Shown here piece by piece: positions 1 to 64,000 of a stretch of DNA of 64,000 nt. This stretch comes from a virus, in IMG/VR virus record IMGVR_UViG_3300036760_000522, positions 186,001-250,000 of that record. One strand, given 5' to 3'. The notes under the pieces are model-generated. The model saw only the letters and a list, made by a program, of their open reading frames with translations. It did not search any database and had not been told where the DNA came from. How positions within the stretch are numbered: position 1 is the first letter of the stretch; every line of letters starts with the position of its first letter. The position numbers were made by a program, and so were the translations under genes.

Positions 1-1149
1 CTCTTGCGACAAACAAAGACGTCCTCCGGCCAGCTTTGTGAACGGCTGGGCATTCGCACCAGAAAATCTCTGCGATGTAACCATCCGCCAGCTCTGACCA
101 AAGTCCCTGCTCACAAACCACGTCGCAATAGAAGGCACCACAGTGCTGTAGGCATAAAGACCGATGATCCCAGACTCCACTACCAATGACATCAACACAT
201 ATGCCGTGCTGCCAGCCAAAGGATTCGTGGCTGACGCCAATTGCGTCCAAGCGCTACTCGCCGACGGACTCGACAAAATAACCAAACCCACACTCAAGTC
301 GTCACTGACGATATACCAGACGTCCTCAACTTTGTCGTACGCTGTGAGGCGCTTTCCGTAGTCTCCTGCAAGGACAGGAAACGGTGGCGTCGAACACTGC
401 ACAGGTACCGGCAAGCTGACAAGGCTGAACGTGCTGCCATTCGCACTATAAACTATCTGGCTGTTGGAGCCACCCAACAGACCAATGGTCTTCCCAAGCC
501 CTGTGGCTAGGGATCGGATGGGTACTGACGACCCGTACGACACGCTTGTCCAACTAGCCACACCTCCAAGGTTACGTTCCAAAGTCGCCGTGCTGCCCAT
601 GTCACTCCAAGACGCCAGGAACACGTCATTGACACTGTCGTAGACCAAAGCTTGACAGATTTCGTCTGCGCCTAAACCGGCTCGTGTTTGCAACGTGAAC
701 ACAGGTACCGCCGCCAATGTGCCTTGGATGTACCCGTCAGTGTTTCCTGTAAACTGACGCAGACCAACAATGAAGGGTCCTGTTCGAGGCTTGACTGCTA
801 CACGCAAACACTCAGTTTCGTTGCTTTGATATGCCCCTATCACGCTGTTTCCAGTATCGCCCAATCCCGTAGCCACAAAGATCTTGAACTCATCAGCGGG
901 GTACCCCAAGTACGCGTTGGCCGTGATGATCGTGTAATGTGCCAAGTCTTCATTTGTTACAAGCGTACGATCCGCGAACTCAATGTCGGAACAGTCGTCT
1001 GCGACACCAAGAGATCCGAATTTCGTGAAAGACAACCAGTTGATTTCTGCAAACGTCCGCAAGCTTTCCAACATCTTGTTGACGTGGTCGTCGTCAAAGT
1101 CTTCACCTGTAAAAAAAGTGCCGAAAGGTTTGGGGTCTTGGTAGCTCAT
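1..1149 (-). CDS. Tail-associated beta-propeller protein, 3' end beyond window
   Basis: I read an open frame from an ATG at 1149 to the left edge with no stop, giving at least 383 residues. It starts MSYQDPKPFG. Near the end of the visible part (residues 347-354, bases 88-111) is SRDFGQSW, a good match to the Asp-box/BNR motif SxDxGxxW of sialidase-type beta-propellers. A weaker related stretch, YSANGSTFSL, lies near residue 230. Such propellers in phages are usually tail-spike or fibre parts that contact or trim surface glycans. It follows the giant adhesin gene by 3 bases, so the two are probably co-transcribed. The virion role is inferred; the Asp-box and the open frame are seen directly. 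Confidence 0.75.
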   Translation of the reverse strand, partial: MSYQDPKPFGTFFTGEDFDDDHVNKMLESLRTFAEINWLSFTKFGSLGVADDCSDIEFADRTLVTNEDLAHYTIITANAYLGYPADEFKIFVATGLGDTGNSVIGAYQSNETECLRVAVKPRTGPFIVGLRQFTGNTDGYIQGTLAAVPVFTLQTRAGLGADEICQALVYDSVNDVFLASWSDMGSTATLERNLGGVASWTSVSYGSSVPIRSLATGLGKTIGLLGGSNSQIVYSANGSTFSLVSLPVPVQCSTPPFPVLAGDYGKRLTAYDKVEDVWYIVSDDLSVGLVILSSPSASSAWTQLASATNPLAGSTAYVLMSLVVESGIIGLYAYSTVVPSIATWFVSRDFGQSWRMVTSQRFSGANAQPFTKLAGGRLCLSQE

Positions 1150-1152
1150 GGC

Positions 1153-4100
1153 TCAACACAGAGGCGATCCTAGGGGTCCGCCGATCTTAAAACAGTACAA
1201 ATCAGCCGTCATTGAGATAGCGTCGGATACTCCGATATCGAACGATTGAGGTCCGGGATCCACGGATACGCGCACTACGCCAGCACCCGGATCCCGCTCA
1301 ATCCGGTAGGTGTGGTACCGACCGTCCAGATAGTCGAGACTGATGGCACCCAAATATTTCCCATCTTGCTGATCCGAGACAATCGCGAAGCGCTCTGCTA
1401 TCCCGGAAGTCAACAAAGCAATCGCGACTGTAAACCCTGGCGCAGAAATTCCGAACCGAATCTGTGTGTCCCCGACACCAAGTGTCGAATCTGCGGCAAC
1501 TCGCAGTCGGAAAACAGCCTCCGTGATGAGACCAGGAGCATCGAGCAGCGGTGTCGGATTACGATACACTGTTGCCCCACCGACCGTACCATAGGACAAC
1601 GCACCCCCAGCAACGCTCGCGGAAACATCCACAGGAACGTCGCTCACAAGCTCCCAAGGCGTCGGCGCCGTCGTGTCGTTCTCAGGCAGAACTGTGCCGT
1701 CGTATGTCAAACAGACTTCTCTAACGTACTGGAATCCTCCAAGCTCAGGTCCACACGAATCATCAGCCGGCGCGATCAGCGCCAGGGCCCCAGTCGATTG
1801 TTCGATGACATCCAAACACGAGTACAAAATGTCATCCGGCACTTCAAGTCGAATGCGTGTTGAACCGTCATTCAAAACGAAGTCACCGTCATTGTTGAGC
1901 ACGTCTTCGGGGTTGTTCAGGACCGAGACGAACTCTGTAACGACGTAAGGAGCACGCGTCTCAAAAGTCTGCGTACTCGGCACCAACGGCGTACCTTCAT
2001 TGAGTTGGGTCCAAGCAGGCAAGCCAGGGTCTGCTAAGAAGTCAGGGTCCTTCCTCGGAACAATGCCGGTCGAGCTAGACTTGAAACTTGTCAGCTCATG
2101 TGGCAAAACTGTGTAGAGGCGCTCAGGACTCTCCATCACGTTCCACTGGTTGATGACTTGATGATGTGGAGCAATACGGAGCTCGGTCGGGCTCCGAGTA
2201 ATCCCGTATCGAACGTAGTTCCAACTCGACTGACACAGGTTTTCTGGACTGAACGAACCAAACACGATCGCGGGTAACGCAGCTGACAACGTCAACACGA
2301 TCCCAGAACTGCTACCTGGCAAGTCAGTAGAACTGTAGCTGATCCTGATCAGCGGATTAGGATCAGAGTCGAGAAACAAATCGACTTCTCCTGTACTGTC
2401 CTTGGACAACCGATACTTGTGCGAAATTGACCAGTCAGTCTCGCGAAGAATGCGATAATCAACTAACGATGGAGCAAGAGGCCATGTTGACGGGATCGTC
2501 AGAGTTGTCGAGCTCCCAACGCCGGAAATTTCATAGACGCCCTTGTTGGCCCCCGCGTCGACAATCAACAAATCGCCTGCAACCACACCAGAACCAAAAA
2601 AGTCCGCTAGAGGGTCTCCCAAGGCGTTACCGTTGATAGCGACGTTCCGTCCTGTGATCTTGGTCGAGGTGTGGTAACCCGTTAAAGCGTTAGGGTCGTA
2701 ACCCTTCCAAATACCAACAAAGCGTTGTAGGTCCGACCGTACTCGCCAAGCGTTGCAGTAATGCCAGTCTGCGACCGAAATCGATCCAACACTTACAGGT
2801 GTTGCCGATCCGAACGAGACCATGGCGTCAGTCGGGACAGGAACAGTGAACGAACTGTAGGCAAGTGACCCTACAAAAGTCCCGTCAATAAACAATGACA
2901 CCAAATCACCTGTCGTACTCTTCGACAAACGATACGTGTGAGGGTCTCCGTCAAACCAATCGAATGCAAAACGTCCAGGGACAAAGGGAACACCATCCGA
3001 GCAAAACGTCACATAGCGTACTCCTGCCAAAATCTCGAATTGCACACCAACGGCTCTGGCCCCATCGTACGCTTGAGCAAAGACCCCCGCAAAGCCAGAG
3101 CCATCGACGGTGTAGGAAATTGCTTCAACTCGAAACTCGAAAATGTAATCGACTCCTGACGCAATCACCCGCTGGTCTGAGAGAACAGGTTCCAGGTCTT
3201 CAATGAAGTAGAGAACGCCATCTGCGACCGAAGCGTCCGTCAGTCGAAGAATTCGTCCCACCATTGCAACGGCACTGCCGCCCGTTCGGGTCCAAACATA
3301 GGGCGAGAAATCCTCAGGCAGAGAACGTCCTCCATAGCTCAGCTTCGGAACCGCAGCGTCAGCGAGAAAACAGACTTGTGTCAGACGTTGACTGTCATCT
3401 ACTGCGAACATCAAACCGTACGGGTCGACGCCGTGTGTTTGTGTTCGGCCTTGCACTTCAACATCCACCACGAACTGTGAGGCTGAAGTGAGCAGCGGTT
3501 CCAGGCGTACGAAGCCTCGGAAGTCACCACCTATCAAACCAACTTGTGTGGCAGTAGAGGTGTCAGTAGCGCTTGTTGAGTCAAGCAGCAGAGTGTTAGT
3601 CGCTAGGATTGTTTCCGTTCCGTGGAAACCAATTGGGATCCACGGCTTGGCGTCGACCTCAGGCTCAACATTCGCCTCGTAACTCACGAAGCTGGATGGT
3701 GCCGTCTGTAACGCATTGGTCGGCAGGACTAAATACCGAACGAAATCCCACGCAGACACACTCGCAGCAGGACGAGACACTGAACCAAAGAAAACGTCCT
3801 GAACTTCGTCGAATGGTGAAGCCAGCTCTTCCAGAAACGGGGCTTCAACAGCAAGGATACGCAGAGTCTCAACAACTTCACCATCGACATAGAGCCGGAC
3901 TGTCCCGGAAAGATCACGGTAGAATCTGTAGCTGTGCAACACCCCCCAATCAAAATTGGCAGGCAGATTGGTTGGGTTGCCGAGTGTATCGACTCCTCCT
4001 GTCCACGCAGACACTAAGGCAGGATTGTCAGCGGATCCGCGTTTCAAGAGTCCAATTTTCTTGACGCCGGCAACATCCAAAAACCCGATTACGAAAGCCG

Positions 4101-7100
4101 AGACATCTTCAGTGAAGCCAGCAGCCACTCCTGTAAAGACGCCGTCGAGCGTCGCAGAAGTGATCTGAAAGCGCCAAGAAAGAGCTAGGATGTGAGGGAA
4201 GGACGTGTCGACTGTTCGAGTCCAGAAAATTGGTTGTCCAAAAGGGAAAGCTCCCGTCGATGCATCGATCACCGTTAGGACGCCAGCAGACGTGCTCGTG
4301 GTGCCTGTTCCACGGCGTACCCAAGGGACAGAATCAAGCTCAGGTAGTGTCGTGGCTTCGTAACTTACGAACGACTCGTTGACAATTCGTGTTTCCGAAG
4401 GGTACGCGATCCGGTGCGTCGGGCTGTTGAGCAATAGAAGCGTCGGATCGTTCAGAACCGGAGTATAGGCTCTCTCATAAGCACGATAGTGCAATTCCCG
4501 AAGCTGAGGCGGGTCAAGAGGTGCCGAGATGTCGAGGGGTGTGTAGTCACTCGGACGAATCAAAACGTTTCGGTACTGGTAAACGTGAGCTGATCGTGGC
4601 GAGACGTTGTTGAGTCGAAACTCCTTCGAGTTCAAACGCCGGATCTCTACGGTTGGGTTGCAACACCAGCTGTAGTTCACAGACACGAAGTCGTCAGGGT
4701 CAGGAGTAGTAGGCAGGACCACCTGACCCAACAACCCAATCACAGCATCCGGCACAACAAGGTTGCCGTTGACGATGACTTCAACATCGGAAGGGTCATC
4801 TGCAATCTCACCGTTGCGCGGATCAAAGAGTTCCCAAAACAAGGTTCCGCTGGATGGTTCCGGAACAGTGAAACTTGCTTGCAAGCGTGCTTGCGTCGAA
4901 GACGGTACGGACAATATTTTGAAAGTACCGGAAACCGTCGAGTACACAGTTCGGCTACCCGAACCTGTAAACAGTTCCAGCTTCACACTGTCCGCCGCGG
5001 ACAGTGAATCGTTGATCTGAACAGCCAACCCGACCACGGACGAACTCGTTGTCGGTGGTAGCCCCAAAGATCCGAGACGTAAGTATAGACCAACATGTTG
5101 TGCTGTGAGTGTCGCACCAGGCAACGTTACCTGTGACACACTGGTGATCGAAGCCCCAGAGCCTCTTTGTAGAACCAGCGGAGGGCGGGCAATGGGACCG
5201 CGATCTGTGAAAACGCTGCGTACAGTCAAAGGAACAGAAGACGAGAAGATTGCGGTATTGAAAGTCGGATCGGTCGGGTTACCTGCCACGTCCGTAGGCG
5301 TACCCAAAATGTTGACCGCCAACTGATACGATCCACTTCCAAGTCCCAGTGTTTCTAGAGAAACGCTTTCTGGACTGGTCGACCACACACGCTTGATTGC
5401 AACGCTCGTAGGACCTGTGATCGAATACTCGACAGGCGTCGTGAGCACACCGTTGGTCCGCATCGGCTGGTCAAACACGACAGTCACAACGCCTTCGTCT
5501 GTGACCGTCGTAGACTGGACCTGAGGACCAAGAATACCTGATGTGTAAAACACGTGATCGAAATCAAACAACGTATCCGCTCGTGTGCGGAGACCTCGAA
5601 TCTCAAGCAAGTAGTTCGCTTGATTGGTCAGCTTGTTCGTCGTCTCAAAAGCTATCTGTTCGACGGCCGAGAGATGACGCCAGCTGAGCGATCCGTTCTG
5701 GGAGTCCACCAAAGGTAACCGACGATCGATCTGAACGTCAATTGTAGTTAGTCCAGCTGTCGAAGCAGAACCTGTTGTGACAGGAAAGTCTGTTCCGTTG
5801 ACGTTCACTTGGTCGGAAATACCGACGGTGTCTCCCGACACAATGATAGGACCGACCGAAACGATCCGATAGACCCCCGGCACACGACCATTAAGAATTT
5901 CAATGTAGGAACCAACATCGTGACCAATGAACCCCCCATCGAGACGCAAAGTGTCCGAAAGAAAGTTGAGGTCCTGTACGTTGACCAGTAACCCTGTACT
6001 GCCCGTTTGAAGCACGTTCGCGATAGGGTTCGCACGCTGAATGTGCGCGGGCACACCGCCAGGTAGTGCGAGAAGTCGGTAGTGCGTGAGATCTTGAACG
6101 CCTGCGAACATCAGCTCAGGCACGGTCAACGTGACCCCAAACCCGTCGCTCGAAACAACGACAGGCACAGGGGTCTCGAGTTCAACCGTTACAAATTCAA
6201 ATATTGTAACGACGTCTTCGAGAACTCGCACGTTATCGGAAACGCGTGTGACGCTGTCTGTGACCGTATCGGAATCAGACAGGATCCGATCGACCTCAGC
6301 ACGCTCGGCTAAGACAGTATCGCCGGCTGTGACGCTGTCTTCGAGGACACGTGCGTTGTCTGAGTCTCGAGCGATCTCGTCTGGAATGTCGAAAATCGTG
6401 TCGTCAACATCAATGTCTACATCGATCGACTCCGCCAAGACGGTGTCCGTCGGACTAGCTACAACATCCGACAAAGAGACATCGACCAGACGATTCAAGA
6501 GAACAGCCAGATCGTCAAAAACAACGAGTAGTTCGATGAACTCTCGTACCCAAGCGACATCGCGAAGAATCGTCTCCGTCAGCGCCAATGAATCTGAAAC
6601 AACGACGCCACGTTCAGCGGTAACAAAGACTTGATCGGTGACCGCCGCAGTATCCGCCAGTGAAATGGCAATGGCCACTGAAGCTGAAACTGAATCCAGT
6701 ACGGTATCTGTGTCGGTAGCGAATCGCTCGTAAGGGACATCGATCGAGAGTGTGTCGCCGATGGAAATTGTGTCGCTAGCAATACCTCCTAGAATCGTCT
6801 CTACAGTGGTTGTGTCAGCAGCAACAATCGCATCCGAAAATTCCCGCTCATACAAGTTCCCAGCACTAAGGAGTTCCGTCAGCGAGACAATGTCTGCGAC
6901 TACCCGCTCATAGAAGACGTCAAGGGCAGTCGAGTCCGCAGTCGAGTCAATATCTTCGGAACTTCGCTGAAACTCGGCAGTTCTCGTAAGTTCGTCAAAA
7001 ACCGAAATCGTGTCGGCAGGGAAGACTGTCTCAACCAACAAAGAGGTGTCCGAAACACTGATCGTGTCGGATGCTTCCCGGGCGGTATTAGCCTCGGTGC

Positions 7101-7641
7101 TGATCTGATCGGTAAAGCTTGGGGCGTCCGAAACATCTCGTACATAGTTAGTCGCAACTTCCAATTGGTCGGTGACGGAAATCGTGTCATCACCAGAAAC
7201 ATTGGGCTCTGAAGTGACCTGATCCGTGAGTGTCGCAGTGTCGCTCGCATCACGGACGTAATCCGTGCTTGCTGCGATCTCGTCAGTAAAGCTGACGTTG
7301 TCGTTTACTCCGTAGAATCCCTCGATGACCAGTTGGTCAGCGACACTGAAGACATCGCTGACGCTACGTACGTAGTTGGTTTCGGCGAGACGCTCATCAA
7401 CCGCGCCTAAAACATCCGGCGAAGGTGTTCTTTGGAAGTCTAGACTCGTAAGTGCCGTGTCAGCGACGGAATCTGAATCCGAAGCTGACCGGTCGTAAGC
7501 GCTGGCACTCGACCCTGTGTCTGTGGTCGAAACAACGGACTCGTCGATGGTCGCCGAGTAGAGCGTACCAGTCGACGTGACTTCGCTCAGCGTGTGCGGG
7601 TCCTCGACCGCAATGGAATCGCCTAGTGTAACGTCGATCAC
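1153..7641 (-). CDS. Giant modular tail adhesin with Asp/Ser repeats, Ig-like and LamG-like domains (2162 aa)
   Basis: The start is GTG (MIDVTLGDSIAVEDP) with no strong SD. Residues of roughly 10-470 are a degenerate 18-20-residue repeat of the type SDTISVTDQ followed by YVRDVSD, about two dozen copies, very acidic and with almost no Cys. Then come beta-rich modules: around residue 700 a segment (VTVVFDQPM ... SYQLAV) like an SbsA-type Big_5 Ig fold, and further on three to four copies of a concanavalin/LamG-like jelly roll marked by phrases such as HSYRFYRDLSG, HTYRLSKSTTGD, HKYRLSKDSTGEV and HTYRIERDPGAG. This suits a long fibre or adhesin with an extended repeat stalk and carbohydrate-binding C-terminal domains. 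It is the largest gene in the window. Tail location is inferred from its domains and neighbours. Confidence 0.8.
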   Translation of the reverse strand: MIDVTLGDSIAVEDPHTLSEVTSTGTLYSATIDESVVSTTDTGSSASAYDRSASDSDSVADTALTSLDFQRTPSPDVLGAVDERLAETNYVRSVSDVFSVADQLVIEGFYGVNDNVSFTDEIAASTDYVRDASDTATLTDQVTSEPNVSGDDTISVTDQLEVATNYVRDVSDAPSFTDQISTEANTAREASDTISVSDTSLLVETVFPADTISVFDELTRTAEFQRSSEDIDSTADSTALDVFYERVVADIVSLTELLSAGNLYEREFSDAIVAADTTTVETILGGIASDTISIGDTLSIDVPYERFATDTDTVLDSVSASVAIAISLADTAAVTDQVFVTAERGVVVSDSLALTETILRDVAWVREFIELLVVFDDLAVLLNRLVDVSLSDVVASPTDTVLAESIDVDIDVDDTIFDIPDEIARDSDNARVLEDSVTAGDTVLAERAEVDRILSDSDTVTDSVTRVSDNVRVLEDVVTIFEFVTVELETPVPVVVSSDGFGVTLTVPELMFAGVQDLTHYRLLALPGGVPAHIQRANPIANVLQTGSTGLLVNVQDLNFLSDTLRLDGGFIGHDVGSYIEILNGRVPGVYRIVSVGPIIVSGDTVGISDQVNVNGTDFPVTTGSASTAGLTTIDVQIDRRLPLVDSQNGSLSWRHLSAVEQIAFETTNKLTNQANYLLEIRGLRTRADTLFDFDHVFYTSGILGPQVQSTTVTDEGVVTVVFDQPMRTNGVLTTPVEYSITGPTSVAIKRVWSTSPESVSLETLGLGSGSYQLAVNILGTPTDVAGNPTDPTFNTAIFSSSVPLTVRSVFTDRGPIARPPLVLQRGSGASITSVSQVTLPGATLTAQHVGLYLRLGSLGLPPTTSSSVVGLAVQINDSLSAADSVKLELFTGSGSRTVYSTVSGTFKILSVPSSTQARLQASFTVPEPSSGTLFWELFDPRNGEIADDPSDVEVIVNGNLVVPDAVIGLLGQVVLPTTPDPDDFVSVNYSWCCNPTVEIRRLNSKEFRLNNVSPRSAHVYQYRNVLIRPSDYTPLDISAPLDPPQLRELHYRAYERAYTPVLNDPTLLLLNSPTHRIAYPSETRIVNESFVSYEATTLPELDSVPWVRRGTGTTSTSAGVLTVIDASTGAFPFGQPIFWTRTVDTSFPHILALSWRFQITSATLDGVFTGVAAGFTEDVSAFVIGFLDVAGVKKIGLLKRGSADNPALVSAWTGGVDTLGNPTNLPANFDWGVLHSYRFYRDLSGTVRLYVDGEVVETLRILAVEAPFLEELASPFDEVQDVFFGSVSRPAASVSAWDFVRYLVLPTNALQTAPSSFVSYEANVEPEVDAKPWIPIGFHGTETILATNTLLLDSTSATDTSTATQVGLIGGDFRGFVRLEPLLTSASQFVVDVEVQGRTQTHGVDPYGLMFAVDDSQRLTQVCFLADAAVPKLSYGGRSLPEDFSPYVWTRTGGSAVAMVGRILRLTDASVADGVLYFIEDLEPVLSDQRVIASGVDYIFEFRVEAISYTVDGSGFAGVFAQAYDGARAVGVQFEILAGVRYVTFCSDGVPFVPGRFAFDWFDGDPHTYRLSKSTTGDLVSLFIDGTFVGSLAYSSFTVPVPTDAMVSFGSATPVSVGSISVADWHYCNAWRVRSDLQRFVGIWKGYDPNALTGYHTSTKITGRNVAINGNALGDPLADFFGSGVVAGDLLIVDAGANKGVYEISGVGSSTTLTIPSTWPLAPSLVDYRILRETDWSISHKYRLSKDSTGEVDLFLDSDPNPLIRISYSSTDLPGSSSGIVLTLSAALPAIVFGSFSPENLCQSSWNYVRYGITRSPTELRIAPHHQVINQWNVMESPERLYTVLPHELTSFKSSSTGIVPRKDPDFLADPGLPAWTQLNEGTPLVPSTQTFETRAPYVVTEFVSVLNNPEDVLNNDGDFVLNDGSTRIRLEVPDDILYSCLDVIEQSTGALALIAPADDSCGPELGGFQYVREVCLTYDGTVLPENDTTAPTPWELVSDVPVDVSASVAGGALSYGTVGGATVYRNPTPLLDAPGLITEAVFRLRVAADSTLGVGDTQIRFGISAPGFTVAIALLTSGIAERFAIVSDQQDGKYLGAISLDYLDGRYHTYRIERDPGAGVVRVSVDPGPQSFDIGVSDAISMTADLYCFKIGGPLGSPLC

Positions 7642-7727
7642 ACACTACCGCCCAAATCCGAACACCTACTAACGAACCGGATCAAAAGTGTTTTCCAGCG
7701 GCATCAGAAGGGACCTCACGTCTCAAA

Positions 7728-7739
7728 AAACAGCTGTTT
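7728..7739. promoter_or_regulatory. 12-bp perfect palindrome between divergent genes
   Basis: AAACAGCTGTTT reads the same on both strands and lies in the 107-bp space between the giant adhesin gene (minus) and the plus-strand island. It is also part of a larger AT-rich hairpin, AAAAACAG (7726-7733) with CTGTTTTT (7743-7750). It could be an operator for the divergent transcription start or a bidirectional terminator-like hairpin; the sequence does not decide. Confidence 0.3.
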
Positions 7740-7748
7740 CATCTGTTT

Positions 7749-8096
7749 TTGAACTGGGTTAAGCAGGAGAAGCGAAGGGACACGCGGAAATTGAAACAAA
7801 ACCACCAACGGCTCGCACACGAGCTCATGCAGTCACTGGGAAGCTGCCTCAAGCAGCCATTTCAACTTGTCGCTTACACTTCACACACGTCCCGAAATCC
7901 AGGCGCCGTCACATCGCTGTACTTCGTTGTGAGTTGTAAGCAAACCGACGTACGCGTTGATGTGACCTCCGACGGATTCGAAATCCAGCCCAACCAGGGG
8001 AACGCCAAGACACACACTACGGAGAGGGAACGCCACGATCAGAAGTCGTTGGTCGTACGCTTGCAAAGCTTACTCGACGGTTTCGGCCCGAACTGA
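7749..8096 (+). CDS. Hypothetical protein, first gene of plus-strand island
   Basis: The longest frame starts at TTG and gives 115 residues. The first 30 residues are strongly basic, and a later ATG at 7827 gives an 89-residue protein, which may be the real product. No SD decides between them. The body (FVVSCKQTDVRVDVTSDGFEI) looks like a small beta-rich fold; no family was recognised. It is the first of five genes on the plus strand inside a minus-strand tail region, so it is probably accessory cargo. Confidence 0.5.
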   Translation: MNWVKQEKRRDTRKLKQNHQRLAHELMQSLGSCLKQPFQLVAYTSHTSRNPGAVTSLYFVVSCKQTDVRVDVTSDGFEIQPNQGNAKTHTTERERHDQKSLVVRLQSLLDGFGPN

Positions 8097-8124
8097 GCGA
8101 AAGTGTTTTTGCTCTGTCTAGGTA

Positions 8125-8436
8125 GTGACCGTCCGTCGAATTGTCTCTCGCTACAAAGAAGGGATCATCCCGGCTTCTTACTTCAAGTCGGGCACAATAG
8201 TTCTCTACGGCAAGTACAAAAATCACCGCGGGAGAGTTGCGGGCTTTGGTCAAGACAAGTGGGGAAATCCGACGATTGAAATCGAACCCATTCCCAAAGG
8301 GCGCAAGCAAAACAAGGTCATCGGGCTCTACAGGATCTGGCGGGCGGATGTAAAAGAAAAAGCTCTGGCCGCTGTTCGCAAGACCGTAGCTCAACGCATT
8401 GTTGAACGACACCGCCAAGCAAATGGGACGTCCTAG
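8125..8436 (+). CDS. Small basic KOW-like protein, island gene
   Basis: The 103-residue frame starts at GTG (MTVRRIVSRYKEG). Residues 20-70 contain GTIVLYGKYKNHRGRVAGFG, which resembles the KOW pattern (beta turn with a central Gly and basic residues) of small RNA- or DNA-binding beta barrels. The rest is Lys/Arg-rich with a C-terminal helix. Function is unknown; nucleic-acid binding is a guess from charge and the KOW resemblance. It lies 28 bases after the previous gene and 20 bases before the methylase gene, so it is likely co-transcribed with them. Confidence 0.6.
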   Translation: MTVRRIVSRYKEGIIPASYFKSGTIVLYGKYKNHRGRVAGFGQDKWGNPTIEIEPIPKGRKQNKVIGLYRIWRADVKEKALAAVRKTVAQRIVERHRQANGTS

Positions 8437-8456
8437 TCATTGGTGTTTCAGTATCC

Positions 8457-9515
8457 GTGAAAGCACCGTTCCCGTACTTCGGCGGCAAAAGCCGGGTCGC
8501 TCAGGCTGTCTGGAAGGCGTTCGGAGAAAACGTACCGAACTACATAGAACCGTTCTGCGGGTCCTGTGCAGTGCTTCTTGCTCGCCCCGGTGGGCCCGGA
8601 AAGATTGAAACTGTCAACGACGGTTGTTCCTACATTTGCAATTTCTGGAGATCAATCAAACACAACCCACAAAAAACTGCCGAGTGGTGCGACTGGCCTG
8701 TGTCCGAACTCGATTTGCATGCACGTCACGCATGGCTCATCAAGCAGTCGATCGATCTCCGCGAGAAGCTCCGAGCTGATCCCGACTACCACGACGCCAA
8801 AATCGCAGGATGGTGGGTCTGGGGGATCTGCCAATGGATCGGAGGGGGTTGGTGCAAAACCCCCTACCAACAAAGGCCGCACCTACATGATGGCGACCGA
8901 GGTGTGAACGCGGCAGAAAAACAGCTGAAGCAACAAATCCCTGGGATCCACGCTTCCGGTGTGCACAGCTTTGGAACACGTCTCCCAGCTATCGGCAACG
9001 ATCGGGCGCTCAATGGCCTGACTGCATCACCGGCACTCGAATGGTTTCAAATGCTCTCACAACGCCTCAGGAGAGTTCGATTGGTCCACGGCGACTGGAC
9101 CAGGGTACTCGGGTCTTCGACGCTTGGGAAGGGCAGGAACGTCGGAGGAAGACGGCCTACAGCTGTTTTTCTCGACGCCCCTTACGACGACGAGTTACGG
9201 GACCCTGGACTCTACACTGAGGATACAAAAAACCTCTCAGTGAAAGTCCGCATTTGGGCCCTTGAGCACGGTGATGATCCAGACCTCAGGATCGCACTTT
9301 GTGGGCTTGCGTCGGAGCACGACGGCCACATGCCGGCGACTTGGCGTGTCCATCGTTGGACGGGGGCTTCCGGCTACTCACGTGGAAAAAACCGAAGTCG
9401 TACACGCCACGAAGAAACAATTTGGTTCAGTCCGCACTGCCTCCATGCCGAAATGGACGAAACACTTTCGGCGCTCCACAACTTCGATTCAATTTCAGAA
9501 GCCTCTGATTCGTAG
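8457..9515 (+). CDS. Dam-family DNA adenine-N6 methyltransferase, DAPY variant
   Basis: This 352-residue protein (GTG start) has the layout of alpha-class Dam-like methylases. PFPYFGGKSR (4-13) is the N-terminal SAM-contact segment, YIEPFCGSCAVLLARP (about 29-44) is motif I, and VFLDAPYDDE (about 239-248) stands where motif IV DPPY is expected, so the second residue is Ala instead of Pro. A target-recognition region lies between. It would methylate adenine in phage DNA, giving protection against host restriction. It sits in a five-gene plus-strand island between two tail genes, which points to transfer as a cassette. The family is clear; site specificity cannot be read. Confidence 0.85.
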   Translation: MKAPFPYFGGKSRVAQAVWKAFGENVPNYIEPFCGSCAVLLARPGGPGKIETVNDGCSYICNFWRSIKHNPQKTAEWCDWPVSELDLHARHAWLIKQSIDLREKLRADPDYHDAKIAGWWVWGICQWIGGGWCKTPYQQRPHLHDGDRGVNAAEKQLKQQIPGIHASGVHSFGTRLPAIGNDRALNGLTASPALEWFQMLSQRLRRVRLVHGDWTRVLGSSTLGKGRNVGGRRPTAVFLDAPYDDELRDPGLYTEDTKNLSVKVRIWALEHGDDPDLRIALCGLASEHDGHMPATWRVHRWTGASGYSRGKNRSRTRHEETIWFSPHCLHAEMDETLSALHNFDSISEASDS

Positions 9516-9523
9516 GTACTAAC

Positions 9524-9841
9524 ATGGCTTCCAAAATCACGATCGGCTGTAGCCCTTGGGGAGAAAACTGTGCACAGCTCGGACAACCCGGCTACGTTGA
9601 GCTCGCCCAGAGAGAGCTCAAGGCTTTCAAGGCTCAGCTAGAGCGTCACTTTGCCGCCAAACACAACGGCGCAAAGCCGACATGTCATCTTGTCATTGTC
9701 GGCAACGAACACGATTACGGGACATACTACGACGTCCAAGCCAGTTACCGAAACGGGACGGAAGAGGTCGACGCATTCTGGCTCGAGAGCAACACACCAG
9801 AAAACTGGGATGCTACAGCCACAGCCGAGCTCAACGCATGA
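9524..9841 (+). CDS. Hypothetical protein, island gene
   Basis: This 105-residue frame (ATG, preceded by TAGGT) starts MASKITIGCSPWGENCAQLG. It has an N-terminal strand with two cysteines, a central helix (YVELAQRELKAFKAQLERHF) and a C-terminal beta-rich part. It resembles no family I can name. It begins 8 bases after the methylase gene and its stop overlaps the start of the next gene (ATGA), so it belongs to the same plus-strand unit and may be translationally coupled. Confidence 0.65.
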   Translation: MASKITIGCSPWGENCAQLGQPGYVELAQRELKAFKAQLERHFAAKHNGAKPTCHLVIVGNEHDYGTYYDVQASYRNGTEEVDAFWLESNTPENWDATATAELNA

Positions 9842-10083
9842 CTTTCACAGAATGGAAGCAAGCCTGCCTCACGACACTAGAAGATATCGGGCTACTCATC
9901 GATGACTTGTGGGATTCAGACGATCCTTACGAAGTCTTCCACATGAGCAGAGAGGCTTACAAAGCGCAACAAAGCCCGCGAAGTTTTGTCGAGGACATCT
10001 TCTCAGAGGAGATTGCGCGAGCTGAGGGCGAAGCTCAAGAACGGCGCGACGCGAACGCACACTACGTGGACAGCGAAGAATGA
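9838..10083 (+). CDS. Small acidic hypothetical protein, last island gene
   Basis: An ATG at 9838 overlaps the previous stop (ATGA) and opens an 81-residue protein, MTFTEWKQACL. I prefer this start over a longer upstream frame because of the overlap. The protein is rich in Asp and Glu and predicted helical, ending HYVDSEE. No family was recognised. Small acidic proteins in phage cargo islands are sometimes DNA mimics or inhibitors of host enzymes, but nothing specific supports that here. It ends 2 bases before the convergent LamG-like gene. Confidence 0.65.
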   Translation: MTFTEWKQACLTTLEDIGLLIDDLWDSDDPYEVFHMSREAYKAQQSPRSFVEDIFSEEIARAEGEAQERRDANAHYVDSEE

Positions 10084-10085
10084 AT

Positions 10086-10781
10086 TTAGATGTCGGCGTA
10101 ACCCCGGCCTCTTCGGGCACGAGGTCGAACCAGGAAGAATTCAAAAGATCCGTGAGTAGGAGACGCTACAGGTGTTCCGTGGACACCTGCGATTCCAACG
10201 TCGCGAAGCGTAATACCGCTCAAAGAAGTTCCTGGCGAGCCGTGGTTGAGCTTCCACCGACTCTGTAGACCGTTGACGATGTGATCGCTACCACGAGCCG
10301 CGAACAAAGCCTGGATCTCGTTGTCTGACAGAACCCTGGTGTAGAGCCGAATGTCTTCCAGGTAGCCGCCAAATGGGCGTCCACTGTCAACTGGACTAGC
10401 CCCGATTAGCAGATCAGATGTGTTAGTCCCAACCGAAGTTGGGACACCTCCAGAGCCATCCTCCACACCATTCACGTAGACTCGATGTTCCGTAGTGCCA
10501 TCTCGAATCCCGACAACAAAGTACGTTGTACTAGCCGAGATGGTTGTAGCCCCCGCAGCGACGGGATAGGACCCATTAAAAGTACCGAACTCTAAGACAT
10601 TGGAAGAGAGAACGCTGAATTCCCACCCTGATCCTGATCCTAGACTACCCTCTTTGGAGATGATCTCGTCGCGCGTTCCAGTGCTGTCACGACGAACCCA
10701 CGCCGTAACCGTCATGTTGTTCGTCGTCTCGTGATTGTCTGAGCAGTTGACCCAATTGGATCCGTTCAACAGGATCGACAT
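10086..10781 (-). CDS. LamG/concanavalin-like tail protein
   Basis: This 231-residue protein (ATG) has one jelly-roll domain of the LamG/concanavalin-A-like type over residues 1-170. Strands and turns are visible in MTVTAWVRRDSTG, TYFVVGIRDGT, HRVYVNGVEDG and FGGYLEDIRLYTRVLS, the last being the usual end of the LamG_3 fold in phage and secreted proteins. A basic C-terminal tail (RPRARRGRG) follows. Such domains bind glycans or line fibres, so it is a probable fibre or tail-decoration protein. It lies downstream of a strong hairpin and converges on the plus-strand island. Confidence 0.75.
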   Translation of the reverse strand: MSILLNGSNWVNCSDNHETTNNMTVTAWVRRDSTGTRDEIISKEGSLGSGSGWEFSVLSSNVLEFGTFNGSYPVAAGATTISASTTYFVVGIRDGTTEHRVYVNGVEDGSGGVPTSVGTNTSDLLIGASPVDSGRPFGGYLEDIRLYTRVLSDNEIQALFAARGSDHIVNGLQSRWKLNHGSPGTSLSGITLRDVGIAGVHGTPVASPTHGSFEFFLVRPRARRGRGYADI

Positions 10782-10811
10782 TGGACGGCCCGCATAAAAT
10801 CACAAACTGTG

Positions 10812-10845
10812 AAACCCATCTGGTTGTGGAGAACCAGATGGGTTT
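10812..10845 (-). terminator. Perfect 14-bp hairpin, probable terminator
   Basis: AAACCCATCTGGTT (10812-10825), a 6-base loop and AACCAGATGGGTTT (10832-10845) form a perfect stem. It lies in the 110-bp gap after the gene ending at 10892. On either strand the stem ends in TTT, but no long T run follows, so it may be a partial or bidirectional terminator or an mRNA-end stabiliser. Confidence 0.65.
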
Positions 10846-10891
10846 GTTGTTACGCCAACAAAACTTGGAGGGTGGGTGCCGAAAGTCCCGA

Positions 10892-11380
10892 TCAGGTAAC
10901 TCGCGCTCTGTAGGTGATTCGGAGCTTGTCTGCCGTAGTCTTGTTTACTGCCGTGAACGTCGACCGAGACAAAGCCGAACCACCAGGGCTCGTGTTCTGG
11001 TTCAACACAACAACCTCACGGATGTTGGTCGCCGACTTCGTACCGCCGCCAGACGGATACGAGATCACCCACTGGAACGTTCTGGTGGCCGCCAGAAGGG
11101 TTTTGCTGTCGACGGTATTCAACGTACCGGTCACAGGTGTAACCACGTTGGTCTGACCGCTGTTGGCAGCAACGCCCGACGTTCCGATCCTCATCTGATC
11201 GAAGTCGTTGGTATTGAGGCCTGTGGCCTGGCGCCAGATTTGGCGCTTGCCTGTGTTGACGACCAAGTTCAACGCGGTCCGGCGTTGAACGACCTTTGGC
11301 CCGTGCTTTCCAGAACGAATGACTTCAACTGTGAAGATCCCGCGGGCCGTCAGGGTCTCCGTTGCTTCGATGGGCTGCAT
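10892..11380 (-). CDS. Probable tail-fibre or virion protein
   Basis: I place the start at the ATG at 11380 (MQPIEATETLTARG), because GGAGGA stands 7 bases upstream. The longer frame to 11443 would only extend into the preceding gene. The 162-residue product is beta-rich with phrases such as FTVEVIRSGKHG, MRIGTSGVAANSG and FQWVISYPSGGG, typical of small phage tail or baseplate-fibre proteins with no known catalytic role. The gene overlaps the end of the glycosyltransferase gene by 56 bases and ends before the 10812-10845 hairpin. Confidence 0.65.
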   Translation of the reverse strand: MQPIEATETLTARGIFTVEVIRSGKHGPKVVQRRTALNLVVNTGKRQIWRQATGLNTNDFDQMRIGTSGVAANSGQTNVVTPVTGTLNTVDSKTLLAATRTFQWVISYPSGGGTKSATNIREVVVLNQNTSPGGSALSRSTFTAVNKTTADKLRITYRARVT

Positions 11381-13223
11381 TGAGTGTTTCCTCCAACAGT
11401 TTGATATTGGCTTGCGCCTCCTCGAACGCCACGGATTCGGCATCGTCTGGAAGCAGCTCTAACACTCTGCGAGCGTAATAAAGACTTTCGTCGAGCTTCC
11501 CCAATTCAGCAAAAACAGTGGTCAGCCGCTGGCACGGCAGCCAGGTATAGCTAGCCATGTCGATCCACCAGATTGTGAAGGGTGGTTGCCCTATCGTGGT
11601 CGAAGCGTAGAGGTAGAAAGAAAGGGCTTCCTCGTAACGCTCAGCAATGTAAGCCAAATCTCCGAGACGTAGCCAATGCTCAGTCCGGCTCCAATCGTCT
11701 TCAGTGGCACGAATCAACACCTCTCGGGCCTTCCCCCATTGCTGTTCCGCGGTGTAAAGCTTCGCAAGCACAAGTCGTGTGTGATACCTGAGAGGCCCAT
11801 TCTTGGGAGGCAACGACAAGAACTCTTCAAGTCGTGCAATCGCACGCTTCGGGTCGTGTTCGCGCCACTCAGCTCCCAAATAGTGTAGCGAGTTTTCGTT
11901 GCGATTCGTGATCCAGTCATCCATCAGTGATTTGCGGTTCTGGACTTTCCTCTGCTTCTGTCGTGCCAGCTCACGGTCCTTTGCTCGTTCGTGTAAAGTT
12001 TGAACCTGTGGAAGTGTGATCGCCAAGTAGTCCGGCGGATAGTCCAACGTATTGTGTGTACCACGTGTGTAGCGAATCTTCGGGTCATTACGGCAGAGCC
12101 AAGGAAACACCCACCGTTGACCTGTACCTGTACGAAAAACAACGCCAACTTTCGCGCCCTTCGGCATCTGATCAAGACCGAGCAATGCTTCGAAACCTGA
12201 AATCAGACGCTCATGACCTTCCGTCATGAAAATCCAGTCAGACGTGCAATGGTCCAGGCACTGATTGCGGACCCACGCAAAATGGATCTGCTTTTGGATT
12301 TTCTCCTCGTCAGAAACTATCTCACCCAGTTCAATGAGATCCATCTTCGGCGGACCTGAAGGCTGATCCAAATCAAATACGACATCCGCGTACTTCTCAG
12401 CAATCTCTCGCGTGTTGTCGACAGTTCTCGGATCGATTCCGATCACCATCTCATCAGCGACTCCGCGAAAGCTCGCAAGCGTTGCTTCAAGGTCCTCAGC
12501 CTCGTCACGGACAGGCATCGTCACAGACAATGTGAACGACTTAGGGAAACCGCAGACCGCCAACAAATACGGGCCGAGTACCTCGATCCGCACATCTTTG
12601 AAGTATTGTGCCAAGTCACGCTTGAAGCTCATGGCATTGTATTTCACTGTGTGCTGAGGTTCTTCATCAGGACCCAGACGATCATTCGGTACCGAGAGTA
12701 ACGCTCGTCCCTCTTGAGCCGCCAACTTGAAAATCAAAGCCCGCGTCTCAGCAGACATGTGTTCGACGAACTCTGTCGCTACTACTATTGCTGGGGACTC
12801 TTCGTGAATCAGGTCACCGTTGGTTCCAACTAAGGCACGATGCGACAGCGCACGACGTATTTCACTTTCCTGATTCAAATCCGCGACTACCGTCTCGAGG
12901 TCTTTTTCCTTCGCTTGTTGCAAAGCCTCCGTGCTGTGGTCAACAACCAGGACATTGGCCTTACGGGTGTCTCTGAGACGCGCTCCCAATACCCCAGTAC
13001 CTCCACCGAGATCTACGACACGGGCATGGTACGGGAGAATGCGTTCAATCCTCGTGTACACTTGGCTCAACGCTTGTTTACGCCATTCCTCTTGATCCTT
13101 GTCTTTCCAAAGACGATTCCAAAGATCCGGCGAGTTCGCCAGACGCGCCTGACGCTCTGCCATAGCTGCATCCAAGGCAGCCCTGTCCGCCGTGACCGTA
13201 CCGGTCACATCTGAGGTATCCAT
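11325..13223 (-). CDS. Methyltransferase + family 2 glycosyltransferase + TPR fusion (632 aa)
   Basis: The ATG start has AAAGGAG upstream. Residues of about 60-210 form a class I SAM methyltransferase; VVDLGGGTGVLGARL (about 69-83) is the SAM-binding motif. Residues of about 228-420 match a GT2-like glycosyltransferase: LSVTMPVRDEAEDLEATL is the nucleotide-sugar start, while the usual DxD is hard to place. Residues of about 440-610 are TPR-like helical pairs (AKLYTAEQQWGKAREVL, LGDLAYIAERYEEALSFYLYA). GT2-TPR proteins occur in bacteria and large phages and usually modify a protein or polysaccharide. Lying among tail genes, it may modify a virion protein or the host surface. The domain order is seen; the substrate is unknown. 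Confidence 0.75.
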   Translation of the reverse strand: MDTSDVTGTVTADRAALDAAMAERQARLANSPDLWNRLWKDKDQEEWRKQALSQVYTRIERILPYHARVVDLGGGTGVLGARLRDTRKANVLVVDHSTEALQQAKEKDLETVVADLNQESEIRRALSHRALVGTNGDLIHEESPAIVVATEFVEHMSAETRALIFKLAAQEGRALLSVPNDRLGPDEEPQHTVKYNAMSFKRDLAQYFKDVRIEVLGPYLLAVCGFPKSFTLSVTMPVRDEAEDLEATLASFRGVADEMVIGIDPRTVDNTREIAEKYADVVFDLDQPSGPPKMDLIELGEIVSDEEKIQKQIHFAWVRNQCLDHCTSDWIFMTEGHERLISGFEALLGLDQMPKGAKVGVVFRTGTGQRWVFPWLCRNDPKIRYTRGTHNTLDYPPDYLAITLPQVQTLHERAKDRELARQKQRKVQNRKSLMDDWITNRNENSLHYLGAEWREHDPKRAIARLEEFLSLPPKNGPLRYHTRLVLAKLYTAEQQWGKAREVLIRATEDDWSRTEHWLRLGDLAYIAERYEEALSFYLYASTTIGQPPFTIWWIDMASYTWLPCQRLTTVFAELGKLDESLYYARRVLELLPDDAESVAFEEAQANIKLLEETLNAAHRSNGDPDGPRDLHS

Positions 13224-13268
13224 GTATTCTCCTTTGCCGTGCTCTCTAGAACACCGGCTGAACAGTCG

Positions 13269-14093
13269 TCAGCGGTCTTCGCGCCGACGTGGAGGTGTGG
13301 GATTGACGACAAAATGCTCAATCGTCTCAGGTTGCGTTCGCGGGATCACTTGCGTTCGCGCAGGGGCTGCATTTGTGAATGCCGGGGGTGGTCGTCGCTT
13401 GACCAGGATCGCAGTCAAATCAGATTCGCCTGTAAGCGTCGCTGACAAGATCCCATTGACCCACGAATACGTCTCGTCCGAGGTCGTGAACACGTCGAGC
13501 ACTGGAGCCCGATCATAGGCAGCTGCTGTACTTGTTTCGTCTGACGCAGCAACTGAGTCTTGGGGAAAGACGTCTTTGGCAAGACCTGCGGCCAAAGACT
13601 CAGCGACAGTAATCGTGTCTGAAAGTGTCAACGCGACGTCGATCGCGTAAGCCACTGAATCCGCCAACAACGCAGAATCCGAAACAACGCGCCCTAGCTC
13701 TGTCGCCGCCGAAACAGTGTCGGTAGTCGACATGTTGTCTGTCGACGTACTTTCCTGAACGAGTCCTGCTGTGATGCTGTCGGCAACAACTGCTGCATCC
13801 CCTAACGTGTATTGGTACTCTGCGGCAAGGGCGACTAGGTCTGGGTCCAAAGACAGTACATCATCTGAGGATCTGCCGTACGCCAGGCTTCCTGCTGCGG
13901 TATCCGGATCCAAAGAAGCTGTGTCGCCGAAAACACGCTCGTAGCTCAAGTCATCCAACAATGTATCGGTTGACGTATCCTCATCTTCCGAAGGCTGGCG
14001 GTCAAACATCGATGTACCTGTCGACAACAAATCGAACGCGGGTTCGTCGAGAACGCCAACAAGTTCGTCCGAAGTCACATCAAAAAGTGCCAT
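13269..14093 (-). CDS. Asp/Ser-repeat virion protein related to the giant adhesin
   Basis: This 274-residue protein has an ATG start and GAGGTG as SD. Residues 30-210 consist of the same 18-20-residue repeat as the 2162-residue protein, for example LTLSDTITVAESLAAGLA and VVSDSALLADSVAYAID, with almost no Cys and a strong negative charge. The C-terminal 60 residues turn basic and Pro-rich (KRRPPPAFTNAAP, PTPPRRREDR). It probably forms an extended stalk or link in the tail or fibre network. Its gene lies 46 bases upstream of the glycosyltransferase fusion. The shared repeat is visible; the virion role is inferred. Confidence 0.7.
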   Translation of the reverse strand: MALFDVTSDELVGVLDEPAFDLLSTGTSMFDRQPSEDEDTSTDTLLDDLSYERVFGDTASLDPDTAAGSLAYGRSSDDVLSLDPDLVALAAEYQYTLGDAAVVADSITAGLVQESTSTDNMSTTDTVSAATELGRVVSDSALLADSVAYAIDVALTLSDTITVAESLAAGLAKDVFPQDSVAASDETSTAAAYDRAPVLDVFTTSDETYSWVNGILSATLTGESDLTAILVKRRPPPAFTNAAPARTQVIPRTQPETIEHFVVNPTPPRRREDR

Positions 14094-14101
14094 AGTTCAC
14101 C

Positions 14102-14491
14102 TCACACACAAAAACTGGAACGCAAACCTTGTTCGACAAAGCTCGGCAAGTTCACAACATCGAACCCCAGTGTTATCCGTTGCGACGGAGATGGGGCAAA
14201 AGCAAAATCGAGGACCCAACGGCCAAGCGACGAAGGAAAAAAGCGGATGCCGTAGCTTGACGAAGGCATCTCCGCCCAGTAAACCGAACCTGCGACGATC
14301 AAGCCGTCCGCAACACCGACACCGTCGACCAGGGTCCAACCAACCGCCTGGTTGTTGACCGTCAATGTGAATCCAATGCTCGCCGGCAAGAGACCGGTGA
14401 CTGGATTGAAGAAGTCCGAATTGAAGATATCAACCTGATCGAAGACGACCTGGTTGATTTGTACCGACCGATTGCGAAACGTCGCAGCCAT
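14102..14491 (-). CDS. Hypothetical virion protein
   Basis: This 129-residue, mostly beta-strand protein (ATG, weak GAG upstream) starts MAATFRNRSVQINQVVFDQVD. It has many hydrophobic strands (IGFTLTVNNQAVGWTLVDGVG) and no catalytic motif. Size, composition and position between two tail genes suggest a small tail or baseplate part. No family was recognised. Confidence 0.6.
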   Translation of the reverse strand: MAATFRNRSVQINQVVFDQVDIFNSDFFNPVTGLLPASIGFTLTVNNQAVGWTLVDGVGVADGLIVAGSVYWAEMPSSSYGIRFFPSSLGRWVLDFAFAPSPSQRITLGFDVVNLPSFVEQGLRSSFCV

Positions 14492-14502
14492 CTCGGCTCA
14501 GA

Positions 14503-14889
14503 TCACGTCTCGGCAATGCTGAAAAACCCAGCCGGGAAAAATACGACATTGCCAATGTCGATGTCCTTCGGGGTAGCCAGGTCACCAAAGTAGAGCATGT
14601 TGCCAGCCGTCAACGCGTCGTACACTTTGACACCTACGGCAGGATTACCCCAAGCTTCAAGAGGAGTCGGAAACGTGATCGGAGCCGAGATGCTCGACAC
14701 GTTCAACACAGGTACAGCAAACGCCATGAGTTGCCGCACGTAAGACGGAGCAGTGACTTCCAATCCACCGCCAGCGCTTGTCGGAGCGGTCGTCGTAAGA
14801 GCCAAATACCAAGCGGTCGGAGGCGTGAAAAGGATCCCCCGAAGATTGTGATTCAGGTTTGCGACTCGCAAATAATCGCTCTTGTTCAC
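14503..14889 (-). CDS. Gp80-like small tail protein
   Basis: This 128-residue protein starts at GTG with GGAGG upstream. The segment WYLALTTTAPTSAGGGLEV followed by SYVRQ matches the pattern of the phage Gp80-like tail family (YLALxTxxPxxxGGGxEVxxxxYxR). Members are minor tail or fibre-associated proteins with a compact beta fold. The C-terminal half (VKVYDALTAGNMLYFGDL) continues that pattern. It lies between two small virion genes and is probably in the same transcript. Confidence 0.65.
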   Translation of the reverse strand: MNKSDYLRVANLNHNLRGILFTPPTAWYLALTTTAPTSAGGGLEVTAPSYVRQLMAFAVPVLNVSSISAPITFPTPLEAWGNPAVGVKVYDALTAGNMLYFGDLATPKDIDIGNVVFFPAGFFSIAET

Positions 14890-14913
14890 GGAAGGTCCTC
14901 CACTTTCAATCGA

Positions 14914-15195
14914 TCAGGCGTGACAGGCGGCTTTGAGGTTCTTCAACGTCGTTGCGTACGGGAGAGCTGCAACCTTGCCCTGACTCGAGTACCAACCGTT
15001 TCGCAAGGAGTCGAAGTTAGCCAGGCTCGTGTCGAGAACGAAAGTCGTTTTGTTGTTTGCCTTTTCCGTCCGCAGCAGCGGGCATCCAGCAACAGACAAG
15101 TAGGCCGCGAAATACAAGTCAGTAGTTTTGTACTGAGGAGAAGGCGTTGAGTTGGGTTCTGATTTTTGCGGTGAGTTGGGTTCTGATTTTTCCAT
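14914..15195 (-). CDS. Small DUF5659-like protein with duplicated N-terminal peptide
   Basis: This 93-residue protein (ATG) begins with two near-copies of KSEPNS, encoded by 19-bp direct repeats at 15149-15167 and 15173-15191. The body, KTTDLYFAAYLSVAGCPLL and further FVLDTSLANFDSLRNGW, looks like the DUF5659 family of small phage proteins of unknown function. The repeat lies outside the folded part and may be a recent duplication. A 12-bp palindrome lies 18 bases upstream. Confidence 0.6.
   Translation of the reverse strand: MEKSEPNSPQKSEPNSTPSPQYKTTDLYFAAYLSVAGCPLLRTEKANNKTTFVLDTSLANFDSLRNGWYSSQGKVAALPYATTLKNLKAACHA
15149..15191. repeat. Two 19-bp direct repeats
   Basis: GAGTTGGGTTCTGATTTTT occurs at 15149-15167 and again at 15173-15191, separated by 5 bases. 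On the minus strand the copies encode the KSEPNS peptide pair at the start of the small protein ending at 15195. The identity suggests a recent slippage duplication. Confidence 0.85.
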
Positions 15196-15213
15196 CTTGT
15201 TTTGGACCTAAAA

Positions 15214-15225
15214 CGTCAATTGACG
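15214..15225. promoter_or_regulatory. 12-bp palindrome in intergenic region
   Basis: CGTCAATTGACG is a perfect palindrome in the 93-bp gap between the genes at 15195 and 15289, upstream of the minus-strand gene ending at 14914. It has the size of a dimeric repressor half-site pair. No clear -35/-10 pair was found next to it, so the operator reading is only a suggestion. Confidence 0.3.
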
Positions 15226-15288
15226 ATAAAGGGATAGGGTTTCTGGATCGGAGGTCGAATCGGGATATTGATTTTGAGTGTGACGGTC

Positions 15289-16458
15289 CTACAAAATGTT
15301 GATCGTAGGAGCCGAGTCCGTCACTGCCATTGTATCCCCCAACACAACATCGAGTGAATTGATGGATACTTGTGAGGATACGTGTCCTCGAACTTGCACA
15401 CGAACCAGCGTGGCCAACGTAAGACCTGAAACCAACGAAGCCGGAACCACGATTGAAGTCGCCGAAACGGATCCACCTGCCTGCTCAATTCGAACCTGAT
15501 CAAGCCGAATGATCGTCTGTCCTGTAATCAACTGAACGACAGTTTCCTTGCTGTCGAACGAGCCAAGGCCTACACCCGTAATCGTCACGGTCCCAGCCAA
15601 AACCACGAGTGTGATGTTGGGCAGTGGCGCAGTGAAGAGCGAAACTCCGTCGTCTTGTATCACAGACACAGCAGCGCCATTGGGCAAACCGCGACGAGAA
15701 TCTGGGTTGAAAGCTGAACTCCGATAGCCAAAAATCTGGCCCACCATGAAGCTTTCAACTGCGACAGTGGTTTCGATAAACTGCGGCGCAATCGCGTCCG
15801 CCAAATTCTCATGCGTACCACGACTCGTTGGCACCAAAGACAAAGCAGATGAATTGGTGCTTGCGCCAACCCCACTGATCGTTGCGACCGACACGTCTAA
15901 AACTCCGGCAACCGGGTTCAAAGCCGTGATGTACGTCGCAGCAGCAGGCATCGTCCGAGCAAGAGCCGCAGCACCAAGACCGAGAGGTGTGTTCGCAACA
16001 GACCCGTTCGCAACAGAGTCAATTTCCACATAGGAAGAGACTCCATGTGGACCTTCCAGAGCGACTCTGGAACCGCTTCCTGTGCCTTGGCGTGCGGTGA
16101 CACCCAAGGCAGTCAAAACCGTGTTGAGAGCGGCCAGAAGCGTTGTCAGTGAAGCGTACGCCGCTTGCGGTACAAGTACGACGGTGAACGATGATGCTGA
16201 GCTCGTTCGAATCCGCAAGTCGTCGTTACCTGCATTGATCGTCAACGGAAAGGATCCGACAATGTCAGATCCTTGGATGGTAGCTCCCGCCCCTGTCGTG
16301 GCGTGTGCCAAGACAGCTTCAACTTCCGCCACCGTGGGCCGTCCCACATAACGCTCTTGACCACGAGGCTCAACAGGGGCTCGATGTTGTGAGATGGGTT
16401 CTACGTCTCCGATGAGAAGAGGCCCCGGTAGATCGCCACGAACAACTCCTAAACGCAT
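15289..16458 (-). CDS. Virion protein with IPT/TIG-like C-terminal domain
   Basis: This 389-residue protein has an ATG start and AAGGAG as SD. The first 50 residues are basic and Pro-rich and include RGQERYVGRPTVAEVEAVLAH. The middle is beta-rich with many Ser/Thr/Ala. Residues of about 275-370 (ITLVVLAGTVTITGVGLGSF ... TLATLVRVQVRGHVSSQ) look like an IPT/TIG Ig-like fold. The end, LGDTMAVTDS, is one copy of the Asp/Ser repeat that fills the giant adhesin. It resembles the product of the gene at 16838-17443 in its C-terminal domain. A tail or fibre-attachment role is inferred. Confidence 0.65.
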   Translation of the reverse strand: MRLGVVRGDLPGPLLIGDVEPISQHRAPVEPRGQERYVGRPTVAEVEAVLAHATTGAGATIQGSDIVGSFPLTINAGNDDLRIRTSSASSFTVVLVPQAAYASLTTLLAALNTVLTALGVTARQGTGSGSRVALEGPHGVSSYVEIDSVANGSVANTPLGLGAAALARTMPAAATYITALNPVAGVLDVSVATISGVGASTNSSALSLVPTSRGTHENLADAIAPQFIETTVAVESFMVGQIFGYRSSAFNPDSRRGLPNGAAVSVIQDDGVSLFTAPLPNITLVVLAGTVTITGVGLGSFDSKETVVQLITGQTIIRLDQVRIEQAGGSVSATSIVVPASLVSGLTLATLVRVQVRGHVSSQVSINSLDVVLGDTMAVTDSAPTINIL

Positions 16459-16473
16459 TGCTTTTGCTCCTTA

Positions 16474-16827
16474 CTAGAGACGGCCTCGAGCTTCATCGAA
16501 CTTCAAATTCTGTAGTATCTGACCGTAGTCAGTGAAAAACTTGCTGATTGACCGAATGAACTCAAGGTCATCTGTGTTCCAAGCAAACTTTGCTTTCCTG
16601 AAATCGATCCGCATCCGGTTGATGAGTTTGACGTAGAGGGGTGCACGATCAAGCTGCCTGAACTCTGGAATTGCAGCTACAACTTGGTTGAGTTTGGCTT
16701 CTGCGAACTTGAGTAGGTTTCTCCGGTACGGGTCGGGAATGAGGTTTTTTGGTTGCCACCGACGATCGGTTCGGTAAAAATTCTGGCCTTCTGCATCCAG
16801 AATTTGTGGGATGATACTGAACGCCAC
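16474..16827 (-). CDS. Hypothetical helical protein
   Basis: This 117-residue protein starts at GTG, has little Gly or Ser, and is predicted mainly helical (LLKFAEAKLNQVVAAIPEF, DDLEFIRSISKFFTDYGQIL). It differs clearly from its beta-rich virion neighbours, so it may be a baseplate-hub, tail-completion or chaperone-type protein. No family was recognised. It starts 11 bases after the preceding stop and ends 15 bases before the next gene. Confidence 0.6.
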   Translation of the reverse strand: MAFSIIPQILDAEGQNFYRTDRRWQPKNLIPDPYRRNLLKFAEAKLNQVVAAIPEFRQLDRAPLYVKLINRMRIDFRKAKFAWNTDDLEFIRSISKFFTDYGQILQNLKFDEARGRL

Positions 16828-16837
16828 ACGACTTCAT

Positions 16838-17443
16838 TCAAACAAGTGTGAACTGGTTACTCAACTGACCGTCGGCACGAACTCGAACCACATCCCCTGG
16901 AGCAAGGCCCACGATCAGGGTCGAGTCGATCACGATCGACGTAGCGCCTACAGCGCCCGGTGGAACCGCAATGATTTGCGCTTGCGTCAACGTGACATTT
17001 CCAACTCCGGCTCCCGTCAACGTCACGCTGGTAATGTCAGGCGACGTTGAAACGAAACCTGTTCCTGTGATCGTCAAATCTCCGGCAGCCGGTGAGTTGA
17101 GCGTCAAGGCTGTGATGACAGGAGCTGTCAAATCACTCGGACTGAACGTGAGGCTGGTGATCAACCCTGCATTCAAGAGGCCACGAATCTTGCCACCATC
17201 ACGACTGTGTACGACACGCGTCGTGAGTCGCAAATCGATGTAGCCAGGAATCAACGGCTCACCGGCTTTCGTGCGTCGTACGTAGCACGGTTGCTTCGGC
17301 TCATTCGCATAGCCGTCGCGTTTGTAGGCTCGAGGATCCCCTGTACTACCTAGGCGGTGAGCGCCCTTATTTGGCAGACCGTCGTCGATGTCGTCGACAA
17401 GAATCGGACCCTGAACCGTTTGGGCGTGTATGAGTCGCAGCAT
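16838..17443 (-). CDS. Virion protein with IPT/TIG-like domain
   Basis: This 201-residue protein (ATG) starts MLRLIHAQTVQGPILVDDID. The first 95 residues carry Arg/Pro-rich loops. Residues of about 105-201 form an Ig-like IPT/TIG pattern (PVITALTLNSPAAGDLTITG ... GLAPGDVVRVRADGQLSN). That domain ends much like the 389-residue protein encoded downstream, so the two are probably distant paralogs. The SD AGGAG lies inside a 7-bp hairpin just upstream. A tail or neck role is inferred. Confidence 0.65.
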   Translation of the reverse strand: MLRLIHAQTVQGPILVDDIDDGLPNKGAHRLGSTGDPRAYKRDGYANEPKQPCYVRRTKAGEPLIPGYIDLRLTTRVVHSRDGGKIRGLLNAGLITSLTFSPSDLTAPVITALTLNSPAAGDLTITGTGFVSTSPDITSVTLTGAGVGNVTLTQAQIIAVPPGAVGATSIVIDSTLIVGLAPGDVVRVRADGQLSNQFTLV

Positions 17444-17448
17444 TTTGA

Positions 17449-17468
17449 GGCTCCTACGTTCAGGAGCC
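17449..17468 (-). promoter_or_regulatory. Hairpin that holds the Shine-Dalgarno site
   Basis: GGCTCCT (17449-17455), a 6-base loop and AGGAGCC (17462-17468) pair perfectly. Read on the minus strand, the 3' arm contains AGGAG about 7 bases before the ATG at 17443. Folding would hide the ribosome site, so it may tie translation to ribosome passage, temperature or a bound protein. Confidence 0.5.
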
Positions 17469-17479
17469 CAATAAAGGAA

Positions 17480-18127
17480 CTAGCGAGGCAAGTAGTTCAC
17501 AAGCGCAGCCGAGAACGCTACCGTGCCCCCAGAGCCTCTTACCAGGACAGTGTCCTGTGGACCTTCCTCGTAACTCAAAACTGTCTGGGGAGCCACCTGA
17601 CGTTCTGGACCGCCTCTTTGGACAGCCACGTACAAGTTGGTACCGCCTGAAGCTGCCTCGTTCTTGAGGTAGAGATCACGGGTACGGAACAGCCAAAGCT
17701 CGAGTGAGCCGGCCACAGTCGCAGCGTTTGGTGCTGTACCCGCGATTTGCACTCGAGCGTGCCCATAGCGTTCCGCATCTGTCAAAACGATAGTCGGAGG
17801 GCCTGCCGTGCCGGCAACCCCGACATAATCCACAGGGACAAATCTCAGCCAAAAGTGTTGCGTATCGGAGATCCCTGCTAACGCAGCAAACGACGTAGGA
17901 TCGAAAGCGATCCGAATCTCATCGCGCGAATTGCTAATCGCCTGCAAGACGGCTGAATTGAGATTTGGGTCCAAATACCCTGAGGAGATGTCTGCGGTCA
18001 AAATCGGCGTGAAAGCGGCATCGAAATTAGTAGCCGCTTCCAAACGGTACCCTTTGACGCCGGACCGCTTTGGTGTCAACAAGTCGACGAGGTGTGGCCG
18101 ACGGCGAAAGATCGAAAAGTCCCTCAT
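17480..18127 (-). CDS. Hypothetical virion protein
   Basis: This 215-residue protein (ATG, overlapping the upstream stop as ATGA) starts MRDFSIFRRRPHLVDLLTPK. It is beta-rich, with phrases such as HFWLRFVPVDYVGVAG and LELWLFRTRDLYLKNEA, and no Cys. The fold type and position suggest a virion structural protein of the neck or tail. The family was not recognised. Confidence 0.6.
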   Translation of the reverse strand: MRDFSIFRRRPHLVDLLTPKRSGVKGYRLEAATNFDAAFTPILTADISSGYLDPNLNSAVLQAISNSRDEIRIAFDPTSFAALAGISDTQHFWLRFVPVDYVGVAGTAGPPTIVLTDAERYGHARVQIAGTAPNAATVAGSLELWLFRTRDLYLKNEAASGGTNLYVAVQRGGPERQVAPQTVLSYEEGPQDTVLVRGSGGTVAFSAALVNYLPR

Positions 18128-18525
18128 GAGGTCGCTTCCTTTGCAACAAGTGCGTCATAAGTAGAAGCGGCTTCGTTACCTTTTGTTGCCCGAACTTGCT
18201 CTCGAGCATCGGCCCAAGTTGCAGCTTCAGCCCCTGCTAGGTTGGGTACTAGACGTGGCTTTTCCACGTGGTCTCTCTCACGCTTAGCGAGAACGTTTCG
18301 ATGCTGGGCTCGATATTTGTTCTCCTTGCCAGCCTTCGACATCCAGCCACCGGAGACGCCATCTTTCAATACAGTGCGGAAGGACGCCGTCAGCACCAAC
18401 TTGAGCGGACGGTTTTCATCGTCGAGTATTTGTTTAGCACCAGACTTGACAGAGTCGAACTCTTCGAACGAGAGTCGACGAGACACCTGAACCCCGTTCT
18501 GATCTTGAAATGTGTAAACAGGCAT
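18124..18525 (-). CDS. Hypothetical protein with FmdB-like N-terminus
   Basis: This 133-residue protein (ATG directly after the upstream TAA) starts MPVYTFQDQNG, like the first strand of FmdB-type small zinc ribbons, but the cysteines are absent. The middle is basic (KAGKENKYRAQHRNVLAKR) and the C-terminus helical. It may be a degenerate nucleic-acid-binding protein or a virion protein. Only the start resemblance is seen. Confidence 0.55.
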   Translation of the reverse strand: MPVYTFQDQNGVQVSRRLSFEEFDSVKSGAKQILDDENRPLKLVLTASFRTVLKDGVSGGWMSKAGKENKYRAQHRNVLAKRERDHVEKPRLVPNLAGAEAATWADAREQVRATKGNEAASTYDALVAKEATS

Positions 18526-19326
18526 TTATTTTTCCCGACGCGGGACAACCCACTGTCTGGTAGTAGCTAACACCGCGGCTACATGCTTACAGACACGATT
18601 GTCACGCTCAGGGTCTCGTATGTTGGGTGGAGAGGCGGTTCCACGAGCCTTGCCGAGCTGAAAAGTTTCTTGCCGAGCGTGAAACTCTGGACCCAGCCAC
18701 TGCCATGCAGGACAAGAGCACGAAAGCTCGAGGTCAAGTTTCGTGAAATGTACTGCCGATCCCCGACGAACGGCTCGAACCTTTACGGCTTTGGCTCCGT
18801 TGCCACAATTCACACTAAAGATCCAACGCAGGTTTCTGGGATCAAATCGCTTCAAGGCAGCGGAACATCCAAGTGATCGCTCTTGGAACTTCGTATCCAA
18901 ACCTTCCAAGATCTGCTCCAGAGTTGCAGATGTCCGAATGCTTGAATCCCCGGACAACAACAGTGTCGGGGCTCCTTCCAAGCGCCAAAGCTCGACAACA
19001 AATGTCGCAGCCTTGTAGGTGTTGTCGGTATCGTCGCGATACGGATACTGTGTTTTTGTCGGAGGGTTTGGCGTGCCGAGACCAAAGTAGCTCGTCTCAC
19101 CACCGACGTCCCGAACATCTACACGTGAATGCTCCTTGGTCTTATCCGTAGGGTTCGTGATCCGCCAAATGGGCTCATCACGATTAGGCCGACGACGAGT
19201 GTCGTCAACGGGCTTCGCATGTGTCGACTGACCAGGAATGTCAGCGGGTAACGCGAGTCCACGACCAGGCGGATCTCCTGTAGGAGTCTCCGAAACCGCA
19301 CGCTGTGTTGTGAGGGCCTGTGACAC
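18526..19326 (-). CDS. SWIM-type zinc-finger protein (266 aa)
   Basis: The start is GTG. Residues of about 200-255 contain SCSCPAWQW and, 40-50 residues on, VCKHVAAVL, the CxC...CxH pattern of a SWIM zinc finger with a long insert between the pairs. SWIM domains bind DNA or proteins and occur in MULE-type, Shu2/SWS1 and SNF2-like proteins. The first 90 residues are Pro/Arg-rich and probably disordered; the middle (FVVELWRLEGAPTLLLSG) is a folded region of unknown kind. Its place among virion genes is odd for a SWIM protein, so a packaged DNA-binding role is possible. Confidence 0.65.
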   Translation of the reverse strand: MSQALTTQRAVSETPTGDPPGRGLALPADIPGQSTHAKPVDDTRRRPNRDEPIWRITNPTDKTKEHSRVDVRDVGGETSYFGLGTPNPPTKTQYPYRDDTDNTYKAATFVVELWRLEGAPTLLLSGDSSIRTSATLEQILEGLDTKFQERSLGCSAALKRFDPRNLRWIFSVNCGNGAKAVKVRAVRRGSAVHFTKLDLELSCSCPAWQWLGPEFHARQETFQLGKARGTASPPNIRDPERDNRVCKHVAAVLATTRQWVVPRREK

Positions 19327-19329
19327 AAC

Positions 19330-19437
19330 TTACTTCAACTTGAGTGCCCAAGACTCCAAACTATGCATGACCTTCTTGAACTCCGCAAGTGTGCGCACAG
19401 GGACAAGTGCGGACCGTCGATCGTAGCTGTAGGACAT
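19330..19437 (-). CDS. 35-residue small protein, paralog of its upstream neighbour's N-terminus
   Basis: An ATG at 19437, with TAGGAG upstream, opens a 35-residue frame starting MSYSYDRRSALVPVRTLAEF and ending at TAA (19330-19332). The neighbouring 101-residue protein starts MPYSYDRRASVSPDKLLGYL, so the two share an N-terminal peptide and the same overall start. It fills the gap between two genes exactly and has its own SD, which supports it as a real gene or a recently shortened paralog. Function is unknown. Confidence 0.6.
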   Translation of the reverse strand: MSYSYDRRSALVPVRTLAEFKKVMHSLESWALKLK

Positions 19438-19450
19438 GATCTGACGACTC

Positions 19451-19756
19451 CTACCGACCGAACGATCGAACGATCCACTTTGATTTGAAGTCCCTCTCGA
19501 GACGCTCTATATACCGAAAAGCTTCTCCAATCGTGTGGTCAAGTTCGTACAAGTCTTTTTCGACCTTCTCGATTTCTGGATTGTCGTAGTTATCTGTGTA
19601 CACTACGCCGCTAGCGTCTCGACGCACGTCACCCAAAGCCAGGTGCAGGTGGCGAACCATAACACGAGCATCCAAAAGCTTGTCCACGGACTGCTTCAGG
19701 TAACCGAGAAGCTTGTCTGGAGATACTGACGCCCGTCGATCGTAACTGTAAGGCAT
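19451..19756 (-). CDS. Hypothetical helical protein (101 aa)
   Basis: The ATG start has GGAAGG as SD. The protein begins MPYSYDRRASVSPDKLLGYL and continues as long amphipathic helices (EKVEKDLYELDHTIGEAFRYIERLERDF), a likely coiled coil. The first residues match the 35-residue gene downstream. It begins 6 bases after the stop of the 422-residue protein. It may be a small adaptor or chaperone in the head-tail region; no family was recognised. Confidence 0.6.
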   Translation of the reverse strand: MPYSYDRRASVSPDKLLGYLKQSVDKLLDARVMVRHLHLALGDVRRDASGVVYTDNYDNPEIEKVEKDLYELDHTIGEAFRYIERLERDFKSKWIVRSFGR

Positions 19757-19762
19757 GATCTG

Positions 19763-21031
19763 TCAAACCTTCCAAGCGAGAGCGGCTTCCTTCTTCTTGA
19801 ACTGATTTGCTTCCCACTTCTTCTTGTCCTCTTCGGACATGTTTTCAGTGGGGTCTCCCGCCTCTTTCTTCTTGAACTGATTCGCCTCCCACTTCTTCTT
19901 GTCCTCTTCGGACATGTTCTCAGTGGGGTCCCCTGCTTCCTTTGTGAAGTTGTCCTTGTTCTTCTCGTGTTCAATCTTCCACTTCTTGGCGTCGGCTTCG
20001 GACATGTTCTCGGTCGGATCAGCCGGCTTGCCTTCTTCGAAGCGAGAGCGTTTGGCGTCGTCGTCTGAACTCGCCAAAACCGAGGGATCCAAGGAAAGTT
20101 CATTCTTGAGAAAACCGCCTAACCCAAGACGTGTTCTCATGATCTCACGTTTGAAGGCTTCCGACTTCTGTGTATCGATTGATCCGAGATGCACTAAAAC
20201 CGTTGCAATGCCGTCGACCACTTCGAGCAAATTGGTCAAAGACAACCGATAACGTTTCGCGTTAGCCTGGCGCATAGCCACCACAAGGCTCTTCCGCATG
20301 GTCTCAAACGCGATCGCTATTTGCGCGTCATCTACCGCAGCCAATTTGTTGACAACAGCATCCGGGACTGTGTGGCTCAAAACTGTAGCGAGTTCACGAG
20401 GGCTAGGACGTGAAGACCGATCTTCCAAAGAGCTTGCCAAATGCTCTAGCTGATCAGCAACCTGTCCGATGTCAGGCATCGTCGAGGCAACCACCGTAGG
20501 AGTTGTTATCACTCCTTCCGGATCCAAGCTCTCAACCAACGAGGCCACACGATCCAATGCCAATGCACCGCTCTCACGAGCTAGTTTTGCGATCTCACGG
20601 AGTTCGTCCGCGGCTTGTTTTGGCTTCATAGACACTCTATTTTCTTGCATCTGACGGTCCTCCGAACGACGCTGCACATAACGAATCCTCACGTCTTTGA
20701 GAACCCGTTCCAACTCTTCCACTTTCTCAGGCAAAAGCCCTTGCTTGATTTCCTCGTAGTCAAGACGATCTGCCGCGAGAGCTGTCGCCTCTAGAGCCTT
20801 TTGAAGCTTGAAGGCTGTCTCAGGGATGCTATTGACGAGATGGCCAGCGGTTTCGAAAATGTGATCCTTGTGTGAAGACTTGTTGATCAACACAGTTGTG
20901 TCCGCGATGTAGCGAACCAGTTGATCACAACGAAGACGCGCATCACCTAACTCCTCCATCAAATAGAGAAGAGCCCCCGCCTCCTTGGTCTGGTGCGCAG
21001 TCCGTTGCAAGCAACTGGTAAATTCATTCAC
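19763..21031 (-). CDS. Helical virion protein with C-terminal 25-residue tandem repeats (422 aa)
   Basis: The start is GTG and the first 330 residues are mainly helical (MRKSLVVAMRQANAKRY, VASLVESLDPEG). The last 75 residues hold three copies of a charged unit starting DPTENMSE and containing KKWEANQFKKKE; two copies are almost identical in DNA as well. Such repeats may act as a length-variable tether. It overlaps the upstream stop by 8 bases. A virion or head-completion role is suggested only by position. Confidence 0.6.
   Translation of the reverse strand: MNEFTSCLQRTAHQTKEAGALLYLMEELGDARLRCDQLVRYIADTTVLINKSSHKDHIFETAGHLVNSIPETAFKLQKALEATALAADRLDYEEIKQGLLPEKVEELERVLKDVRIRYVQRRSEDRQMQENRVSMKPKQAADELREIAKLARESGALALDRVASLVESLDPEGVITTPTVVASTMPDIGQVADQLEHLASSLEDRSSRPSPRELATVLSHTVPDAVVNKLAAVDDAQIAIAFETMRKSLVVAMRQANAKRYRLSLTNLLEVVDGIATVLVHLGSIDTQKSEAFKREIMRTRLGLGGFLKNELSLDPSVLASSDDDAKRSRFEEGKPADPTENMSEADAKKWKIEHEKNKDNFTKEAGDPTENMSEEDKKKWEANQFKKKEAGDPTENMSEEDKKKWEANQFKKKEAALAWKV
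19775..19940. repeat. Two near-identical tandem units of about 72 bp
   Basis: Two adjacent units, each with CTTCTTGAACTGATT, CCCACTTCTTCTTGTCC and TCTTCGGACATGTT, lie at about 19790-19862 and 19862-19935; a third, more diverged copy lies near 19970-20020. They encode the C-terminal DPTENMSE repeats of the 422-residue protein. High identity of two copies points to recent duplication. Confidence 0.8.
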
Positions 21032-21431
21032 CTGATGGATCCAATTTCTTCCGAAGAGCTTTCAAGTACGCTAGGGCGTTGGTATTCTCTTTGAGAGAAT
21101 ACAATGTGGTTTGACGAACAACCGTGACTCCTCGCTCTAGATCGTAGCGACCCAGTCCCCAGAGACGTGACATTGGGTCGTCACAAATCTTCAAGTCTCC
21201 CCCCTGCCTTGCGAAGTCGACAAGCTCGAGAGCAGAGACAACCTTTCGCTCAGGTATCAAAGGGCCGTTGCCGAACATAGGGAACTCCTCGAGAGCTTCC
21301 TTGTATCCAGGGTTTTGGACGATGATTCCGAACATGCCACGTTCATGATCATCCGCCCGATAAACGGTCAAACCATCCTTCTGGAGAGCTGAAATCCTCT
21401 CCAGAAGGAGCTCCTCCGTCATGGGCTTCAT
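21024..21431 (-). CDS. Hypothetical protein (135 aa)
   Basis: The ATG overlaps the upstream stop (ATGA), with GGAG 8 bases before it. The protein starts MKPMTEELLLERISALQKDG and seems alpha/beta with no obvious motif (ADDHERGMFGIIVQNPGYKEA, PMSRLWGLGRYDLERG). It could be a small virion or assembly protein. The neighbours on both sides overlap with it, so all three are probably translated together. Confidence 0.6.
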   Translation of the reverse strand: MKPMTEELLLERISALQKDGLTVYRADDHERGMFGIIVQNPGYKEALEEFPMFGNGPLIPERKVVSALELVDFARQGGDLKICDDPMSRLWGLGRYDLERGVTVVRQTTLYSLKENTNALAYLKALRKKLDPSGE

Positions 21432-22351
21432 ACGAAAATCTCCGGGAACTCAGACATGATCGCGTCACGAGTCTCGACAGAGGTCTCAGCAGCCACAGCG
21501 GCTCGAAGCACATCCTGACGATCTCCATAGTCCGCCACCAAACGAGCGACCTTGCGCTTCACTGGCTGATCGAAGTCGTAGTTGTCTGGAAAGTCTGGAG
21601 TAATGGATCTTGCAACTTTCCTGCGTGTGTCAGTCGTGGCAACACGCGGAGTTAACGGTTTCATCGATCCAGGGCCATTCGTGTTTGTGATCCGCACGCC
21701 GTCCTGGACCACGACATCGTCCCCAGGACGTGCAGAAGTCTTGGGAGTACCGAGTGTCAAAGTAGACGAGATTCCTTCTTCACTAGCAATGCGCTTTGAA
21801 ACTGCGTCACGCCCAACGCTCATACTAGATTGAAAAAACGCAGCCTCATCTGTAGGCATACCAAGCAAAGCTTCGTCAACTGTCTGACCCTCTGCGGGGT
21901 CAATCTGAACATTGTTGAGCTGATTGTTGATCTCGGAAAGGCTTTCCAAACCTAGATTTGTCGAACTCTTCGCTGATGTGCGAAGCGTTCGAACGGTGTT
22001 CACATTGCCCGTCTCGATTGGGGCTTCTGTACTCGCCAGGTTCTTCTGCTGGACCGTTGGATCCATGACATTGCCGCCTTGAGCTGGACCGACTCTGATC
22101 CCAGCCCTCGGTGAAGCATGTCTCTTCGCAGTTGCAGGAGCGAGACTTGATGTTTCAGTTGCAACTCGACTCTTTAGCCAACCAGCTTTGATGGCCCCAC
22201 GAAGCTGAGGCAAAACGACCGGATCTTGGCCGTCGATCATCACTCGAGTCCCATCAAATAGGATGGTGGTGTCTTTTTCAACTGGAACGTTTAACCCTCC
22301 CAACAGGAAGCGTTGGGTGACTGTGTACTCGACGTATTGTTGTGTTCCCAT
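21428..22351 (-). CDS. Hypothetical virion-region protein (307 aa)
   Basis: I choose the ATG at 22351 (MGTQQYVEYTVTQRFLLGGL), since AAGGAG lies 8 bases upstream; the frame could extend to 22456 but would then overlap the previous gene. The first 70 residues form a beta-rich module (VEKDTTILFDGTRVMIDGQD). The rest is Ala/Thr-rich and probably flexible, ending in helices (ADYGDRQDVLRAAVAAETS). No family was recognised; a virion role is suggested by position. Confidence 0.6.
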   Translation of the reverse strand: MGTQQYVEYTVTQRFLLGGLNVPVEKDTTILFDGTRVMIDGQDPVVLPQLRGAIKAGWLKSRVATETSSLAPATAKRHASPRAGIRVGPAQGGNVMDPTVQQKNLASTEAPIETGNVNTVRTLRTSAKSSTNLGLESLSEINNQLNNVQIDPAEGQTVDEALLGMPTDEAAFFQSSMSVGRDAVSKRIASEEGISSTLTLGTPKTSARPGDDVVVQDGVRITNTNGPGSMKPLTPRVATTDTRRKVARSITPDFPDNYDFDQPVKRKVARLVADYGDRQDVLRAAVAAETSVETRDAIMSEFPEIFV

Positions 22352-22407
22352 TTTGGATCTCCTTCTATTTGTTTTTTTGGCGGATCGTTCAAGATCCGTA
22401 GAGTGTC

Positions 22408-23058
22408 TCAGTGCCCGTGTCCGAATGCCGTTTGGTACTTGGGCTTTCCGTCCCACTTGCTGGCAGAGTGTCCATCGATGGTGAATGACTGCCCCGACGG
22501 ACGGACTCGTTTGGTCGGACCCGTGAACTTGCCAGGAACGGCTACTACATAGTCAGTAGCCTCGTGCCCGCCTGTGGTTTTCTCTGCGATCTTTCGAACA
22601 AGGAGTACCTTGCCTCGAACCTCGACCACTTCATAGAAGTCGATGTTTGTCTGATCGTAGCCCCAACTCGTGTAGTAGATATCGCCAACGTCGGCATCGT
22701 GTTTGAACTCACGCCGCTCCTGTTGACGGTCCTCTTTCATCTTGAGCCGGGTTCTCTGGCCCGCAATTGTTTCTTCAATCTTCCGAGTCCGATCGGCCTC
22801 GCTGAGGAAACGGTAATTCCAGAGTGGCTTGTTGGCTTTGCCGGAGAAAGCGATCCCGTACGGCTTACTATTCGACTCCCAAGTCCAAATCGCGAGATCT
22901 GTACCCTCAGGGGTGATGGGATCCTTATCTCGTACCTCGGGCGGAAGATGAAACGACCGAGGTACGTGAAATCGACCCGGGAGGCCTGCCTCACGAAATC
23001 GGGCGACTACGTTCGAGATGATGACGGAATCCACATACACACAAACTGACAAAAGCAT
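22408..23058 (-). CDS. Phage protein with conserved SWGYDQTNIDFY domain
   Basis: The 216-residue frame starts at an ATG that overlaps the UDG stop (TAATG). A GTG about 8 codons in is another possible start. Residues of about 110-200 contain VGDIYYTSWGYDQTNIDFYE and further KYQTAFGHGH, a pattern I recognise from many phage and some bacterial proteins of unknown function; it is predicted as a beta-barrel-like fold. A helical, charged linker (RTRLKMKEDRQQERREF) precedes it. No enzymatic role can be given. Confidence 0.6.
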   Translation of the reverse strand: MLLSVCVYVDSVIISNVVARFREAGLPGRFHVPRSFHLPPEVRDKDPITPEGTDLAIWTWESNSKPYGIAFSGKANKPLWNYRFLSEADRTRKIEETIAGQRTRLKMKEDRQQERREFKHDADVGDIYYTSWGYDQTNIDFYEVVEVRGKVLLVRKIAEKTTGGHEATDYVVAVPGKFTGPTKRVRPSGQSFTIDGHSASKWDGKPKYQTAFGHGH

Positions 23059-23687
23059 TAGAGTGAGGAGGCGATCACTGTGTGCAAGGACTCATCGACA
23101 AAACGCCGCTTCGCTTGCGCATAGCGGCCCCAAAGAACGAAGACGACGGGTCGGCCAAGAGCATTGATGGCTTGAAGGGTCGCGTCTGTAAACGTTTCCC
23201 AGCCGTGGTCTCGGTGCGAACCAGGCTCACTGTCACGAACTGTCAGCACCGAATTGAGAAGCAAGATCCCTTGGCGAGCCCACCCCCACAAGGAGCCGTT
23301 CTGTCTAGTAACTCCAACATCCTGCTCAAGCTCGACGTAGATGTTCTGTAGGCTCGGTGGTGAGGCGTAACCGTGGGGCACGGAGAAGCAGAGGCCGTGA
23401 GCCTGTCCGAGCTTGTGATAGGGGTCCTGCCCCAAGATCACCACGCGGACGTCTTCGAGATGTGCCGCCTTGTAGGCGTTGAATATTTTGTGAGTAGGTG
23501 GATAGACAGGTAGCTGCTTCCGTTCGCTGCGTACGAAAGCAACCAACTCACGGAAGTACGCCTTTCTCGCCTCAGTACGAAAGAGTTCCTCCCATGCACC
23601 CCACAAGTTGTTCGTGTCCGCCACTCCTGTGAGCGAACACTGCACAAACGAAAGAGCCAAGAACCCGTAGGCTCCTGGCTCTTTCAA
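23058..23687 (-). CDS. ung: Uracil-DNA glycosylase (UNG family) lacking its C-terminal HPSPLS loop
   Basis: The fold is a family 1 UDG, which removes uracil from DNA. ILGQDPYHKLGQAHGLCFSV (from residue 84 of the longest frame) holds the water-activating Asp in GQDPYH, and PPSLQNIY, GILLLNSVLTV and PVVFVLWG follow in canonical order. The protein ends at LHTVIASSL, where the HPSPLS intercalation loop with its catalytic His should be, and neither other forward frame restores it. Activity may therefore be weak or changed. The frame opens at TTG 23687, but a hairpin overlaps that part and GTG 23624 matches the usual UDG N-terminus, so the start is uncertain. It is divergent from the nuclease gene. 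Confidence 0.8.
   Translation of the reverse strand: MKEPGAYGFLALSFVQCSLTGVADTNNLWGAWEELFRTEARKAYFRELVAFVRSERKQLPVYPPTHKIFNAYKAAHLEDVRVVILGQDPYHKLGQAHGLCFSVPHGYASPPSLQNIYVELEQDVGVTRQNGSLWGWARQGILLLNSVLTVRDSEPGSHRDHGWETFTDATLQAINALGRPVVFVLWGRYAQAKRRFVDESLHTVIASSL
23651..23684. other. Imperfect hairpin between divergent genes
   Basis: AAAGAGCCA (23651-23659) pairs with TGGCTCTTT (23676-23684), and inner pairs extend the stem with two mismatches. It lies at the 5' end of the UDG frame and just before the plus-strand nuclease. It could end leftward transcription coming from the 26-kb side, or be an mRNA leader structure; neither strand has a clear T run. Confidence 0.45.
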
Positions 23688-23788
23688 TCTTCAAGGAGGT
23701 GTACGTACTGACTAACAATGCAGCGGGTTCAAAAGTAGTTTCCGTCTCAGGTCCGTTTGATGGGATCGCTACCAGTGGAGGACTGTCA

Positions 23789-24157
23789 ATGATTTACGAG
23801 TACAACGCCAAGCTTCTACGCGTCGTCGACGGGGACACTATTTGGCTTGATGTCAACCTTGGCTTCGGGATCCATGCGACGCTAGACTTTCGACTTTACG
23901 GAATCAACACTCCGGAAGTGATCGGAACAACCAAGACCGCTGGGCTCGCCGCCAAGGCCGAGCTTGAACGGCTTCTTTCCGTAGCTGCACAACTTGGAAA
24001 TCCTCTGAAAATTGAGAGTACGAAATCTGACAAGTACGGTCGATATTTAGCTGTCATCCACGTCAAACAAGCCGACGGTACGGAGATCGACGTCAACGAG
24101 GAACTGATCAAGCAAGGCCATGCGACGCGGTACTTTGGAGTTGGGCCCAAGGTTTGA
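23789..24157 (+). CDS. Staphylococcal-nuclease-like protein
   Basis: I choose the ATG at 23789 (MIYEYNAKLLRVVDGDT), with GGAGG 7 bases upstream; the frame is open back to 23699, where AAGGAGG overlaps a GTG. The 122 residues match the SNase (TNase) fold: VVDGDTIWLDV, FRLYGINTPEV with the catalytic Arg, KSDKYGRYLAVIHV with the second Arg, and LIKQGHATRY. SNase enzymes cleave DNA or RNA with Ca2+. No signal peptide is seen, so it should act in the cytoplasm, for example in host DNA breakdown. It is a lone plus-strand gene in a minus-strand region. Confidence 0.85.
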   Translation: MIYEYNAKLLRVVDGDTIWLDVNLGFGIHATLDFRLYGINTPEVIGTTKTAGLAAKAELERLLSVAAQLGNPLKIESTKSDKYGRYLAVIHVKQADGTEIDVNEELIKQGHATRYFGVGPKV

Positions 24158-24171
24158 TCGGAAGTGTGGCC

Positions 24172-26070
24172 TCACACAAAAACAAAAACCTGCTCAGTAG
24201 CTGGCACCTTTCCTATTCTACCAAGAGGTAGAACCAAGGTGCGCTGCAAACGAAACCCTGCGAGACCTGCCAGTCGCACCAACTCGTCCGCAATCGGGAA
24301 CCGTTGTGCCCCTCGTCGCACATTCTTTGTGTTCACACAAAACAAACCACCGTCACGTAAGTGTCGTTTGGACTTCAACACGAACGGTTGAAGAAACCCT
24401 TCCAGCCAAAGATCCCACGTTGAATACCTGACCCAACTCTGCGCCGCACTATCAGAGTACTTCTCGACCGAAAAGTACGGAGGACTCGTTAGTACAAGAT
24501 CCGCGCGCAAGTCTGCCAGGTCCACGTCTTCGAACGGGTATTCAAAAAAGTCAAAATGGCCAACCACCGATTGCAAAGCTGTGTATGACGCACCAGCTTT
24601 AGGATGAGGATCAACGCCAACGTATCGTCTACCGCTTGCCAGAGTCCCTACAGCACGACCACCATAACCAGCACACGGATCCAAGACGGTACCGCCAACA
24701 GGGCACAACGCCTCCACCAGAGCCTTTGCAAAACAAGGGCGAAAATTGGTCGGGCCACGAACAACGGCCTGCAAAGCGCGAAACACACGTACAGGCTGCA
24801 CAGGATCACCAACAGCCAATTGAAACTTCACGGCCCTACGCACATATTCCTGGTCGTACCACGCCGATCGCACTGAAGGACGATCTTGATATCTAGCGTC
24901 ATATCTGTGTGGAAAGAACCGCTGACACAGCTTCGATCCTGAACGTGTTTCACGCACCAATCTATCTTCCACTAGTTCAGTTTTGGACAACAACAGCTTA
25001 GACCAATCTATCTCCGCCTCCTCCATCGACGGCACAACCAAAGGCAGCACAGTTCTCGAAAGAACAGCGACGACGCTCTCTACATACGTTAGTGTGCGAG
25101 CGTCCAGCCTCTTGATCGCAAGACTCGCAGTTTCAACGTCCAACTCGACTTTGCTGCTACGTGAAGGACGACCTGTACATCCAGGGGCTAAACCGTGTTG
25201 TTTCCTCCAACGCGAAACACTTGTGCGGGACACTTGAAGTACATCAGCGATGTCGTCGGTATGGAGGCCCCGATCAAATAACGATCGCAAACGATCGTAG
25301 GTCAACAGATCTCGAGGCGCTAAACCAGCCTTGGGCGTCTTGACAGCGATCTTGTAACCGAGGCTAGGATGTAGATGTGGACGCACCAAATCCAAAAACC
25401 TGTTCAGCGCTGTGCGCCCTTGAATGTGGAGGGATCCGTCCTCGTAGACTTTGCTTCTGATACCCAGACTTGTCAGAATTCCAACCTGCACGCGTTGATC
25501 CTCTAGTGAGGGACCAACAGTGATCCTTACGTAATTACCTGAACGCGATCCATCATCCATGAACCAGACAGCCAGAGCTAAGCCGTCTACCCACTCTACT
25601 GGCAAGCGTGTAAACGTTTTGGGCCCTGAACCTGACGGGTAGAACAACTGCCAATAAGGAAAGAGGGCTCGACACGCATGTGTGAACAATCGATGACCCA
25701 GATACTCCCCTTTATCTGCTTTCCGAATGGCTACTGTAAACACCCCCCACTCCTCAGCTTTCCACAACAAATACTCATGTTGTTTGACGGAGTGGTGTTC
25801 TTGGTATCGTGCTGTATTTGTACCAGAACGCCGTAAGTTACCGTCACCTAACATTGATCCAACTAGAATTGACCTCAGACGATCGGTCAAAGTATCTGGG
25901 AGCCCAAAGCGATCACTCTTAGTCAGTGTCGGAATGCCGTACTTCTGGCGAAGACGACTAACGTGTGCTTGGGAAATACCAAACACACGACCAATTTCGG
26001 TCTCTGTCTTGTGCTGATCAAGATAAAGGTCCCGCAGAAATTGTTCCGTCAATCGTGTCGACACCTTCAC
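24172..26070 (-). CDS. Fusion: HTH + LAGLIDADG homing endonuclease + HTH + TSPPY DNA methyltransferase (632 aa)
   Basis: The frame starts at GTG. Residues 21-45 (TEIGRVFGISQAHVSRLRQK) are a helix-turn-helix. Residues 60-240 match a two-motif LAGLIDADG endonuclease: ILVGSMLGDG (68-77, D76) and GLALAVWFMDDGSR (163-176, D172/D173). A second HTH, DDIADVLQVSRTSVSRWRKQ, is at 272-291. Residues of about 380-632 are an amino-methyltransferase with motif I DPCAGYGGRAVG (464-475) and motif IV TSPPYF (528-533). There is no intein splice junction, so this is a fused polypeptide rather than an intein. It may cut and also protect its target site. It is alone, with its own intergenic region upstream. Confidence 0.8.
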   Translation of the reverse strand: MKVSTRLTEQFLRDLYLDQHKTETEIGRVFGISQAHVSRLRQKYGIPTLTKSDRFGLPDTLTDRLRSILVGSMLGDGNLRRSGTNTARYQEHHSVKQHEYLLWKAEEWGVFTVAIRKADKGEYLGHRLFTHACRALFPYWQLFYPSGSGPKTFTRLPVEWVDGLALAVWFMDDGSRSGNYVRITVGPSLEDQRVQVGILTSLGIRSKVYEDGSLHIQGRTALNRFLDLVRPHLHPSLGYKIAVKTPKAGLAPRDLLTYDRLRSLFDRGLHTDDIADVLQVSRTSVSRWRKQHGLAPGCTGRPSRSSKVELDVETASLAIKRLDARTLTYVESVVAVLSRTVLPLVVPSMEEAEIDWSKLLLSKTELVEDRLVRETRSGSKLCQRFFPHRYDARYQDRPSVRSAWYDQEYVRRAVKFQLAVGDPVQPVRVFRALQAVVRGPTNFRPCFAKALVEALCPVGGTVLDPCAGYGGRAVGTLASGRRYVGVDPHPKAGASYTALQSVVGHFDFFEYPFEDVDLADLRADLVLTSPPYFSVEKYSDSAAQSWVRYSTWDLWLEGFLQPFVLKSKRHLRDGGLFCVNTKNVRRGAQRFPIADELVRLAGLAGFRLQRTLVLPLGRIGKVPATEQVFVFV

Positions 26071-26209
26071 ACGATTAGCATACTTCTGTGCAACGATTCA
26101 GTGCTGTAGTGATTTTTCTCAGCAAACAAACCTGTCGGTAACCAGACACAGTACGAACCAAACACGGTTGCAATCGGAAAAAACGACGACGACCCAACAA
26201 TGATTGAAA
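26071..26209. other. Intergenic stretch with no clear gene
   Basis: These 139 bases between the fusion gene and the capsid terminator hold no frame with a good start. The segment should carry the promoter for the minus-strand fusion gene. Some TTGCAA/TTGCAC and TATGCT-like words occur, but none has good spacing, so no promoter is called. Confidence 0.4.
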
Positions 26210-26211
26210 TA

Positions 26212-26247
26212 GAAAAAGGCCGCCAGGGGTCTCCCAGCGGCCTTTCT
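26212..26247 (-). terminator. Rho-independent terminator after the major capsid gene
   Basis: GCGGCCTTT (26237-26245) and AAAGGCCGC (26215-26223) form a 9-bp GC-rich stem with an inner GGG/CCC pairing possible in the loop. On the minus strand it is followed by TTTTTCTATTTC. It lies 43 bases past the capsid stop and should end the head-operon transcript. Confidence 0.9.
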
Positions 26248-26289
26248 AGATCAACGATTACAGATTGCTCAACTACTCTGAATCACTGA

Positions 26290-27174
26290 TCAAACTCTGG
26301 TCACGACCAGGCGGCTGACAGCACGTGGGTTGAACGCGCCGATGCCGATATTTTCAAAGACCGAAAATCCGATCAGACGGTTCTTGGGATCGTCGGCGCT
26401 CAAAACCGTGAGTTCTGTACGAACCGGGAACCGGCCAAAGTTCTCGGCTTCCGCGCAGATGTAGATGAACCCAACCGGTACGATTCTGCTCGTGATGATC
26501 TGCGCTCCCCACAACACAGCTTGTAGGCCTGTGTTGAGAAGGACGGCCTGGCTTTCGATATCCAGGATGTCCCGACCGAACTTGCGGATGTCCGCATAGT
26601 CGGTCGCGTTCATGAAGATCCGGGCGACCCGAAGCCCGTGACGCTCGACCTCTGCGAATGCGTCGGCCAAGAACGACGGTGAGACCGGTGCGACCACAGC
26701 CAAGTCAGGGTTGGTCTGACCGGGTAGTGTGTCGAAGCCGCTGACAGCAACGCTGTCAACGATTGCGAAACCGCGCTCGTCTTCAGCTGCTGCAATCTGC
26801 GCTTTCGCCAGGTCCTGAGCACGCTCGATCATGTCGAACCTGCGCTCCTTGATCTGGGAGAGCGGGATCTCAGGATTCGAAGCAATCTCGAAGACCGGGA
26901 AGATCACACGACGTGACTTCTGGATCGACTGGATGTTGGCGCCTTCTTCACCGACGACGAACGCCGTGACTTCAGGATCCTTGTCGTAAACAGGCAAGGC
27001 GCCGTCAGGCAGCTCTTCCACGAGGAAGCTCTTCCGGATGACTGCCACGTAGTCGCGTCGTAGACGCAACGATTGAATCATCGAAGCCGCAAGCTTCTCA
27101 CGCCCTTGCGGTGTTCTGATGTGTTCGCCGATTAGGCGCTGTCGGATCTCGTTACTGATTATGGAAGCTGACAT
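26290..27174 (-). CDS. Major capsid protein, HK97-like fold (294 aa)
   Basis: The ATG start has GAGGTG as SD. The sequence has features of HK97-type capsid proteins of large phages: an N-terminal helix region, an E-loop-like stretch (VEELPDGALPVYDKDPEVTA), a long spine helix (IKERRFDMIERAQDLAKAQIAAAEDE) and an A-domain (GAQIITSRIVPVGFIYICAEAE) with C-terminal strands. The protein is the last gene of the head module, directly after a decoration-like protein and upstream of a strong terminator, as expected for the most highly expressed head gene. No long cleavable delta domain is visible; scaffolding is likely provided by the separate Q-rich protein. Confidence 0.85.
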   Translation of the reverse strand: MSASIISNEIRQRLIGEHIRTPQGREKLAASMIQSLRLRRDYVAVIRKSFLVEELPDGALPVYDKDPEVTAFVVGEEGANIQSIQKSRRVIFPVFEIASNPEIPLSQIKERRFDMIERAQDLAKAQIAAAEDERGFAIVDSVAVSGFDTLPGQTNPDLAVVAPVSPSFLADAFAEVERHGLRVARIFMNATDYADIRKFGRDILDIESQAVLLNTGLQAVLWGAQIITSRIVPVGFIYICAEAENFGRFPVRTELTVLSADDPKNRLIGFSVFENIGIGAFNPRAVSRLVVTRV

Positions 27175-27194
27175 GTTTCACCTCAAATCCGAGA

Positions 27195-27818
27195 TCAGAC
27201 CCGGAGATCCAGAACCAGTAGTGTGTTGTTAGCGTCTGGGGCGATTCGTACGATCCCCATGAGGGTGACGAAGTCCCGGTTGTTCTGACCGGCTACGTTC
27301 CACTCGTAGGCATCTTCAATACGATTCGTCAAAAGACCATTGACGCTCGCGTAGAGTTTGTCGCCCTGCGCATACGTGAGAGCCGCAGAGCCACCAACTT
27401 GTTGTTGTGTTTCCCACAGGCTCACAGCGTCTGTGCCGAAACCACAGAGGAATGGGCCTCGACCCGAAGCGACGCCAGGCGTGTTCTCGAATGGGTTTCC
27501 GAGAGCGTCGTTGATGAAGAGACCGAGGGGCTTCTGGCCAGCAACGTAGGCCGCAGCAATCTGCACGGGGCCGCCGATGTAGCCGTTACCACCATCGGGG
27601 CGTGTGAACGCCACCGTGGCTCCCAAAACACCAACTCTGGTGATCCCACTCAAAGTGGTTGACTTGTTGGCTACTGCGGTGACGACTGGGGGATTCGCTT
27701 GCGTGAACGCATCTACCGTCAGGATCCCAATTGAGTTGCGGATCCCAGAGTGTAGAATTTGTACACGACCAGAGGTTTCCCTGAAGTCACCCGAGCCTTG
27801 ACCGATACTCAAAGGCAT
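27195..27818 (-). CDS. Probable capsid decoration or head-stabilising protein
   Basis: This 207-residue protein has an ATG start and AGGAG as SD. It is beta-rich and Gly/Ala-rich, with no Cys except one, and starts MPLSIGQGSGDFRETSGRVQ. Phrases such as VTLMGIVRIAPDANNTLLVL at the C-terminus resemble small barrel-like head proteins. It sits 20 bases upstream of the major capsid gene, where decoration proteins are often encoded. The role is inferred from place and composition. Confidence 0.65.
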   Translation of the reverse strand: MPLSIGQGSGDFRETSGRVQILHSGIRNSIGILTVDAFTQANPPVVTAVANKSTTLSGITRVGVLGATVAFTRPDGGNGYIGGPVQIAAAYVAGQKPLGLFINDALGNPFENTPGVASGRGPFLCGFGTDAVSLWETQQQVGGSAALTYAQGDKLYASVNGLLTNRIEDAYEWNVAGQNNRDFVTLMGIVRIAPDANNTLLVLDLRV

Positions 27819-27901
27819 AGATTTCTCCTAGCTGGGGTGGATTCGTCCCAGAAGGTGCTGGGCCACGATTCATTCCATCTGAGGCGCTAGTCTGATTTGG
27901 A

Positions 27902-29071
27902 CTAACGAAAAGCGTGACTCACGTCGGGTGGGGCGTCCCACAGACCTGCGAGGTTGTCAGATCCCGTCGCCGGGAGGTCTGATCCTGGAGTGCCGCCTAT
28001 ACGGCTCACACCCGGAGGTTTTGTTCCAAGTGTGCGACTTGCGGTCTTGACCCTGGTACCCGGATCATCAGCACTGGCAGTGATGCCAAAAGCTGCTTGA
28101 GCATTCTGGGCTTCAGGTGCTGAAGCGAAGATCTGTTGCAGATCAGGGTCCACTGCCACGTCATCGACCATCATCGACGGGCCCATGTCCTGAAAGAAGC
28201 CCATGTCATCATTGGCCATCTGCGGCTGTTGTTGAACGGGTTGCTGCTGCTGCTGAGCTTGCTGCTGCGGAGGCTGTTGTTGCAGCTGCTGCACAGCTTG
28301 TTGCACCATATCTTGGAGCTGAGCTTCTAGCTGCTGCTGTGACTGTACCTGCTGTTGCTGGACTTGTTGCTGAGCCAATTGCTGCACCATCTGGTTAGCA
28401 GTGACTGTGTCCCCCTGCTGCATGGCTGCGATCGCTTTTGCAGCAAGCTTCGCACGAGCTTCCTTCTGCTGTTCCTTATCATCATCTTGCTGCTGATCCT
28501 GAGCTTGCTTGCTCTTGTCTTTGTCAGCGTCGTCTTGCTGCTGCTGATCCTGAGCTTGCTTGCTCTTGTCTTTGTCAGCGTCGTCTTGCTGCTGCTGCTG
28601 CTGATCCTGAGCTTGCTTGCTCTTGTCTTTGTCAGCGTCGTCTTGCTGCTCGTCATCAGAGGCGAGACGTCGAACGGTATCGATCAAAACGCTATCGGGT
28701 AGGTGCATGAACCCGAGGGCCTGATCCTCCAAGAGTTGTGTCGAAGCGTTCTTGAGGAGATGCTTGGAAAGCTGGAGGCAGACCTCAGCTTTCTTCTCGA
28801 GCTTCTCGTCGTCTTCTTGCTCTTCGGCGGCGGTCTTGAAAGTGTCAGGCCTGAACGCAGGCATCCCGATCTCGTTTACACGAGTGTAGCCAGTAGAGTC
28901 GTACTCGTCCTTCCACCGACTCGGTGATACATCTTCTGCAAAGTCTGAAGGCGTACCGGTCACGTATGCGTCGGCAGCGGGTTGGGCCTGCAAATTCTCA
29001 GGCCGCATCGAATCAGGATCAGCCGCCAACTTGGCAATTCTCTCGCGGTCCCATGTAGATCGTTCACGCAT
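27902..29071 (-). CDS. Scaffold-like Gln-rich head protein with tandem repeats (389 aa)
   Basis: The start is ATG with GGAG about 11 bases upstream. Residues of about 140-300 are extreme low complexity: three to four copies of DDADKDKSKQAQDQQ followed by long Gln runs, predicted helical and highly charged. The N-terminus is acidic and the C-terminus (SRIGGTPGSDLPATG) is short and flexible. Its position between the probable protease and the capsid genes is that of a scaffold or core protein, and scaffolds are often helical and low in complexity. A head-core function is likely but not proven; the repeat number may vary between relatives. Confidence 0.7.
   Translation of the reverse strand: MRERSTWDRERIAKLAADPDSMRPENLQAQPAADAYVTGTPSDFAEDVSPSRWKDEYDSTGYTRVNEIGMPAFRPDTFKTAAEEQEDDEKLEKKAEVCLQLSKHLLKNASTQLLEDQALGFMHLPDSVLIDTVRRLASDDEQQDDADKDKSKQAQDQQQQQQDDADKDKSKQAQDQQQQDDADKDKSKQAQDQQQDDDKEQQKEARAKLAAKAIAAMQQGDTVTANQMVQQLAQQQVQQQQVQSQQQLEAQLQDMVQQAVQQLQQQPPQQQAQQQQQPVQQQPQMANDDMGFFQDMGPSMMVDDVAVDPDLQQIFASAPEAQNAQAAFGITASADDPGTRVKTASRTLGTKPPGVSRIGGTPGSDLPATGSDNLAGLWDAPPDVSHAFR
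28488..28655. repeat. Tandem repeat of 51-57 bp, three copies
   Basis: Each unit contains GATCCTGAGCTTGCTTGCTC followed by TTGTCTTTGTCAGCGTCGTC and a variable number of CTG triplets. It encodes the DDADKDKSKQAQD repeat of the scaffold-like protein. The units differ mainly in CTG number, which suggests replication slippage. Confidence 0.9.
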
Positions 29072-29136
29072 AACTAAACTTCTCCGTCCGTTTTCGTCCC
29101 CGCAGAAAACTTGGTCACCTTCACCCAGATCACCGA

Positions 29137-29160
29137 TAAAAAAGGAATCACGTAGTTCCT
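29137..29160 (-). terminator. Weak terminator-like hairpin overlapping a stop codon
   Basis: AGGAA (29143-29147) and TTCCT (29156-29160) pair, followed on the minus strand by TTTTTT and ATC. The stem is only 5 bp and spans the stop of the protease gene. It could reduce read-through from the protease into the scaffold gene and so set their ratio. Confidence 0.4.
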
Positions 29161-30566
29161 AGGTCAAAGAGCTGACCTTTCTCGATCAAAGCTTTTTGCT
29201 CCGCCGCTGTGAGCACATGACCCAAAACCCTCTGACAAACCGCTAAAAATGCGGTATTTCCGCCATGTCGACGTGGACCTCCCACCTCAAGAACGGTTCG
29301 GTAAACCCGATCAGTCCCCGCCTGCTTGATTCGACCCATTTGGTCCAAAACCCTAGATATTACAAGTACTTCCGCTCCTGACAAAGATTTGTTGTTCGCA
29401 ACACGACGCCAACCACCAAGTCGATGCAAGACAAAACCTGTCAAGATTCGTTGCACACAGTCCGGATTCCGTATTCGAGCAGACAAGTAGCGCTCGACTG
29501 ATCTGAACTCGGGGATCTTAGAAGCTTCGTGTGTGAGGCCTCCATTCGTGTCATCTCGCAGAGTTGAACGAGGTGGAACAGGCCCGTTCAAGTCACTTCG
29601 AACCTTCTCCAAAGCCTTCTGCCGAATCAATTTAGCGACCTCATCAACAGCGGTATCAATATCGCTCGGGGAGCCAGAAGGCGTCACCTCGTTTGACGGA
29701 TCAACGAAGGGGTTCTGATCTTGTGCTGCTTTAAGCGAAGCACCAAGAGTCGCCGTTGGTGGACGTAAAGGCAAAACTTGGTTGAGCTGTGATGCGGCAG
29801 CTTCGCCTGGAAAAAGGTTACGAACAACTGCACCCTTGAATGCCGGATTCGCAACCCAAGATGCCTCGATGAATTTTACGCTGTCATTTTCTGAGGCGTT
29901 GCCACACAACTCTGCCACTTTGTGTGTCTTCCCAAAAGCGTCTTTGAACGTGTTTCCCTTCGCGTATTTTATGTGGCTGCAAAGCTCTGTGTCGTCAGTG
30001 GCCACGTTTCCGCAGAACGAACACTGGCTGTAGAGAATTGAACAACCCATGCTGAGAGAATTGATCTTCCCTGACTCGATCCCAGCAATCAAAGCTCGGT
30101 GCTTCCGATCAGTCGCCACCAAAATGTCAATGTAGACACTCGGGCCCGTGTCCCGGGCCACAGCGTCAATGATCCGTCCCTTGGAGAGCTCCTTGACCTG
30201 TAGGTGCTCCATGAAATTGTTGGCACCAATGAACGTACGATACGTTGCCAACAACAACGGACGGGACCACGCGTCGTTGTTGTTATTTATAAAACGAGAC
30301 GTCTCCGACGTGATGTAGTAATCAAGGAAACGCCGGTTGACTTCAAAGCTGCCTTGTAAGTGACGACCCAGTGGACCTGGACCATTTTCGGTATCCACTG
30401 ACGCCATGATCGTGGCGTGACTCAACAAGTACTGTGCCGGATCGTATTTCTGTAACACAGTGCTCTGTGTAGCAACCTTGCGCCCAGCGGTGACATGACG
30501 CTGCCAAGCATCAACTGAAGCCAAAGGCTCCGCGACTACTGCGTTGGCGTACTTAAGAAAGGCCAT
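29148..30566 (-). CDS. Probable prohead protease with embedded zinc-ribbon-like segment (472 aa)
   Basis: The ATG start has AGGAAAG as SD. The N-terminal 255 residues recall T4-gp21/S78-type head proteases: LLSHATIMASVDTENGP includes a candidate catalytic His, GKINSLSMGCSILYSQC a candidate nucleophile Ser, and EASWVANPAFKGAVVRNL closes the domain. Between them lies CSFCGNVATDDTELCSHIKY, four Cys/His positions like a small zinc site. The C-terminal 200 residues are helical and Arg-rich and may be a core or scaffold-like extension. It is encoded between portal-side genes and the scaffold gene, the standard place for a prohead protease. The catalytic assignment is inferred. Confidence 0.55.
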   Translation of the reverse strand: MAFLKYANAVVAEPLASVDAWQRHVTAGRKVATQSTVLQKYDPAQYLLSHATIMASVDTENGPGPLGRHLQGSFEVNRRFLDYYITSETSRFINNNNDAWSRPLLLATYRTFIGANNFMEHLQVKELSKGRIIDAVARDTGPSVYIDILVATDRKHRALIAGIESGKINSLSMGCSILYSQCSFCGNVATDDTELCSHIKYAKGNTFKDAFGKTHKVAELCGNASENDSVKFIEASWVANPAFKGAVVRNLFPGEAAASQLNQVLPLRPPTATLGASLKAAQDQNPFVDPSNEVTPSGSPSDIDTAVDEVAKLIRQKALEKVRSDLNGPVPPRSTLRDDTNGGLTHEASKIPEFRSVERYLSARIRNPDCVQRILTGFVLHRLGGWRRVANNKSLSGAEVLVISRVLDQMGRIKQAGTDRVYRTVLEVGGPRRHGGNTAFLAVCQRVLGHVLTAAEQKALIEKGQLFDLGTT

Positions 30567-30750
30567 TTCTTTCCTGTTGCGTCACATGGCCGTCGACAGG
30601 GCACTTGTACATGTCTCGAGCCACACAAAACATCTCCGCACCGCACTCTGGACAAATCACGCGAAGCGTCGGACGAAGCACTGCACCTGTCTGCCCACCG
30701 GGGTAGACAGGTTTGACTTCAACGACATCTCCATACTTCACGAACGGCAC
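30553..30750 (-). CDS. Small zinc-ribbon protein (65 aa)
   Basis: The start is GTG with GGAAGG as SD. The sequence VICPECGAEMFCVARDMYKCPVDGHV has CxxC and a later C..H or C pair, matching a minimal zinc ribbon. Its first half is a short beta module (YGDVVEVKPVYPGGQTG). The C-terminal part of the 220-residue protein upstream has a similar ribbon. It may bind nucleic acid or a virion protein. The stop overlaps the protease start by 14 bases. Confidence 0.6.
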   Translation of the reverse strand: MPFVKYGDVVEVKPVYPGGQTGAVLRPTLRVICPECGAEMFCVARDMYKCPVDGHVTQQERNGLS

Positions 30751-30752
30751 AA

Positions 30753-30998
30753 TCAGCCTTCCAGCAATTTGATTGTCGAACGAAGTGTTTGACCGTGGCC
30801 GCTTACCAACAGCGTTTCGCAGAGATACCGAGCCGCAACGTGCCCCTTGAAGCTGTCGAGAAAGGTCTTCAAACGTTGCTTGTCATCAGTCTTGAGGATC
30901 TGTTGCAAGTCATTGAGAACCTCTGGACGGATACTGCCTGCGGTTACACACTCCTGATAGGCGTGTGCCGCTTGTAACAAGGCTTGTTTGTTCGTCAT
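30753..30998 (-). CDS. Small helical hypothetical protein (81 aa)
   Basis: I prefer ATG 30998 (MTNKQALLQAAHAYQECV) over a GTG at 31013 that would overlap the preceding gene. The product is fully helical (RPEVLNDLQQILKTDDKQRLKTF). No family was recognised. It lies in the head module between two zinc-ribbon proteins. Confidence 0.55.
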   Translation of the reverse strand: MTNKQALLQAAHAYQECVTAGSIRPEVLNDLQQILKTDDKQRLKTFLDSFKGHVAARYLCETLLVSGHGQTLRSTIKLLEG

Positions 30999-31006
30999 CA
31001 CACCAA

Positions 31007-31669
31007 TCACCACCCAACAGGGGCGCCTTCCGGTCCCAAAATATCAGCTTGTCGAATCAAGTAGAGGTCTCGGGGACAAGCGAACAGTTTGACCTTCTGT
31101 CCTTTGCTCATCTTGTACGTGGTACGTCGCATGCTCGTCCCACACCTCGGACAATTCGGGCGGCCAATCTCAACTTCCGAACGTGTTGCACGATGTTGTC
31201 GATTCTGTGAAAACCAATACGTGGCTTGCTTGTCAGCAAGACCGGACCAGTAGAGGGACTCCGCAAGAGCCGCAAATCTGTAGAACTTCGCAGTTTCCTG
31301 TCGTATGGTTCTGTCCCCAATTTCAGACCCGTACCGCCTCCATTGATCATCGTAAGAGGCAACTTCAGACAGACCTGCATGAAACGATCTGGCCAGCTCG
31401 CGGTAGAACTCCGGGTTCTCGACCAACCACCAAACTGCGGCTGACTTCGTGCCGAACCCATTCACCGAAGACGGAAGACACACCGCGAACGTGATTCCTA
31501 CCTTAGCTAGAGACTCCTCCGTCGACTGTTGGTCGAATGGCCACGCAACCTTGATGTTAGGAGAGACCTCTACGATTCGCCCAACGTAGGGCGACAAACC
31601 GTGCGACCCGAACTTCTGAACCAAGTCACCGGGGCCGAACGAGCGATCGTAGTCCCAGTAGTTGGACAT
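31007..31669 (-). CDS. Hypothetical protein with C-terminal zinc ribbon (220 aa)
   Basis: The ATG start has no strong SD and follows the upstream stop closely. Residues 8-45 (FGPGDLVQKFGSHGLSPYVG) form a small SH3-like barrel as in many phage and bacterial proteins that bind DNA or RNA. The middle is helical. The end, NCPRCGTSMRRTTYKMSKGQ followed by FACPRD, is a zinc ribbon. The combination suggests nucleic-acid or portal-region binding, but no function is known. Confidence 0.6.
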   Translation of the reverse strand: MSNYWDYDRSFGPGDLVQKFGSHGLSPYVGRIVEVSPNIKVAWPFDQQSTEESLAKVGITFAVCLPSSVNGFGTKSAAVWWLVENPEFYRELARSFHAGLSEVASYDDQWRRYGSEIGDRTIRQETAKFYRFAALAESLYWSGLADKQATYWFSQNRQHRATRSEVEIGRPNCPRCGTSMRRTTYKMSKGQKVKLFACPRDLYLIRQADILGPEGAPVGW

Positions 31670-31674
31670 TCATT

Positions 31675-32610
31675 TCACGGTGCGAGAGCGCGCCCTGTAG
31701 ATGACTTGCCGTCCTGAACCGCCTGTGTTTGGTCGTCAGCGTAAGCCGCCATGTAGGGCTCATCAGCGTCGGTCTGTATGGGCCTCGAAGGAGAATTGAA
31801 CGTCGACATGTACGACTCGTCGGAATCGCTCTTCAAAACCTTGGCGTTCTTCAGGGTCTCAACTTGACGTTTAGCCAACGAGCCCTGTCCGTACATACCG
31901 GCTTCGACACGATCCGCGATCTTGTCCAAATGGTTGACAAGCCCCTTGGCTGTGTCAAACGGCATGCCCCAAGACGCGTGTCGCTCCTGAATTGTGTTTG
32001 CAGCTGTATCGAGGTTGCTCAAAACCGTATCGACTGCTGTCTTCTGTTCTTTCGTCATAACTGTTCCTCTCGTACTTGACTGAATTGTCAAAAGAGTATT
32101 CCCAACCCCTGGCTCAGACCGACCAGATAACTTGGCAAGCAAGCGGTTGTAGACCATGGGATCCAGGTCCGTGGTGGTCGTAGGCCCGGCACCGCGTATC
32201 GCCAGATCCAAAGCTGCTCGATACTTGGTCTCAGGATCCATCAGACGCAGAAGCTCAGAATTCAAGCGTTCACGAGCAAGCCTAAGTATCAAGCTCTCAT
32301 CGTGGTCACGACGTTGCGTCCACATAGCTCCGGCCGGAGGCTTGTGATCCTTGGGATCGACGCCGTGGTAAACAGCTTCAACCAACTTCGACATCGATTT
32401 TCGGAAATCATAAGAAGATCCGCCAATCGATTTGTAGTTCTTGCTACGGTCCGGATCGTTGTCTGTATCTGGGTCCCGCTCGGGTTCAGGATCGACTTGG
32501 TTGCGCTGCCTGTCGTGCCGTGGAGGCTTGGATCGAGGGGACTCCCTGACCAGACGAGTCTCTTCGTCCTCTTCACGCTCACCGACAGTTTTAGTCGCCC
32601 ACAACTCCAC
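31675..32610 (-). CDS. Hypothetical head-module protein (311 aa)
   Basis: The frame opens at GTG without a clear SD, so the start is uncertain. The first 60 residues are very charged (Arg/Asp/Glu/Pro) and probably disordered. The middle is helical (LVNHLDKIADRVEAGMYG). The C-terminus has two related short acidic motifs, SDESYMSTF and ADEPYMAAY, which could be capsid- or portal-binding tags. Located between the hypermodification-like gene and the zinc-ribbon proteins; a head-core or internal-virion role is possible. Confidence 0.55.
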   Translation of the reverse strand: MELWATKTVGEREEDEETRLVRESPRSKPPRHDRQRNQVDPEPERDPDTDNDPDRSKNYKSIGGSSYDFRKSMSKLVEAVYHGVDPKDHKPPAGAMWTQRRDHDESLILRLARERLNSELLRLMDPETKYRAALDLAIRGAGPTTTTDLDPMVYNRLLAKLSGRSEPGVGNTLLTIQSSTRGTVMTKEQKTAVDTVLSNLDTAANTIQERHASWGMPFDTAKGLVNHLDKIADRVEAGMYGQGSLAKRQVETLKNAKVLKSDSDESYMSTFNSPSRPIQTDADEPYMAAYADDQTQAVQDGKSSTGRALAP

Positions 32611-32641
32611 AAAAGAGACGGGCGAACAAACAGTTCACTGG

Positions 32642-33727
32642 CTACGCAGAGCGTGGCGCCAGCTGTTCGTGCAGGTATCCCGCGGGACCTTGCTGCCTCA
32701 GGTTCGTCGGATCAGGCACAAGACCCCACTTAGGCGGGTACCACTGAGGTATCGGAAATGGCTTAGGGCGGTAGCGCTTCTTGATCCTGACGCGCTTGAG
32801 CATCCCTTTGAAAGCGGAATGTGAAGCCCGGGAGTACTTACCGATCTCGCAGAACAAGTTCTGACAATCGATCAGTTTCAGGGGACGTCCCCACAAGCCC
32901 TTCCAGAGTAGTCCTCGAGAGTGGAACTCCTCTTCGGCTCTATCACAGACAACCTTGATGACGTCTGCTTCCGACAAGTCGCCGATATCCGTGAAGCACT
33001 TCCGGATCCCGTCTTTGGCACCAAGACCTGCAACGACGTAGTCGTTCTCCGAAAAATTACAGATCGGGCTATAGTTGATATCGACTGCCAACTGAAAAGC
33101 GAGGAACGGACCAAACGACGGGATCGCATGAATCCTGTGGTAAAGGGTCTCGTACGTGTCAGCCGTGTACACAAGCATCGGCAGCTCACCCAACATCGAC
33201 TGCTCCAACAGGCGTAAATGTGCGTGGTGCTTGCTCCTCAAGTTGTCAATGTTTGGACACGGGAGTACGTAAGCGCTGTTGTAGATGGCCTCTCCATAGA
33301 CCTTCAACAGGTCCAGCGACCTTGCGTACAATGCGTATGAGAAGGTTTTCCACGTCAACTCGCCATGTTGTGAAGTCAACCATTCCCAAGTCTCGATCTT
33401 GTTGAACATACGAAAAAGCATGATCCGGAAAAGGATTTCCTCAGGCGATTGGATCCCTTCGTAGATCACGTGGCGAACCAGGTACTGGCTCACACGATCC
33501 GACACCCGGTACACATTCGTGAAACGGTACCCGTTGAGAATCGGATTCGTAGTCCACGGAGGATCCTCTCCGTGGAATCGACGATAGAAAACGTCCTGAC
33601 GAGCGTACGCGAAAGACCAATACAGGTCGTAAATGTCTGTTACAACGAGATGTCGGTTACCAGAGATACGTATGGCCCTCTTGGCCATCGACTTCGGCGC
33701 TAAGATCTTACCCAACTTACCTGTCAC
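32642..33727 (-). CDS. Thymine-hypermodification family protein (glycosylase-fold, HMUDK_hel/aGPT-PPlase-like)
   Basis: The 361-residue protein starts at GTG in a GTGA overlap. Residues 35-90 contain YWSFAYARQDVFYRR, PPWTTNPILNGYRFTNVYR and SDRVSQYLV, the signature I know from the alpha-glutamyl/putrescinyl-thymine pyrophosphorylase and 5-hmdU-DNA-kinase helical-domain family, which is involved in replacing or hypermodifying thymine in phage DNA. Residues of about 225-285 (PSFGPFLAFQLAVDINYSP, GLGAKDGIRKCF) agree with the DNA-glycosylase-related fold of that family. It lies right after the portal gene, so it may be expressed late, when DNA is packaged. The exact reaction here is unknown. Confidence 0.7.
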   Translation of the reverse strand: MTGKLGKILAPKSMAKRAIRISGNRHLVVTDIYDLYWSFAYARQDVFYRRFHGEDPPWTTNPILNGYRFTNVYRVSDRVSQYLVRHVIYEGIQSPEEILFRIMLFRMFNKIETWEWLTSQHGELTWKTFSYALYARSLDLLKVYGEAIYNSAYVLPCPNIDNLRSKHHAHLRLLEQSMLGELPMLVYTADTYETLYHRIHAIPSFGPFLAFQLAVDINYSPICNFSENDYVVAGLGAKDGIRKCFTDIGDLSEADVIKVVCDRAEEEFHSRGLLWKGLWGRPLKLIDCQNLFCEIGKYSRASHSAFKGMLKRVRIKKRYRPKPFPIPQWYPPKWGLVPDPTNLRQQGPAGYLHEQLAPRSA

Positions 33728-35562
33728 CCGAACCGACCTTCTTCCTGTTGTTGGGCTTCATCTTTGTGATTCATCTCGAGCTTCAGGTACTTGGAAATAC
33801 GTTCCAAGACATCCGTCTTGTCAACCAAGAGACGCCCCACCTCGTTGTAGAGCGAGCGCAAAACCTCATTGAATATAGCGTCGTTGACAGTGAAAAGGTC
33901 ACGTTCGATTTTGGACTTTGTATCACTCGGGTCGATATTCAACGTCTCAAGAATGAGGTCGATTGAGATCGATCCCTTCGAGTACAGATTGTACAGATCG
34001 TTGAATGTATCTTGGCTGTCTCTCAGCGGCAAGCGTGTGAAAGACAGCTTCGGATGCAACACGACTTCCTGTCCCCACTCGTCCTCCTCGATGAACCCCA
34101 TACGTCTTGCTATCGGGCGGAAAAGGTACTCCTCGACGTACTCCTGCAAGATCTCCCGAAGATGCAAGTAACGTTGATTGATGACCTCAAGCTTGAGACG
34201 GTCACCGGAGTACAAAGACTCCCCAGACATCAAACTTTCCGTCACGCCGAGACCTGCCAAGATTCTACGTTGGACTTGCTCATACTCCGCTGACAAATCC
34301 AGGAGACGATCTCGGGCCCCCATCTCCTCCCAGTGAACTTCATAGTTGGCGACAATCGAGTAGTCAGGATCGACAAGCGCCAGATCCACCTGCTCACGCA
34401 ACGCGTCAGTATCGATATCGCTCAACCCTTCGGCCCACACGATGCGCTTAGGAGTCATTGCCCGAGACGCGATGGACGTCTGAGCCTGCCGAAGTTTATC
34501 AACGTAGATCAGCGACCTAAGGCATCTCCCCAATATAGGTTGACCTATACTGATGTCAGCGTCTTTGCTGCCTGTCAAAATGTAACCGAACGATCCTGCG
34601 TCTGGATCGGTACCAAGGGGTATTGTCTTGCCTGCTTCGAGACATGTGCGAACTTCATTCGGAATCTGTTCGACCAATTTTTTCGCGTCTACATCTCCGG
34701 TTTTCGCACGCTCAATCATTTGACGGTCGCGCTCAGACGGAATCAACTCAATGAGAGGACGGTCACTGTAGCTGAACGTGGTGATTTTTACTTTATCAAT
34801 AGGTATTACTATCAGTCGATCCCACCCTGCATAGTGTTTCTTGTAGTAAGCTGATTCGGCCGCGTCCGTCTCGGGGGTGTCTTCCCAAATTGTCTTGTCT
34901 TGATCGACTGTAGTTCCGTCCTCACGCAAGACGGCTTCCTTGATCGTCTTCTTCGTGCGACCCAAGTCTTCCGGGACTTCAACTGAAGAGTCCTCCGCAA
35001 AAATGCACGTGACGCCGTCGAGCCAGTAATGATGTACGATCGTGATCAGTCGTTGGAACAACTTGATCTTCTTACACATCCGCTCGAAGCGAGACAGAAT
35101 GTACTTTCCGTAATTCTCCGGTGAGCTGAAACCCTCTGGTGCTCTGAGCGGTTTCGGGGCAGTCAGTCGAACTTTCGAGAGAGGAAGCTCTGTGTGGATG
35201 TCAATGGCTTGTCCGACGATCTCATCCGAGTTGTAGAAGTGCCGGAAAATCTCTCGTCGCTCACGAACGCTTTGCGGCAGCTCGAGAAAGTCCGTGGATA
35301 GCTGGGGGCTGTAGAAATTGCTCTGGGAGCTTTGCATGGTCCCACCAGCAGCACCCAAACCAATCCCCGTCCCGCCTCCAAGGCCCATGCTGCTGAGTCC
35401 GAACCCACCCAAAGCACCACTCGACTGAACACGACGAGCAAGACGCTCCTTGAACGTCAGCTGGCTACTGTACGCCCCAGACACGTAAGGCTTGGTTAAT
35501 CTGCGCGGATCTGGAACCTGAATCGCAGCGGAATACCGTCCCGGAAAATTTGAGTAAGCCAT
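33724..35562 (-). CDS. Portal protein (612 aa)
   Basis: I take the ATG at 35562, which overlaps the upstream stop (ATGA). The protein has the portal layout: a flexible Gly-rich N-terminus (residues 40-75), a wing/stem region with ELPQSVRERREIFRHFYNSD, EIVGQAIDIHTELPL and FQRLITIVHHYWLDGVTC, a clip/crown stretch with KLRQAQTSIASRAMTPKRIV and a C-terminal helical part (EVINQRYLHLREILQEYVEE). Twelve copies of such proteins form the DNA entry ring at one capsid vertex. Order with terminase upstream and head proteins downstream supports this. Confidence 0.8.
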   Translation of the reverse strand: MAYSNFPGRYSAAIQVPDPRRLTKPYVSGAYSSQLTFKERLARRVQSSGALGGFGLSSMGLGGGTGIGLGAAGGTMQSSQSNFYSPQLSTDFLELPQSVRERREIFRHFYNSDEIVGQAIDIHTELPLSKVRLTAPKPLRAPEGFSSPENYGKYILSRFERMCKKIKLFQRLITIVHHYWLDGVTCIFAEDSSVEVPEDLGRTKKTIKEAVLREDGTTVDQDKTIWEDTPETDAAESAYYKKHYAGWDRLIVIPIDKVKITTFSYSDRPLIELIPSERDRQMIERAKTGDVDAKKLVEQIPNEVRTCLEAGKTIPLGTDPDAGSFGYILTGSKDADISIGQPILGRCLRSLIYVDKLRQAQTSIASRAMTPKRIVWAEGLSDIDTDALREQVDLALVDPDYSIVANYEVHWEEMGARDRLLDLSAEYEQVQRRILAGLGVTESLMSGESLYSGDRLKLEVINQRYLHLREILQEYVEEYLFRPIARRMGFIEEDEWGQEVVLHPKLSFTRLPLRDSQDTFNDLYNLYSKGSISIDLILETLNIDPSDTKSKIERDLFTVNDAIFNEVLRSLYNEVGRLLVDKTDVLERISKYLKLEMNHKDEAQQQEEGRFG

Positions 35563-35984
35563 CAAGCTTCGATTTCACCGAACAAGTCGTCTAAGGTGTC
35601 AGGCGTGGAAACAGGAGCCAAGCGGCGTGTGGGTTTCTGTTGCTTCTCTCTAGACTGCTGCTCTTTTCGCACACGGTCCTCTTCAGCCTCTGCCCTAGCG
35701 CGTTCTACAATTCTCTCCACCACACTGGTTCGACGAAGACCTTGAGCGACTGCCCCGGCAAACCTCAGGTAAGCGTTGGCAAAAATAAGGTATCCAGACG
35801 CCACAGACGATGAGGGAGACGATCTACGTGCCGTCTCCCGCAAATTCACCGACGATTGGTACACGTCGCGAGTCACACGCTCCAAATCCGCCACCAAACC
35901 CTTGTGGGTATCGTGCATCGAAAGCAACTCCCGATCAGAGTCAACTTCGGCATTGGGCGCGGTAGGTGTGGGCACGGTCGGCAT
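35562..35984 (-). CDS. Hypothetical protein with C-terminal coiled coil (140 aa)
   Basis: The start is ATG. The first 20 residues are Pro/Thr-rich. The C-terminal 70 residues (VERIVERARAEAEEDRVRKEQQ) are a charged helix likely to form a coiled coil, followed by an acidic end (DTLDDLFGEIEA). It directly precedes the portal gene (ATGA overlap) and may assist portal or head assembly. No family was recognised. Confidence 0.6.
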   Translation of the reverse strand: MPTVPTPTAPNAEVDSDRELLSMHDTHKGLVADLERVTRDVYQSSVNLRETARRSSPSSSVASGYLIFANAYLRFAGAVAQGLRRTSVVERIVERARAEAEEDRVRKEQQSREKQQKPTRRLAPVSTPDTLDDLFGEIEA

Positions 35985-35986
35985 AG

Positions 35987-36505
35987 CTAGATAGACACCT
36001 GTATCCCGAGAAACTCACTGTTCACAGATTTTGGCAATTGTGCAACATGTCCAACCACCGCTGCCGGGGCAAATAAGCTGCCTGACAGTGTCAATTCGTC
36101 TTCAGGTGTCCAGAAACCACGACTTGAAAAATACAAGAGTTGGTTGACTGTGTAGATCAACAGAACCAACGGACCGCCACCAATGCGTGAGGCGTAGGTG
36201 TAGCGCTCGTAAGTAGACGTAGAAATAAGACACCCACCAAAAAGCATGGTTGCGTATCGATAGACAAGCTGTTGGCGAGTCGTCGAAGCAAAGTCGTCCC
36301 CTGGTTCATCTGATCCCCAGATCAAAAACCCACAAGCTCGCCCGTCAGAATAGTCCACCGTCCGATCATCAATCGGCACATCGGCCCAACGAATCCCTTG
36401 GCCCCCAGGCCATCCTCCAACAACCATGGTTGGCTGAATGGTAACGGTCGTCGAGTCTTCCTTGTAGAAGACGACACAATCCCGTGTACGAAGCGTGTCC
36501 AACAT
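35987..36505 (-). CDS. Tandem paralog 3 of a virion-type protein (172 aa)
   Basis: The ATG at 36505 (MLDTLRTRDCVVFYKEDS) is chosen by alignment with its two paralogs; the frame can be extended to 36640 without homologous support. It shares VVGGWPGGQGIRW, the short SDG/GSDE block (FLIWGSDEPGDDF), STYERYTYASRIGGGPL and a beta-rich C-terminus (FSSRGFWTPEDELTLSG) with the two upstream paralogs. It is the most diverged copy. Probably a jelly-roll or beta-sandwich virion protein; function is unknown. Confidence 0.65.
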   Translation of the reverse strand: MLDTLRTRDCVVFYKEDSTTVTIQPTMVVGGWPGGQGIRWADVPIDDRTVDYSDGRACGFLIWGSDEPGDDFASTTRQQLVYRYATMLFGGCLISTSTYERYTYASRIGGGPLVLLIYTVNQLLYFSSRGFWTPEDELTLSGSLFAPAAVVGHVAQLPKSVNSEFLGIQVSI

Positions 36506-36510
36506 GAAGA

Positions 36511-37032
36511 TCACATAATCGTTTGAAGGGTCAAATAGTTGGCCGTAATGACGGTTGGTGCTTGAACAACAAGGCCTGTGTAGTTTGTGTTTGGAGCTCG
36601 AGGGTCGGCTGACAAGGTCCACTCGTCTTCCACTGTCCAAAAACCACGAAGAGAGAAACGCAGCTTTGAACCTTCCACGTAGACCAAGGGGACCAAAGGG
36701 CCGCCCCCTGTACGAGAGGTGTAAGTGTACTGCTCAAAAGTTGTCGTAGCGATCAGCCAACTGCCAATGCACAAAATGACAGCGCCGTATCTAACCTGGT
36801 TGCCGACAAGCGAGATGTACTGATCCGAGGATTCATCTGATCCCCAGAGGGCAAAACCTCCGAACGAACCGTCTGAGTACGTCGTAAGAAATTCGTCTTG
36901 CGGAGAATCCTGCCACTGAAATCCTTGACCACCAGGCCATCCTCCAACCTGAGCCACAGGCGTGATCGCAACTGGATAGGCGTCGCTTCGGTGGAAAACG
37001 ACACAATCCCGAGTCCTGAAAAGTTCGGCCAT
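36511..37032 (-). CDS. Tandem paralog 2 of a virion-type protein (173 aa)
   Basis: The ATG (MAELFRTRDCVVFHRSDA) overlaps the upstream stop (TAATG). It is closely related to the copy at 37032-37550, with blocks of near-identical DNA: the C-terminal end (plus strand 36562-36595) and the FWTVEDEWTLSADPRAPN segment are almost unchanged between the two. It contains VGGWPGGQGFQW, FALWGSDESSD and FEQYTYTSRTGGGPLVPLVY. Predicted beta-rich. The neighbours and copy number suggest a virion part; no family was recognised. Confidence 0.65.
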   Translation of the reverse strand: MAELFRTRDCVVFHRSDAYPVAITPVAQVGGWPGGQGFQWQDSPQDEFLTTYSDGSFGGFALWGSDESSDQYISLVGNQVRYGAVILCIGSWLIATTTFEQYTYTSRTGGGPLVPLVYVEGSKLRFSLRGFWTVEDEWTLSADPRAPNTNYTGLVVQAPTVITANYLTLQTIM

Positions 37033-37550
37033 TACAAAGTCGTCTGGATGGTCAAGTAGTTCTCGGTCACCGCGGTTGGTGCTTGAACAACAAGGCCTGT
37101 GTAGTTTGTGTTTGGGGCCCGTGGATCAGCCGAGAGCGTCCACTCGTCTTCCACTGTCCAAAAACCACGAAGAGAGAAACGCAAACGGTCTGAAGCGTTG
37201 TACGTCAGTGGTACAAGGGGACCTGCTGTTCGAGATGCGTAGGTGTAGCGCTCGTAAGTCGAGGTCATGATAAGCCACGACCCTACAGCCATTGTCGAAA
37301 CTCGGTAAAACGGCTGGTTACGTGTCATCGATGTGAACTGATCCGAGATCTCGTTAGAACCCCAAAGAATGAAGCCGCCCGGCTCACCATCAGAGTAGGA
37401 AACTAAAAACTCATCCCGCGTAGAAAGAACCCAACGAATCCCTTGGCCCCCAGGCCATCCTCCCGCGGCCAACGCTTCAGACACAGTGACGGGGTACTCA
37501 TCACTGCGAAACAAGATCACGCAGTCTCGTGTGCGAAATTGCTCTGACAC
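37032..37550 (-). CDS. Tandem paralog 1 of a virion-type protein (172 aa)
   Basis: The GTG start has AAGGA 7 bases before it. This first copy of the triplet has AAGGWPGGQGIRW, FILWGSNEISDQF, STYERYTYASRTAG and FWTVEDEWTLSADPRAPN. It shares long stretches with the copy just downstream, which suggests recent duplication or gene conversion. It might be a head fibre or a decoration subunit; this is inferred only from beta-rich composition and module position. Confidence 0.65.
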   Translation of the reverse strand: MSEQFRTRDCVILFRSDEYPVTVSEALAAGGWPGGQGIRWVLSTRDEFLVSYSDGEPGGFILWGSNEISDQFTSMTRNQPFYRVSTMAVGSWLIMTSTYERYTYASRTAGPLVPLTYNASDRLRFSLRGFWTVEDEWTLSADPRAPNTNYTGLVVQAPTAVTENYLTIQTTL

Positions 37551-37553
37551 GTC

Positions 37554-37802
37554 TCAGTCCTTGGGTGTTCGAGTACGTGTTGGCATCTTGCTCCACGCAG
37601 CTATTACTTTTTCCAACAAGCTGAGCTGTAACAGGGATCCACTAACCAGCGCCTCCCAGTTTCCTCGACACCTCCGAAACACATTTCGAATCGCAGCAAA
37701 GTCCTGTGGAGAAGTCACCAGGTCTTCTCCACATAAGTGGTCCACGAACTGACGAATCACACGATTCGCAAAGATCACGTCTGGTATCTCAACAGAATCC
37801 AT
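37554..37802 (-). CDS. Small hypothetical protein (82 aa)
   Basis: The ATG start has GAGG 4-5 bases upstream. The protein is helical (DVIFANRVIRQFVDHLCGED, LLQLSLLEKVIAAWSKM) with no recognisable motif. It follows the large terminase by 6 bases and precedes the tandem paralogs. Confidence 0.55.
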   Translation of the reverse strand: MDSVEIPDVIFANRVIRQFVDHLCGEDLVTSPQDFAAIRNVFRRCRGNWEALVSGSLLQLSLLEKVIAAWSKMPTRTRTPKD

Positions 37803-37808
37803 GCAACC

Positions 37809-39794
37809 TCAGAATCTGGCACGTCGAGGAACGAACCGCGGCGAAACCCCGTGGCGACGTGCCCGCATCATCTGGTATCGACGAGGCGTCATAGTTGTAT
37901 AGGTAGGGTCTCGCGAAAACAATGAGCCGTTGGCCGCATGTTTCTGATTTGCGAGAAACTCTGAAGAGAGGGACACAGCTCGTACGTATGCATCAGCAGA
38001 GTCGTCGAAAGAACCGTGCTTCTGAGGTGCTTGGACATTCACCATATACTTCGTCTTCAAAGTAGCCTGCAAAGCAAACAACTCCAGGATGAAATCCGAG
38101 TGCCGCTCTCCGTCACGAGCCCGCTCTGGAATAGGGAAGTCGTAGAGCCGAAGTCGACCGTCGTACATCAACATCTTGGTGTTTTGAAACATCTTGCTAC
38201 GTTGATCAGGTGTGAAAAACTGTGATGTGAATTGCTTGAGACCCTTCTTGTGCAACGCCTGCTCCAGAGGCAAACCGTTCCACCGGTCGAACAAGCCAGC
38301 TGTGACGTGAAACCACGAACAAACTAGCTCAATCCACTTGGCGATCTCGTCAAAATCTAGCCGTTCCACATCCTGCAAAGACTTTGCAAACTCTGTCGAA
38401 TAGCGACCTTCCAAATGTGGGTTTAGGTCTTTCCACTGACACCCTGCACGCCAAACCTCATGATAGTCCAGGACGACGCTGTCGCGCTCCGGGTGCGTGA
38501 TACAAATCACTGTACCGTCATTGACCAAACCTACGTCTAACCCCATCTGGTGAGGTTCACGAGGACGTGCACGAGACTTAGGTCTCAAGTCACGGTCGAC
38601 GCAAGCCAACAAGTCCGGCTTGCGTTCAATCCACCCAACGCTTTGATCGGAAAACCGGGCACCGTACTCCGTCATGAACACGACGGGGTTTTTGTGGTAC
38701 TCAGTCCGAAAGTAGGCGCCCGAGACTGTGGGGTTGACTTCCCAGGTCGGGGCTTGAATCGCCAAGGTGTAAGCCGCACCAGGATCGTTACGCATCGCCA
38801 AATCGTACTGGTCGAAAAACTTCCCTGACTTTCCTAAAGGTGATGAGATCAGGATGATTCTCGATTCAACGAGGGCTTCCTGTTGTGTCACGGAATCAAC
38901 GAGTATTCGTTTTGTGACTGGATCCTTTCGTGTGTAGGCCGCAGTCGAAGGCGTCAATGCCGAGTAAATCTCTTCAGCCGATCTTCCACCCTTAGTCAAG
39001 TAATGAGCGACCTCATCCAACACGATCAATATATTACCGGGACCACGCAAACTTCGTGCAACACAAGGTTTGAACGTCACACGAATCGACGCTTTACCGG
39101 AAAACGTCGTGTACTTACCGTCACTCTCTCGAGTAGAGACCCCGTGTTTCTCGAGATCACGCGGTGTACGAAAATTCATGAACGTGAGGTTGTTGTTGGC
39201 AATGAACGGCTTGAAATATGAACATCTCCCAACATGAGTTGCCACCTCATTGAACAACAATCCGGCTTGTTCCTTGTCCGTGCCAATGGACGTCAGCTGA
39301 ATCCGACTGCCATCAATGAGTCCGTAGTAAGCTTGAGGGTCATACAAATTCAGTAGCCGATAGACCTCATAGCTTGCAAAGATCCCTGCCATGGCAGTCT
39401 TGCCAGACCGTCGACCAACAGCCAAAACCAATTCACGTCGATCATATGAGGGCTCGTTGATGTTACAGCGACCCTCATTGTACAAATAGTGGAGGTACTC
39501 CACCTCCGTGAACTCGTACAACGTACGAGTTTTGAACATGTCCGTGATGATGATCCGATCTGTCAGATCATCCGGCAAACGATCCAACAGATCGAGTCCG
39601 TAGTAGAGCTTGATGATGAATCGCTGAACCGGGTAGAGCTTCATGCCGAGTCCCCAGGAACTCTCGGCATACGTGAGCACATCAAAAATCGGTGCTATTA
39701 CGTTGTTGTCACCATCTGCCTTGGCAATATCCCGACCAGCTTGTCGAATGAGTGATGCAAGCGACCCAGCGGGAGTCTCGATATTCGCAGCCAT
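37809..39794 (-). CDS. terL: Large terminase subunit (661 aa)
   Basis: This is the packaging motor ATPase/nuclease that pumps DNA into the prohead and cuts concatemers. Walker A AVGRRSGKT is at about 125-133; ILIVLDEVAHYL (about 265) is Walker B with the catalytic Glu; IILISSPLGKSGKFF is the coupling motif. The nuclease part shows GLDVGLVNDGTV, FDRWNG and FDDSADAY, which fit the RNase H-like metal-binding acids. The protein is somewhat longer than typical TerL, with a 120-residue N-terminal extension and a basic C-terminal tail (RARRHGVSPRFVPRRARF). It follows the probable small subunit by 5 bases. Confidence 0.92.
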   Translation of the reverse strand: MAANIETPAGSLASLIRQAGRDIAKADGDNNVIAPIFDVLTYAESSWGLGMKLYPVQRFIIKLYYGLDLLDRLPDDLTDRIIITDMFKTRTLYEFTEVEYLHYLYNEGRCNINEPSYDRRELVLAVGRRSGKTAMAGIFASYEVYRLLNLYDPQAYYGLIDGSRIQLTSIGTDKEQAGLLFNEVATHVGRCSYFKPFIANNNLTFMNFRTPRDLEKHGVSTRESDGKYTTFSGKASIRVTFKPCVARSLRGPGNILIVLDEVAHYLTKGGRSAEEIYSALTPSTAAYTRKDPVTKRILVDSVTQQEALVESRIILISSPLGKSGKFFDQYDLAMRNDPGAAYTLAIQAPTWEVNPTVSGAYFRTEYHKNPVVFMTEYGARFSDQSVGWIERKPDLLACVDRDLRPKSRARPREPHQMGLDVGLVNDGTVICITHPERDSVVLDYHEVWRAGCQWKDLNPHLEGRYSTEFAKSLQDVERLDFDEIAKWIELVCSWFHVTAGLFDRWNGLPLEQALHKKGLKQFTSQFFTPDQRSKMFQNTKMLMYDGRLRLYDFPIPERARDGERHSDFILELFALQATLKTKYMVNVQAPQKHGSFDDSADAYVRAVSLSSEFLANQKHAANGSLFSRDPTYTTMTPRRYQMMRARRHGVSPRFVPRRARF

Positions 39795-39799
39795 GGCAT

Positions 39800-40396
39800 T
39801 TAACGAGCCAGACTGTCGACGCGTTCCTCCCAGCCTACCAACCTGTTCTCCAGGGCATTGAAAAACACGTTTACCTGTTCAGGTGCCAAGGTCGCTTGTG
39901 CCGCGTCGCGGATAACGTCAATAAAGTGTGAGAACACCTTCTGGAATTTCTCTCCACGCAAGTTGATAGACCCGCCATTCATGCGTTGCAGCTCGACTTC
40001 CAATCGCATCAGCTCGCGTAACGCGATAACACGAGTTCGTGAAACCGTCGTCGAGTCGTAGCCGTTCCTGTCCAACAGCTCTCGATTGAAATGCATAGCC
40101 GAAACCTCTTCGGCTATCTCACGACGGACCGTGTACAACAAATCGAGGGTCGCCCCACCCTTGCGTTCTTCAGCGTAACGTATCAGATCGTTGTTTTTCA
40201 GATAGAGCTTGCGTTGGACGTCTACCTGCTCATTTGTAGAATCTTGATCAAGAATCTTTTTTGCCGCCGTGCGAAGACCGTGTTGTCGACGACCCCGAGC
40301 AATTGGGATGAGATCACCACCAGCCGCCGCCCGAGCAGCTTCCAAAGCCTCGGGTGTTCCAACTACGTCATTTGGCTGGTCGTCTAACGGCTTCAC
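39800..40396 (-). CDS. Probable terminase small subunit (198 aa)
   Basis: The GTG start has GGAGG 5 bases upstream and overlaps the previous stop. The protein is helical and basic in its first 80 residues (RGRRQHGLRTAAKKILDQD) and has a long C-terminal helical part (RVIALRELMRLEVELQRMN, FSHFIDVIRDAAQATLAPEQ), typical of small terminase oligomerisation. It lies directly upstream of terL. The role is suggested by position, size and helicity; the family could not be confirmed. Confidence 0.5.
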   Translation of the reverse strand: MKPLDDQPNDVVGTPEALEAARAAAGGDLIPIARGRRQHGLRTAAKKILDQDSTNEQVDVQRKLYLKNNDLIRYAEERKGGATLDLLYTVRREIAEEVSAMHFNRELLDRNGYDSTTVSRTRVIALRELMRLEVELQRMNGGSINLRGEKFQKVFSHFIDVIRDAAQATLAPEQVNVFFNALENRLVGWEERVDSLAR

Positions 40397-40761
40397 AAAT
40401 CCTCCGTCTTGATCAAATACTGAGACAAGTTGTAAACAGAGTCGTACCCACGATCCTTTGGAACTTGTTTCTCAATCGCCCGTTCCAAATCACGCCCTGT
40501 CTCGTACAAGTTTTGTACCGCGAGGTTCTTTGGTGACGGAGAGAACACATCCTTTGGGCGTATGTCCCGACGATCGGGCTCAACAGCTTCCGGATTGTTA
40601 CCTGCCAAATCAGCCCCCTGTTCACGCTGCAAAGGGACCGTGATCCCCTTTGGTTTGTTGACAGGTTGTGTATTCTTCCGCGCACGAGAGCGTCCGCCTG
40701 GCAATTGATCCGCCAAACGTAAATACGCCTGTACAACTCTCCGTGCAGATTCCGAACTCAC
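40393..40761 (-). CDS. Hypothetical protein (122 aa)
   Basis: The GTG start lies in a GTGA overlap with the preceding gene. It begins with a helix, SARRVVQAYLRLADQ, followed by a Pro/Arg-rich flexible region and a C-terminal helix (LERAIEKQVPKDRGYDSVYNL). No family was recognised. It is translationally coupled on both sides. Confidence 0.55.
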   Translation of the reverse strand: MSSESARRVVQAYLRLADQLPGGRSRARKNTQPVNKPKGITVPLQREQGADLAGNNPEAVEPDRRDIRPKDVFSPSPKNLAVQNLYETGRDLERAIEKQVPKDRGYDSVYNLSQYLIKTEDL

Positions 40762-42026
40762 AAGTTTTGTCTACCTATTTGTATCGAGGCACTCGACACA
40801 CACGAGTCTTTTTCCGCCGTGATCGTGATTGGCTTTTGTGTCAACCCGTATTCCTTCACAATCGAAGGGGGTGCAGAAGCCCCGGAAGCGACCTTCTGAA
40901 CAAGTACAGGTTCTGGCCTTGGGGGATCAGCTGAAATTCGCTTGTTGAGGACTGAACAGAGATCCGTTCCTGTGGCTCGGTGAACACAGGAAGCGCACTT
41001 CGGTCCTTGTTTCACACGCACGACTTCTGTCTTTGCTCGAAACTGACGAGCAGCCGTACGGCAAGACCCGTAATCGTCGTAGACAGTAGGATCAATGAAG
41101 GTCCTTCCTTGACCAGACGCGAGCAACTCACGCAACGCAACAGCCTCCGCCTTCAATTCCGCGGGCAAAAACTTCGTCTGCAAAGAAGACAACAGCGCAT
41201 TGCCTTGCATCCCAGTGTTCACCAACTGAGACGCAACACGAACTACTGGTGTCAGACGTGGAAGATCTTTGCGGATCAAACGATCCGGAGAGATCAGAGC
41301 GCTTCCCTCTACCACTTTCGGAAAACTAGTACGTGGAGGCGCGGAAGGAGGCGTAGGTAGGAATGCATTTCGTATACGAGTTTTTGGGTCTGCCTCAGCA
41401 CTTCCTCGGACCCCACGAGACTGCTCCACGCTCTCTGCCAAGGCGGGAGTGTAAGGAACGTCGAGAACGAGCTGTTTGTGAAAAACACCACAATGGTTGT
41501 TGTGTTTGTGACAACAGTCTTGACACGCGGTCTTTGCAACCAAGTACCTACTAGTGCTCGCAAAACGGTGCACGAAATCGATCTCATTGGCAGATCGATT
41601 GGCACAGTTGGGGAAGTCTTCAGCTGCGATATAGAGACGGCCCAAAAGTCCTCGCTCTGCAAGTGTCTGTAACACTTCGTTCTTCGCGAGCAGCAGACTT
41701 GTCGTATCATGGTGTGACAGCAAGGCGGTCCGGATCTCTTGTGAATTCGCTGTGCGCATGACAGCCAAACGTGCTGTGCGAACAACTTCACGAATCGTCG
41801 CCTCTGGTGAGGACCGCAGCTTCCCATGAGCTGTAGAAAGATCCCCCATCGTTTTAGGTTCACCCCGATTGGGAACCAAGCGCTCCGAAGGTCCGTCTTC
41901 CAAACCCCACAAAACTTGCAGATCCGGAACCGTGTCCAGATTCTGTTTCGGAAGCACAGTGTCTCGACTCCTCAGCCAGGACAAATCCACCAGGCTGCTA
42001 TCTTTGATCATGCGCGAGAGGTTCAT
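40758..42026 (-). CDS. Cys-rich hypothetical protein (422 aa)
   Basis: I place the start at ATG 42026 (MNLSRMIKDSSLVDLSW) because AGGAG stands 5-6 bases upstream and it overlaps the stop of the preceding gene (ATGA). Two Cys/His clusters are visible: CQDCCHKHNNHCGVFHK (about 170-190) and CASCVHRATGTDLCSVLNK (about 350-370), both CxxC-type with later His/Cys, so it may hold two metal sites. The rest is helical. It lies between unknown virion proteins and the terminase pair. No function can be assigned. Confidence 0.55.
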   Translation of the reverse strand: MNLSRMIKDSSLVDLSWLRSRDTVLPKQNLDTVPDLQVLWGLEDGPSERLVPNRGEPKTMGDLSTAHGKLRSSPEATIREVVRTARLAVMRTANSQEIRTALLSHHDTTSLLLAKNEVLQTLAERGLLGRLYIAAEDFPNCANRSANEIDFVHRFASTSRYLVAKTACQDCCHKHNNHCGVFHKQLVLDVPYTPALAESVEQSRGVRGSAEADPKTRIRNAFLPTPPSAPPRTSFPKVVEGSALISPDRLIRKDLPRLTPVVRVASQLVNTGMQGNALLSSLQTKFLPAELKAEAVALRELLASGQGRTFIDPTVYDDYGSCRTAARQFRAKTEVVRVKQGPKCASCVHRATGTDLCSVLNKRISADPPRPEPVLVQKVASGASAPPSIVKEYGLTQKPITITAEKDSCVSSASIQIGRQNL

Positions 42027-43003
42027 CAGGTCTCCTGGGGCCAATCGTAGAGTGGATCTGGCCGGTATTCGACGGTAGTCGGTGAAAAACGCACGTAAGG
42101 AGTTGTCACGTCTTGCTCGCTGTAACTCGTGTTCATCAAACCCCGATCAATAACCGACAGACTGGGCTCGTGATCCGGCAGCTGAGATTGTGTGTTGACC
42201 AGATTACCTCCGTCACCCCGATAGTAATCAGCCCGCGCAACAGGACTCTCGCTGTCGTTCGGAAGAAAGCCAAACGAATGCCGACTGTCACTCATGGGTG
42301 AAGACTCGTGTGTCGGAGGGACATCTTGCCCCGGCTGCTGCGACACAGGGCCCCAGTACCCGTAATCAATTCCTTGTCCTCGGGCACCATAGCCCATACC
42401 AAAATCCCACGCGTCAGTTGGAGTTTCGTCCCACGCGTCATCAGGAACGGTCGATGTGGCAAAATCCAAACTGGACCAAACCTGATCGTCTTCCGAAAGA
42501 GGATCCCCACAACAACCGGCTGTCCAATCGTAACGGTACGAAGCCTCCTTAGGTCTCGACTTGTTGTTGGAATTCTCCGTGTCCTGCAAAACTTTCTCGG
42601 ATCTTTCAGGTCGGTTACGAAGGTCTTCAGACTCTTCTACGAAAAGCTCAATGTCCTTCTGATCATCCGATGGAAGCTCCTTCAGTTCAGCCTTCCAATG
42701 AGGTGCATTGATTTCGTCGTGTAGGACGTCCGTAGCAGCACTCAAATTCTCACACGCCTGGTTCAACATGCGCCGGACGTCTTGCACGCTCGAGACGTAG
42801 CCACGTCCACCAATCAGCCCATCTGGACTGACTGTGGAGCTCTTGATTCGACTAAAATGGCGATACGCCGACAGTGCGTGGCCTAGACCCACGCTGGCCG
42901 CCCACAACGTCCTTGCAAGAGGTTTGAGAGATCGCGAAGCAAACGGGTAATCCTTTGGGATCTGTCGTTTCAACGCTGTCGGAGGCGGAGGTTGCTCAGG
43001 CAT
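42026..43003 (-). CDS. Hypothetical protein (325 aa)
   Basis: The ATG start has AAGGAG upstream. Residues of about 28-110 form a helical module (LARTLWAASVGLGHALSAYRH ending near INAPHW) that I have the impression of seeing in other large-phage proteins without known function. Residues 110-325 are acidic, Tyr/Trp/Pro-rich and probably disordered. It may be a virion protein; nothing more can be said from the sequence. Confidence 0.55.
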   Translation of the reverse strand: MPEQPPPPTALKRQIPKDYPFASRSLKPLARTLWAASVGLGHALSAYRHFSRIKSSTVSPDGLIGGRGYVSSVQDVRRMLNQACENLSAATDVLHDEINAPHWKAELKELPSDDQKDIELFVEESEDLRNRPERSEKVLQDTENSNNKSRPKEASYRYDWTAGCCGDPLSEDDQVWSSLDFATSTVPDDAWDETPTDAWDFGMGYGARGQGIDYGYWGPVSQQPGQDVPPTHESSPMSDSRHSFGFLPNDSESPVARADYYRGDGGNLVNTQSQLPDHEPSLSVIDRGLMNTSYSEQDVTTPYVRFSPTTVEYRPDPLYDWPQET

Positions 43004-43235
43004 TCGACTCCTTCAGTGGGGCTCCGTTGTCCTGAAATAGGCGCTCAATATACAGGTCTCCGCCGTCACGTCGGATCCCCCATAAATCTCGTGATGCTAA
43101 ATTGACTAGCGTGTCGGCTGATACTCGCCGAAAACCGTTCAAGTCAGGGATCGTTGCGACCTTTACACGTGTTGTCACACGTGTTGGGGCACTAAGAAAG
43201 CTGTCGAAGCTTGTAGTCGAAAATTCGATCCTCAT
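42996..43235 (-). CDS. Small hypothetical protein (79 aa)
   Basis: The ATG overlaps the stop of the Ig-like gene (ATGA), with GGTGG as SD. The product is beta-rich (RIEFSTTSFDSFLSAPTRVT, RDLWGIRRDGGDLYIERLFQ). It also overlaps the next gene by 8 bases. No family was recognised. The coupling suggests that it is made together with the Ig-like protein. Confidence 0.55.
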   Translation of the reverse strand: MRIEFSTTSFDSFLSAPTRVTTRVKVATIPDLNGFRRVSADTLVNLASRDLWGIRRDGGDLYIERLFQDNGAPLKESNA

Positions 43236-44137
43236 GTAACCACCAGTCGAACCAAAACGTCCACGTAGTTGTTCAAACTGTACCCAGAAACACGAAGTGT
43301 CTCCTCGTACGTCCCAGGCAACAACCCATCAACAGGCTCAACCAAAATACTCACGGCCTGTACCCCTGCCGTCACTGTACCAGACACAGGCGTGAACGAA
43401 GAAAGCCACGAGAGCGACAGGCCCGTCAATCGAGCTACTTGAAACTCGAGAACCGAGCCCGAAGCCCCGGTGTTCGACACATTGAACTGCTGACTAGGAA
43501 CTACCGGGAACGGTCCGCTTATTGGACGTACGACGCTGAATTGAACCAACGGCGTCGACAACACAATGACAGCCTTGGGCCTCACAGTGATGAGCACAGG
43601 AACCGCCTGTGGAGTGTTCAGAGCTGTTGGGTCCTGCACAGTAATCATCCCGGAATAGGGGCTACTGGAGGCCACCAAGTCCGTGGAATCGACGGCCACA
43701 CTGAACGACCCTGACTCATTGGATGCTAAATTTCCTACCGAGCCTGGCGTAGCTTGAATGTACGGTGCCGACGAAGTTAGGACGGCGTTCAACAACGAAC
43801 CAAATGTGCCACTGTTGGCGACCGAGACCGTTTGGGCCACTGACAGTCCGCGACCTTCATCAACAGCGAACCCTAGAGACGTTGGAGGTCCAACCAAGAT
43901 CTTCGGTTTGTAGGTCGCCTTGAGTGTGTCAATAGACTCGCTCATCGCTTGAACCACCTCACCAGGCAAAGGTGTCGTATCGCGAAACAACCCAAACGGC
44001 GTCACGATCTCAACAACGGAGTACACAGGGTACGCGCCCGTGACATCCAGTCTGGTCTTCCAACGCCAGACGCGTCCTGCGACAGTAGTGCTAAATCCTA
44101 CGTCCTGAACGCTGATACTGGCTGCCGAGATCGCCAC
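43232..44137 (-). CDS. Ig-like (BACON/ASH-type) repeat protein (301 aa)
   Basis: The start is GTG. After a 100-residue N-terminal beta region, residues of about 100-200 and 205-301 are two Ig-like beta-sandwich modules with the phrasing SVANSGTFGSLLNAVLTSS ... GSFSVAVDSTDL and FNVSNTGASGSVLEFQVARL ... LPGTYEETLRVSG. The pattern of short N-terminal strand, S/N-x-G turns and final GTYxxTLxV is typical of BACON/ASH-type Ig-like domains, common on phage virions and in carbohydrate-binding proteins. It is probably a head or neck surface protein. The exact binding partner is unknown. Confidence 0.65.
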   Translation of the reverse strand: MAISAASISVQDVGFSTTVAGRVWRWKTRLDVTGAYPVYSVVEIVTPFGLFRDTTPLPGEVVQAMSESIDTLKATYKPKILVGPPTSLGFAVDEGRGLSVAQTVSVANSGTFGSLLNAVLTSSAPYIQATPGSVGNLASNESGSFSVAVDSTDLVASSSPYSGMITVQDPTALNTPQAVPVLITVRPKAVIVLSTPLVQFSVVRPISGPFPVVPSQQFNVSNTGASGSVLEFQVARLTGLSLSWLSSFTPVSGTVTAGVQAVSILVEPVDGLLPGTYEETLRVSGYSLNNYVDVLVRLVVT

Positions 44138-44168
44138 AAACTCGGCAAATGAACAAACGAATTAGTGA

Positions 44169-44438
44169 TTACGCAACGGCGTCAGCCGGGCAGCCCTCAC
44201 AGGGCGTGACCGGCAAGGGTCCAAATTCTGGAGCGTTACGGTCGTCGTCAGTCGTCTCGAACCACATCTGACCAACCCCAAGCGCACCCAAACCACCCCT
44301 GAGAATGTGCTTACCTGTCTTGCACTTAGCGTGAACGAAATGTCCTTGTCCGTAAAAGATGCGCGGACCATTCACTTCAACGTCGAGGGCTTTCGCAACT
44401 CGAATACTGGAGGCTTCCAAAGAATCAGCAGTAATCAT
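44169..44438 (-). CDS. Small hypothetical protein (89 aa)
   Basis: I use the ATG at 44438 (MITADSLEASSIRVAKALD), which starts just after the stop of the sigma-like gene; the frame continues upstream inside that gene but with a poor start. The protein is beta-rich, has a Gly-rich middle (HILRGGLGALGVGQMWFETT) and ends with two Cys (PCEGCPADAVA). No family was recognised. Confidence 0.55.
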   Translation of the reverse strand: MITADSLEASSIRVAKALDVEVNGPRIFYGQGHFVHAKCKTGKHILRGGLGALGVGQMWFETTDDDRNAPEFGPLPVTPCEGCPADAVA

Positions 44439-44439
44439 G

Positions 44440-45102
44440 TCACTCACAGACGTTTCCACCCCTATTTGCCCACTGGGGCAAAGAGACGGCGCGCAAGATA
44501 TTAAAATTTTTCGCAGCAATAGTGCTGAAAATCTTCTCATACGGAACGTACTTTGAATCTTCTTCGGCCGCGCCTTTCAAGCGATCAACAGCACGAAAAA
44601 AATAGTGACGCACACCACTCTGTGGGATGCTCAGGCGCAAAGCCACTTCAGACTGACAGGTAGTCTGCCACATGCCCACCAAAATGTTGACGTCTCGAGA
44701 ACTGAACAGCGATGACAAGTCAGTACGCATGTCCTCTTCCGTGACCTGCGGTATGCTCAACAAGAATTTTAGCCGCTTGATCCCGCGAGCAAGTCGGTAG
44801 CTGACAGCCGCTTGTGTCACTTCGAAGATCGCTGCAATGTCGGCCTGCTTCTTCCGCAAAATGTAGTAGAGCAAAATCAAATCGGCCTCACGCCCCGGGA
44901 TACGATCCAACAAAGGCATGATTTTCTCTTCATACGAACTGGTGGCAAAGAACGCTTCCAAATCCTCGGTACTGACGCCCTCGATAGAATCAGCGTCGAC
45001 ACTGTCACCTGTGTCGTCAGCAAAAAAGGCGTCGTCTTCAGACGAGAATCGGGTAGCCAATCTCATCGGATCAATCGGGATCACATATCCGGCAGTACTC
45101 AC
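44440..45102 (-). CDS. Sigma-factor-like regulator (220 aa)
   Basis: The GTG start has GGAGG 7 bases upstream. Residues of about 55-125 (IPGREADLILLYYILRKKQ, DIAAIFEVTQAAVSYRLARG) match the sigma-70 region 4 pattern: a helix, then an HTH with the recognition helix QAAVSYRLARGIKRL. A second possible HTH, VALRLSIPQSGVRHYFFRA, lies near 165-185. No region 2 (-10 recognition) is visible, so it may work with host RNA polymerase as a late-gene sigma or co-activator, as T4 gp55 does. It lies at the boundary between the replication and head modules, which suits a late regulator. Confidence 0.65.
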   Translation of the reverse strand: MSTAGYVIPIDPMRLATRFSSEDDAFFADDTGDSVDADSIEGVSTEDLEAFFATSSYEEKIMPLLDRIPGREADLILLYYILRKKQADIAAIFEVTQAAVSYRLARGIKRLKFLLSIPQVTEEDMRTDLSSLFSSRDVNILVGMWQTTCQSEVALRLSIPQSGVRHYFFRAVDRLKGAAEEDSKYVPYEKIFSTIAAKNFNILRAVSLPQWANRGGNVCE

Positions 45103-45122
45103 GTGCTTACCTCCACGAAGAA

Positions 45123-46973
45123 TTAAATCGCAAGTGACGACATGTAGTCTTGCGAGTCGTTACCAACCACAACATCCGACTGCGGAAAGAACGCAGACAA
45201 CAAACCTTCAAACTGTATGCCAATGGACTGCAAACGTTTGGTGGCGGAGGCCTGATCAGGCTCCGCAGAGATCGTTGTTACGTCCACATCCTGTAGGGAC
45301 ATCAGTTCCAGATTCAACTTGACGGTCGACTCCGCAGTCTGCAAACGAGCGTACTGTGCCTTGGTCACAGACGCCAGCCCGGACTGATAGATCCTGTCAA
45401 CAGAGCCATAGGCCTTCAAGAGATCCGTGAGTACTTTCTTCGGCACTCGACAGACTCCGCTCAAATTATCACTCGTGTCGCCAAACATGGCTCGCAATTC
45501 GAGCATTTTTCCGGGAGGTACACCAAAACGACGAGATACCTCCGCAGAATCAAAGAGCACTTCATTACGTGCGCCCGTAGCTGGCACCAAAACGTGTGTA
45601 CGGTCAGTAACCAACTGTAGAAAATCCCGGTCCGATGAAAAGATGAGGTTGTTTTGATCAACCAGATCGCGCCTCACCAAAGTCGCAATCACGTCATCCG
45701 CCTCCTCAGCAGGGTTCCAGTGTTGTCTGACCCCTACAACGGGTAGCAGCGTGCGCAGCGTAGCAACCACCCACGAGATGTCCTGGGACTTCCTCGTGGC
45801 CTTGTAGGCAGCATATCGGGCCTTGCGACGTGCTGAGGACCCGTCCCACGCCACCCGCAAGGCTGCGGTCGAGTAACGCTTTCGAAGGGAATCCAAGCTG
45901 CGCAAAAATCCAAGGACGGCTCCGGACGGCTCCCCTTGATGAGTCAGGGTGTTCAGCCCTTTAGCGTAGAAGCAACGGTACGCCAAGGCGTGACCGTCTA
46001 CGATGACGTTGTGTATCAACTTCCCTCCATCCTCTTGTTGTGACGAGAACTGTCGTGACAAGTTGTCGACCTCTTCCCAAAGTTTCTGCAAACGATCAAC
46101 TATGCTCGCCACGTGTTTTAGGTGGCGCCACCACTGACGTATCGTTCGCAAGCCAGTATCAGACAAGCGATACGCGACGACAAACGTGCACAACAAATGT
46201 CCACGACTCTCCAGACGATGGAGACGGTTGTAGTCATCGCAATCACGATGCAACGACTGCCATTGCTGTCGAATCGTGGTATCAAAAGCCAGGAATCCGC
46301 ACAAATAACGCCCAGAAACGTACCACTGATTGACGGATCGGTAATCCCTATAAACATTCACCAGAAAATCTGGCGTCAAAGAGTTCCAACAGAAAATCGC
46401 TCGGGTGTCACGAGTCCACTTCAGCAAAACATCAATACGATCGCGCTGATTGGACCACGTGGCTCGCTCCACAACTTGCAAGGCAGAACGAGGGATCGTC
46501 AACAAGGCTTCCTTGGACCTCAACTTGAGACGAACTTGCACCATGTCGCGTTCCGGTATCTCCTCGTGAACGTCAGCTTGCAAGCCATGATATATGCCTG
46601 TAGTGATCACGACGACGTCGCCGATGCCTATGCCCTGATCCGTGAAAGTGCGGATCTGATTTTGCAATTTCTCTACAGCGTCATCACTTACAGTTGATAG
46701 AGTTCTATTATGTCCTGGTTTCACCAGAACAGAAGTCACGAATTTGGTGCCCTCGAGTTTGAAAAAATCATCAGTTCGACGACGCCCGTCAAGTCTGACA
46801 AATGCGTAGCCGTCCACCAAATACTGATAGGTTCGGCTGCCGCCGACTACAGACACAGCAGCCGGAACAAATACCTCAGCACCCTTCAGTGATCGTGTAA
46901 TAGCGTCCGAAAGGATCTTGGGGTCCTCTTGCTCACCACGAGCGCTCAACTCCAGGACTACCCACTCGCCCAC
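45123..46973 (-). CDS. NusG-like NGN/KOW domain fused to flap-endonuclease-type 5' nuclease (616 aa)
   Basis: The start is GTG. Residues 1-85 resemble the NGN fold (EWVVLELSARGEQEDPKI, VFVPAAVSV, YLVDGYAFVRLD), and 116-165 a KOW barrel (IGDVVVITTGIYHGLQADV). A helical linker with many Trp/Arg fills 170-315. Residues 321-600 are a PIN-type 5'-3' exonuclease as in T5/T4 FEN: VDGHALAYRCFY (D326), RVAWDGSSARRKARYAAYKA (D377), PAEEADDVIATL (E423, E424, D426, D427), FSSDRDFLQLV (D448, D450) and MFGDTSDNLSGV (D499, D502). The nuclease should trim Okazaki flaps. A NusG-like part would bind RNA polymerase. The join is in one frame. Confidence 0.8.
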   Translation of the reverse strand: MGEWVVLELSARGEQEDPKILSDAITRSLKGAEVFVPAAVSVVGGSRTYQYLVDGYAFVRLDGRRRTDDFFKLEGTKFVTSVLVKPGHNRTLSTVSDDAVEKLQNQIRTFTDQGIGIGDVVVITTGIYHGLQADVHEEIPERDMVQVRLKLRSKEALLTIPRSALQVVERATWSNQRDRIDVLLKWTRDTRAIFCWNSLTPDFLVNVYRDYRSVNQWYVSGRYLCGFLAFDTTIRQQWQSLHRDCDDYNRLHRLESRGHLLCTFVVAYRLSDTGLRTIRQWWRHLKHVASIVDRLQKLWEEVDNLSRQFSSQQEDGGKLIHNVIVDGHALAYRCFYAKGLNTLTHQGEPSGAVLGFLRSLDSLRKRYSTAALRVAWDGSSARRKARYAAYKATRKSQDISWVVATLRTLLPVVGVRQHWNPAEEADDVIATLVRRDLVDQNNLIFSSDRDFLQLVTDRTHVLVPATGARNEVLFDSAEVSRRFGVPPGKMLELRAMFGDTSDNLSGVCRVPKKVLTDLLKAYGSVDRIYQSGLASVTKAQYARLQTAESTVKLNLELMSLQDVDVTTISAEPDQASATKRLQSIGIQFEGLLSAFFPQSDVVVGNDSQDYMSSLAI

Positions 46974-46976
46974 AAG

Positions 46977-48404
46977 TTACACGCCTGTTGCCAGAGTGGT
47001 GTGGAACTGCCAAAATTTCAGACGCCATTCCGGAGGCGTCAAAAATCCTTCTCGTGAGAGGACTTTAGGCTTCGGCACTGGATCCGTCTTCTGTCCTCGT
47101 GACGCTTCTCGAGGAACAGCCACTACATCCATGGATGTCAACGCCTGCACATCAGGGGATCCCAAATTTCCGATCCCGTCTGCACGCAACCCAGTCACTG
47201 TAGGCGCCGCCACGACAAGCTTGGCCGGATTGTGTTGTGGCAGTGCTGGCGTCGACTCTTTAGCTGTCGGTTCCTTAGCTGTCGACATTGCTGTAGGTGC
47301 AGCTGTCGACACAGGAGCAGGTATTGTAGGTGCAGCCACAAAAAACACAGGAGCCTGTTGCTGCGCTGGTCTGTCAGGAGCGCCAGAAGCACACAAGACT
47401 GCATCGCAGATCAAACTTGATCGTGTAACACGTCCAGGCTTCATCAAGTATTCAACCAAACGGATCACGCCGGCTTGATACTTAGTCCAAACACGAGCCG
47501 CCAAGTCACGATCGACGCGTGAGTAGTCAGCTACCATATTGTTGGCCAGACGAAAGCTATTCATCGCAGCCTCAGCCAAGCCCTCAGAAACTGCGTCCGG
47601 AGAAACACGGTCACAGATCTCCTCAATCAACTGTACCGCTGTGGAGGTGTCGCCAAGAGCCAGTAGGATCTCATAGTACCGTGTAACATCCGACAGATTC
47701 AAGTGCTCACGTGCCGAAGTCAGTGTGACAGGACCCAACTGGGCTAGCATCTCCAACGTGTTTAGAGCGTCACGCACATGCCCCAAGGAGTGGTCCACCA
47801 CCGTCCACACAGCGTCGTCTTCGTACGTCACACCCTCTTGAGTAAGAACCCACGTAAGACGTGCAAACACGTGTTCCCGAGTGATCCTCCGAATCTGATG
47901 CTCCTCACAGCGGGAACGGATCGGTGCCCGTATCTTGTCAGGTTCCGTAGTGCAGAAAATACCTACTAGTAGTTTGTCTTCCAACGGCTTCAGCAAAACG
48001 TCCTGGGCATCCCGACTCATGCGATGAACTTCGTCGAAAATGTAAATTCGTTTTGACGCGCCTGCGACCAGAAACGGCAGACTATCGACAATGGCTCTGA
48101 CATTGTCGATAGTGCCTCGACTAGCAGCGTCCATCTCCTGCAAAGCCGGGGCAGTCTCATTCAGTGTATCGAGGCAGTTTTCACACTGATTGCACGGCTC
48201 AGAGTCCTCAGTTAGGGCCTGACACAACAAAGCGCGGGCCAGGATGCGGGCCAGGGTTGTTTTGCCGCGTCCAGCTCCTCCACTGAAAATGTAGCTCGTG
48301 TCGAGCCCTGTGCCTCGACGCAAACGCGACTTCAGGACTTGGACGGCTCCCTCTTGGCCGAGCACGTCGCTGAACCGCAGCGGCCTGTACCTAACATCCC
48401 ACAT
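46977..48404 (-). CDS. dnaX: Clamp-loader ATPase, DnaX gamma/tau type (475 aa)
   Basis: The protein has the AAA+ DnaX layout. It starts MWDVRYRPLRFSDVLGQE, the typical first motif. FSGGAGRGKTTLARILA (about 41-57) is Walker A, the zinc module CQALTEDSEPCNQCENCL (about 64-81) follows, IYIFDEVHRM is Walker B, and APIRSRCEEHQIRRIT contains the SRC arginine finger. Residues 180-330 are lid and collar domains. The last 120 residues are Ala/Pro-rich linker and a short basic tail, shorter than bacterial tau. It loads the sliding clamp on primed DNA. It lies 12 bases after the metallopeptidase-like gene. Confidence 0.88.
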   Translation of the reverse strand: MWDVRYRPLRFSDVLGQEGAVQVLKSRLRRGTGLDTSYIFSGGAGRGKTTLARILARALLCQALTEDSEPCNQCENCLDTLNETAPALQEMDAASRGTIDNVRAIVDSLPFLVAGASKRIYIFDEVHRMSRDAQDVLLKPLEDKLLVGIFCTTEPDKIRAPIRSRCEEHQIRRITREHVFARLTWVLTQEGVTYEDDAVWTVVDHSLGHVRDALNTLEMLAQLGPVTLTSAREHLNLSDVTRYYEILLALGDTSTAVQLIEEICDRVSPDAVSEGLAEAAMNSFRLANNMVADYSRVDRDLAARVWTKYQAGVIRLVEYLMKPGRVTRSSLICDAVLCASGAPDRPAQQQAPVFFVAAPTIPAPVSTAAPTAMSTAKEPTAKESTPALPQHNPAKLVVAAPTVTGLRADGIGNLGSPDVQALTSMDVVAVPREASRGQKTDPVPKPKVLSREGFLTPPEWRLKFWQFHTTLATGV

Positions 48405-48416
48405 CGCTGGCAGTGG

Positions 48417-48926
48417 TCAGGAAGACTGTAAGAGGTCGCTGCTGCCGTTTGTCTCTTGATCGGCTTCCTGTAAGCTATCAGTCGACAAGAACGAAATGTC
48501 GATCTTCTGTGCAACGCTCACAAACCCTGTCAGCTGATCATGCCAGGCACCGTGCCGCTCCAGGATCTTTTGGAACTCGGCGATGTCTGGCTCACGAAGC
48601 TTCCAGGTCATCTCCCCTGTTTCTTCGTCTTCTTCACCTGTACAGCGTTCCAAGTAGTGGTCAACTAACGCGGTGCGTTGATCTGCATCAAGAGTTTTCC
48701 AGACGTCCGCCGCGATCTCGATGACGAAATCACAATCCAGAGCCCATTCCAAGAAGCCACTGATCCGCCGGGATTTTCCCGGGATCGGGCGGCCATTCTT
48801 ATCGGTCGATGCCTCACTTACAAAAACGTACATCAAACGGGCATCTGCCAACTCAGAGTGGTATTTTGGAATCAACGCCACCGCAACCTTCTCCACAGCT
48901 TCACCTTCAGACCAAACTTTCGACAT
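48417..48926 (-). CDS. Phage_metallopep-like protein with altered zinc motif (169 aa)
   Basis: The ATG start has a perfect AAGGAGGT. The fold pattern LADARLMYVFVSEASTDKNG, LDCDFVIEIAADVWKTLDADQ, RTALVDHYLERC and DIAEFQKILERHGAWH matches the putative phage metallopeptidase family, in which the helix normally reads DHELxH. Here it is DHYLERC, so the catalytic Glu and the second His are missing. It is therefore probably inactive as a peptidase, or it binds metal in another way. It lies between primase and clamp loader, so a replication-accessory or scaffolding role is possible. Confidence 0.65.
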   Translation of the reverse strand: MSKVWSEGEAVEKVAVALIPKYHSELADARLMYVFVSEASTDKNGRPIPGKSRRISGFLEWALDCDFVIEIAADVWKTLDADQRTALVDHYLERCTGEEDEETGEMTWKLREPDIAEFQKILERHGAWHDQLTGFVSVAQKIDISFLSTDSLQEADQETNGSSDLLQSS

Positions 48927-48941
48927 AATTTGAGACCTCCT

Positions 48942-49637
48942 TCAAATCGACACAACACCAGCACCAGCAAAAAGTCGTCGCAATTCGGCGTCACCAAGTT
49001 CCTCCCACAGCTCGCCGGGATCTTTGGTCATCCCGCCTCGTTTTCTGGCCACGCGCAAACAGACGTCGTGTATCCGGAACTCCGAGCCGTAATGATCCTG
49101 AAATCTCCGCACAGCCCGCCTACCCTCCAAATCCGCATCAGCTAGGAGGACTATGTCCGAAACCATGCGTCGGAGAAATCTGAGCATCAGGCGCGACGGA
49201 GACAAGCCAAGGACCGCAGCTGTCTCCGGGAACACGCGCTCAACAGGGAAGAAATCAAAGACACCCTCAACCAACACAGCGCGTTGTGCTGCCCAAATTA
49301 TCGGAGCCGTAACCCCTAAGCCAAACGAGCACAACACGTTGCGATCCACCACATAGTCGTGGTACCCGCGAACAGCTTGGTCGATGCTTCGAAACTGAAA
49401 TCCTCGCACACACCCAAGAGCATCCGTTAGGGGAAAGAGGAAAGCGTTGTCCAGCTTTCGACCCGCCCACCACAGCTGAAACTCCTTCGGCACGAAAGAG
49501 GGCAGAGGGGAATTCAAAAATCCCACTTGATGCCGAACGATCTGATCGTTTGACGCACCTCGTGCCCACAGGGCTTCCTGTGCCTGTGTTCCATCTAAGC
49601 CCTGAGCATGGTGAACAAGATCATCTAGCCAGGTCAT
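48942..49637 (-). CDS. TOPRIM primase catalytic core, compact (231 aa)
   Basis: The ATG start overlaps the upstream gene by 17 bases. Residues 1-100 correspond to the primase N-terminal (RNAP basal) subdomain (AFLFPLTDALGCVRGFQFRS), and residues of about 115-200 to the TOPRIM fold: RAVLVEGVFDFFPVE holds the catalytic Glu, IVLLADADLEGRRAVRRF the DxD. No zinc-binding domain or helicase-interacting domain is present, so it is roughly half of DnaG. The zinc ribbon may be encoded elsewhere. It would make RNA primers for lagging-strand synthesis. Confidence 0.75.
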   Translation of the reverse strand: MTWLDDLVHHAQGLDGTQAQEALWARGASNDQIVRHQVGFLNSPLPSFVPKEFQLWWAGRKLDNAFLFPLTDALGCVRGFQFRSIDQAVRGYHDYVVDRNVLCSFGLGVTAPIIWAAQRAVLVEGVFDFFPVERVFPETAAVLGLSPSRLMLRFLRRMVSDIVLLADADLEGRRAVRRFQDHYGSEFRIHDVCLRVARKRGGMTKDPGELWEELGDAELRRLFAGAGVVSI

Positions 49638-50244
49638 GAATCACAACCACAGCGCGATCCGCCTTGATCAAGCACACAGACACATGATCATCAGAACGAA
49701 AATAGAAGCCTGCATCCTTCGGATCCGCGAACAGGAGAGCGACGTTGTCAGCCAAAGCATCCCCAGCACAGACTACTTTGAGAGATTGAACCGTCGTGAC
49801 ACAGCCACGCGTCAGCATCAAATGATCAGCATCGCTCTCGGATAGACCTCCTTCGCAAACGAGGTGCAAGAGTTTGTATGGCAAAACGAGAGAACTCGGG
49901 TACAGGCCTGCTTCTCTGACTCTGTCGTACGCTGATCGAAAAGAAGTGCAGCGATTTCCCCACGAGTAAAAAGTCGACAGCTTGTCCAGCTCACTGTACA
50001 ACGCACTCAAAAGAGAGGCTTCTTTTTCCATCTCACAAACAGCGAAAGCGTGACGCACCATCCCCTCCAAAGGTCGAGTTAAGGTGAACCTTCCACTAGT
50101 CAATGAAGCGACGACAGGGGTGTCATTCTCACGAACCTGACGGGCCCCACAAATAGGAGCCACGAAATCACCATCGGGCCCCATCCGACGCCCAATACGC
50201 TCAAACTGCAAGCAGCATCGAAGAGCGGACACCAACATTTTCAC
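49621..50244 (-). CDS. Hypothetical protein of the replication module (207 aa)
   Basis: The start is GTG in a GTGA overlap. The sequence is alpha/beta with four or more scattered cysteines (SALRCCLQFERIGRR, FVAPICGARQ, VCLIKADRAVVVIHDLAR). It does not match any family I can name. Because it is coupled to the primase gene (its stop lies inside that gene) and to the Cys-motif protein upstream, it could be a primase accessory subunit. That is inference from context. Confidence 0.5.
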   Translation of the reverse strand: MKMLVSALRCCLQFERIGRRMGPDGDFVAPICGARQVRENDTPVVASLTSGRFTLTRPLEGMVRHAFAVCEMEKEASLLSALYSELDKLSTFYSWGNRCTSFRSAYDRVREAGLYPSSLVLPYKLLHLVCEGGLSESDADHLMLTRGCVTTVQSLKVVCAGDALADNVALLFADPKDAGFYFRSDDHVSVCLIKADRAVVVIHDLAR

Positions 50245-50765
50245 TCACCCAATCGTTGCAAGCTCAAGCGTCTGGACACTGCCCTCAACCACTTGCTCCG
50301 TCTGGTCCTCCACACTAAAATAAGGCTTTGCCACCAAGTCAGGGTTGGTGCAGAAACAGCTTGCAGTATCCACACAAGTTCAAATACTTGGGGCAAGTTT
50401 TGCTCAAGCCAAGCAAGGTCTTGTAGTTGGTCGCGATATGTTGTTAAAACATCACCCCTGGTTGTTTTCGAAGTGTAGTACGGACACGCTAGTGCCATCT
50501 CAACGTCTTCACAAATCGTGCCGGGCCACGACACAACATCCTCCGACCCTAACATACACAAACCGATCGTCGCTTCACCCGCCAACGCAATCCTGTTGTA
50601 GTTGGGATTGTCGATCTCACCGATCCGACGGCGAGTGTCAAGAGGATGCCGGTAGTTGTGTTTACAATGGTGCGGCTGCCGCTGCTCGATCTCAGCTAGT
50701 CGTCTGACCAACTCCTCGTTCACAAGGTAGCGGACACGAGCCTCGACTTCTTGTCGTGATCGCAT
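50241..50765 (-). CDS. Cys-motif hypothetical protein (174 aa)
   Basis: I use the ATG at 50765 (MRSRQEVEARVRYLVNEELV). Residues of about 30-100 contain HHCKHNYRHPLD, IGLCMLGSEDV, WPGTICEDV and ALACPYY: four cysteines spaced in a pattern that may hold a metal or Fe-S cluster and that I recall from proteins of other large phages. The C-terminal third is hydrophobic and basic (LTWWQSLILVWRTRRSKWL) and may be an amphipathic or membrane-adjacent helix. Function is unknown. Confidence 0.55.
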   Translation of the reverse strand: MRSRQEVEARVRYLVNEELVRRLAEIEQRQPHHCKHNYRHPLDTRRRIGEIDNPNYNRIALAGEATIGLCMLGSEDVVSWPGTICEDVEMALACPYYTSKTTRGDVLTTYRDQLQDLAWLEQNLPQVFELVWILQAVSAPTLTWWQSLILVWRTRRSKWLRAVSRRLSLQRLGE

Positions 50766-50771
50766 CACTAA

Positions 50772-51455
50772 CTACGCTCGACGCAAAACGAGATGGGTAC
50801 CATCAGAGACCTCTTCCTCTTGACACCGGTAAGCCGAGTGTGCGTGATCCAGAAAAGCGGTCTTCTGTGTGACCAGAAGGACGTCGAAACCAAGACGGTC
50901 CGCTAAATCTCGAATGAAACGCCCCGCGGCGTCAACGTAGTCGTCAGACACAGCTGCCAACGACTCATCTAAGATCAGAAATGGCCAAAGCTTCAATTTC
51001 TTGATCGCCAAGATTCTCAAGATCAAAGATACCACGGAACTAGGGCCTCCTCCGAAGGAGTCCAAAGGGGGTCCGACATGTGAAAAAGGGTCGTCTAGAG
51101 TACCTCGACGTATAGCGAACTCGACTGAAATCTTGTTGTACTTCGGACCAACATCCGACTCCAAACTGAGATTCAGGTCGTGGAACACTGTGTGTAAGCC
51201 TTCCGTCGCCACACGCTCTACAGAGCGAACTTGTTGGTTGACGAGCTGATCCATCAAAATGTGGAACAGCTCACCGACCTTGGACAGAATCTCGATCTCT
51301 GCGTCCAAATCGCGGATTTTTTTCGCACAAGAATCTGCATCAGATTGTACGGAGTCACGCAAAGTGTGTAGCTTGACGGCTTTCTGTACGACCAGATCTG
51401 TGCGCCGCGTGAGATCCGCTACGTCATGGACGTTGTGAAGCGCGACACTTGACAC
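50772..51455 (-). CDS. C-terminal half of a split SbcC/Rad50-type ATPase (227 aa)
   Basis: The GTG start has GGGAG 7 bases before it and overlaps the clamp gene by 37 bases. Residues 20-80 are coiled coil. Then come FGGGPSSVVSLILR (134-147), the ABC signature, FLILDESLAAVSDD (159-172), Walker B with D163 and E164 plus D-loop, and VLLVTQKTAF (192-201) where the H-loop is expected, with Gln in place of His. There is no Walker A, so it must pair with the N-terminal half encoded at 54801-56156. Together with the SbcD homolog they would form an Mre11-Rad50-like nuclease for DNA ends. Confidence 0.8.
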   Translation of the reverse strand: MSSVALHNVHDVADLTRRTDLVVQKAVKLHTLRDSVQSDADSCAKKIRDLDAEIEILSKVGELFHILMDQLVNQQVRSVERVATEGLHTVFHDLNLSLESDVGPKYNKISVEFAIRRGTLDDPFSHVGPPLDSFGGGPSSVVSLILRILAIKKLKLWPFLILDESLAAVSDDYVDAAGRFIRDLADRLGFDVLLVTQKTAFLDHAHSAYRCQEEEVSDGTHLVLRRA

Positions 51456-52693
51456 AGGTGTGCTCCCTCTTGTCCTTCAGTAGGAACCACCAATTTTCCT
51501 GACTCCGTCAAGTGATACTCATCCACTGTACAAAAGGCCAAACGAGTCGAACTTTTTTTCTCCTCAGTGCCGGTGGTAGCAGCAGCCTTGGACGGTATCA
51601 GCAATGCACGAAGCTCCACCAAATGGCTCTTGGACTTGTCAAATAGAGACAAAAAACTACGAATGTTGATGTTAGAAGCAAACGTGGGTTTCTCTGCCTG
51701 CCGGACAGGATCTGTCTCGACGGGCATGCTCGTCACAACATCCGAATCCAAACTGCAACGAAACAGCAGCTTTGAATCTTCGTACGTGACTCGCACCTTG
51801 TCTTGTGGACGGTCCCCGAACTCTGCAATCATCTGCCGCAGCACTCGAACAATCTGGTCCCGAGGCACACGCAGAATGAACTTGGCGTATTCGTCCGGCG
51901 GATAGCCGTAGCGACTATGCTCTTGAACGTGCCTCGTCCAACCAAACACTGACTTGATCTCGGACGAGCCGGGGACCTGGTCTTTCGCGAAACACATCCG
52001 CTCTTCAACCTGAACACGGACTGTCGGAGAACACTTGGACAAGTAACTGATCAACATAGGGACATGGTGCGCATGGATGCCAAACCCTTTGTCCTTCAGT
52101 GACGGACTGTGAAAATGACAAACACGTTGTCCGTCCGCTGCAAAAAAAGTGCCGTTACCAGATGCGTACTCTGCACGAGCACTGTCGAACAACTGTGCAA
52201 CACGCAACGGATTCGACTCATCGGTGCCGTCAGGTGCCAAGTAGTCCGCCACCTGTGACAAGGCTTCCCGCAAGAGTACTGTCGAGAACACGTAATCCGT
52301 ATCCTGTGCGCTTCTCTTGATACTCGTAAATGCAGATTTATAGAAATCTGGATCATGTGACGATCTATCAGCGGTGACGCCCTCCTCGGTACGATACTTC
52401 ACCCAATGGCGGTCTCCGTCCTTGCCAGGCTCAATCTCAATCCAACCGTTCAAATGCTTCAAAGCTTCGACACGATCAGCCGGCCACGAAAACATCATGG
52501 CGCCTTCACCATCAACCATTTCGCACGGTATGGACACTCGAGAGTAGTGAAAGCGGTCCTGAGAATGCACCAACATCTGGTCATCCTGTGTAGTAAACAG
52601 GTAGGCTTTCTCGTGGTCCACACTCAAAGGCTTGACTACCGAGACACGGTTCAAAGCCTCATTCAGATCCTTCAGCTGTACCCTGACCTTCAT
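51419..52693 (-). CDS. DnaN-like sliding clamp candidate (424 aa)
   Basis: The ATG start has GGAG upstream and overlaps the preceding stop (ATGA). The start MKVRVQLKDLNEALNRVSVV and the three-part layout, each part beginning with a helix such as VLLREALSQVADYLAPDG (about 135) and FILRVPRDQIVRVLRQMIAE (about 265), suggest a three-domain beta-clamp fold. It is longer than bacterial DnaN (about 370), with an insert in the second domain and a Ser/Lys-rich loop near residue 385. Its location between recombination genes and near the clamp-loader gene supports a processivity-factor role. Similarity is moderate, so this is a tentative call. Confidence 0.55.
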   Translation of the reverse strand: MKVRVQLKDLNEALNRVSVVKPLSVDHEKAYLFTTQDDQMLVHSQDRFHYSRVSIPCEMVDGEGAMMFSWPADRVEALKHLNGWIEIEPGKDGDRHWVKYRTEEGVTADRSSHDPDFYKSAFTSIKRSAQDTDYVFSTVLLREALSQVADYLAPDGTDESNPLRVAQLFDSARAEYASGNGTFFAADGQRVCHFHSPSLKDKGFGIHAHHVPMLISYLSKCSPTVRVQVEERMCFAKDQVPGSSEIKSVFGWTRHVQEHSRYGYPPDEYAKFILRVPRDQIVRVLRQMIAEFGDRPQDKVRVTYEDSKLLFRCSLDSDVVTSMPVETDPVRQAEKPTFASNINIRSFLSLFDKSKSHLVELRALLIPSKAAATTGTEEKKSSTRLAFCTVDEYHLTESGKLVVPTEGQEGAHLCQVSRFTTSMT

Positions 52694-52968
52694 TTCATTT
52701 CTCCTTCAAACGCAGCTAGCGCCTTCTCTACTTCTTGTAGTTTGCCTTCAAAGTCTTTCAATCGCTCCTCGAGATCCGCTTGTAGCTTCTCCCGTGTCTC
52801 CTTCAGGGTCTTCGGGTTGTACCCCGCCTTCTCGATTTCCTGAGTCAGAGCAATCAGCTCCTGTTTCTTGGCGGCTAAGAGTCCACCCAAGGTGCTCCGC
52901 TTCTCCGAAGCAGCAGCATAACGTTTACTCAGCTCATCGACCTTGGCTTGAATCAGTTCTGGCGTCAT
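52690..52968 (-). CDS. Small coiled-coil protein (92 aa)
   Basis: I choose ATG 52968 (MTPELIQAKVDELSKRYAAA); a GTG at 52998 lies further inside the nuclease gene. The whole protein is helical with heptads (KETREKLQADLEERLKDFEG, LQEVEKALAAFEGEM). It overlaps both neighbours. It may be an adaptor or stabilising subunit for the nuclease or the Rad50-like complex. No family was recognised. Confidence 0.6.
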   Translation of the reverse strand: MTPELIQAKVDELSKRYAAASEKRSTLGGLLAAKKQELIALTQEIEKAGYNPKTLKETREKLQADLEERLKDFEGKLQEVEKALAAFEGEMK

Positions 52969-53836
52969 ATTTTTTCTTACACCCAAACGAGTAGTCACAA
53001 AACTGGCACTGCTGACGCGTCGGCTTAGGCACGAAGACCTGATCAGGGTCCTCTCCGTCGGCTAGATGGCGTAACAGTCCACGAATCTCTACAACAACAC
53101 CAAGAGTGGCCTCGTAGAGGTCGTCTAGATCATTTTTTACAGGCTCGTACCAATCAACGCTTTCTGGTGGCCAATATCTCCAGAAAACAAAACCCACACG
53201 ATCTGGCACGTAACCATAGCGACGCTCACAGAGCATTGCGTACCAAGCTAGCTGTTTGGGGTCTTCGTACTTCTCACGCCAGCGAGACCCCTTACCATCC
53301 AAGATCACACGATCGTTGTTGGGCCGGGTCCTGTGCATCATGAAGTCAGACCGTCCTGCAAGAGTTGCGGCCGGGAGACGCAAATCCAACTTGTGCTCAA
53401 CGCGAACTTTTTTGCCGAGTAACCTGTAGTGTCGAATTATCTGGAGACCACGAGCGACTGTGGCCCGCACATCCGACATAAGTTCATTCAGGTCAACGTA
53501 GAGCGCTTTGGGATGCTCAGCGTCCCGCCAACCTAAGTACGCCTTAGGACTCCCGTCCTTGTCCTGTGTGCGATAACGTATCGTGCGCGTCACGGTCTCG
53601 TCGACACGTGCCAATAGCCAAGCTGTGGCGTCAGCGTCCCGCCAACCCTCATCGACATAAAATCTGCCGAACAGGTTCCCCACGGCGTCCCCATAAAGGG
53701 TCGCAAGTGTATCTGGCAACCCGGGCAAAATCGTACCGTTCACGTAACGATGCCAATAAGCGTAGGGACAGTTCCCGTACAGCCTTCGACCGGAATACGA
53801 GATGTACCCGTCCCAAAGACCGTCAACTCTGATCAT
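52934..53836 (-). CDS. Cas4/RecB-type PD-(D/E)XK nuclease with cysteine cluster (300 aa)
   Basis: The ATG overlaps the SbcD-like stop (ATGA). SYSGRRLYGNCPYAYWHRYV (about 13-32) is the N-terminal Cys segment. RSDFMMHRT and RVILDGKGS hold the catalytic Asp and the DxK pair (motifs II and III), and KQLAWYAMLCERRYGYVPD is the QxxxY motif of RecB-family nucleases. QCQFCDYSFGCKKK near the end gives three more Cys, so one N-terminal and three C-terminal Cys can hold a 4Fe-4S cluster, as in Cas4 and AddB. It would be a DNA end-processing exonuclease. It lies between SbcD and the clamp candidate. Confidence 0.8.
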   Translation of the reverse strand: MIRVDGLWDGYISYSGRRLYGNCPYAYWHRYVNGTILPGLPDTLATLYGDAVGNLFGRFYVDEGWRDADATAWLLARVDETVTRTIRYRTQDKDGSPKAYLGWRDAEHPKALYVDLNELMSDVRATVARGLQIIRHYRLLGKKVRVEHKLDLRLPAATLAGRSDFMMHRTRPNNDRVILDGKGSRWREKYEDPKQLAWYAMLCERRYGYVPDRVGFVFWRYWPPESVDWYEPVKNDLDDLYEATLGVVVEIRGLLRHLADGEDPDQVFVPKPTRQQCQFCDYSFGCKKKYDARTDSSQGR

Positions 53837-54804
53837 GAAGCAATGCGAGCCCGTTCCAGATAGGCCAACGCACGTACCCGTACCTCTGGTGCAAAATCTA
53901 GCTTCTCGACACTCGTCACGAAGTCATCATCCGCGGATGTTTCAAGCTCCGTCTCAAGCTGTTTCACAAACTGATTGATCACAACAACCTGTTGGTCTTC
54001 TCTGGTCTTCCGATCGAAGTCAAAGACTTCTTCAGGCGGAGCCACAGTAAGAGGAATGTCCTCCACCTCAATGCCGTCCTGTGTGATCGTCAGGACAGCT
54101 ACCTTCGGCACGCGATTGATGTTCTCGTGCGTCAATGCTCCTCGAGACACAGCGCCTTGATTGACGAAGATTCGACCATTCAAACTTACAATGCCTTGAT
54201 CCCGATGCCAATGACCGAAACAAAATACATCCGGACCGCCTTCGTAGATGAGAGTCTGATACCGGAAGACTGGCTCGCCAAAGAACTCCTCGACGTGTGC
54301 CGGCGGATTCTCGCCGGCCAACGCGTGGACCACCGCAATCAAATGTGTGTCCCCCGGTTGCTTTCGTATTGCCTGGATCTCTTCCACCGTCCGATGAGCA
54401 CTATACGGAACGCCCACTACACGCACTCTCAAACCACCGTCCTCGAAGACGACGTCACGGAGATGGCGAAAACAGGTCTGATACAAGACACCCAACGGTT
54501 GCTGAGATATCGTATCCAAATTATCCCCGACGACATCGTGGTTACCCTCAACGCACCAGACAGGGCACGGGTAGTTCGCGTGTAGCTCCAACACCTTCAC
54601 AACAAGTGCGTGAGATGTCCTGGACGCGGTCTTAACGTGAATAAAGTCTCCGCCATCCAAAACAGCCACAGCGCGACGTGCCTTAGCAATCTCTCCGATT
54701 TGTGTGAGGCTAGACAGAATCTCGGCCAGATAGTCCCCCTTCCAACTAGGAGGTGAGCGGTCAGCGGCGTGTACGTCAGTACGGTAAACAAAAACCAGAC
54801 TCAT
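53833..54804 (-). CDS. sbcD: SbcD/Mre11-type metallophosphoesterase (323 aa)
   Basis: The ATG overlaps the SbcC-N stop (ATGA), with GAGG as SD. All core metal motifs are present: TDVHAADR (9-16), DGGDFIHV, GNHDVVGDN, LIAVVHAL and CFGHWHRDQG. The C-terminal 90 residues are helical and acidic and correspond to the capping and Rad50-binding region. It should act as the Mn2+-dependent nuclease subunit of an SbcCD/Mre11-Rad50 complex, processing blocked or hairpin ends and supporting recombination-dependent replication. It is encoded directly after the N-terminal Rad50 half. Confidence 0.88.
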   Translation of the reverse strand: MSLVFVYRTDVHAADRSPPSWKGDYLAEILSSLTQIGEIAKARRAVAVLDGGDFIHVKTASRTSHALVVKVLELHANYPCPVWCVEGNHDVVGDNLDTISQQPLGVLYQTCFRHLRDVVFEDGGLRVRVVGVPYSAHRTVEEIQAIRKQPGDTHLIAVVHALAGENPPAHVEEFFGEPVFRYQTLIYEGGPDVFCFGHWHRDQGIVSLNGRIFVNQGAVSRGALTHENINRVPKVAVLTITQDGIEVEDIPLTVAPPEEVFDFDRKTREDQQVVVINQFVKQLETELETSADDDFVTSVEKLDFAPEVRVRALAYLERARIAS

Positions 54805-56156
54805 GCGACCTCGCTATGGACGTGCACGACCGTAATGATTTGTCCGCACGTCGGACAAACTCCGAGTTCCTTCATCTCCTGATCAAGCCGACGAAACTCC
54901 GACTCGTGGTTAGACAGGTCTTGTGACAGTTTATGGATCGTTCCAGTAAACTCGGTAAACTTGATCAACATGCGACCAATAGCTTGCAATTGTCTGGCTT
55001 CAGCTACCAAAGCCGACGGTTCCGGAGGAATGGCCAGATTCGATGTGGACAACAATCGGCGATAAGTCTGTGCACGCAGACTCAACGTTTCCAAGAACCT
55101 GCCAACTTGGGTCAATTCTCGCGCCTGCTGTTGAACACCGTCGTAAACCGGCAAATCACACGTAGCTGGACCCTCGGCCGCAGCAACTGTCGACGTCAGA
55201 GTCCTATGAAGAGCTTCGAAAACCACCACGAGACGCAAACACCTTGAAGCTTCTCGTATAGTGTCTGGAACCTCGATGCGAGGAGACAGTGCGCGTTCAA
55301 CGTTGCCAACGAAACTGTTCAAGCGCTCTGAGCTAACCGAGTAACCGTGGACCTGTCGAACCGCCTGATCAAGATCTCGAACCTGATAGTAATGAGGGAC
55401 CTTGGGTCTCAAAGCTTTCGTGATCGCTTCGTACCAACGCTTCAAAATCAAGGCGCGGTCCAGAAACGAAACTACGACCCCGACACGTTCACGTGCAGTA
55501 TTTACTGCCTGCTGCTGTTCTCGCACAGCTTCAACAGGTACTTGATCGAGGCCTACATAGCGTGTGAGTCTTCCGTTGTAGTCCGCAAGATCCTCGCATC
55601 GGACACGTCGTTCTGAAACTGCCGACTTGCGATCCTTAGAAACCAAAGATGACGCCGAGTTGATTCCGTCCAAACGAGCCACGTCACTCAAGACATCCGC
55701 GACCACAGGTCCAGACTGGTCCAGTAAGAAGACAGGCTCGAACTGTTTGGCAATCTGGATCAGCTCCTTGCTGGTCCCGATACGAACGGTGCGAAAGTCT
55801 GGCAACAGAAAGTCAGGTGTTCCGCGCTCCAAGCCCTCATACACATCCGTCCGACCGTTCCGCGTCACCGTATAGCGGTTCTCTGAATCTCCCTTGGCCC
55901 AAACCACTTCGATCTGAGAGGTCTTGACTCGAACCGACGCAAAGCAGCGGCACTTCTTGGCTCCACGTAGGCGACGTTCACACGTCAGGCCATGTCTGAC
56001 GAAGGAGGTCCCCACCGCGCCTGTCAACGCGTATCGTAAGGCCCGAGCAATCGCACTCTTGCCGGTGTTGCTGCGACCAACGATCGAAACGAATCCTTGT
56101 ACCACCAAACGGACATGTGTGATGGACTGGAAGTTGTTGACCTCGACTTCGATCAA
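54801..56156 (-). CDS. N-terminal half of a split SbcC/Rad50-type ATPase with zinc hook (451 aa)
   Basis: The start is TTG in a TTGA overlap with recA, with AGAGG upstream. VNNFQSITHVRLVVQGFVSI leads to Walker A GRSNTGKS (27-34), and LLDQSGPVVADVLSDVARLD (about 144-163) is the Q-loop region. Residues of about 165-430 are coiled coil, and CPTCG (434-438) is the CxxC zinc hook, after which the protein ends within 14 residues. So the protein has only the ascending half of Rad50. The descending half with signature and Walker B is encoded 3.3 kb further at 50772-51455. No remnant of it follows directly. Confidence 0.82.
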   Translation of the reverse strand: MIEVEVNNFQSITHVRLVVQGFVSIVGRSNTGKSAIARALRYALTGAVGTSFVRHGLTCERRLRGAKKCRCFASVRVKTSQIEVVWAKGDSENRYTVTRNGRTDVYEGLERGTPDFLLPDFRTVRIGTSKELIQIAKQFEPVFLLDQSGPVVADVLSDVARLDGINSASSLVSKDRKSAVSERRVRCEDLADYNGRLTRYVGLDQVPVEAVREQQQAVNTARERVGVVVSFLDRALILKRWYEAITKALRPKVPHYYQVRDLDQAVRQVHGYSVSSERLNSFVGNVERALSPRIEVPDTIREASRCLRLVVVFEALHRTLTSTVAAAEGPATCDLPVYDGVQQQARELTQVGRFLETLSLRAQTYRRLLSTSNLAIPPEPSALVAEARQLQAIGRMLIKFTEFTGTIHKLSQDLSNHESEFRRLDQEMKELGVCPTCGQIITVVHVHSEVA

Positions 56157-57613
56157 GTTTCCTCTAGAGGCGCTAACAGATCATCCTCGTCAACTGCGTC
56201 CGCAACCTCTTCAACTTCCACCTCCACATCTGACCCATCGTCCCCATCTGCATCCATGCCAAGGCTCGACAAGAGGGCGTCATCCTCGCTCACAACAGTG
56301 TCTTCCGGTTCAGGCACTAACATGTTGTCACTGTCGTCACGAATCGCTGTAAGAACCAGAGTTTTCAGTTTCTCGAAAGATGCAGAATTCTGAATCAGGT
56401 ATTCTCGCAACTGCTCGCGTCCCCTGAAAGTATGGTCGGCGTACACGTAAGAAGATCCCGCCTTCTTGACAAGGCGATTGACCACCGCGGCTTCAATCAA
56501 ACTGTAGTGGTCGTCGTAACCATGGTTGAATCGAATGAAGACTCCTGCGACGCGCCCCTCCATAGCGTCTAGCTTCGACTTAACCACACGCACCCGTGTG
56601 TGGTTTCCGTACGGATAGTACACGTCCTTGCCAGTCACCTTGTCTCGGCGTTTGATACGCTCTGATTTCGTGCGGTTAAAACTCAAGCGCAAATAGGCGT
56701 AGAACTTCAACGCTTTCCCGCCAGCTGTGTTGGTATCCATCTGCGGGGCCCCGTAGCTACCGCCCCCAATCAACGATCTGGTTTGGTTTACCAGGATGAG
56801 TGCCATGCCCGTTGGAGACAACTTAGTGCTGCCCAACAACGCCGCAAGTTTTGGTAACGTATCTGAAAGTCCTCTCGCGCGAGCACCGATGGTAGCGTGT
56901 TCGTCGAGTCCCTTCTCGAGTTCGGACCTCGGAACCATGGCTGCAACAGAGTCAATCACGGCCAAATCACAACCCTGACGCATGGCCATTGCCAACAACT
57001 TCCAGCTCTCTTCCATCGAAGTCGGTTCGTAGTGCAGGAGTCGCTCCTCGAGATTGACGCCTATTTTTCGAGCATACCTGGGATTGAGAGCATGCTCGTG
57101 ATCCAGATACAGGCACCAACCCCCCTGTCGTTGACACGCAGCAATAGCTTCGAGGGCAGCGGTTGTCTTACCGCTCGCCTCAGGCCCAAAGATCTCAGTG
57201 ATCTTGCGTCGCGGATACCCGAGACAAATGGGCTTTCCGTTTTCCGCTAGCGTGCCGCCAATCAAGTGATCCAGAAGAAATGAACCAGAAGAAACAGAAG
57301 CGTAATTGTCACTGTGTTTGACTACTGCCTTAACCCCTGTTCGACGTTGTATTTCAGTGCGTGCAGCAGCAACCTGCTTCGCGGATTCCGCAGCACGCTT
57401 ACGTTGATCCGTCAATACCACCTGATCGGACAACGGTGAACGTGTGTTTTTGGGCTTAGCAGGCACAGGTTTCTTGTCGACTACCTCCTGCACTGCGGCT
57501 TTCACAGGTTTCTTCGCAGCATTTACTGATTCCAATTTCACTTCCTTATGGGGAACGGTCTCAACAGGGACCGACGAACTCCTCACAGAGCTGAACAACT
57601 TCCTAGCAGCCAT
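56153..57613 (-). CDS. recA: RecA-like recombinase with long N-terminal extension (486 aa)
   Basis: The ATG start has GAGGG about 9 bases upstream. Residues 1-105 are Lys/Ala/Val-rich and probably flexible. Then the RecA core follows: FGPEASGKTTAALEAI with Walker A at 143-150, CDLAVIDSVAAMVPRSELE (Walker B), MALILVNQTRSLIGGGSYG and the L2 region PQMDTNTAGGKALKFYAYLR. The C-terminus is highly acidic (DGDDGSDVEVEVEEVADAVD), as in many phage recombinases. It promotes strand exchange for recombination-dependent replication and repair. It overlaps the resolvase gene by 31 bases. Confidence 0.9.
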   Translation of the reverse strand: MAARKLFSSVRSSSVPVETVPHKEVKLESVNAAKKPVKAAVQEVVDKKPVPAKPKNTRSPLSDQVVLTDQRKRAAESAKQVAAARTEIQRRTGVKAVVKHSDNYASVSSGSFLLDHLIGGTLAENGKPICLGYPRRKITEIFGPEASGKTTAALEAIAACQRQGGWCLYLDHEHALNPRYARKIGVNLEERLLHYEPTSMEESWKLLAMAMRQGCDLAVIDSVAAMVPRSELEKGLDEHATIGARARGLSDTLPKLAALLGSTKLSPTGMALILVNQTRSLIGGGSYGAPQMDTNTAGGKALKFYAYLRLSFNRTKSERIKRRDKVTGKDVYYPYGNHTRVRVVKSKLDAMEGRVAGVFIRFNHGYDDHYSLIEAAVVNRLVKKAGSSYVYADHTFRGREQLREYLIQNSASFEKLKTLVLTAIRDDSDNMLVPEPEDTVVSEDDALLSSLGMDADGDDGSDVEVEVEEVADAVDEDDLLAPLEET

Positions 57614-58272
57614 TGCTTGAGACCCTCTTCATTTGGATCGACTGGAACCTTGGAGAACCTGAAAAAGCGCTGTCCCTCCTTAGACACCAAACCTCGATGA
57701 TGGGGCCGCAGATCCTGCTCTTGAGGGCCCATACGAAAAAACGAACTCTTCTCAGACGGCGTCAGGTCCGCCACCTCCAAAGAGCCGTCGAGAACAGACC
57801 AAAACCAAGCCGCGGAACGCGCTATCAAATAGGCATCAGCTTCATCATGAGTCCAGCGTCGTACACCTGTATCGGCCTTCGCGGCTTCTTTCATGTCCTG
57901 TTTATCCATCTTGCCGCGTCGCACGGAAGGATCCAACTTGGCTAGCATCTTGACTGTCGAAGGATCGAAAAAAACAACATCTCGGCGGCACAAATAAACA
58001 GCTTCGTTGACGTACACGAACAATGCGTAGAGGCCCGGACTCCAGGACTCACCAAAAGGCGGGGACTCGACACCGACAGCTTCGATCTCCGGGTGATCGC
58101 AAATCAACTTGACCAACAAAGATCGAAGCTGAAGGTACCGAACAAGGAACACTTCTCGTGCCGAAGTACGAAAGACTCCCTTGGCACGTACACGATCTGC
58201 ACCCAACATCCTCGAATCGTGTACGCACCAACCGAAGCCGGTCAACGACGGATCAACACCTAGTGTGATCAA
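57583..58272 (-). CDS. RuvC-like Holliday-junction resolvase (229 aa)
   Basis: The start is TTG in a TTGA overlap with the upstream gene. The RNase H-like fold is clear: LGVDPSLTGFGWCVHD (catalytic Asp), AVGVESPPFGE (catalytic Glu), VFFDPSTVKMLAKLDPSVRRG and WTHDEADAYLIARSA (last acid pair). It is longer than RuvC (about 170) because of a basic C-terminal tail of 50-60 residues. It would cut four-way junctions left by RecA and by branched replication before packaging. Order between ssDNA-binding protein and recA fits. Confidence 0.8.
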   Translation of the reverse strand: MITLGVDPSLTGFGWCVHDSRMLGADRVRAKGVFRTSAREVFLVRYLQLRSLLVKLICDHPEIEAVGVESPPFGESWSPGLYALFVYVNEAVYLCRRDVVFFDPSTVKMLAKLDPSVRRGKMDKQDMKEAAKADTGVRRWTHDEADAYLIARSAAWFWSVLDGSLEVADLTPSEKSSFFRMGPQEQDLRPHHRGLVSKEGQRFFRFSKVPVDPNEEGLKQWLLGSCSAL

Positions 58273-59153
58273 ACGTTGTCAATCAAATCTGAGAAGTCAT
58301 CAGACCCCGTGTCAGCAGCTACAGAAGAAGAGGCGTCGAGCCCCAACTTTTCGCTCAACTCCAGAGTCGTCATTGTACGGAACGGTATCAGTTTCTTCCC
58401 GTAGAACGCGTAGGCCTTCTCCAAAATCTCGTAATGCAAGTCCGGCCAACGAAGTTTTCCGCTCTCGTCACGAGCTGTCCAAAAGGCCTTACCGGCAGGA
58501 TCCACGTTGAAGTTCTGGTACCCACTATTTGTGCACACCAACATCAGATCTTGTGTGGCTAACGACAGGTCATTCTCCTTCAATGACTTTTGCAGCTCAT
58601 TGAGCCGTTGATACACCGCGGAGCTAGGCCGCCATGGGACAACATACCAATCCTTCTGCACGCGTTCCTTCATGAGATTGCCTTGTCGATCCGTCGGATA
58701 GACCACCAAGACTGTCGTGAAGTAGACCTTCGAGTCTCCCATCTTCTCCCAAATTTTGTCGGCTTCCGGGCCCTCTTTGCCCGTACGCATAGCGTACCCG
58801 ACGCCTTCCTTGTAGTACGCTGTGGTCGGCACGAATCTAACCTGAGAAGTGTCCAGCACCTCATGGGGCTGCAACTGCCCGACTGGCTTGTTGCGTTCCT
58901 CAGCGCGTCGTGTGAGTGCCTTAACAATTCCAGTCTTCAGCTCAGCATCGGTGATATCCGGCTTTTTCAGCTTCAATGCACGCGTCACCGCTACCTTGAG
59001 CGGGCTGAAGTACAGCAAAGCCACGCGGTAGCGGTGATCTTTTTCGCCCTTGAACCATGAAGACCGTGTTGTGTACTTGGACACCTCGTCATCGGACAAG
59101 CCAATATCTGCGTCACCAACATCCGGAACTTCTACCTCAAATTCTTCTGACAT
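58269..59153 (-). CDS. Probable single-stranded-DNA-binding protein (294 aa)
   Basis: The ATG start has a strong AGGAG. The N-terminus is acidic (EVEVPDVGDADIGLSDDEVS), the middle beta-rich (DSKVYFTTVLVVYPTDRQGN, QKDWYVVPWRPS) and the last 20 residues, AADTGSDDFSDLIDNV, form an acidic tail with Phe like the protein-interaction tail of SSB and gp32. I did not see a clear OB motif. The position upstream of ruvC-like and recA genes supports the role. It could also be another virion-independent DNA protein. Confidence 0.5.
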   Translation of the reverse strand: MSEEFEVEVPDVGDADIGLSDDEVSKYTTRSSWFKGEKDHRYRVALLYFSPLKVAVTRALKLKKPDITDAELKTGIVKALTRRAEERNKPVGQLQPHEVLDTSQVRFVPTTAYYKEGVGYAMRTGKEGPEADKIWEKMGDSKVYFTTVLVVYPTDRQGNLMKERVQKDWYVVPWRPSSAVYQRLNELQKSLKENDLSLATQDLMLVCTNSGYQNFNVDPAGKAFWTARDESGKLRWPDLHYEILEKAYAFYGKKLIPFRTMTTLELSEKLGLDASSSVAADTGSDDFSDLIDNV

Positions 59154-59239
59154 TTTTCACTCCTAGAGGGGTTTAGTGGGGAGCGGAGAACTGACAAGGG
59201 GTTTGTTTCAAGGACAGTCTCCACCACCCCGATCCTCTA

Positions 59240-60019
59240 CTACACCAAGTCATCCAAAAACTTTTGCATGGCAATTTCGTCAGGATCAGTAGGCGCGTCC
59301 TCCGCCTCTTTAAGTTCAGACGCCGCAAACAAGTCGTCGAACGCCTCTTCTGCGGTTTGCGGTTTTTCAATTTCAGGTGTCGCTTCTTCCGTTTCAACCT
59401 CTCCGTCACCTTCATTTTGTGGCGGAGAGGTTGAAACAGGACCACCTTCCAGCCAATTCAAGAGACTCTCGTCGTCATCTGGCATAGTCTTCGACGATCT
59501 AGTATCCTTTCGCGGCTCCTCCCCCTCGTCACCGTAAAACGCTCCTGTTTTGAGCGAAGAAACTATCAAGCTGCGTTGCATCCGAATAGACGACACTGTG
59601 CTTTCTAGTTCCTGATGCCGATGTCGGATCACCCGATTAACAAGTTTGAGTTCCTTGATCGCGAGACTGCATATCGAGATCTTGGAACGATCCTCTTTCA
59701 AAATGTGGTTGATCATGGCTACCCGATCTCGGAGATTGGGCAGCATGGTTACACGCCTATCAGTCGACAGAAGATCGTCGCTTGAGACTTGGTACGCAGC
59801 CTCGTACGCAGCCAGGTCCATCTCGAGTTGGTGGAGTTCCCGGTAGACTTCGGACGAAAAGAGGCTCACACGGTTCAGGAAACCGCGCGTTTTGAAAATC
59901 AGGTCCTGTAAATACGGAGGACCGAGGGACGCTGGATCAGAAACCAGATCGACCGTCAGTGTCGCAAGCTCTTTGTAGATCTGCTCAATTCGCTCGGGGC
60001 TCACCGGTGGATACAACAC
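59240..60019 (-). CDS. Acidic coiled-coil protein (259 aa)
   Basis: The start is GTG, inside a 10-bp hairpin and 35 bases within the end of the helicase gene. Residues 1-170 are long helices (VYRELHQLEMDLAAYEAAYQ, MINHILKEDRSKISICSLAI); residues 170-259 are very acidic and probably disordered (DDDESLLNWLEGG, EAFDDLFAASELKEAEDA, ending MQKFLDDLV). It could be a replisome adaptor with a short clamp- or SSB-binding end. No family was recognised. Confidence 0.6.
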   Translation of the reverse strand: MLYPPVSPERIEQIYKELATLTVDLVSDPASLGPPYLQDLIFKTRGFLNRVSLFSSEVYRELHQLEMDLAAYEAAYQVSSDDLLSTDRRVTMLPNLRDRVAMINHILKEDRSKISICSLAIKELKLVNRVIRHRHQELESTVSSIRMQRSLIVSSLKTGAFYGDEGEEPRKDTRSSKTMPDDDESLLNWLEGGPVSTSPPQNEGDGEVETEEATPEIEKPQTAEEAFDDLFAASELKEAEDAPTDPDEIAMQKFLDDLV

Positions 60020-62213
60020 CGGTGAGTGCAGACTCCAAAACCGAGGACAAAACCGTGTTCCTATTGACCACTTGGTTGTTGTCTACAGCCCGCTGAACAG
60101 CTTGCACCGAGCCGATCAACCAAACGCGTTTCCGAGCCCTCGTCACTGCCGTGTACAGGAGATTGCGCTGCAACATGATGCCCTGTGAAGGCATGATCGG
60201 CAAAATAATGTGATCGAATTCCGAGCCTTGACAGCGATGCACGGTGACTGCGTAAGCCAGCTTCAATTTCTTCGCAGCCTCATGAGGCTCAAAGTCAACC
60301 AAGAAAACAGGGCCATCAGGATTTGTGTCGTGTATGCGAACCGACATCGTACCGTCACGACCAATCGTTCTCAATGTTCCGACATCCCCATTGTAAACGT
60401 TGAGACGGTAGTCATTCGCGATCACCATTACTCGATCGCCCTCTCGAAATCGTGTAGCTCCGTGTTTGTACTCGGGCGGTCCTTCAGGATTCAAAGCATC
60501 CCGCAAACTCATATTCAAACTGTCGACGCCTATTGTGCCTTTGTACTTGGGCGACAGGATCTGAAAATTGGCATGCTGATTCTTCAGTTTCACAGCCATA
60601 TCCACAATCAGCTTCAGGATTGCGTCTTCGCTCTCGAGGGGTTTGAACCGAAACTCTGAAGTGGCCGCCTGCTGCAAGTTAGGCAATTGCCCACCATGAA
60701 TCGCGTGTGCCGCCGAGACGATCTCCCCTTTCACAGACTGGCGAAACACCTCCGTGAGTCTGACCTGTGGAATTTTACTGCAACGAAGCAGCTCACACAA
60801 AACGTGGCCCGGTCCGACACTCGGCAACTGGGCGTCGTCGCCGACCAAAATCAGCCGTGTTCCAGGGTGCAATGCAACCAAGAGTCGATACAGCAATTCT
60901 TGGTCGACCATGGACATCTCGTCCAAAATAACGGCGTCGGCGGTGTAGCGACGAAAGGCATTGAAACCCCAGGACTCGCCGTCATAACCAAGAGCTCTGT
61001 GTACCGTAGAGGCTGGACGGCCAGTCATCGCTGACAACCGTTTAGCCGCGATCCCTGTAGGAGCCATCAATTTCACATTGAGCTTGGCTTCCTCGAGTAA
61101 GTGCACAATCGCTCGAGTCGTCTGTGTTTTTCCTGTTCCAGGCAACCCTGTGATGACCAGTACGTGTTCACGGGCCAAGGTCTCGACTGCTTGTCGTTGT
61201 GACGCCGACAACGTCATGTGAGACTTTTCGTAAGCAATCAAAAATGGATCGAGGTCCACCTTGATCGTCGAGGATGTAACCAGCGATACCAAGTGCTTCG
61301 CGGTATCCCGCTCATATCTGTACAAATCGTTCAAGTAGAGACCCGCACGATCAATCGTCACCGCCTTTTGACGTGACAAGGCCTTCACCGCTTCGTCAAT
61401 CGCGCCCTTCTCGTCGGGCTTGTACTCCAACGGTTCCACATCTTCTTGCCGTGGGAGAGTCTCCAGAATCCGGAGCAACCCTGTTCGACCTAAGTAGAGA
61501 TGTCCCCGTCGAGAGCCCTCCTGCAAGGCCCACAGAATGGCTCCTTGCACACGTCGAGGATCTGATAGTGCAACCCCTAAATGTAAAGCTACACGGTCAA
61601 CCCGTGCGAAAGGCAGGAAGCCGATCTCCGTCAACCGATACGGGTTTCCCAAGATCACTCCAGGGGCTTCAGACCCAAAACGGATCATAGCCGCTTGAGT
61701 TTCCGTAGGACTGAGCCCTCCATCCCTCAGCAACACAGACAGGTCTCGTCGTTGTAGCGCTAGATCCCAAGCCAGTGTGGCGCCGGACAAGGCCTCACGC
61801 GTGACAACGTTGTTGGCCAAGTCTGAGATCTCGGATGCTTTTTCGGACAAAGCGTCAAACGTCTCTTCTTTGTACCGCTCTGCAATCAGACTGACGACGC
61901 GATAATCTGCCAACCCGTCGATGCAGCGCAGGAAAAGCACGATCTCTTGCAAATTCGGCGTGCTCAAGTAATCCCACGTACGAAACGAAAACGCGTCACC
62001 GTAGCGCTTGTTACGTGTCCACCTACCAACCAAACGAATCGGGATCCCCTCGTAAACTGTGGCAAGCCCGTACAGATTGCCCTTGGCTTTTACGGGTCTC
62101 CCAGTACCTGCGTCTAGCGACAAAATGTAGTAAGACTCTCGATTGAAAATGATCGAGTTGACAACGCCATCAATGACGCTGTCTTCCTTCTTCGACGACT
62201 CGTCCTCGAACAC
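59985..62213 (-). CDS. RecD2-type SF1 helicase (742 aa)
   Basis: The start is GTG. After an N-terminal region with OB-like and HhH-like segments (FLRCIDGLADYRVVSLIAER, GLSPTETQAAMIRFG), the SF1B motor follows: VITGLPGTGKTQTTRAIVHL (motif I), VILDEMSMVDQELLYRLLV (II), LILVGDDAQLPSVGPGHVL (III), TVHRCQGSEFDHIILP (V) and LLYTAVTRARKRVWLIG (VI). Length and layout fit RecD2 (YrrC) family helicases, which work 5' to 3' in repair and recombination. It could act in strand processing with the Rad50-type complex. It follows thyX by 3 bases. Confidence 0.85.
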   Translation of the reverse strand: MFEDESSKKEDSVIDGVVNSIIFNRESYYILSLDAGTGRPVKAKGNLYGLATVYEGIPIRLVGRWTRNKRYGDAFSFRTWDYLSTPNLQEIVLFLRCIDGLADYRVVSLIAERYKEETFDALSEKASEISDLANNVVTREALSGATLAWDLALQRRDLSVLLRDGGLSPTETQAAMIRFGSEAPGVILGNPYRLTEIGFLPFARVDRVALHLGVALSDPRRVQGAILWALQEGSRRGHLYLGRTGLLRILETLPRQEDVEPLEYKPDEKGAIDEAVKALSRQKAVTIDRAGLYLNDLYRYERDTAKHLVSLVTSSTIKVDLDPFLIAYEKSHMTLSASQRQAVETLAREHVLVITGLPGTGKTQTTRAIVHLLEEAKLNVKLMAPTGIAAKRLSAMTGRPASTVHRALGYDGESWGFNAFRRYTADAVILDEMSMVDQELLYRLLVALHPGTRLILVGDDAQLPSVGPGHVLCELLRCSKIPQVRLTEVFRQSVKGEIVSAAHAIHGGQLPNLQQAATSEFRFKPLESEDAILKLIVDMAVKLKNQHANFQILSPKYKGTIGVDSLNMSLRDALNPEGPPEYKHGATRFREGDRVMVIANDYRLNVYNGDVGTLRTIGRDGTMSVRIHDTNPDGPVFLVDFEPHEAAKKLKLAYAVTVHRCQGSEFDHIILPIMPSQGIMLQRNLLYTAVTRARKRVWLIGSVQAVQRAVDNNQVVNRNTVLSSVLESALTGVVSTGEPRAN
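60000..60026 (-). promoter_or_regulatory. Perfect 10-bp hairpin over a start codon
   Basis: CTCACCGGTG (60000-60009) and CACCGGTGAG (60017-60026) are separated by 7 bases. The GTG start of the coiled-coil gene (60017-60019) lies in the stem. Folding should block initiation until ribosomes that finish the helicase gene open it, so it may couple the two genes. Confidence 0.5.
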
Positions 62214-62216
62214 TGT

Positions 62217-63149
62217 CTATCGATCTATGCTAGGAACCGCGGCCATCGCCAGCGTATGAAAATGTGTGGGGTCCTTAGCGGTCGTCAAATCCAAATCAAA
62301 ATTTGGAATCACAGCCTGGGCAATGAGCTTGGCCTTGAACTCGCCAACTTCACGGTCGGACAAACCGTACACGGCTATCTCCTTGTCGGACATCGAGGCC
62401 ACTCGTCCCATATTTCCGATAAGGCAATTCATCTCCATGCGACTGAATGTGACGGCACAACGGGCGTAATCGACCCAAGCCTCGAAGGCCAGCGGTGCAA
62501 CACAACGAGCTAAACCAGCCTTGACCCGAGCGAATTCCTGTATCTCCCACTGAGCGTGTGAGTCCGTCCGCAGAGTCAGGAAATGGAGCAGATTGTGGAG
62601 ATCAATCTTCCAGTACCACTCCGTATACAAGCCTAGACTGAGAGGAACACGAGCAAGCTCCCGAGCGATCTCCTCGGTTAGAGCATCAACGTACCCAGAA
62701 CTAACGTGGCTGTAGAGCACTTTCCACGTCGACATCCAACGATCATAGGTTTCACGGTCGGTCTGTTCACTGCGCCCCTGGCGGTTCGCACTGCTCTGTT
62801 TTCGGAAGACTTCAAACTCCGGAACGTAGAATTGTAAAGGAGCCAACGAATACCGCATTGAGAATTCGTTCACATTTGCCGTGCGATGTCGGATCAACTG
62901 ACGCGCAACGAAAATCGGCAGTTTCACGTGAAACTTCAACTCCACCATTTCTAGTGGTGTGGTGTGGTGCTGACGAACCAAATACCGGATTAGGCCACGA
63001 TCGTCACTTACGGTCTTCGTGCCCGGTCCATAGGAAACCCGAGCAGCCTGTACGATCGAGGCGTCCCCGCCCATATAGTCGACGAGAGCAACGAACCCGT
63101 GATTCAAAACCGGAAAGTACTTGCCTTTGACTTCGTCTGCGGTGGGCAT
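62217..63149 (-). CDS. thyX: Flavin-dependent thymidylate synthase ThyX (310 aa)
   Basis: The ATG start has AGGG just upstream. The ThyX signature RHRTANVNEFSMRYS matches RHRxxSxNExSxRYS, with VARQLIRHRTANVNEF being the dUMP/FAD site. The N-terminal part (YMGGDASIVQAARVSYGPGT) and C-terminal part (NLLHFLTLRTDSHAQWEIQE) also fit; the conserved serine of the motif is Ala here. It makes dTMP from dUMP using FAD and methylene-THF. With a base-modification-type protein elsewhere, a modified pyrimidine product is conceivable but not shown. Length is normal. Confidence 0.9.
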   Translation of the reverse strand: MPTADEVKGKYFPVLNHGFVALVDYMGGDASIVQAARVSYGPGTKTVSDDRGLIRYLVRQHHTTPLEMVELKFHVKLPIFVARQLIRHRTANVNEFSMRYSLAPLQFYVPEFEVFRKQSSANRQGRSEQTDRETYDRWMSTWKVLYSHVSSGYVDALTEEIARELARVPLSLGLYTEWYWKIDLHNLLHFLTLRTDSHAQWEIQEFARVKAGLARCVAPLAFEAWVDYARCAVTFSRMEMNCLIGNMGRVASMSDKEIAVYGLSDREVGEFKAKLIAQAVIPNFDLDLTTAKDPTHFHTLAMAAVPSIDR

Positions 63150-63182
63150 GGGAGCCCTAACACCGGCTCAGAAACCAAGGAT

Positions 63183-63962
63183 TTAGCACAAATCTACGAA
63201 AGCAATCTCAGAGATACACGCTGTACCGAGCTTGCGAGCCGCCTGAGCCTTCGACGACGTTGACTCCGGATCCGACATAACCAAGTACGTGAGACCGCGC
63301 ACAACGGACGATTTGACCGATGCGCCTGCCTGCTCAGCCAAACGTTCAAGCTCAGCTCTAGGTCGCGACGACTTGCCTGTGAAGCACACCGACTTGCCTG
63401 TGAGCTTACCTGAAGAACGTTCCCGCAAAGAAACTCCAGCCTCCAAAATGTCATCCACCATGGCGTGGTTCTTTGTCAGCCAAGCGACCAAAGCCTCAGC
63501 TCGAGAAGGACCGACGCTTGGCACAGTACACAGCTGATTCGATCGCGCTGTCCGAAGCTTTTCCACAGTGTAGAAACCCGCCAACACGAGTGCTTCGAAT
63601 GTGATCTCCCCACAAAGCGGAACACAAAGTGACCCAAGGAACTTGGGTAAGGAAACAGGTAGCGGGCGACGCAGCTCCGACAATAACTTCCTCGCAGATA
63701 CCTCTCCCAAGCCAGAAATCCCGACCAAGTCCTCGTACCGAAGCCGGTACAGGTCCGCAACAGACTCCACGTGTTTTCCGACGACGAGTTTCTCGATCAC
63801 GACCTCGCCCCATTCCAAGATCCCAAGCCCTTTGACCCAGCGACGAATTCGGCCCACCGTTTGAGCCGGGCAATTTTCGACATTGGTGCAGACAAGATGC
63901 TCTCCTTCCCAGTGGACAGCGGACTGACACGCTGGACACACTTCAGGAAACAATGCCAACAC
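63183..63962 (-). CDS. C-terminal half of NAD-dependent DNA ligase (zinc finger, HhH, BRCT; 259 aa)
   Basis: A GTG opens the frame; a TTG three codons later has AAAGGGG at better spacing. C9, C12, C25 and C31 form the LigA zinc finger. HhH units follow (YEDLVGISGLGEVSARKLLS, LCTVPSVGPSRAEALVAWL), and residues of about 180-259 are a BRCT domain (GKSVCFTGKSSRPRAELERL, GLTYLVMSDPESTSSKAQAA). The adenylation and OB domains are missing and an in-frame stop lies 33 bases upstream, so the ligase is split, as in T5-type phages; the other half may lie beyond the right edge. Confidence 0.88.
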   Translation of the reverse strand: MLALFPEVCPACQSAVHWEGEHLVCTNVENCPAQTVGRIRRWVKGLGILEWGEVVIEKLVVGKHVESVADLYRLRYEDLVGISGLGEVSARKLLSELRRPLPVSLPKFLGSLCVPLCGEITFEALVLAGFYTVEKLRTARSNQLCTVPSVGPSRAEALVAWLTKNHAMVDDILEAGVSLRERSSGKLTGKSVCFTGKSSRPRAELERLAEQAGASVKSSVVRGLTYLVMSDPESTSSKAQAARKLGTACISEIAFVDLC

Positions 63963-64000
63963 CCCTTTCGAAAAAACACAACAACTGATAGTTTACCCAC

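Follow-up and report, generated by a model that had tools for sequence, protein, structure and literature searches.

The gene examined here (24172..26070, minus strand) lies in a stretch of 64,000 nucleotides, hereafter the window, that covers positions 186001-250000 of a virus record of 301,550 bp. It is mobile, and the joining of a LAGLIDADG nuclease to an amino-methyltransferase (MTase) that it encodes is, judging from the sequences compared, a conserved natural fusion and not the product of chance. The reading that we prefer, and to which we give an even chance, is that it constitutes a free-standing homing element of jumbo phages which would carry its own modification enzyme, probably shielding the cut site in its own genome.

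The gene is one open frame with a GTG start and encodes a 632-aa protein, whose parts, all on the minus strand, come in the order helix-turn-helix (HTH), LAGLIDADG, HTH and MTase. The first HTH (aa 15-44, 25939..26028) matches Pfam HTH_28 and appears as helices in an AlphaFold2 model, which was built on an alignment of 36 homologs and has a mean pLDDT of 90.5 for the whole protein. The nuclease domain (aa 58-245, 25336..25899) has the monomeric I-SceI-like fold: LAGLIDADG_2 (PF03161) is matched over aa 66-185 with an E-value of 4.7e-18, and I-SceI (1r7m) superposes on residues 19-242 of the model with a Z-score of 22.5, at 2.9 A over 195 residues. It contains the two motifs LVGSMLGDGNLR (aa 69-80, 25831..25866) and ALAVWFMDDGSRS (aa 165-177, 25540..25578), with D76 and D173 as their acidic residues. 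The second HTH (aa 264-291, 25198..25281; Pfam HTH_23, E 6e-9) separates nuclease and MTase. The initial annotation had located both HTHs in that interval; both do exist, but one of them precedes the LAGLIDADG domain and only the other follows it. The MTase domain (aa 365-632, 24175..24978) was assigned from PF01555, from the class I MTase folds that residues 365-632 match when the model is compared with known structures, and from the alignment; the Pfam N6_N4_Mtase match (aa 524-585, E 1e-7) surrounds TSPPY. Motif I, for SAM binding, is VLDPCAGYGGR (aa 462-472, 24655..24687) and motif IV is TSPPYF (aa 528-533, 24472..24489). Because the structural neighbours of this part are mostly class I MTases that do not act on DNA, the closest including the tRNA MTases Trm11 and TrmN, the fold does not reveal its base or substrate; annotated viral relatives are named N4-cytosine DNA MTases. 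The Pfam domains, the I-SceI fold and the class I MTase fold with TSPPY thus bear out the first reading of the protein as two LAGLIDADG motifs joined to an amino-DNA methyltransferase.

Pfam found no intein domain in the 632-aa protein, Rfam no self-splicing intron in two of the loci collected below (L006 and L070), and PADLOC returned matches to generic MTase and HEase models only, including mad2. As far as the features tested go, they place the protein among LAGLIDADG homing nucleases and free-standing homing elements. It shares with I-SceI and I-WcaI the same fold (over 195-198 residues), two LAGLIDADG motifs per chain and acidic residues in place. I-SceI, however, is intron-encoded and has neither MTase nor HTH, whereas here the nuclease is encoded by a free-standing gene behind that of the major capsid protein (MCP), and an MTase is part of the same chain.

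A search for the same order of domains, which had been suggested as a check, gave homologs with identical order that align end to end. In the first IMG/VR scan the full-length homologs were 33-60% identical, and the main alignment comprises 36 fused proteins that are 23-59% identical to the 632-aa protein. No mycobacteriophage was found among protein matches at E 1e-5, and megablast gave no relatives of the window among sequenced phages at the DNA level. On the nuclease side, D76 is kept in 35/35 proteins, one row lacking the region, and D172, D173, G174 and K240 in 36/36; on the MTase side, D464, G468, G470, S529 and P531 are kept in 36/36, and P530 and Y532 in 35/36. Four of the close pairs gave a usable dS, and their dN/dS ranges over 0.07-0.13 in the nuclease half and 0.04-0.09 in the MTase half; these are rough values, dS being high in some pairs, and in the more diverged pairs it is saturated in at least one half. 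Purifying selection thus acts on both halves in the close pairs tested, and from this and the conservation of the active sites, both activities appear to be selected. A frame of 1,230 aa in a 485-kb uncultured phage (LR745208) contains two nuclease units and an MTase, the first unit being degenerate.

These data speak directly to the outcome named at the outset as the one to look for against the fusion, i.e. a degenerate homing endonuclease with broken active sites, inserted in a common methyltransferase. It is true that phage methylase genes are among the targets of homing elements (PMC9957025, PMC11855218), and a hidden HNH gene inserted in phage methylases has been described (PMC11855218). 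Here, the alignment of 36 proteins contradicts such a reading and leaves it almost no probability: the active sites are intact, being almost invariably kept in both domains, the nuclease is N-terminal to a complete MTase and not inside it, and it is the whole fused gene that is present or absent as a unit, not the nuclease alone. The components of a single-chain restriction-modification system are present, namely a nuclease and an MTase on one polypeptide, each with its active site intact. In many MTases, the recognition domain is housed in one of two places, between motifs I and IV or following motif IV. No large insert is apparent at either place in the present domain, a point in favour of regarding the LAGLIDADG and HTH parts as an arm that only steers an orphan MTase to DNA, cutting being absent or unimportant. 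We find this very unlikely, since the retention of D76 (35/35) and D173 (36/36) exceeds what binding alone demands, members of the MTase family that stand alone do without such an arm, and nuclease folds are swapped while the MTase stays.

The conserved neighbour of the fusion gene is the MCP gene (26290..27174, minus strand; phrog_2522 major head protein, E 8.6e-51). At all fused loci with a phrog_2522-type MCP, the fusion lies downstream of the MCP gene and on the same strand, mostly within 100-400 bp, the exception being L075, where the distance is 1.7 kb. In the window, the fusion gene starts just behind the terminator hairpin of the MCP gene (26218..26242, minus strand), whose predicted RNA fold has a z-score of -4.8 against shuffles. 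The initial annotation saw the gene standing between two terminator-like structures; the upstream one is this hairpin, but the downstream one did not hold, hairpins there being no better than shuffles (z 0.2 and -0.7), and a consensus scan gave no excess of terminators. On the other side lies a gene of the uracil-DNA glycosylase (UDG) superfamily (23058..23687, minus strand; PF03167). Between the two, a SNase-like nuclease gene (23699-24157, plus strand) converges on the fusion gene, from which it is separated by a 14-bp gap. The window contains a further, unrelated DNA methyltransferase gene (phrog_56, 8457-9515, plus strand), which stands without a nuclease.

The content of the site behind the MCP gene varies widely. 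A search with the MCP kept 80 loci, 63 of which had enough downstream sequence: 13 contained fusions, 16 solo nucleases (with L127, truncated at its contig end, among them) and 4 other MTase-bearing forms or remnants, and 30 were empty, proportions that are rough because there are some near-copies among the 80 and the choice of queries has enriched the full set. On an MCP tree of 116 rows, which is quick and poorly resolved, at least 31 changes among four downstream states are needed, and the two members of a close pair can have different contents: L144 (fusion) and L140 (empty), L145 (fusion) and L129 (empty), L006 (fusion) and L013 (solo nuclease). The empty site is clean in L129, where 45 bp stand in place of the 2,490 bp that include the fusion gene of L145; the flanks of the two are 90% identical to 60-70 bp past the MCP stop, i.e. 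just behind the MCP terminator, and 78% identical further on. The insertion is intergenic. Another empty site is that of L076, whose UDG-like gene comes 63 bp after the MCP gene; in the window, the fusion and SNase genes lie in that interval. The SNase-like gene, which is absent between the MCP and UDG-like genes of L076, may belong to the same inserted stretch. Conversely, L005 and L075 are 91% identical in DNA up to the MCP gene, yet carry different fusion alleles. Scars are found as well: in L081 and L082 a 97-aa frame runs straight from the beginning of the protein into the final portion of the MTase, and in L126 there is an intact MTase and a degenerate nuclease half. A clade of solo nucleases occupies the same spot behind the MCP gene without an MTase, and the MTase is therefore not indispensable there.

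Gain, decay and loss at one spot are the life cycle expected of a homing gene. The suggestion that this is a mobile gene is thus upheld by its patchy presence behind a conserved gene, the changes on the MCP tree and the clean empty sites; related phages that lack the gene and share the flanks, which the initial annotation proposed to look for, are found in L129 (against L145), L140 (against L144), L076 and, for another nuclease type described below, L317 (against L319). A single-chain restriction-modification system could also be a weapon in competition, which destroys co-infecting relatives instead of homing, mobility being a by-product. We consider this distinctly unlikely. It is true that the gene is long-lived with both activities conserved, and that a homing nuclease of PhiPA3 gains an advantage by cutting PhiKZ (review PMC12908238), but patchy presence in close relatives and clean empty sites with common flanks indicate mobility. 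The weapon and the homing model overlap, and both include a protection step. In T4, the free-standing gene segD is likewise a neighbour of the gene 23 MCP, being located between genes 23 and 24 (PMC2988022). The Seg/Mob genes resemble the fusion gene in being placed beside a conserved structural gene, in their patchy distribution and in having no intron or intein of their own (PMC2988022); they differ in that they are of the GIY-YIG or HNH type, have no fused MTase and derive immunity by other means. T4 segD and the PhiPA3 nuclease directed against PhiKZ are functional parallels. Tandem nucleases also occur behind the MCP gene (L153:2834-6209, L004:5989-8708 and L124:6991-10111), either a solo nuclease beside a fusion or three in a row.

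The fusion with LAGLIDADG_2 is one of several. With the MTase alignment as the sole query, one METHYLTRANSFERASE turned up with several nuclease partners: the MTase module is widespread among phages, with differing partners at its N-terminus. Long N-termini on MTase frames are LAGLIDADG_2 (38), ParB-like (18), EDxHD/Vsr-like (9), tandem PD-(D/E)XK-like (6), LAGLIDADG_3-type (4) and unassigned (15), while 59 members of the family are short or standalone; members without a homing nuclease include isolated phages of Vibrio, Bacteroides and Staphylococcus. The PD-(D/E)XK-like form (L147, L169, L171, L176, L180, L229) is located behind the same MCP gene as the fusion; its model has a pLDDT of 80.5 and matches best single-chain PvuII and NhoI, with modest TM-scores. 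The LAGLIDADG_3-type forms L163 and L164 lie behind the gene of an unrelated, Gp23-type MCP (PF07068, E 1e-73 and 3e-69) and L181 has the same neighbour; the N-terminus of L163 is GIY-YIG-like, to judge from its sequence and from phrog_314. Most of the 28 Gp23-type MCP loci are empty, L292-L294 and L307 have a solo nuclease, and L303 has a solo nuclease together with a 64-aa remnant of the MTase. All nine EDxHD-MTase loci, an assignment that rests on PHROG matches (phrog_559, phrog_9084) and motif reading, not on structure, follow one conserved gene of about 1,000-1,155 aa, for which no family match was found in Pfam or PHROGs. The loci behind this gene of about 1,100 aa include L166, L162, L172-L175 and L319, and L317, which is empty: 97 bp are found there against 2,670 bp in L319, with flanks 78% and about 80% identical. 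Lastly, L197 has the nuclease and MTase in separate adjoining frames near a divergent MCP, and in L161 the MTase is joined to a nuclease of the solo clade, so the pairing of nuclease and MTase seems to have arisen more than once.

This recurrence suggests a wider class, which we put forward tentatively and with slightly less than an even chance: self-marking homing elements in large phages, in which one MTase module would share its polypeptide with nucleases of four or more types (LAGLIDADG_2, LAGLIDADG_3-type with or without GIY-YIG, PD-(D/E)XK and EDxHD/Vsr), behind capsid and other conserved genes, and in which self would be told from non-self by methylation of the homing site. Several things argue against our best explanation: the clade of solo nucleases behind the MCP gene, the intact MTase beside a degenerate nuclease in L126, the lack of a target or co-conversion signature in the MCP gene (see below), and the occurrence of the MTase family standalone or fused to ParB in phages, by which it can work without a nuclease, for instance against host restriction. 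The MTase might then be a cargo: the nuclease would spread the gene, and the MTase would pay for it through a short motif of its own (by countering host restriction or regulating phage genes) and not by guarding the cut site, the fusion holding mobility and benefit together. We judge this rather unlikely, though it has several points in its favour, namely the family members that have no homing nuclease (59 short or standalone, 18 fused to ParB), the retention of the MTase beside a degenerate nuclease in L126, and the pairing of a homing nuclease with an antitoxin in moraphages, which was proposed to offset cost (PMC12619734). However, an in-frame fusion is unnecessary for cargo, and varied cargo would be expected, yet what is seen is a single MTase family, joined again and again in one polypeptide to nucleases of four types; in addition, a separate MTase without nuclease (phrog_56) is already present elsewhere in the window. 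The moraphage pairs (PMC12619734) are like the present fusion in coupling a homing nuclease of jumbo phages to a second activity, but they consist of separate genes and involve an antitoxin, not a fused MTase. The self-marking model predicts the recurrent pairing, in one chain and at conserved genes, of one MTase with several nuclease types, and for this reason we see such pairing as agreeing with it, without being proof.

In the self-marking model, the I-SceI-like nuclease would act on co-infecting relatives without the element, cutting a long site within their MCP gene or close to it, and repair from the element-bearing genome would copy the gene in behind the MCP gene. In the carrier's own genome, the fused MTase would methylate either the whole target or some site within it, and the carrier would thereby be immune. 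Cutter and marker would together amount to a restriction-modification unit on a single chain, as specific as a homing enzyme, and the HTH and LAGLIDADG surfaces would bring both activities to DNA. Cleavage, a target within the MCP gene or close by, methylation of this same target and protection are what we infer as most likely. Homing endonucleases must spare the genome of their carrier, and immunity usually comes from the insertion itself or from a diverged site. Free-standing nucleases are known to cut hundreds or thousands of bp from the insertion site (PMC2988022). Insertion of such a gene thus leaves the cut site whole, and the carrier needs another immunity.

As to the target, LAGLIDADG frames interrupt the MCP genes of related phages (L031:3963-7099 and L039:5071-6824), with a group I intron match (RF00028) upstream, at 3963-4211 of L031. 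Together with the positions behind two MCP families, these frames suggest a target in the MCP gene, which would probably contain the cut site. Right behind an interrupted MCP gene, the opposite strand also encodes an MTase with a LAGLIDADG_3-type nuclease. Identity profiles of pairs with versus without the insert revealed no clear gradient of co-conversion in the MCP gene: identity in bin6 minus that in bin1 is -0.018 for occupied/empty pairs, +0.011 when both are empty and -0.016 when both are occupied. A stretch of the MCP gene near codon 147 stood out for carriers of solo nucleases and was considered as a target; it was rejected, as the letters show no consistent difference between carriers and non-carriers.

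An N-terminal nuclease and an amino-MTase in one polypeptide are also found in Type IIG/IIC enzymes such as MmeI and BcgI. These have PD-(D/E)XK nucleases, short sites and a recognition domain or subunit, and serve in cellular defence. The 632-aa protein is similar to them in the arrangement of both activities in one chain, but it has a LAGLIDADG nuclease and its gene lies behind a phage capsid gene. The methylase of mycobacteriophage Taj carries an extra LAGLIDADG domain, which is described as an insertion, found in nine sequences and apparently vertical (PMC9957025). The authors of that study considered that the two might form a restriction-modification system on a single peptide, but they thought it improbable, as LAGLIDADG nucleases were absent from the systems of this kind described until then (PMC9957025). 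The Taj protein resembles ours in that a LAGLIDADG nuclease and a DNA methylase are in one phage protein, and differs in that there is no recurrence on other nucleases. In the open-licence literature, we found nothing closer to a fusion of a homing endonuclease with an MTase than these reports (PMC9957025, PMC11855218), and no description of a recurrent nuclease-MTase homing class.

If the self-marking model is true, a marker of its own would free a homing gene from the immunity constraint, so that the most conserved viral genes would become targets, and the fusion would be a LAGLIDADG-based single-chain restriction-modification system, a possibility set aside as unlikely before (PMC9957025). 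The wider class, if true, would be a missing link from homing endonucleases to restriction-modification, and MTases of long sites would be usable as tools. The many loci make the question of self-marking directly testable.

Three further observations concern the MTase family. ParB-like N-terminal domains (L168, L186, L214 and 15 others) occur in another set of phages or prophages. Longer fusions (L080, L083, L101, L114, L144, L203 and L069) have a C-terminal extension of several cysteine-rich modules, zinc-ribbon or CGNR-like, which probably provide extra DNA binding. Finally, a LAGLIDADG-MTase fusion (L255:3444-5741) is present on a contig whose bin is assigned to an Altiarchaeales archaeon; it comes two frames after an intein-domain protein and may extend the class to archaeal elements.

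Follow-up and report, generated by a model that had tools for sequence, protein, structure and literature searches.

An NGN-KOW protein fused to a FEN-type 5′ nuclease in a replication operon of large phages

Introduction

Proteins of the NusG/RfaH/Spt5 type consist of an NGN (NusG N-terminal) fold followed by a KOW domain. In RfaH, the NGN surface binding the β′ clamp helices includes residues W4, Y54, and F56, and variants substituted at this surface are less active (PMC2871177). Sigma and NGN proteins are competitors for the clamp-helix site, and Rho and S10 share one binding region on the KOW domain of NusG (PMC7819879). Annotated NGN-KOW proteins are already known from phages (e.g., gp582 of Bacillus phage G, which belongs to PHROG 6386, “transcription antiterminator”). 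The 5′ nucleases of the flap-endonuclease type (FEN), such as the bacterial and phage FENs, the Pol I 5′ nuclease, T5 D15, ExoIX, and SPO1 gp32.85, are either free-standing or located ahead of PolA. In T4, the FEN gene rnh adjoins dsbA and the late coactivator gene 33, and in SPO1 the FEN gp32.85 lies near gp33/gp34. Late transcription of T4 is coupled to replication via the sliding clamp; gp33 occupies the sigma-4 site and gp55 the sigma-2 site, and the late module (gp33, gp55, gp45, and gp44/62) links replication proteins to the redirection of host RNA polymerase (PMC2988020).

Here we describe a phage gene in which an NGN-KOW module and a FEN are joined in one reading frame. The initial annotation of this DNA knew of no described example of such a layout, and likewise we found no description of a NusG-FEN fusion, of a NusG-nuclease fusion, or of NusG in huge phages in the open-licence literature. 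To our knowledge, no member of the NusG family carries a DNA- or RNA-processing nuclease. NusG is not mentioned in two reviews of jumbo phages (PMC7824862; PMC13282480).

The fusion gene and its domains

The sequence studied, called the window below, is a stretch of 64,000 nt corresponding to bases 186001–250000 of the 301,550-bp IMG/VR virus record IMGVR_UViG_3300036760_000522. At 45123..46973 on its minus strand lies a single open frame with a GTG start and no internal stop, encoding 616 aa. On the same strand, the product divides into an NGN domain (residues 1–111; 46641..46973), a KOW domain (residues 115–170; 46464..46631), a variable helical linker (residues 171–320; 46014..46463), and a FEN/5′-3′ exonuclease domain (residues 321–600; 45174..46013). 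Profiles, model, and alignments agree with the layout that had been read from this frame at the outset, namely NGN plus KOW, a helical linker of ~150 residues, and a FEN with every acidic residue in place.

The FEN half matched Pfam 5_3_exonuc_N (PF02739) at residues 323–484 (E = 3.2e-31) and 5_3_exonuc (PF01367) at residues 485–563 (E = 3.1e-11). Its acidic residues D326, D377, E424, D426, D427, D448, D450, D499, and D502 do not vary among the 30 fusions aligned. A full-length AlphaFold model (30 sequences) reached a pLDDT of 82, with most of the FEN blocks above 90 and with the linker modeled as long helices at moderate confidence (pLDDT about 48–78). FEN structures were the best matches of this model, including M. 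smegmatis FEN, ExoIX, T5 FEN, and Taq. The domain shares both Pfam families, the nine acidic residues, and the fold with the known FENs, but it is placed behind NGN-KOW. A C-terminal “ILxxFF” was considered as a clamp-binding (PCNA-binding, PIP-like) tail and rejected, since it reads as the conserved terminus of the Pol I 5′ nuclease domain.

The NGN-KOW assignment is firm. As a single sequence, the protein matched the Pfam NusG family at residues 21–103 with E = 0.0038 (18.1 bits) in full length, and with E = 0.0006 (20.7 bits) when residues 1–190 were used alone, both below the curated cut-off of 22.2 bits. A profile built from ten relatives, of which 8/10 matched Pfam KOW and 8/10 matched Pfam NusG individually, hit T. 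maritima NusG (2lq8) with E = 6.9e-9 across both NGN and KOW (model positions 3–163), followed by Aquifex NusG, NusG KOW domains, and Spt5; E. coli NusG was also reached with both hmmsearch and hhalign. The AlphaFold model of residues 1–177 (47 sequences; the input alignments for AlphaFold were those of the protein's own family) showed the NGN elements and a five-strand KOW barrel, with a mean pLDDT of 92.2 and mostly 91–97 in the NGN block. All 30 PDB matches of this model at E ≤ 0.001 were NusG, RfaH, or Spt5 chains, or complexes containing one, so that the predicted structure folds as NGN plus KOW; a different fold of residues 1–165 was one of two outcomes by which the initial annotation would have considered its reading refuted. 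The TM-scores of the 30 matches by query length were just 0.27–0.47, most simply explained by a different relative orientation of NGN and KOW in the model, and the KOW domain alone superposed on the M. tuberculosis NusG CTD (2mi6) with an rmsd of 1.1 over 54 columns. The initial annotation had judged the NGN assignment weaker than that of FEN, which no longer holds.

Relatives and operon structure

At every NGN locus examined, the gene order was constant: clamp loader, NGN-KOW(-FEN), sigma-4-like homologue, a context absent from the initial annotation. In the window, the upstream partner is a DnaX-like clamp loader (46977..48404, minus strand; PHROG clamp loader, E = 1.5e-51), and the downstream partner is a sigma-region-4-like HTH protein (44440..45102, minus strand; Pfam Sigma70_r4_2, E = 1.6e-11). 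The block usually begins with a putative phage metallopeptidase (48417..48926, minus strand; Pfam PhageMetallopep, E = 5.2e-23). Genes usually overlap or are separated by a few tens of bases, except in L140, where a gap of 1.6 kb precedes the sigma-like gene. Because the clamp-loader and sigma-like neighbors are constant, the NGN-KOW-FEN gene belongs to a replication/phage-transcription block. Sharing a block with genes for replication and for the start of transcription suggests a physical link between the copying and the reading of viral DNA.

Scans of viral contigs gave 75 NGN loci, many of them on identical or overlapping contigs; single-sequence queries found few loci, and alignment queries were required. 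Among 49 non-identical relatives, 31 were fused, 7 had adjacent but separate NGN-KOW and FEN genes, and 11 had NGN-KOW without a FEN in between; fused and split loci were metagenomic throughout. The host search found no NGN-family relative in genome contigs, and no tRNAs were found in the 64-kb window. Since phages with NGN-KOW but without FEN exist, the NGN module has a job independent of FEN. Separate NGN-KOW and FEN genes overlap by 4 bases in four loci (L027, L028, L143, and L160), and such genes are probably translationally coupled, judging from the overlap. The linkers of fused proteins vary from 101 to 200 residues and have no invariant position. The most divergent fused member is L104/L141, whose longest NGN frame extends into the clamp-loader gene for up to 179 bases and has an uncertain start.

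In a concatenated tree of clamp loader, NGN, and sigma-like proteins, the fused proteins group together, with the split locus L116 inside the fused clade. The L116 frame is interrupted immediately ahead of FEN, at an A7 run (L116:3601-3780), and the interruption could be either a real split, a programmed frameshift, or an assembly indel. With the root placed by our choice, this tree can plausibly be read as a progression from no FEN through separate genes to the fusion.

That two genes were joined here by an assembly error or a frameshift is practically out of the question and is already refuted by the data. It might be argued from the split-gene relatives and from the break in L116, and the initial annotation had named halves that are separate in relatives, joined by a sequencing error, as what would overturn the fusion. 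Such separate genes do exist, but in just 7/49 relatives; the 31 non-identical fused proteins, which come from many metagenomes, outnumber them and also answer the earlier call for a search for this architecture elsewhere. Moreover, the comparison of the window frame with the 95%-identical L002 gave dN/dS values of 0.06 (NGN-KOW), 0.19 (linker), and 0.07 (FEN); all three parts are under purifying selection. The NGN-KOW-FEN fusion is genuine, and neither chance nor artefact.

Residues aligned with polymerase and partner contacts of RfaH and NusG

RfaH W4, Y54, and F56 align with W4, Y56, and F58 of the fusion protein, and these residues are conserved in 44/45, 45/45, and 45/45 relatives, respectively, also in those without FEN. 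Position 8 is Glu in 44/45 relatives, while the contact residue of RfaH there is Tyr8 (PMC2871177), and docking may therefore differ. In the KOW domain, Arg152 (Arg in 39/45 relatives) aligns with F165 of E. coli NusG, which we take to be a key residue of the S10/Rho contact region, so that these usual partners are unlikely. Thus, the protein resembles NusG, RfaH, and Spt5 in its domain order and in its retained RfaH contact residues, and differs from them in Arg152, in Glu8, in its long helical linker and C-terminal nuclease, and in being encoded by a phage within a replication operon.

We regard it as quite unlikely that the NGN-KOW part has lost RNA polymerase binding and serves as a nucleic-acid- or replisome-binding module that directs FEN to the clamp loader or to DNA or RNA. 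Ribosomal proteins, too, contain KOW folds and were further, weak matches of the family profile, and the neighboring clamp loader and Glu8 would fit such a module as well. However, nearly all relatives, FEN-less ones included, retain the three residues aligned with polymerase contacts, and the sigma-4-like neighbor is constant.

Nuclease and polymerase genes in whole records

Whole-record searches covered 16 records, which may be incomplete (eight of the fused type, five without FEN, and three of the split type). Exactly one PF02739 nuclease, the fusion itself, was found in each of the 8/8 fused-type records, one in each of the 3/3 split-type records, and none in the 5/5 records without FEN. 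A separate gene for a PolA-type polymerase was present in 13/16 records, and RNase H1 (PF00075) had no match in the 16. Each record had one NGN copy and no second. No multisubunit RNA polymerase was detected in the 16 records by a PF04998 search for β′, and a β′ motif scan found none either. As no RNA polymerase was detected in these phages, the host polymerase is the most likely target of an NGN that retains its contact residues.

A possible though not probable explanation of the fusion is that the protein is bifunctional and uncoupled: FEN would be an ordinary Okazaki-primer nuclease in place of the 5′ nuclease domain that the phage PolA lacks, NGN-KOW would be a transcription factor of the ordinary kind, and their joining would fix only the co-expression of two neighboring genes. 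The single-copy FEN, the separate PolA gene, and the absence of a detected RNase H1 accord with this, as do the relatives in which both halves remain separate adjacent genes and the unconserved sequence of the linker. On the other hand, the fused state has lasted throughout a diverse clade, in which a single later split is apparent, a linker of 101–200 residues is always retained, and the FEN genes of T4 and SPO1 also adjoin late-transcription genes.

Proposed function

We lean, with modest confidence, toward a coupled function, in which the protein would be a specialized phage paralogue of NusG/RfaH acting on host RNA polymerase and carrying the only detected FEN of the phage, so as to couple transcription and replication. 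RNA polymerase binding, nuclease activity, and this coupling are what we infer from the sequences. Besides the domain homology, the retained contact residues, and the constant operon, the single FEN per fused-type record, the 4-base overlaps of split genes, and the late-transcription neighbors of FEN genes in T4 and SPO1 speak for this reading; Glu8, Arg152, the FEN-less relatives, and the moderate confidence of the modeled linker speak against it. NGN would most likely dock on the host polymerase at its clamp helices and act as an elongation factor for phage transcription, and KOW would bind a partner specific to the phage. The helical linker, long and divergent, could let FEN reach RNA-primed or displaced 5′ ends close to the transcribing polymerase; candidate targets are transcript-derived primers, R-loop-like structures, and Okazaki flaps on DNA undergoing transcription and replication simultaneously. 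FEN may act on R-loops, on transcript-derived primers, or on Okazaki flaps only, with each of which the sequence is compatible. The initial annotation proposed that the fusion could bring a 5′ nuclease to transcribing polymerase, for instance to deal with R-loops or conflicts, and this accords with the operon and with the retained contact residues.

An elongation factor fused to a nuclease of the lagging-strand/R-loop type, and kept across diverse large phages, would be genetic evidence for a direct transcription–replication link. Two contacts are predicted from the fusion, one between NGN and the polymerase clamp helices and one between KOW and a new partner, and the protein may offer a natural means of bringing FEN to transcription complexes. 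The already annotated phage protein gp582 of Bacillus phage G is likewise an NGN-KOW protein (our family matches PHROG 6386), but it has no fused FEN, and no clamp loader, FEN, or sigma-like homologue was detected within about 8 kb of it.

The fusion would turn the replication–transcription linkage of the T4 type into one polypeptide. It seems rather unlikely, though conceivable, that the sigma-4-like protein occupies the β-flap site (as gp33) and NGN the β′ clamp-helix site (as gp55) in a non-T4 machine for replication-coupled transcription, in which a NusG-family protein is half of a split initiation/elongation factor carrying the replisome flap nuclease, with the clamp loader alongside. The T4 system differs in having no NusG-like protein. 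Sigma region 2 (PF04542) had no match in our fused record G000 or in most other fused records, where divergent gp55-like proteins could escape such a search; G006 had one sub-threshold match.

Other observations

The clamp-loader ORFs of four relatives (L114, L121, L123, and L140) have large in-frame insertions near the P-loop, with the profile match covering 1–49 and resuming at ~480, and that of L170 (L170:4161-6047) has an in-frame insertion at its DEC|H box with intein-like ends. Judging from the sequences, these insertions are probably inteins. In the replication block of the window, a 424-aa ORF (51419..52693, minus strand) had no Pfam or PHROG match, and its N-terminus is sliding-clamp-like by eye only. 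The NAD-dependent DNA ligase is apparently split, with the HhH/BRCT part at 63183..63962 of the window and the adenylation domain in a separate ORF ~0.9 kb upstream (G000 250858-251544). By eye only, a long ORF at 24172..26070 (minus strand) seems to combine a DNA methylase with a LAGLIDADG-type homing endonuclease that is either fused to it or inserted into it. Finally, three adjacent related ORFs of about 172–217 aa with FRTRDCV... repeats, at 35987..37550 of the window (minus strand), are probably tandem duplicates.
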